A stretch of 13,235 bases of DNA from Methylococcaceae bacterium NSM2-1 (GTDB lineage: Bacteria; Pseudomonadota; Gammaproteobacteria; Methylococcales; Methylomonadaceae), in assembly GCA_002256705.1 (NCBI GenBank), contig NQJI01000011.1:1-13235 (forward strand), written 5' to 3'. Under the pieces are notes generated by a model. That model saw only the letters and a list, made by a program, of their open reading frames with translations. It did no database searches and was not told the origin of the DNA. The position numbers and the translations under genes are program-made. Every line of letters starts with the position of its first letter. Position 1 is the first letter of the stretch. Of the stretch, positions 1 through 13,235 are shown in pieces.

Positions 1-3000
1 TTGTATCAAGGCAACGAGTCGGCGTTTGTCGCCAATATTAAACACTTTCACAGCGAGTATCGACAATCCTTCGCGGTTAATATCAACAGGATTTTCTTTA
101 ATGATTATGATGCGACATGGTTTGCATCCTTGCCGGATCAGATTAAATTTCATGCCTTAATCTTTTTTTTGCAAGACGGTCGCGCTCATCTAAATGACGT
201 GGCAGTGGAATATGAACTACTGGAGCATTTTTTTGGGGCGGTAAAACACGATAATTCTGCTATCGTTCATGCCGTTATAGAAGAACGCCTGTTACGCGGT
301 AATTTTAAGGATGCCGAGCTTTGGTTGGCCGGTGATTTGTCTACGGATGGACTGAAATTACTGGCTACATTACGCTTCCTGCAAAACCGTAATAATGAGG
401 CGATTGAATTCTTTAATGCGGCAATTAAAGCGCTCAAAAAAGAAACAGGTAAACGTAATGTCGGTATTGATGGCCTGCACGGTTATTTTTTTAATCTGGC
501 ATTGCTACGCAGTCGTAACCTGAACAATCTGTTATTGCTTAAACATCAGGCACAAATTGCAATTAGACAGGGGTGGCAAAATGAGTTTTATTTGCTGAAT
601 TTAATTCTGCTGGAAGCTGTTGATATTTATCAGGGTAAAGCCACTGCCGAGCATAGTCAGTATTTATTCAAGACCAACAAATTCGCCTTCGAACGCTTGT
701 TTCATGCCCTGCTGTTGTACTGGATTGGTGAAATTGATCCGATGACAGGCAATGCAAAAAATAGCGCATTTTTGGCGGAATTAGCAGGGTTTTGTCAACA
801 GGCGCAGCGACTGGGTTATGGTTGGTACGCTGCCGTAAGCTCGTCGTTATTGCAACGTCTGGATTATAACAATGAGCCTTGCCGGCAGATAGCACAACAA
901 TATTTACAATCGCCGTTTAATGAAATTATCGATTTATTACCGCAAGTTTCAGCATGGCAAAGAGCACTGGATGCATTAACGCAATTGACAGCGCAACCGG
1001 CAACATCTGTCCAAAAAGAATTGCGTCTGATTTGGTCATTAAGCCTGGATAATAATGGTGTGTTTTTAGCGCCGAAAGAACAGAGCCTGGGTAAAAGTGG
1101 TCGTTGGACCAAAGGCCGCCCTATTGCTTTAAAAAGGCTGTACCATGATATGGCCGACTTTGATTATCTGTCCGAGCAAGACCGTCGCATCTGTGCACAC
1201 ATTGAACTTGAAAAAGAACCCGCTTATTACGGCTATTCCAGTAAGGAATTTTATGCGCTGTCGAGTCAGGCTATTATAGCGGCTGTTGGCCATCCCCATA
1301 TTTATTGGGCTAATGAGGAATCGTCAAATGCCCCGGTTGACATCCGCTTGGCAGCGCCGCAATTGCTGGTCAAAGAACAGCAGGCAAATTTACATATTTC
1401 ATTAATCCCGCCAATTACCACCCAAAAAATTATGGCCCAAAAAACCGCGAGTAATGGCTTGATAGTGTATGTCATTAATGATTCACATCGCCAGGTGGCC
1501 GAGATATTAGGTAAAAACGGTTTAATAGTACCTGCTACAGCACGCCAACAAGTGATCGATTCCATCGCCTCGATTGCCTCGATGTTGACGGTACAATCCG
1601 ATATTGGCGGAACGTCCAGCCATGCGATAAGTGTTGATGCGGATAGTCGTTTACATATTCATTTGCAACCGGTAGGGCAGGGCATACAAATCGAAATGTT
1701 TGTACAGCCGTTTAGCGACGGCGGGCCACTTTATAAGCCCGGTGTCGGCGGGACAACAGTATTGGCGGAAATCGACGGCAAGCAATTACAAACTAACCGC
1801 GATTTTAAGCTGGAAAACCGTTATTTAAAGGAAGCTTTGAGTAAATGCCCTGAGTTATATGCAGTTAAAGAGCCTAAATGGCTATTGGATGATGCTGAAA
1901 CTGCACTGGAAGCGTTATTACACTTGCAGGAATTGGGGGATTTTGCTGTCCTTGAGTGGCCAAAAGGCAAAAAAATTCAACTTAGCCGTGAAGCCGGGTT
2001 ATCACAAGCACAGTTTTCTGTGCGCAAGGAAAAAGACTGGTTTAGTGTTGAAGGCGCTGTGCAGATAGATGATCAGCAGGTTTTGGATATGCAGCGTTTA
2101 ATGAGCCTGTTGAATACCTCATCCGGTCGCTTTCTTAAACTTGAAGATGGACAGATTATTGCGTTAACCCGTGAATTGCGCCAGCGCCTGGATGATTTGG
2201 CCGGTTTGGGTGATGTGCAGAAGGACAAGGTGAGCTTCCATCCTTTAGCCGCACTGGCGCTGGATGAAATCACCAATGGTATGAAGATCACCGCCAGTAA
2301 ACCCTGGAAAGATCAATTGCTGCGACTCAGTGAAATGGGTGATTTAAACCCTAAACTGCCGTCAACCTTGCAAGGTGAACTACGTGATTATCAGCGCGAG
2401 GGCTTTCAATGGATGATGCGCCTGGCACATTGGGGGGCAGGGGCGTGTCTGGCGGATGACATGGGACTGGGTAAAACGGTGCAGGCTTTGGCGTTGATTC
2501 TGTCGCGTGCGCCTCAAGGACCTGCCCTGATTTTGGCACCCACCTCCGTTTGTATCAATTGGCTGGAAGAAAGTCAGCGTTTTGCCCCGACCCTGAACGT
2601 TCATCAATTCGGCAGCGGCGATAGACAGGACATGCTGGATGCCGCAGGTCCCTTTGATTTGATTGTTTGCAGTTACGGGTTATTGCAAACAGAAGCAGAA
2701 CGTTTGGCACAAAAACACTGGCATACGCTGGTTGCCGATGAAGCGCAGGCGATTAAAAATGCGCTGACCAAACGCTCCAAGGCGGCGATGGCCTTGCAGG
2801 CAGATTTTAAATTGATTACCACCGGCACGCCTATAGAAAATCATCTGGGCGAGTTGTGGAATTTGTTTAATTTTATTAATCCGGGTTTACTGGGTTCTTT
2901 GCAAAAATTTAATGAACGCTATGCACAGGCTATTGAAAATCAACAGGACCAGGAAATCCAGCAACGACTGAAAAAATTATTGCGGCCGTTTATTTTGCGA

Positions 3001-3753
3001 CGCCTTAAAAATGATGTATTGACCGAATTACCGTCGCGGACTGAAGTTACTTTACATGTCGAATTAAGTCCCGAAGAGCGCGCACTCTATGAGGCGTTGC
3101 GCCGCAATGCCATGCAGACCATGATGGAAACCACGGACCAACCGGGACAAAAACAGCTGAAGATATTGGCGGAAATCATGAAATTGCGCCGTGCCTGTTG
3201 TCATCCGCGCCTGGTGATGGAAGAAAGTACGATGAACAGTGCCAAGCTACAAGCCTTTGAAGAACTGGTCGATGAATTACTGGATAATCGCCATAAAGCC
3301 CTGGTGTTTAGCCAATTTGTCGGGCATTTGAAGCTTATCCGGGAGTTGTTGGATAAAAAAGGCGTTCATTATCATTACCTGGATGGCTCGACCCCGGTTC
3401 CGCAACGAAAAAGAGCCGTCAATTTATTTCAGGCAGGGGAGGGCGATTTGTTTTTAATCAGCCTGAAAGCCGGTGGCACAGGCTTGAATTTAACCGCTGC
3501 AGATTATGTTATTCATATGGACCCCTGGTGGAATCCGGCGGTGGAAGATCAGGCCTCTGATCGTGCACACCGTATGGGACAAAAACGCCCGGTCACTATC
3601 TATCGCCTGGTCGCGAAAGATACCATAGAAGACAAAATTGTCGATCTGCATAAACATAAACGTGATTTAGCCAATAGCTTGCTGGAAGGCGGAGAAGTGA
3701 GTGGTAAGATGTCGGTTGAGGATATGATGGCATTGATTAAGGACATTGATTAG
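1..3753 (+). CDS. SNF2-family DEAD/DEAH-box helicase, probably 5'-truncated by the window
   Basis: This is a superfamily 2 Swi2/Snf2-type ATPase that would translocate on double-stranded DNA and remodel protein-DNA complexes. The ATPase core occupies about residues 790-1250. It has a Q-type entry (DYQREG, about 796-801), Walker A DMGLGKT (820-826), Walker B DEAQ (913-916), the TGTPIEN motif, and the C-terminal helicase lobe with SLKAGGTGLNLTAAD and the arginine-finger motif DRAHRMGQ (1187-1194). Residues about 600-780 look like the bacterial SNF2-associated region. Residues 1-600 are helical, without a motif I know. The frame is open from base 1, where only TTG could start it, and no ribosome site can be seen, so the true start is probably outside the window. 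The TAG stop is at 3751. The helicase call is sure; the substrate is unknown. Confidence 0.93.
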   Translation: MYQGNESAFVANIKHFHSEYRQSFAVNINRIFFNDYDATWFASLPDQIKFHALIFFLQDGRAHLNDVAVEYELLEHFFGAVKHDNSAIVHAVIEERLLRGNFKDAELWLAGDLSTDGLKLLATLRFLQNRNNEAIEFFNAAIKALKKETGKRNVGIDGLHGYFFNLALLRSRNLNNLLLLKHQAQIAIRQGWQNEFYLLNLILLEAVDIYQGKATAEHSQYLFKTNKFAFERLFHALLLYWIGEIDPMTGNAKNSAFLAELAGFCQQAQRLGYGWYAAVSSSLLQRLDYNNEPCRQIAQQYLQSPFNEIIDLLPQVSAWQRALDALTQLTAQPATSVQKELRLIWSLSLDNNGVFLAPKEQSLGKSGRWTKGRPIALKRLYHDMADFDYLSEQDRRICAHIELEKEPAYYGYSSKEFYALSSQAIIAAVGHPHIYWANEESSNAPVDIRLAAPQLLVKEQQANLHISLIPPITTQKIMAQKTASNGLIVYVINDSHRQVAEILGKNGLIVPATARQQVIDSIASIASMLTVQSDIGGTSSHAISVDADSRLHIHLQPVGQGIQIEMFVQPFSDGGPLYKPGVGGTTVLAEIDGKQLQTNRDFKLENRYLKEALSKCPELYAVKEPKWLLDDAETALEALLHLQELGDFAVLEWPKGKKIQLSREAGLSQAQFSVRKEKDWFSVEGAVQIDDQQVLDMQRLMSLLNTSSGRFLKLEDGQIIALTRELRQRLDDLAGLGDVQKDKVSFHPLAALALDEITNGMKITASKPWKDQLLRLSEMGDLNPKLPSTLQGELRDYQREGFQWMMRLAHWGAGACLADDMGLGKTVQALALILSRAPQGPALILAPTSVCINWLEESQRFAPTLNVHQFGSGDRQDMLDAAGPFDLIVCSYGLLQTEAERLAQKHWHTLVADEAQAIKNALTKRSKAAMALQADFKLITTGTPIENHLGELWNLFNFINPGLLGSLQKFNERYAQAIENQQDQEIQQRLKKLLRPFILRRLKNDVLTELPSRTEVTLHVELSPEERALYEALRRNAMQTMMETTDQPGQKQLKILAEIMKLRRACCHPRLVMEESTMNSAKLQAFEELVDELLDNRHKALVFSQFVGHLKLIRELLDKKGVHYHYLDGSTPVPQRKRAVNLFQAGEGDLFLISLKAGGTGLNLTAADYVIHMDPWWNPAVEDQASDRAHRMGQKRPVTIYRLVAKDTIEDKIVDLHKHKRDLANSLLEGGEVSGKMSVEDMMALIKDID

Positions 3754-3805
3754 ATTCAAAGAAATTTTACTACAATCTGCTTTCAACTTAAGACGGGACC
3801 GTTTA

Positions 3806-3855
3806 AGGTTAAGCCGTTCGCCCTGAGCTTGTCGAAGGGCGAGCAGTTAAGCCTT
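3806..3855. repeat. Extragenic hairpin repeat (TTCGCCCTGAGCTTGTCGAAGGGC type)
   Basis: A perfect 7-bp inverted repeat, TCGCCCT (3818-3824) and AGGGCGA (3836-3842), encloses an 11-base loop. It is flanked by a looser outer pair, AAGGTTAA (3806-3813) and TTAAGCCTT (3847-3855). The core resembles a short sequence I recall seeing scattered between genes in many proteobacteria. It lies between the helicase stop and the next gene and has no T-run, so a terminator role is only possible. Confidence 0.6.
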
Positions 3856-3906
3856 GCTCAATATCTCGCCTTAATTGGGAAGCTCTACAATCAAAAAGGC
3901 TCAAAA

Positions 3907-4386
3907 ATGCGCAAAACAGTGATCAACCAAACTCCGGAGAGAACAACCCCTTCTGATTTGAATTATTTAGACTTGGTGCATCTGGCACAGGTAGAAATAA
4001 GCTCCGAATCCCGGGAACACCCTATTGAGTCAGCCTTGACAGAGGGGTCAGAATCAGGCTGGCAGGCCGCCAGTTCTGGCGAGCAAACAATACGCCTTAT
4101 TTTTGACCAACCCCAAACCATCAAACATATTTCACTTTTGTTTGATGAACAGGAACGGTCCCGTACTCAAGAATTTGTTTTGCTTTGGCGCATGGATAAT
4201 GAAGATTTTTTCCGGGAAATTCTGCGCCAGCAATATCATTTCAGTCCGCCGCTGACTACCCAGGAAATCGAGAATTACACAGTTGATCTCAATCAACTAA
4301 AAGCACTCGAATTACGGATTATACCGGATATAAGTGGCGGCAAGGCCTGTGCAAAACTCACCCGGTTGCGGCTTTCGGCAATGTGA
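3907..4386 (+). CDS. Small discoidin-like (F5/8 type C-like) protein of unknown function
   Basis: This 159-residue cytoplasmic-looking protein has no signal peptide or membrane segment. The central and C-terminal part (SGWQAASSGEQTIRL, then RTQEFVLLW, REILRQQYHFSPP, and a C-terminal VDLNQLKALELRI) has the beta-rich pattern of a conserved proteobacterial family often labelled carbohydrate-binding or discoidin-like. I recall that labelling and did not search for it. I place the start at ATG 3907, behind a weak AAGG at 3897. The frame is open further upstream to a TTG at 3829, but that stretch lies inside the hairpin repeat and adds 26 unlikely residues. A relic of its last codons occurs at 5005-5057. 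The gene converges with arfB. Ligand and role are unknown. Confidence 0.72.
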   Translation: MRKTVINQTPERTTPSDLNYLDLVHLAQVEISSESREHPIESALTEGSESGWQAASSGEQTIRLIFDQPQTIKHISLLFDEQERSRTQEFVLLWRMDNEDFFREILRQQYHFSPPLTTQEIENYTVDLNQLKALELRIIPDISGGKACAKLTRLRLSAM

Positions 4387-4436
4387 TTAGTTTAATCAGG
4401 GTATGTTGTCGGTAAACTTGAGAACTCCAACATTTG

Positions 4437-4454
4437 TGATTGGATCATTTTTTT
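4437..4454 (+). terminator. Possible weak terminator after the discoidin-like gene
   Basis: A short TGAT-tgg-ATCA stem is followed directly by seven T residues (4448-4454), in the gap between two converging genes. The stem is only 4 bp (5 with a wobble pair), so this is a weak candidate. Confidence 0.25.
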
Positions 4455-4539
4455 GTCGGGGTCTTTACCTAACCCAAATTTGCCGCACCGGCTCATCATT
4501 TCGGTTTGAAGCCCGGTAGATGTTTATGCAGCATCGCGG

Positions 4540-4956
4540 TTATTGAAAATTAATTTTTCCTCGCAATACTTTAAGTTGGCCTTGCCGTGTTTTGCTATCC
4601 AGACGTTTTAACTTTGATCCTTTAGTTGGTTTTGTTGCTTTGCGCTTTTTATGCACTATCGCCACACTTTTTATTAAATCCTGTAGCCGGCTGTAGGCAT
4701 CTTCCTTGTTCTTTTCCTGGGTACGGTACTGCTGTGCCTTAATGACAATCACGCCTAATTTTGAAATACGCTGGTCATTTAAAGCCAACAGCCTTTCTTT
4801 ATAAAACTCGGGCAAGGATGAGGCATTAATATCAAAACGTAAATGAACAGCCGTTGATACTTTATTGACATTTTGACCGCCAGCGCCCTGGGCACGAATG
4901 GCAAAAACTTCGATCTCATTGTCTGGAATACAAACCTGACCGGATATTTGCAACAT
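4540..4956 (-). CDS. arfB: Peptidyl-tRNA hydrolase ArfB (YaeJ), ribosome rescue factor
   Basis: ArfB rescues ribosomes stalled on mRNAs without a stop codon by hydrolysing the peptidyl-tRNA ester. The protein is 138 residues, close to the 140 of E. coli YaeJ. It carries the release-factor catalytic GGQ at residues 26-28, within RAQGAGGQNVNKVSTAV. After the globular domain (to about residue 100) it has the basic tail (KKRKATKPTKGSKLKR and on) that threads into the empty mRNA channel. The start is ATG at 4956-4954, with a weak AAGAG about 10 bases upstream. A perfect 10-bp palindrome, GTTAGCTAAC (4958-4967), sits just before the start codon; its role is unknown. The gene is alone and runs toward the discoidin-like gene. 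Full-length class I release factors are much longer, so the assignment is secure. Confidence 0.95.
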   Translation of the reverse strand: MLQISGQVCIPDNEIEVFAIRAQGAGGQNVNKVSTAVHLRFDINASSLPEFYKERLLALNDQRISKLGVIVIKAQQYRTQEKNKEDAYSRLQDLIKSVAIVHKKRKATKPTKGSKLKRLDSKTRQGQLKVLRGKINFQ

Positions 4957-5004
4957 TGTTAGCTAACTCTTTTTATTTAGTGGCATACCCTAAAACGCTA
5001 TGTT

Positions 5005-5057
5005 AGTGGCGGTGAGGCTTGTGAAAACTTGCCCGGTTGCGGCTTCCGGTATTGTAA
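5005..5057 (+). pseudogene. Frameshifted relic of the 3' end of a discoidin-like gene
   Basis: This 53-base stretch aligns with the last 54 bases of the discoidin-like gene (4333-4386) at about 44 identical positions by hand count, with one single-base gap. Most differences are transitions, and the stop codons line up (TGA against TAA). With the missing base restored it would encode SGGEAC-KLARLRLPVL-stop, against SGGKACAKLTRLRLSAM-stop. Similarity ends just upstream, where arfB begins on the other strand. It is a broken fragment and not a gene. Confidence 0.6.
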
Positions 5058-5098
5058 TCCGGAGAATAGTGATAGAGCCTTGATCCATTTTATAATTT

Positions 5099-6661
5099 TC
5101 AATTAAGGTTTCGGTAATCTGCCAAATTTATTTCATATTTTTTAAGTTTACTATAAACAGCACGTGAGGTAATCCCCATGTTTTCAGCGACTTTTTTTAT
5201 ATCGCCCTGATGCTGCTTTAAAGCCGTCTCAAGAAATGACTGTTCAATCCTGGCCATCGACTGTTCTTTTACGCCTTTCCATTCATCAACACTTTTTGGA
5301 TTGATCGGCAACTCTAAATCCAGTTCAGTCATTTCTTTGCCGTTGGTAAACAAAAGGCTGCGTTCAAGGATATTTTCCAACTCGCGGACATTGCCTGGCC
5401 AGGAATAGGCGCGAATTTTCTGCATGACTTCACGGCTGACTGATTCAACGGCTTTGTTATATTTCTTGTTCAAACGCTGAACAATCAATTGCACAAGGTA
5501 AGGTAAATCTTCCGGTCGTTCGGCCAATGGGGGAATGCTTAAACGGACTACGTTGATGCGGTAATACAAGTCATGGCGAAACAGACCCTGTTTAACAAGT
5601 TCTTCCAGATTTTGGTTTGTCGCCGAGATTATCCTCAAATCAACCGGCAAGGTTTGTTTGCCACCAACCCTTTCCAGTTCACCTTCCTGAATCACACGAA
5701 GCAGGCGGGTTTGTGCAGCAGGTGACAATGTATCGACTTCATCCAGGAACAGAGTGCCGCCTTCAGCCCTTTCAAAATAACCTTGATGCACTTCTATGGC
5801 TCCTGTAAAAGCGCCTTTTTCATGGCCGAACAAGGCGCTCTCGATCAGACTTTCAGGAATGGCTCCGCAGTTAATTGGGATAAAGGGCTTCTGGCAGCGA
5901 TCACTCATCGCGTGGATGGCTCGTGCAATCAACTCCTTGCCGACCCCCGTTTGACCCTGAATTAGGACTGTCGCCAGGGTGGGCGCAATCACTTCGATGG
6001 ATTGCAGTATTTTCTGCATCATCGGTGATTTGGCAATGATCGCCGGGGGCTGATGTTTTTTTGAGACCGGCCTGCTTTGTTTGTGCCAAAGCTGTTGCAT
6101 GCTTGCTTCAATGCGGGAGTGTAATTCATTAATATCCTGAATTTCCTTGACTGGCGTTGTATCGGTGTATTCCATGCCGGCATGTCCTTTGGCTGCATTC
6201 GGATGGGTGTAAATACACACTTCACACTTGCCATCATGGCGGGCTATGCTTTTTTTGATTTCAACTTTGGCATAGCCGAAGTTTCTGGCTGCGATGCCGC
6301 CAAATACACTGGAGGTCATTCTGCATAATTCCGGAAAATTGGTAACCCGATCGCCGAAAGGGCAGCAGGAGTTGGTAACCGTAATGCAGTCCTGATTGCT
6401 GGAAGCCAATGAAAATTTGCCGCCGATATTGTTTTTAAGGCCGAGTATCAGCTCGATATAACTTTCATTGTCGAGCCGTTCACTTTTATGTGTCTCTTCT
6501 CGATACGTTTCTTCAAAAAAGCATCCGGCGGTTTTGGCTATGTGTTCAATCAATTGCTCACAATGCTTTTGCCCCTGCTGTTCGCTGGCATGCATCAGCT
6601 CAAGGATAAAGGTTTGCAGAAAGAAAACTGGTGTTACATCGGAAAGGGGATTATTGTTCAT
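5099..6661 (-). CDS. Sigma-54-dependent transcriptional activator with a cysteine-rich N-terminal sensor domain
   Basis: A 520-residue enhancer-binding protein that would remodel RNA polymerase-sigma54 by ATP hydrolysis. The AAA+ domain (about 208-445) is complete: Walker A GQTGVGKE (236-243), the sigma-54-contacting GAFTGA loop (283-288), Walker B GGTLFLDEVD (301-310), and WPGNVRELEN (421-430). A Fis-type helix-turn-helix ends the protein (about 485-508). The N-terminal 190 residues are neither a response-regulator receiver nor a PAS domain. They contain CCPFG (99-103), ELCRM (C113) and KCEVC (C146, C149), resembling the domain I know as metanogen output domain 1. The spacing C100-X12-C113 recalls cluster ligands of SufR-type regulators (inference). 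The start is ATG at 6661, without a clear ribosome site. It is divergent from the methyltransferase gene, whose promoter it probably controls. Confidence 0.93.
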   Translation of the reverse strand: MNNNPLSDVTPVFFLQTFILELMHASEQQGQKHCEQLIEHIAKTAGCFFEETYREETHKSERLDNESYIELILGLKNNIGGKFSLASSNQDCITVTNSCCPFGDRVTNFPELCRMTSSVFGGIAARNFGYAKVEIKKSIARHDGKCEVCIYTHPNAAKGHAGMEYTDTTPVKEIQDINELHSRIEASMQQLWHKQSRPVSKKHQPPAIIAKSPMMQKILQSIEVIAPTLATVLIQGQTGVGKELIARAIHAMSDRCQKPFIPINCGAIPESLIESALFGHEKGAFTGAIEVHQGYFERAEGGTLFLDEVDTLSPAAQTRLLRVIQEGELERVGGKQTLPVDLRIISATNQNLEELVKQGLFRHDLYYRINVVRLSIPPLAERPEDLPYLVQLIVQRLNKKYNKAVESVSREVMQKIRAYSWPGNVRELENILERSLLFTNGKEMTELDLELPINPKSVDEWKGVKEQSMARIEQSFLETALKQHQGDIKKVAENMGITSRAVYSKLKKYEINLADYRNLN

Positions 6662-6692
6662 GGTCTGATTTTGAAAAAAAATTTCACTAATT

Positions 6693-6705
6693 GAAGCACG
6701 GCTTC
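6693..6705. promoter_or_regulatory. Candidate upstream activating sequence (dyad) for the sigma-54 activator
   Basis: A perfect inverted repeat, GAAGC-acg-GCTTC, lies 32 bases from the activator's start codon and roughly 90-103 bases upstream of the predicted start of transcription of the methyltransferase gene. That is the usual place for an enhancer-binding protein site. Only one clear copy is present, so the assignment rests on position and symmetry. Confidence 0.45.
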
Positions 6706-6726
6706 GTTATTTCGGCAATGACTAAT

Positions 6727-6739
6727 AATCAACTCATTG
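6727..6739 (+). promoter_or_regulatory. IHF binding site between enhancer dyad and sigma-54 promoter
   Basis: AATCAACTCATTG matches the IHF consensus WATCAANNNNTTR at every defined position. It lies between the dyad and the -24/-12 promoter, about 57-69 bases upstream of the predicted transcription start, where IHF commonly bends DNA to bring the activator to the polymerase. A 6-bp inverted repeat, CAATGA (6716-6721) and TCATTG (6734-6739), overlaps it. Confidence 0.55.
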
Positions 6740-6769
6740 TAATTTATAAAAAATGTTATTTGTATTTTG

Positions 6770-6785
6770 TGGCACAACATATGCT
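6770..6785 (+). promoter_or_regulatory. Sigma-54 (-24/-12) promoter of the methyltransferase gene
   Basis: TGGCACAACATATGCT matches the sigma-54 consensus TGGCACGRNNNTTGCW at 11 of 13 defined positions, with the invariant GG and GC at the exact 10-base separation. Transcription would start near 6796 and leave a leader of about 46 bases, containing the TGAGG ribosome site before ATG 6842. Its position opposite a sigma-54 activator gene strengthens the call. Confidence 0.8.
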
Positions 6786-6841
6786 GTTGTTTACATGCAT
6801 CTGATAATTTTGATTGCATTTATAATAATGAGGTATTAACA

Positions 6842-7495
6842 ATGAACCAAGAAAAACCACCCCTGGACCCGCATCCTTTAAGCGAGTACGTTGCCTGGGC
6901 CGGTTCCCGCAATCGGGAGCCGCTGTTAGGGGTTTTAAAAGAAAAACTGCCAAAAGATCCCGCCAATGTTCTGGAACTTGCCAGCGGCAGCGGTATGCAT
7001 ATCAACTATTTTGCACCGCATTTTGAGCACTTGCATTTTCATCCGTCCGACAAAGATAAAGAAGTTTTTGATAACATCAAGAAACTGTCTACAGATTATG
7101 GCAATGATAATATCACCGATCCGGTGCATCTTGATTTGACCGATCCTGAAACGTGGTTTAATCCAGGCAAGGCGAAATCATTTGCCGCCATGTTCTGTAT
7201 CAATATCTTTCAGGTGGCACCCATTTCAATTGCCGACGGCATGATGGAGTGCGCAGCAAATTTGCTGAGTGATGATGGCATTTTGTTGATTTATGGACCC
7301 TTTCAGGTTGAAGGCACCTTTACCACGGATTCCAATAAAGAATTTCACGAGACATTAAGTTCTGCCGGTGTTTCAGAATGGGGTCTAAAAGATGTGGCCG
7401 ATCTGAAAAAAGCAGCAGAAAGACATGGTTTGGAATTAAAAGAGCAGATCAATATGCCTGCGAATAATTTTTCCCTGATATTTGGCAGAAAATAA
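6842..7495 (+). CDS. DUF938-family SAM-dependent methyltransferase
   Basis: A 217-residue class I Rossmann methyltransferase of the DUF938 family; the substrate is unknown. The N-terminal part has SRNREPLLGVL, where the family usually has a similar SSxRNxxPIL segment. The SAM-binding glycine loop is LELASGSGMH (44-53), followed by FHPSD (66-70), which corresponds to the family's typical WQPSD. Later come MFCINIFQVAP and the GILLIYGPF strand. The start ATG at 6842 has TGAGG at 6829-6833. The frame extends upstream to an ATG at 6767, but that would begin inside the sigma-54 promoter. It is the first gene after the promoter and probably the main target of the divergent activator. An SDR gene follows after 133 bases. 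Confidence 0.87.
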   Translation: MNQEKPPLDPHPLSEYVAWAGSRNREPLLGVLKEKLPKDPANVLELASGSGMHINYFAPHFEHLHFHPSDKDKEVFDNIKKLSTDYGNDNITDPVHLDLTDPETWFNPGKAKSFAAMFCINIFQVAPISIADGMMECAANLLSDDGILLIYGPFQVEGTFTTDSNKEFHETLSSAGVSEWGLKDVADLKKAAERHGLELKEQINMPANNFSLIFGRK

Positions 7496-7518
7496 TCAAA
7501 CCTCTTAAGTAATACACC

Positions 7519-7602
7519 ATGAAGGACATGAAGTTTAATATTCCATTTAGCGGCTCCTTTATGGTGAAAATTATGATCGGGTATAACTCTAATTCCCTTT
7601 AA
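7519..7602 (+). CDS. Possible 27-residue small ORF, unrecognised
   Basis: ATG at 7519 to TAA at 7600 would encode a 27-residue peptide beginning MKDMKFNIPFSG and ending GYNSNSL. It fills most of the gap between the methyltransferase and SDR genes. No good ribosome site precedes it, and I recognise no family. It could be a real small protein, a relic or chance. Confidence 0.15.
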   Translation: MKDMKFNIPFSGSFMVKIMIGYNSNSL

Positions 7603-7628
7603 ATGAAGACAAATCTGGAAAATCAAGC

Positions 7629-8363
7629 ATGGAGAAAAAATGTTCAGCCGTTATCATCGGGGTTGGTCCAGAGCAAGGACTGGGCGCTACTCTCTCAAAA
7701 TATTTTGCTGCAAAAGATTTGCACGTTTTTATCGCTGGTCGAAGTGAAGACAAACTTCACAAGATTGCGGAAAAAATCAGGCAAAAAGGCGGTACAGCCA
7801 CCACAGTGATTGCCGATGCAACGATTGAGCGCGATGTGGCGCATTTATTCAAAATGGCGCAACTGGATGGTAATAGTATCGATATTGCTGCCTACAATGT
7901 TGACAGCAATATTCCATCACCTTTGCTGGAAACGGATATAGATACCTTTACCAAACTTTGGCAGCAAAATTGTCTGGGCGCATTTTTATTCGGCAAGGAA
8001 GCTATTAATGCCATGAAAGACCGGCGGCAAGGGACCGTGTTTTTTACCGGTGCGACAGCATCATTAAGAGCAAAACCACCGTTTACTGCATTTGCCTCTG
8101 CGAAAGCGGGTTTAAGAGCGTTGGCCCAAGGCATGGCAAGAGAATTTTCACCGCAAGGCATTCACGTAGTGCATACCATTATTGACGGCGTGATTGATGG
8201 CGAACGGGCAAGAAATCAATTTCCGGACTATGTTAAAGCCAAAGGCAAGGAGGGCTTATTGCAGCTTGATGCCATCGCCGAAACCTATTGGGCCATTCAC
8301 AAGCAGCATCCCAGCGCATGGACTCATGAACTGGATTTGAGACCGTTTAAAGAACCGTTTTAA
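7629..8363 (+). CDS. Atypical short-chain dehydrogenase/reductase (SDR_c10-like, Tyr replaced by Phe)
   Basis: A 244-residue Rossmann-fold protein of the classical SDR size. The nucleotide-binding loop GVGPEQGLG (11-19) departs from the usual TGxxxGxG, and AGRS (36-39) with Arg38 suggests NADP(H). The catalytic region reads TGATASL (140-146), then FASAK (155-159) where a classical SDR has YxxxK, so the general-base Tyr is replaced by Phe155 while Lys159 remains. This matches what I know of subgroup c10 in conserved-domain collections, which is defined by an incomplete glycine motif and Phe for Tyr. Oxidoreductase activity is therefore uncertain; it could bind nucleotide for another purpose. 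The start ATG 7629 has GGA at 7617-7619. It lies between the methyltransferase and transpeptidase genes on the same strand. Confidence 0.88.
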   Translation: MEKKCSAVIIGVGPEQGLGATLSKYFAAKDLHVFIAGRSEDKLHKIAEKIRQKGGTATTVIADATIERDVAHLFKMAQLDGNSIDIAAYNVDSNIPSPLLETDIDTFTKLWQQNCLGAFLFGKEAINAMKDRRQGTVFFTGATASLRAKPPFTAFASAKAGLRALAQGMAREFSPQGIHVVHTIIDGVIDGERARNQFPDYVKAKGKEGLLQLDAIAETYWAIHKQHPSAWTHELDLRPFKEPF

Positions 8364-8371
8364 GAAGTGAC

Positions 8372-8434
8372 ATGGAAGAAAAAACCGTAACTGCCAATTA
8401 CCTGCCCTTTATTCCCCTAAAAGAAATATCATAA
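8372..8434 (+). CDS. Possible 20-residue small ORF coupled to the transpeptidase start
   Basis: ATG at 8372 follows the SDR stop by 8 bases, with GAAG at 8364-8367. It runs 20 codons (beginning MEEKTVTANYLP) and ends in a TAA sharing one base with the next gene's ATG (TAATG, 8432-8436). This arrangement is typical of translational coupling. No family is recognised, and chance is quite possible at this length. Confidence 0.22.
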   Translation: MEEKTVTANYLPFIPLKEIS

Positions 8435-9456
8435 TGAATATTCCTGCACAAATTGCTGTTTTGATTTTATTGTCCGCTATGAGCGGTATTGCTAATGCCA
8501 CTACCTACTCATTACCGGAAAACAGCAATGATAACGTCATCACTCAATTCCATGACGATGTGCCATTAACCCGGGTGGAACAAAACGAGACTTTGCTGGA
8601 TGTGGCCAGGCGCTTTCTTATGGGGCAAACAGAAATAGTAAGGCTGAATCCGGGCATTGATCGCTGGCATATCAAAAAAGACGAGATTGTTCGTTTATCC
8701 AATAAACGTATATTACCGGACACGCCTCGGGAAGGAATTACCTTAAATATTGCTGAATACCGTATGTATTATTTTCCGCCGACTCAAGCGGGCGGGACAC
8801 CACAGGTGATGTCCTATGCACACGGCATTGGCAGACAAGATTGGAAAACCCCCCTCGGTAAAACCAGCATTGTCCGAAAAGTTAAAGATCCGGCATGGCA
8901 TCCGCCAGAATCAATAAGGCGTGAACATGCCGAAAATGGCGATCCTTTACCTGTTGTCGTTCCTCCAGGTCCCCATAATCCTCTGGGAGCCTATATGCTG
9001 CATCTAGCTGTCCCCGGGGGTTATCTGATACACGGTACCGATATTGACAAGATTTACGGTATTGGTATGCAGATAACTCATGGTTGTGTTCGTATGTACC
9101 CGGAAGACATTGAGGCATTATACAACTCGGTTCCGGTAGGAACGCCAGTCTATATTGTCAAACAACCCATCAAGGTCGGATGGCTGGACAATACCTTCTA
9201 TATAGAAGCGCATCCCGATTTGGAGGGAGAGGAAACAACGCTGGATCAGAAATTCGATGTGGCGTTGAAACTTATTCAAAAAGCCAATAATCAGAATATG
9301 CCTGAATTTGACCAACAAGCACTAAAGCAAGCGTTGAAAACCCTGGACGGAAATCCTGTGGCGCTCTATAAGAGATTGCCTCGGCAGGAAGGAATAACGG
9401 CGCCTGTTGCCCAAGGTTCACATGGCGGTTATTTTCATGGCGCATTGTTCAGCTAA
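8434..9456 (+). CDS. Secreted L,D-transpeptidase (ErfK/YbiS/YcfS/YnhG type, YkuD domain)
   Basis: A periplasmic enzyme of 340 residues that would form 3-3 peptidoglycan cross-links or attach proteins to the wall through an active-site Cys. Residues 1-22 form a signal peptide (cleavage likely after GIANA). A LysM-like segment follows at about 45-90 (TRVEQNETLLDVARRF to VRLSN). The YkuD domain (about 100-245) has the complete catalytic pattern: IHGTD (H200, G201) and HGCVRM (216-221) with nucleophile C218. The tail (about 255-340) is a family-like extension ending in a Gly/His-containing stretch. The start ATG 8434 has only a weak AAAGA upstream and overlaps the stop of a small frame. The gene lies 70 bases after the SDR gene on the same strand, so sigma-54 read-through is possible. 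Confidence 0.93.
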   Translation: MNIPAQIAVLILLSAMSGIANATTYSLPENSNDNVITQFHDDVPLTRVEQNETLLDVARRFLMGQTEIVRLNPGIDRWHIKKDEIVRLSNKRILPDTPREGITLNIAEYRMYYFPPTQAGGTPQVMSYAHGIGRQDWKTPLGKTSIVRKVKDPAWHPPESIRREHAENGDPLPVVVPPGPHNPLGAYMLHLAVPGGYLIHGTDIDKIYGIGMQITHGCVRMYPEDIEALYNSVPVGTPVYIVKQPIKVGWLDNTFYIEAHPDLEGEETTLDQKFDVALKLIQKANNQNMPEFDQQALKQALKTLDGNPVALYKRLPRQEGITAPVAQGSHGGYFHGALFS

Positions 9457-9478
9457 AAAAACGCGCAAATACAAATGG

Positions 9479-9505
9479 TTGAACAAAATCAATTTACCCT
9501 ATAAT
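9479..9505 (+). promoter_or_regulatory. Sigma-70-like promoter of the cupin gene
   Basis: A perfect -10 TATAAT (9500-9505) is preceded by TTGAAC (9479-9484) at a short 15-base spacing. TGGTTG (9476-9481) at 18 bases is the alternative -35. Transcription would begin near 9512, about 28 bases before ATG 9540, so the cupin gene can be expressed apart from the upstream genes. Confidence 0.5.
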
Positions 9506-9539
9506 TGATATCTTGAAACACAACACGAGAGACCAGCAG

Positions 9540-9935
9540 ATGTTTAAAATACCAGCCATCCAGTCAGCAAAAGTTATTCGGATAACGCTTGCTGTTCTAT
9601 TATTGATTGACGTACAAGCCGTTTTGGCTCAGGAACCTTCAGCGTTAAACAGATCAACTCTGTTATCAAACAAGGTTGAACTTCCCAGCAAAAACATTGA
9701 TGCCAAAGTGATACGAGTCACATTTCCACCCGCCTTTAAAACGCCGTGGCATACCCACGAAGGCCCCGGACCTCGTTATGTTGTAAAGGGCAAACTAAAA
9801 ATCGTAGAAGAGGGTAAAGTTAACATATACTCTGTCGGCGATGTATTTTGGGAATCCGGGCATTTAATGTCTGTAGAAAACATCGGCGAAGACTCTGCTG
9901 AATTGATTATTTTTGAATTAGTACCTGCCAAATAA
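9540..9935 (+). CDS. Secreted single-domain cupin protein
   Basis: A 131-residue protein with a signal peptide (hydrophobic core ITLAVLLLIDVQAVLA, likely cleaved before QEP, residue 31) and one small cupin barrel. The metal-binding motif begins WHTHEGPGPRYVVKG, giving H71, H73 and E74 as candidate ligands. The second cupin motif, GDVFWESGHLMSVENIG, offers H108. The role is unknown; small periplasmic cupins of this kind may bind a metal or a small ligand. I chose ATG 9540 because GAGAG (9527-9531) lies 8 bases upstream and a TATAAT at 9500 puts the transcript start near 9512. An in-frame TTG at 9513 would be almost at the 5' end of that transcript. The gene is monocistronic, followed by a palindromic repeat. 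Confidence 0.82.
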   Translation: MFKIPAIQSAKVIRITLAVLLLIDVQAVLAQEPSALNRSTLLSNKVELPSKNIDAKVIRVTFPPAFKTPWHTHEGPGPRYVVKGKLKIVEEGKVNIYSVGDVFWESGHLMSVENIGEDSAELIIFELVPAK

Positions 9936-9971
9936 AACTACCTGCTGAATTGTAATTATTCAGTTCCTTTC

Positions 9972-10020
9972 TGCAGGAGTGGCTTTAGCCGCGACAATCG
10001 CGGTTAAAGCCACTCCTGCA
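9972..10020. repeat. REP-like extragenic palindrome
   Basis: Two 23-base arms (9972-9994 and 9998-10020) are reverse complements except for one position and enclose a three-base loop, CAA. The arm core is GGAGTGGCTTTAGCCGCGA. It resembles the interspersed GGAGCGGCTTTAGCCGCGA-type palindromes I know from several gammaproteobacterial genomes. It stands 37 bases after the cupin stop and can form a very stable RNA hairpin. No T-run follows, so it may protect or end the transcript without being a canonical terminator. Confidence 0.75.
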
Positions 10021-10231
10021 AGATTGATTCATCGAGCTTCTCTGGATATGAGGCCCTTCCGATAAATTCAGAAATTTATTTCATGCGGATTTTTCCGGTT
10101 TCCGTACCCGTATGGCCTGCTTTGTAGAACTTTTGATTAATGTCAAGATTTAGAGTACTGAATAGTTGCCCGCAGTTTTCACATCATGTTACAAATCTCG
10201 GCCTTGTGTTCATGTTTTGTAAAACTATAGT
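10021..10231. other. Gene-free stretch upstream of the sigma-factor promoter
   Basis: No supportable gene was found here. It holds an AT-rich hairpin, ATAAATT-caga-AATTTAT (10062-10079), and an open plus-strand stretch to a TAG at 10151-10153 that lacks a convincing start. It also carries the first TTACAAA/TTTGTAA half-sites described under findings. Confidence 0.4.
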
Positions 10232-10260
10232 TTGACAATAAACTTTGTAATTGTTACATT
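10232..10260 (+). promoter_or_regulatory. Strong extended -10 sigma-70 promoter of the sigma-factor gene
   Basis: The -35 TTGACA (10232-10237, perfect) is separated by 17 bases from the -10 TACATT (10255-10260), which is preceded by TGT, forming an extended -10. Transcription would start near 10267, giving an unusually long leader of about 170 bases before ATG 10438. An inverted repeat, TGTAA-ttg-TTACA (10246-10258), overlaps the -10 and could be an operator. Confidence 0.7.
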
Positions 10261-10437
10261 ATTTAAAAACAATTAGTAAACAAATCATTAATAAATAATT
10301 TCATAGCGCTGCACTAATGGAATTTTTCTTGGTCATATTGGGTTATAAAAAGATTCAGTCGTTCAATTATATCGTCTGCATAGTGCGAATTAACGGCTTT
10401 TGGTTTTAAGATATTCTGTTTGCGAGGATATGGTGTT

Positions 10438-11820
10438 ATGGCTTATTTAGATACACATTTTTCAAAACAAGAAATAGGAATCGTTGTTGATAATATTCCT
10501 ATTGAAACTGAACAACCTGCAAGCGGTATTAATGACACGACAGAGTGTGCAGAGAATAGTAATTTTCAAATAGCCCGTCTGTTAAAAGGCGAGAAATCCA
10601 GGCTGATAAATGCACTATCTCAATTCCCCATCACTGCTTTATGGTTGCTTAATGAATATGGACAAGACTGTTACATGGCTGACCAGGATGATGAAGCAAC
10701 GCTGGAATCAGAGTTAACAACTGCTTTAGCCGATATAAAAAAATTTTTTCATTTCCTATCCCACAAAGCTTTGACGGATGCCTCTTATGCCGTTGACAAG
10801 CAAAATCTAGTCTCCGCATTGCAACTGTTTCCCTTTTCTTTTCATGATCTTACAAAACTCGTTGATGTTATTGTTTATGCCTATAAGTTCAGAGGACTTT
10901 GTTATCAACCCACCGCGCATAATGGCGAAAAAAATTCCGATTTAATTCTTAAGCGATTGGAAGGGTTGAGCCGTCGTGGCTCTATTAACAGGTTCAAATG
11001 GCCGGATATGCTATTGTCTTATGATGAGCAATTTTTGTTTTTGTCCACTAGTGACATGCATAAATACTTTACCGAGGTGGTTTTTTCAGAACACCTCTGG
11101 TTAAGTCTAAGGCAAAAATTGGCTTCAGCTAATTCCAGGTTAGTCTTATTCATCGCCAATCAATACAAGGGCGGTTTTTTAGATTTTGATGATCTTGTAC
11201 AGGAAGGTCAGACCGGTTTGTTAAAAGCGGTCGATAGGTTTGATTACCGGTTGGGTTTTCAATTCTCAACTTATGCCGGCTACTGGATCAGACAGGCTAT
11301 CTCCAGGTCTTTGTCCAGATGCGAGAGAGTTGTGCGTGTGCCTTGCGGACAAGTCGCCAATATTAATAAATTGTTTCGTACTAAAGACCAGTTTATTGCG
11401 CAGACAGGCAGAGAGCCTACCATTAAAGAGTTAGCCGAATATGCAAAACTATCGAATGACGAAATACATTCTATTTTATCTATTTCACAAACAGCCATGT
11501 CGCTTGAAGGCTCTGAAGAGGATGAAGAAAATTCTTTTGCCCCCATTGATTTTCTGGAACAGCAGGTTTTTACGCATTCTTTCATGAAAATAGCGCAAAC
11601 CGATCTTGAAAATTTGATAAGCAGGGCCATTAAAATACTTAATCCCAGAGAGGCGAAAGTCATTTGTTGCCATTTTGGTGTTGATGCTGACAGTGAAATG
11701 ACTTTGCAGGAAATTGGTGCAGAACTTAATTTAACCAGGGAACGCATAAGACAAATTCAGGTAATGGCGCTTGATAAAATAAAACGCAGCTTTGGCGAGG
11801 AATTAATGAGCTTTTTATAA
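10438..11820 (+). CDS. RpoD-derived alternative sigma-70 factor
   Basis: A 460-residue sigma-70-family factor that would direct RNA polymerase to its own promoter set. Regions 2.1-2.4 are clear (LVLFIANQY, FDDLVQEGQTGLLKAVDRFDYR, FQFSTYAGYWIRQAISR, about 235-290). Region 3 has TGREPTIKELAE (about 323-334). Region 4 has LNPREAKV and the -35 helix LTRERIRQI (about 401-440). The N-terminal 225 residues lack RpoD region 1.1 and the usual region 1.2 motif. They retain stretches like the RpoD non-conserved domain, such as INALSQFPITALWLLNEY. It is therefore a divergent RpoD paralogue (group 2-like), distinct from RpoS and RpoH. The start is ATG 10438 with GAGGA at 10424-10428; an in-frame TTG at 10420 overlaps that site. 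An ftsH gene follows after 172 bases. Confidence 0.9.
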   Translation: MAYLDTHFSKQEIGIVVDNIPIETEQPASGINDTTECAENSNFQIARLLKGEKSRLINALSQFPITALWLLNEYGQDCYMADQDDEATLESELTTALADIKKFFHFLSHKALTDASYAVDKQNLVSALQLFPFSFHDLTKLVDVIVYAYKFRGLCYQPTAHNGEKNSDLILKRLEGLSRRGSINRFKWPDMLLSYDEQFLFLSTSDMHKYFTEVVFSEHLWLSLRQKLASANSRLVLFIANQYKGGFLDFDDLVQEGQTGLLKAVDRFDYRLGFQFSTYAGYWIRQAISRSLSRCERVVRVPCGQVANINKLFRTKDQFIAQTGREPTIKELAEYAKLSNDEIHSILSISQTAMSLEGSEEDEENSFAPIDFLEQQVFTHSFMKIAQTDLENLISRAIKILNPREAKVICCHFGVDADSEMTLQEIGAELNLTRERIRQIQVMALDKIKRSFGEELMSFL

Positions 11821-11854
11821 TGTACAAAATTGGTAAAGATAGTTAATATTAAAT

Positions 11855-11874
11855 CCTACTAAAACAGTAGGTTT
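11855..11874 (+). terminator. Possible weak terminator or attenuator between the sigma-factor and ftsH genes
   Basis: A 6-bp stem, CCTACT (11855-11860) and AGTAGG (11866-11871), with an AAAAC loop is followed by TTTAGTT. The stem is short and the T-run poor, so termination would be partial at best and ftsH may be co-transcribed with the sigma-factor gene. Confidence 0.3.
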
Positions 11875-11992
11875 AGTTAGAGACATTTCAGACTGATGAC
11901 AGGGTAACGTGGAAACATCCAGTTTTGAGTGCAGCTTTAGGTAACCGCAACGCTACATAATGACCTTACCTTAAAGGCCAGGAGATTAAACC

Positions 11993-13235
11993 ATGAAAAA
12001 ATATATACTAAACACGCTCCTTTGGGGCGTTGTGTTAGCGGGTGCATTTCTGATATACAACCGCATCAACACTACACCTCCGATAGACGAATCCATTGCT
12101 TACTCGGACTTTATCGCCAAGGTTAAGAACAAACTGGTTGATCGTGTAGAAATGTCAGGGCAATCAATCAAGCTTCGCACTTCAGATGGTCAAAACTATG
12201 AAACTTTTAATCCGAATGACCCTCACCTGATAGATGATCTTTTGAGTGCCGGTGTTCAGATAAGAACCAAGCCACCCGCACAACAATCGGTTTTTATGCA
12301 GATCTTTATCTCCTGGTTTCCTATGCTGCTTTTGATTGCGGTGTGGATAATCTACATGAGGAAAACGCAAGGTGCCGGCATGGGCGGCAATGCTTTTGGT
12401 AAAAGCAAAGCCAAGTTGCTCGAAGAAGACAAACTTACCGCTACCTTTGATGATGTAGCGGGATGTGAAGAAGCCAAAGAAGAAGTGGCGGAACTGGTTG
12501 ATTTCCTGGCGGACCCGTTAAAATTTCAAAAACTGGGAGGACAAATACCACGCGGAATTTTAATGGTGGGACCTCCAGGTACAGGTAAAACCCTGATTGC
12601 CAGAGCGATAGCGGGTGAAGCAGGCGTTAAGTTCTTTACTGTTTCCGGTTCTGATTTTGTAGAAATGTTTGTCGGTGTTGGTGCGTCCAGGGTCAGGGAT
12701 ATGTTTGCCCAAGCAAAGGAACACGCGCCTTGTATCATATTTATTGACGAAATTGATGCGGTCGGGCGCCAAAGAGGCGGCGCAGGCATGGGTGGCGGCA
12801 ATGATGAACGTGAACAAACATTGAATCAATTGCTGGTGGAAATGGATGGTTTTACCGGAAATGAAGGCGTAATTGTTATCGCTGCAACCAACCGCGCTGA
12901 TGTTTTGGATAAAGCATTGCTCAGACCGGGTCGCTTTGACCGTCAGGTTAATGTTGGCTTGCCCGATGTACGAGGTAGAGAACAAATTCTGAACGTACAT
13001 ATTAAAAAGGTACCTGCTGCCGCAGATATTGTATTAAGGGATATAGCCAGAGGAACTCCAGGCTTTTCAGGCGCAGATTTGGCCAACGTTGTCAATGAGG
13101 CCGCATTGTTTGCTGCAAGATCGAACAAAGTGCAAGTCAGCATGAGTGATCTTGAAAAAGCCAAAGACAAGATCCTGATGGGCGCTGAAAGGCATACGAT
13201 GGTAATGACGGAAGATGACAAGTTATTAACGGCTT
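11993..13235 (+). CDS. ftsH: ATP-dependent zinc metalloprotease FtsH, 3' part outside the window
   Basis: A membrane-anchored AAA+ protease that extracts and degrades membrane and short-lived cytoplasmic proteins. The first 414 residues are present. They show transmembrane segment 1 (about 5-22), a periplasmic domain, and transmembrane segment 2 (about 101-121). The AAA domain has Walker A GPPGTGKT (193-200), pore loop MFVGVG (225-230), Walker B IIFIDEID (248-255) and second region of homology arginines R311 and R314. The window ends at DDKLLTA, just where the family has its HEAGH zinc site, so the protease domain itself is unseen. The start ATG 11993 has a perfect AGGAG at 11980-11984. The gene follows an alternative sigma-factor gene and is not in the usual rrmJ-ftsH context on its 5' side, so it may be a second ftsH copy (inference). 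Confidence 0.95.

What the first reader, a model, noticed from the sequence alone, without database searches (positions are those of the whole stretch)
6662..6841. Complete enhancer-IHF-sigma54 promoter between a sigma-54 activator gene and a DUF938/SDR gene pair
In order, the 180-bp divergent gap contains a GAAGC-acg-GCTTC dyad (6693-6705), a fully consensus IHF site (6727-6739), an 11/13 match to the -24/-12 promoter with exact GG-GC spacing (6770-6785) and a TGAGG ribosome site. The adjacent gene encodes an activator with an intact GAFTGA loop. I know of no described sigma-54 regulon containing a DUF938 methyltransferase with an SDR_c10-like protein, so this looks like an uncharacterised inducible pathway.
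Basis: partly seen in the sequence, partly recalled or inferred. Interest (0 to 1): 0.78.

Follow-up and report, generated by a model that had tools for sequence, protein, structure and literature searches.

The report
Conserved sigma-54 switch for sulfur-gas enzymes
A methane-eating bacterium carries a genetic on/off switch in front of two little-known enzyme genes, and in many related methane- and ammonia-oxidising bacteria the same switch stands before an enzyme gene that resembles one that breaks down carbon disulfide, which hints at what the unknown genes are for.

Summary
Taken singly the motifs are weak. Comparison makes them strong: in 90 orthologous loci, 86 keep at least 13/14 of the tandem box, 87 keep at least 9/11 of the -24/-12 site, and box-to-promoter spacing is 63-65 bp in 78 of those 86. 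Sites face the target gene in 82/90 and the activator in 0/90. IHF is only partly conserved.

The output gene varies: DUF938 in 57/90, a CS2-hydrolase-like clade-D beta-carbonic anhydrase in 29/90. Three loci carry a second box pair before DUF938. In 369 class-wide genomes the activator family (14) and the CS2-hydrolase-like gene (12) co-occur in 10, close together. The sensor folds like the phenol sensors of MopR, PoxR and DmpR.

Best reading: a ligand-gated sigma-54 regulon whose older partner is a CS2/COS-type hydrolase and whose methanotroph branch drives DUF938-SDR. Architecture is well supported; ligand and DUF938/SDR chemistry are inferred; no expression data.

The parts
5099..6661 (-). 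Sigma-54 activator, 520 aa: MetOD1 sensor (18-150), AAA+ with GAFTGA, Fis-type HTH
   Evidence: Pfam; invariant GAFTGA (283-288) and Cys100, Cys113, Cys146 in 38 sequences; sensor fold
6672..6686 (.).
   Evidence: tandem pattern 0 of 5000 shuffles; at least 13/14 of the tandem pattern in 86 of 90 loci
6692..6706 (.).
6727..6739 (+). IHF-like site AATCAACTCATTG
   Evidence: 9/9 to consensus; complete in 16 of 90 other loci, 0 of 31 ammonia-oxidiser-titled
6770..6785 (+). -24/-12 sigma-54 promoter TGGCAC-N5-ATGCT
   Evidence: 10/11; at least 9/11 in 87 of 90 loci; oriented 82 to 0 of 90
6796..6796 (+). Expected transcript start (inferred from -12 position)
   Evidence: inference only; not mapped
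6829..6833 (+). TGAGG ribosome-binding site of DUF938
   Evidence: sequence
6842..7495 (+). DUF938 methyltransferase-like protein, 217 aa, with the motif ELASGSGMH
   Evidence: PF06080 E 9.1e-56; alignment A2
7629..8363 (+). Short-chain dehydrogenase/reductase, 244 aa
   Evidence: PF00106 E 4.1e-28

Best explanation
A one-component, ligand-gated sigma-54 regulon. The activator (5099-6661) binds two tandem TGAA-N7-TTCA boxes beside its own gene. When its MetOD1 sensor, of the V4R/Bet3 fold, binds a small hydrophobic molecule, the AAA+ ring contacts sigma-54 RNA polymerase at 6770-6785, helped by DNA bending (IHF at least in methanotrophs), and switches on DUF938 and SDR. The module's older partner appears to be a CS2-hydrolase-type clade-D beta-carbonic anhydrase, so the likeliest inducer is CS2, COS or a related sulfur compound, and DUF938-SDR (in relatives with beta-CA, DUF1326 and PpoB2) most likely handles that compound, its products or its damage. 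Shown by sequence: genes, boxes, promoter, spacing, linkage, predicted sensor fold. Inferred: binding, RpoN dependence, ligand, chemistry of DUF938 and SDR. My odds: regulatory architecture about 0.9; sulfur-gas ligand about 0.45.
Against: Four DUF938-SDR loci unlinked to the activator have no tandem box. IHF is not conserved in full outside methanotrophs. In distant families the hydrolase lies on the same strand as the activator in 9 of 10, the boxes are tandem in five of the nine readable ones and single in four, and box-to-promoter distance is 78-127 bp, not 63-65. The window itself has no hydrolase in the cluster; the held genome's only close beta-CA lies on another contig without box or promoter. 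The operon beta-CA resembles carbonic anhydrases more than COS hydrolase. No ligand, binding or expression data.
Confidence: 0.55

Rival explanations
1. The regulatory anatomy is as described, but the signal is not a sulfur gas: the beta-CA-type proteins act on CO2 or another small molecule, or the sensor detects aromatics or solvents as MopR and DmpR do.
For: The sensor fold matches phenol sensors. The operon beta-CA is nearest to carbonic anhydrases. Substrate cannot be read from sequence with certainty.
Against: The 29 hydrolase-first loci carry the Phe-Phe motif and match CS2 hydrolase far above the other beta-CAs; PMC8209446 (passages) says CS2 hydrolases show negligible or no CO2 hydration.
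Confidence: 0.35
2. DUF938-SDR is a passenger: the activator's real target is the hydrolase, and in loci like the window the promoter now drives genes of unrelated function.
For: Hydrolase linkage is older and wider; DUF938-SDR also exists without the promoter; the first-gene type changes at least four times on the activator tree.
Against: DUF938 follows the promoter in 57 of 90 loci, co-occurs with the activator in 15 of 15 relatives, and has its own second box pair in three loci.
Confidence: 0.15
3. The motifs are chance and the genes are expressed from an ordinary sigma-70 promoter.
For: Single motifs are not rare in an AT-rich gap; a 9/12 sigma-70-like match lies at 6801-6829, though the region has fewer such matches than shuffles (4 against a mean of 7.1).
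Against: Conservation, orientation (82 forward, 0 reverse of 90; control stretches 0 and 1 of 88), and spacing.
Confidence: 0.03

Closest known systems
XylR/DmpR/MopR/PoxR aromatic-sensing sigma-54 activators
   Different: Sensor is PF18546 MetOD1, no PF02830 V4R match; 7-10% identity in structural alignment; targets are beta-CA-type hydrolases or DUF938-SDR, not aromatic catabolism
MetOD1 proteins of methanogens
   Same: Same Pfam domain with a cluster of three conserved Cys (PMC5847659, section 18)
   Different: Here fused to a sigma-54 activator in bacteria; the table passage read lists MetOD1, REC-MetOD1 and REC-PAS-MetOD1 in methanogens
CS2 hydrolase (Acidianus, PDB 3ten/3teo)
   Same: The alternative first gene matches it over residues 6-191 at E 2.4e-52, with Phe-Phe and Zn-site motifs
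   Different: Not in the window; in Nitrosomonadaceae and some Methylococcales under this promoter; activity untested
Marinomonas PpoB1-PpoB2 (tyrosinase and its copper chaperone)
   Same: PpoB2-family protein (PF09948) in operons of relatives; PpoB2 transfers copper (PMC2855505, passages)
   Different: Partner here is DUF1326, not a tyrosinase; neither gene is in the window

Membership tests
Sigma-54 (-24/-12) promoter with upstream activator sites | GG-N10-GC with TGGCAC-N5-TTGC consensus | tested here: met
   10/11 in the window; GG-N10-GC in 89 of 90 loci
Sigma-54 (-24/-12) promoter with upstream activator sites | Conserved activator-binding sites upstream at fixed helical phase | tested here: met
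   63-65 bp in 78 of 86 loci, 52-54 in 5, 60-62 in 3
Sigma-54 (-24/-12) promoter with upstream activator sites | Transcription needs RpoN and the activator | not testable with these tools
   rpoN gene present in the held genome and in 40 of 41 genomes; no expression data
Sigma-54 enhancer-binding protein (AAA+) | Sigma54_activat domain, intact GAFTGA, C-terminal HTH | tested here: met
   PF00158 E 2.1e-69, PF02954 E 6.1e-08; GAFTGA invariant in 38 sequences
XylR/DmpR (V4R) activator subfamily | PF02830 V4R sensor by sequence | tested here: not met
   MetOD1 is the hit instead; NCBIfam MobR model far below cut-off, 296.3 of 999 bits
XylR/DmpR (V4R) activator subfamily | V4R-type sensor fold with a Cys cluster | tested here: met
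CS2 hydrolase (for the gene that replaces DUF938 in 29 loci) | Clade-D beta-CA with CS2-hydrolase Phe-Phe motif and Zn-site residues | tested here: met
   29 of 29; PDB match; motif named in PMC6382920 (passage)
CS2 hydrolase (for the gene that replaces DUF938 in 29 loci) | Hydrolyses CS2 and COS, hardly CO2 | not testable with these tools
   needs an enzyme assay
DUF938 (PF06080) | Pfam score above gathering cut-off | tested here: met
   189.3 bits against 27

The most novel reading that the evidence does not exclude
A dedicated regulatory circuit for biological CS2/COS handling: a MetOD1 sigma-54 activator that senses CS2-like volatile sulfur, passed between methane oxidisers and ammonia oxidisers whose copper monooxygenases such compounds inhibit, with DUF938-SDR as a new enzymatic route for the same class of compound.
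Probability: 0.35. Interest if true: 0.78.

Novelty: new variant of a known kind. Interest (0 to 1): 0.62.

Why it matters
DUF938 is a methyltransferase-like family for which the held library has no paper under that name; a human member, METTL26, is recalled, not checked. This module gives the family a genetic context and a short list of inducers to test. It also predicts a regulator for CS2-hydrolase-type enzymes and a shared response in methane and ammonia oxidisers, groups that matter for methane and nitrous oxide budgets. CS2 is a reported inhibitor of ammonia monooxygenase (Hyman 1990, seen only as a reference-list title).

Tried and rejected
Dyad as a terminator hairpin: listed by the scan, but the genes on both sides diverge from it. 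A dyad as such as evidence: rejected, 39% by chance. A many-gene regulon: in 61 relatives the exact tandem pattern lies at this kind of locus in 13 of the 17 genomes with the activator (G016 counted), and scattered exact hits also occur in G042, G045 and G048, which have no activator orthologue and are taken as chance; one-mismatch hits are about as frequent as the reversed-pattern control in many genomes. The same scan of 22 ammonia-oxidiser genomes (list cut) gave more one-mismatch hits than the control but I did not follow them, so no wider regulon is claimed or excluded. The operon beta-CA as a COS hydrolase: not accepted. A sigma-54 site for the activator gene: none of at least 9/11 on the reverse strand in 90 loci. 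DUF938 structure: not obtained. DUF1326 in the window's genome: no match, but the genome is 65% complete. Full-length activator model is modest (pLDDT 73.0), so the sensor was folded alone (pLDDT 89.6). The PDB sequence search with alignment A3 says nothing on the sensor, because two full-length rows (P0141, P0164) were in it.

Full report
What is in the window. The window is contig C3 of a 65%-complete genome whose activator is nearest to Methylococcaceae/Methylobacter records. The gap 6662-6841 separates a leftward sigma-54 activator (5099-6661) from rightward DUF938 (6842-7495) and SDR (7629-8363).

Chance. In 5000 dinucleotide shuffles of the gap a -24/-12 match as good occurs in 1.3%, an IHF match as good in 3.0%; a perfect 5-3-5 inverted repeat of any sequence is in 39% of 2000 shuffles. 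The tandem pair of TGAA-N7-TTC boxes, starts 20 bp apart (6672 and 6692), occurs in none of 5000.

Conservation. A scan for the activator found 94 relatives and kept 80 loci, from Methylobacter, Methylovulum, Methylomonas and other Methylococcales and from Nitrosomonas, Nitrosospira and Nitrosovibrio. Sixteen more, the window among them, came from 61 related genomes. Without the window, four copies and one locus lacking upstream DNA, 90 loci remain. Of these, 64 have the tandem box at 14/14 and 86 at 13/14 or better; 87 have a -24/-12 match of at least 9/11; 89 keep GG-N10-GC. From box pair to -24 it is 63-65 bp in 78 of 86, 52-54 in 5 and 60-62 in 3. The two main classes differ by about one helical turn. 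Sites of at least 9/11 within 170 bp face the target gene in 82 of 90 and the activator in 0 of 90; stretches 700-870 bp away have 0 and 1 of 88. The IHF consensus is complete in 16 of 90 and in 0 of 31 ammonia-oxidiser-titled loci, so that element is only partly conserved.

Output genes. The first gene after the promoter is DUF938 in 57 of 90, a CS2-hydrolase-like protein in 29 of 90, and in one locus each a beta-CA, an SDR remnant, a MEDS-domain protein, or nothing recognised. Of the 57 DUF938-first loci, 49 show SDR in the stretch held; 22 of the 49 also have a beta-CA gene, 21 DUF1326 and 19 a PpoB2-family gene. In Methylobacter KS41 (L032) the hydrolase sits at the activator and DUF938 follows under a second complete box pair and -24/-12 site. 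L039 has a second DUF938 with its own box pair and promoter; in L108 DUF938 lies beyond the other end of the activator with its own box pair and a -12 variant with TTGT. The promoter thus goes with the genes.

Counter-evidence. In 22 ammonia-oxidiser genomes, 9 have DUF938. Four orthologous DUF938-SDR loci there (L174, L175, L176, L180; 81-84% identical) are not next to the activator and have no tandem box; three of the four have no GG-N10-GC site in 300 bp. The pair can live without this control. In G058 the hydrolase lies away from the activator, without box or promoter.

Relatives. DUF938 orthologues (44% identity or more) occur in 15 of 61 relatives, more distant DUF938 proteins (30-34%) in 10 others. 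The activator orthologue occurs in 17, counting G016, where a contig end cuts it. All 15 have the activator. The two without DUF938 are G011, with an SDR remnant at the promoter, and G046, with a beta-CA as first gene.

The hydrolase. It matches CS2 hydrolase 3ten at E 2.4e-52, the next PDB sequence at 7.5e-24. The Phe-Phe motif, called characteristic in PMC6382920 (passages), and the CMDER and HTxCG motifs are in 29 of 29. PMC8209446 (passages) says CS2 hydrolases show negligible or no CO2 hydration. From recall only: the Acidithiobacillus thiooxidans S1p enzyme has two insertions that the KS41 protein seems to share; that paper is not held. The beta-CA of the DUF938 operon is nearer to carbonic anhydrases than to COS hydrolase; the window's genome has such a gene on another contig, without box or promoter.

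Wider sample. In 369 genomes drawn across the class, the activator family (E up to 1e-120) is in 14, the hydrolase (E up to 1e-60) in 12, both in 10 (Fisher p 5.7e-15). In the 10 the genes lie within 2.8 kb, in 9 on the same strand. Nine of the 10 hydrolase genes have a -24/-12 match within 350 bp upstream, five with a tandem box and four with a single box, at 78-127 bp where tandem, so the geometry differs from the window's. The tenth (L262) is parted from an intact box pair and promoter by a transposase-like gene. Three hydrolase genes away from any activator have neither. Two more activator genomes have a beta-CA as divergent first gene: L272 with a 10/11 site, L263 with an exact tandem box but no site of 9/11. 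The remaining two are the window and another methanotroph with DUF938 (G039). A hydrolase is therefore the probable older partner.

History. In a quick tree of 88 activators (SH-aLRT only, midpoint root) ammonia-oxidiser sequences lie among methanotroph ones in two places, the larger set beside the window and its relatives. The hydrolase/DUF938 label changes at least four times. Exchange of the module between these groups is the simplest reading.

Mechanism. Shown: genes, boxes, spacing, promoter, linkage, predicted sensor fold. Inferred: the activator binds the boxes, ligand binding frees the AAA+ ring, a DNA bend brings it to the promoter, transcription starts near 6796, and the boxes, 11-45 bp from the activator ATG, also let it limit its own expression. 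The guess at the ligand rests on the hydrolase link.

Literature. 'DUF938' gave 0 papers, 'CS2 hydrolase' with Nitrosomonas 0, 'carbon disulfide hydrolase' 2, 'CS2 hydrolase' 23, of which 20 listed, 'methanogen output domain' 2. The library holds open-licence papers only, so absence is limited to it.

Noticed in passing
G002:C11, G015:C11, G017:C9, G019:C208, G023:C158: A distant DUF938 paralogue (31-34% identical) lies about 3-4 kb from rpoN in five Methylobacter-genus genomes.
   Followed up: no
L092:5109-5876(-): A second activator of Nitrosomonas supralitoralis has a MEDS-domain (DcmR sensory domain) gene as first gene behind the same kind of box pair and promoter.
   Followed up: no
L262 (G404:C1), 5114-6361: A transposase-like gene lies between an intact box pair and -24/-12 site and the CS2-hydrolase-like gene, which probably cuts that gene off from its promoter.
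   Followed up: partly
L064 (same locus as L005, G011:C152): DUF938 is gone and only the last 60 codons of SDR remain, right behind an intact promoter.
   Followed up: no
window 10420-11820(+): A sigma-70-family protein of 466 aa with regions 2-4 and a long N-terminal part without a Pfam match; below cut-off for the RpoD, RpoS and MzaA models.
   Followed up: no
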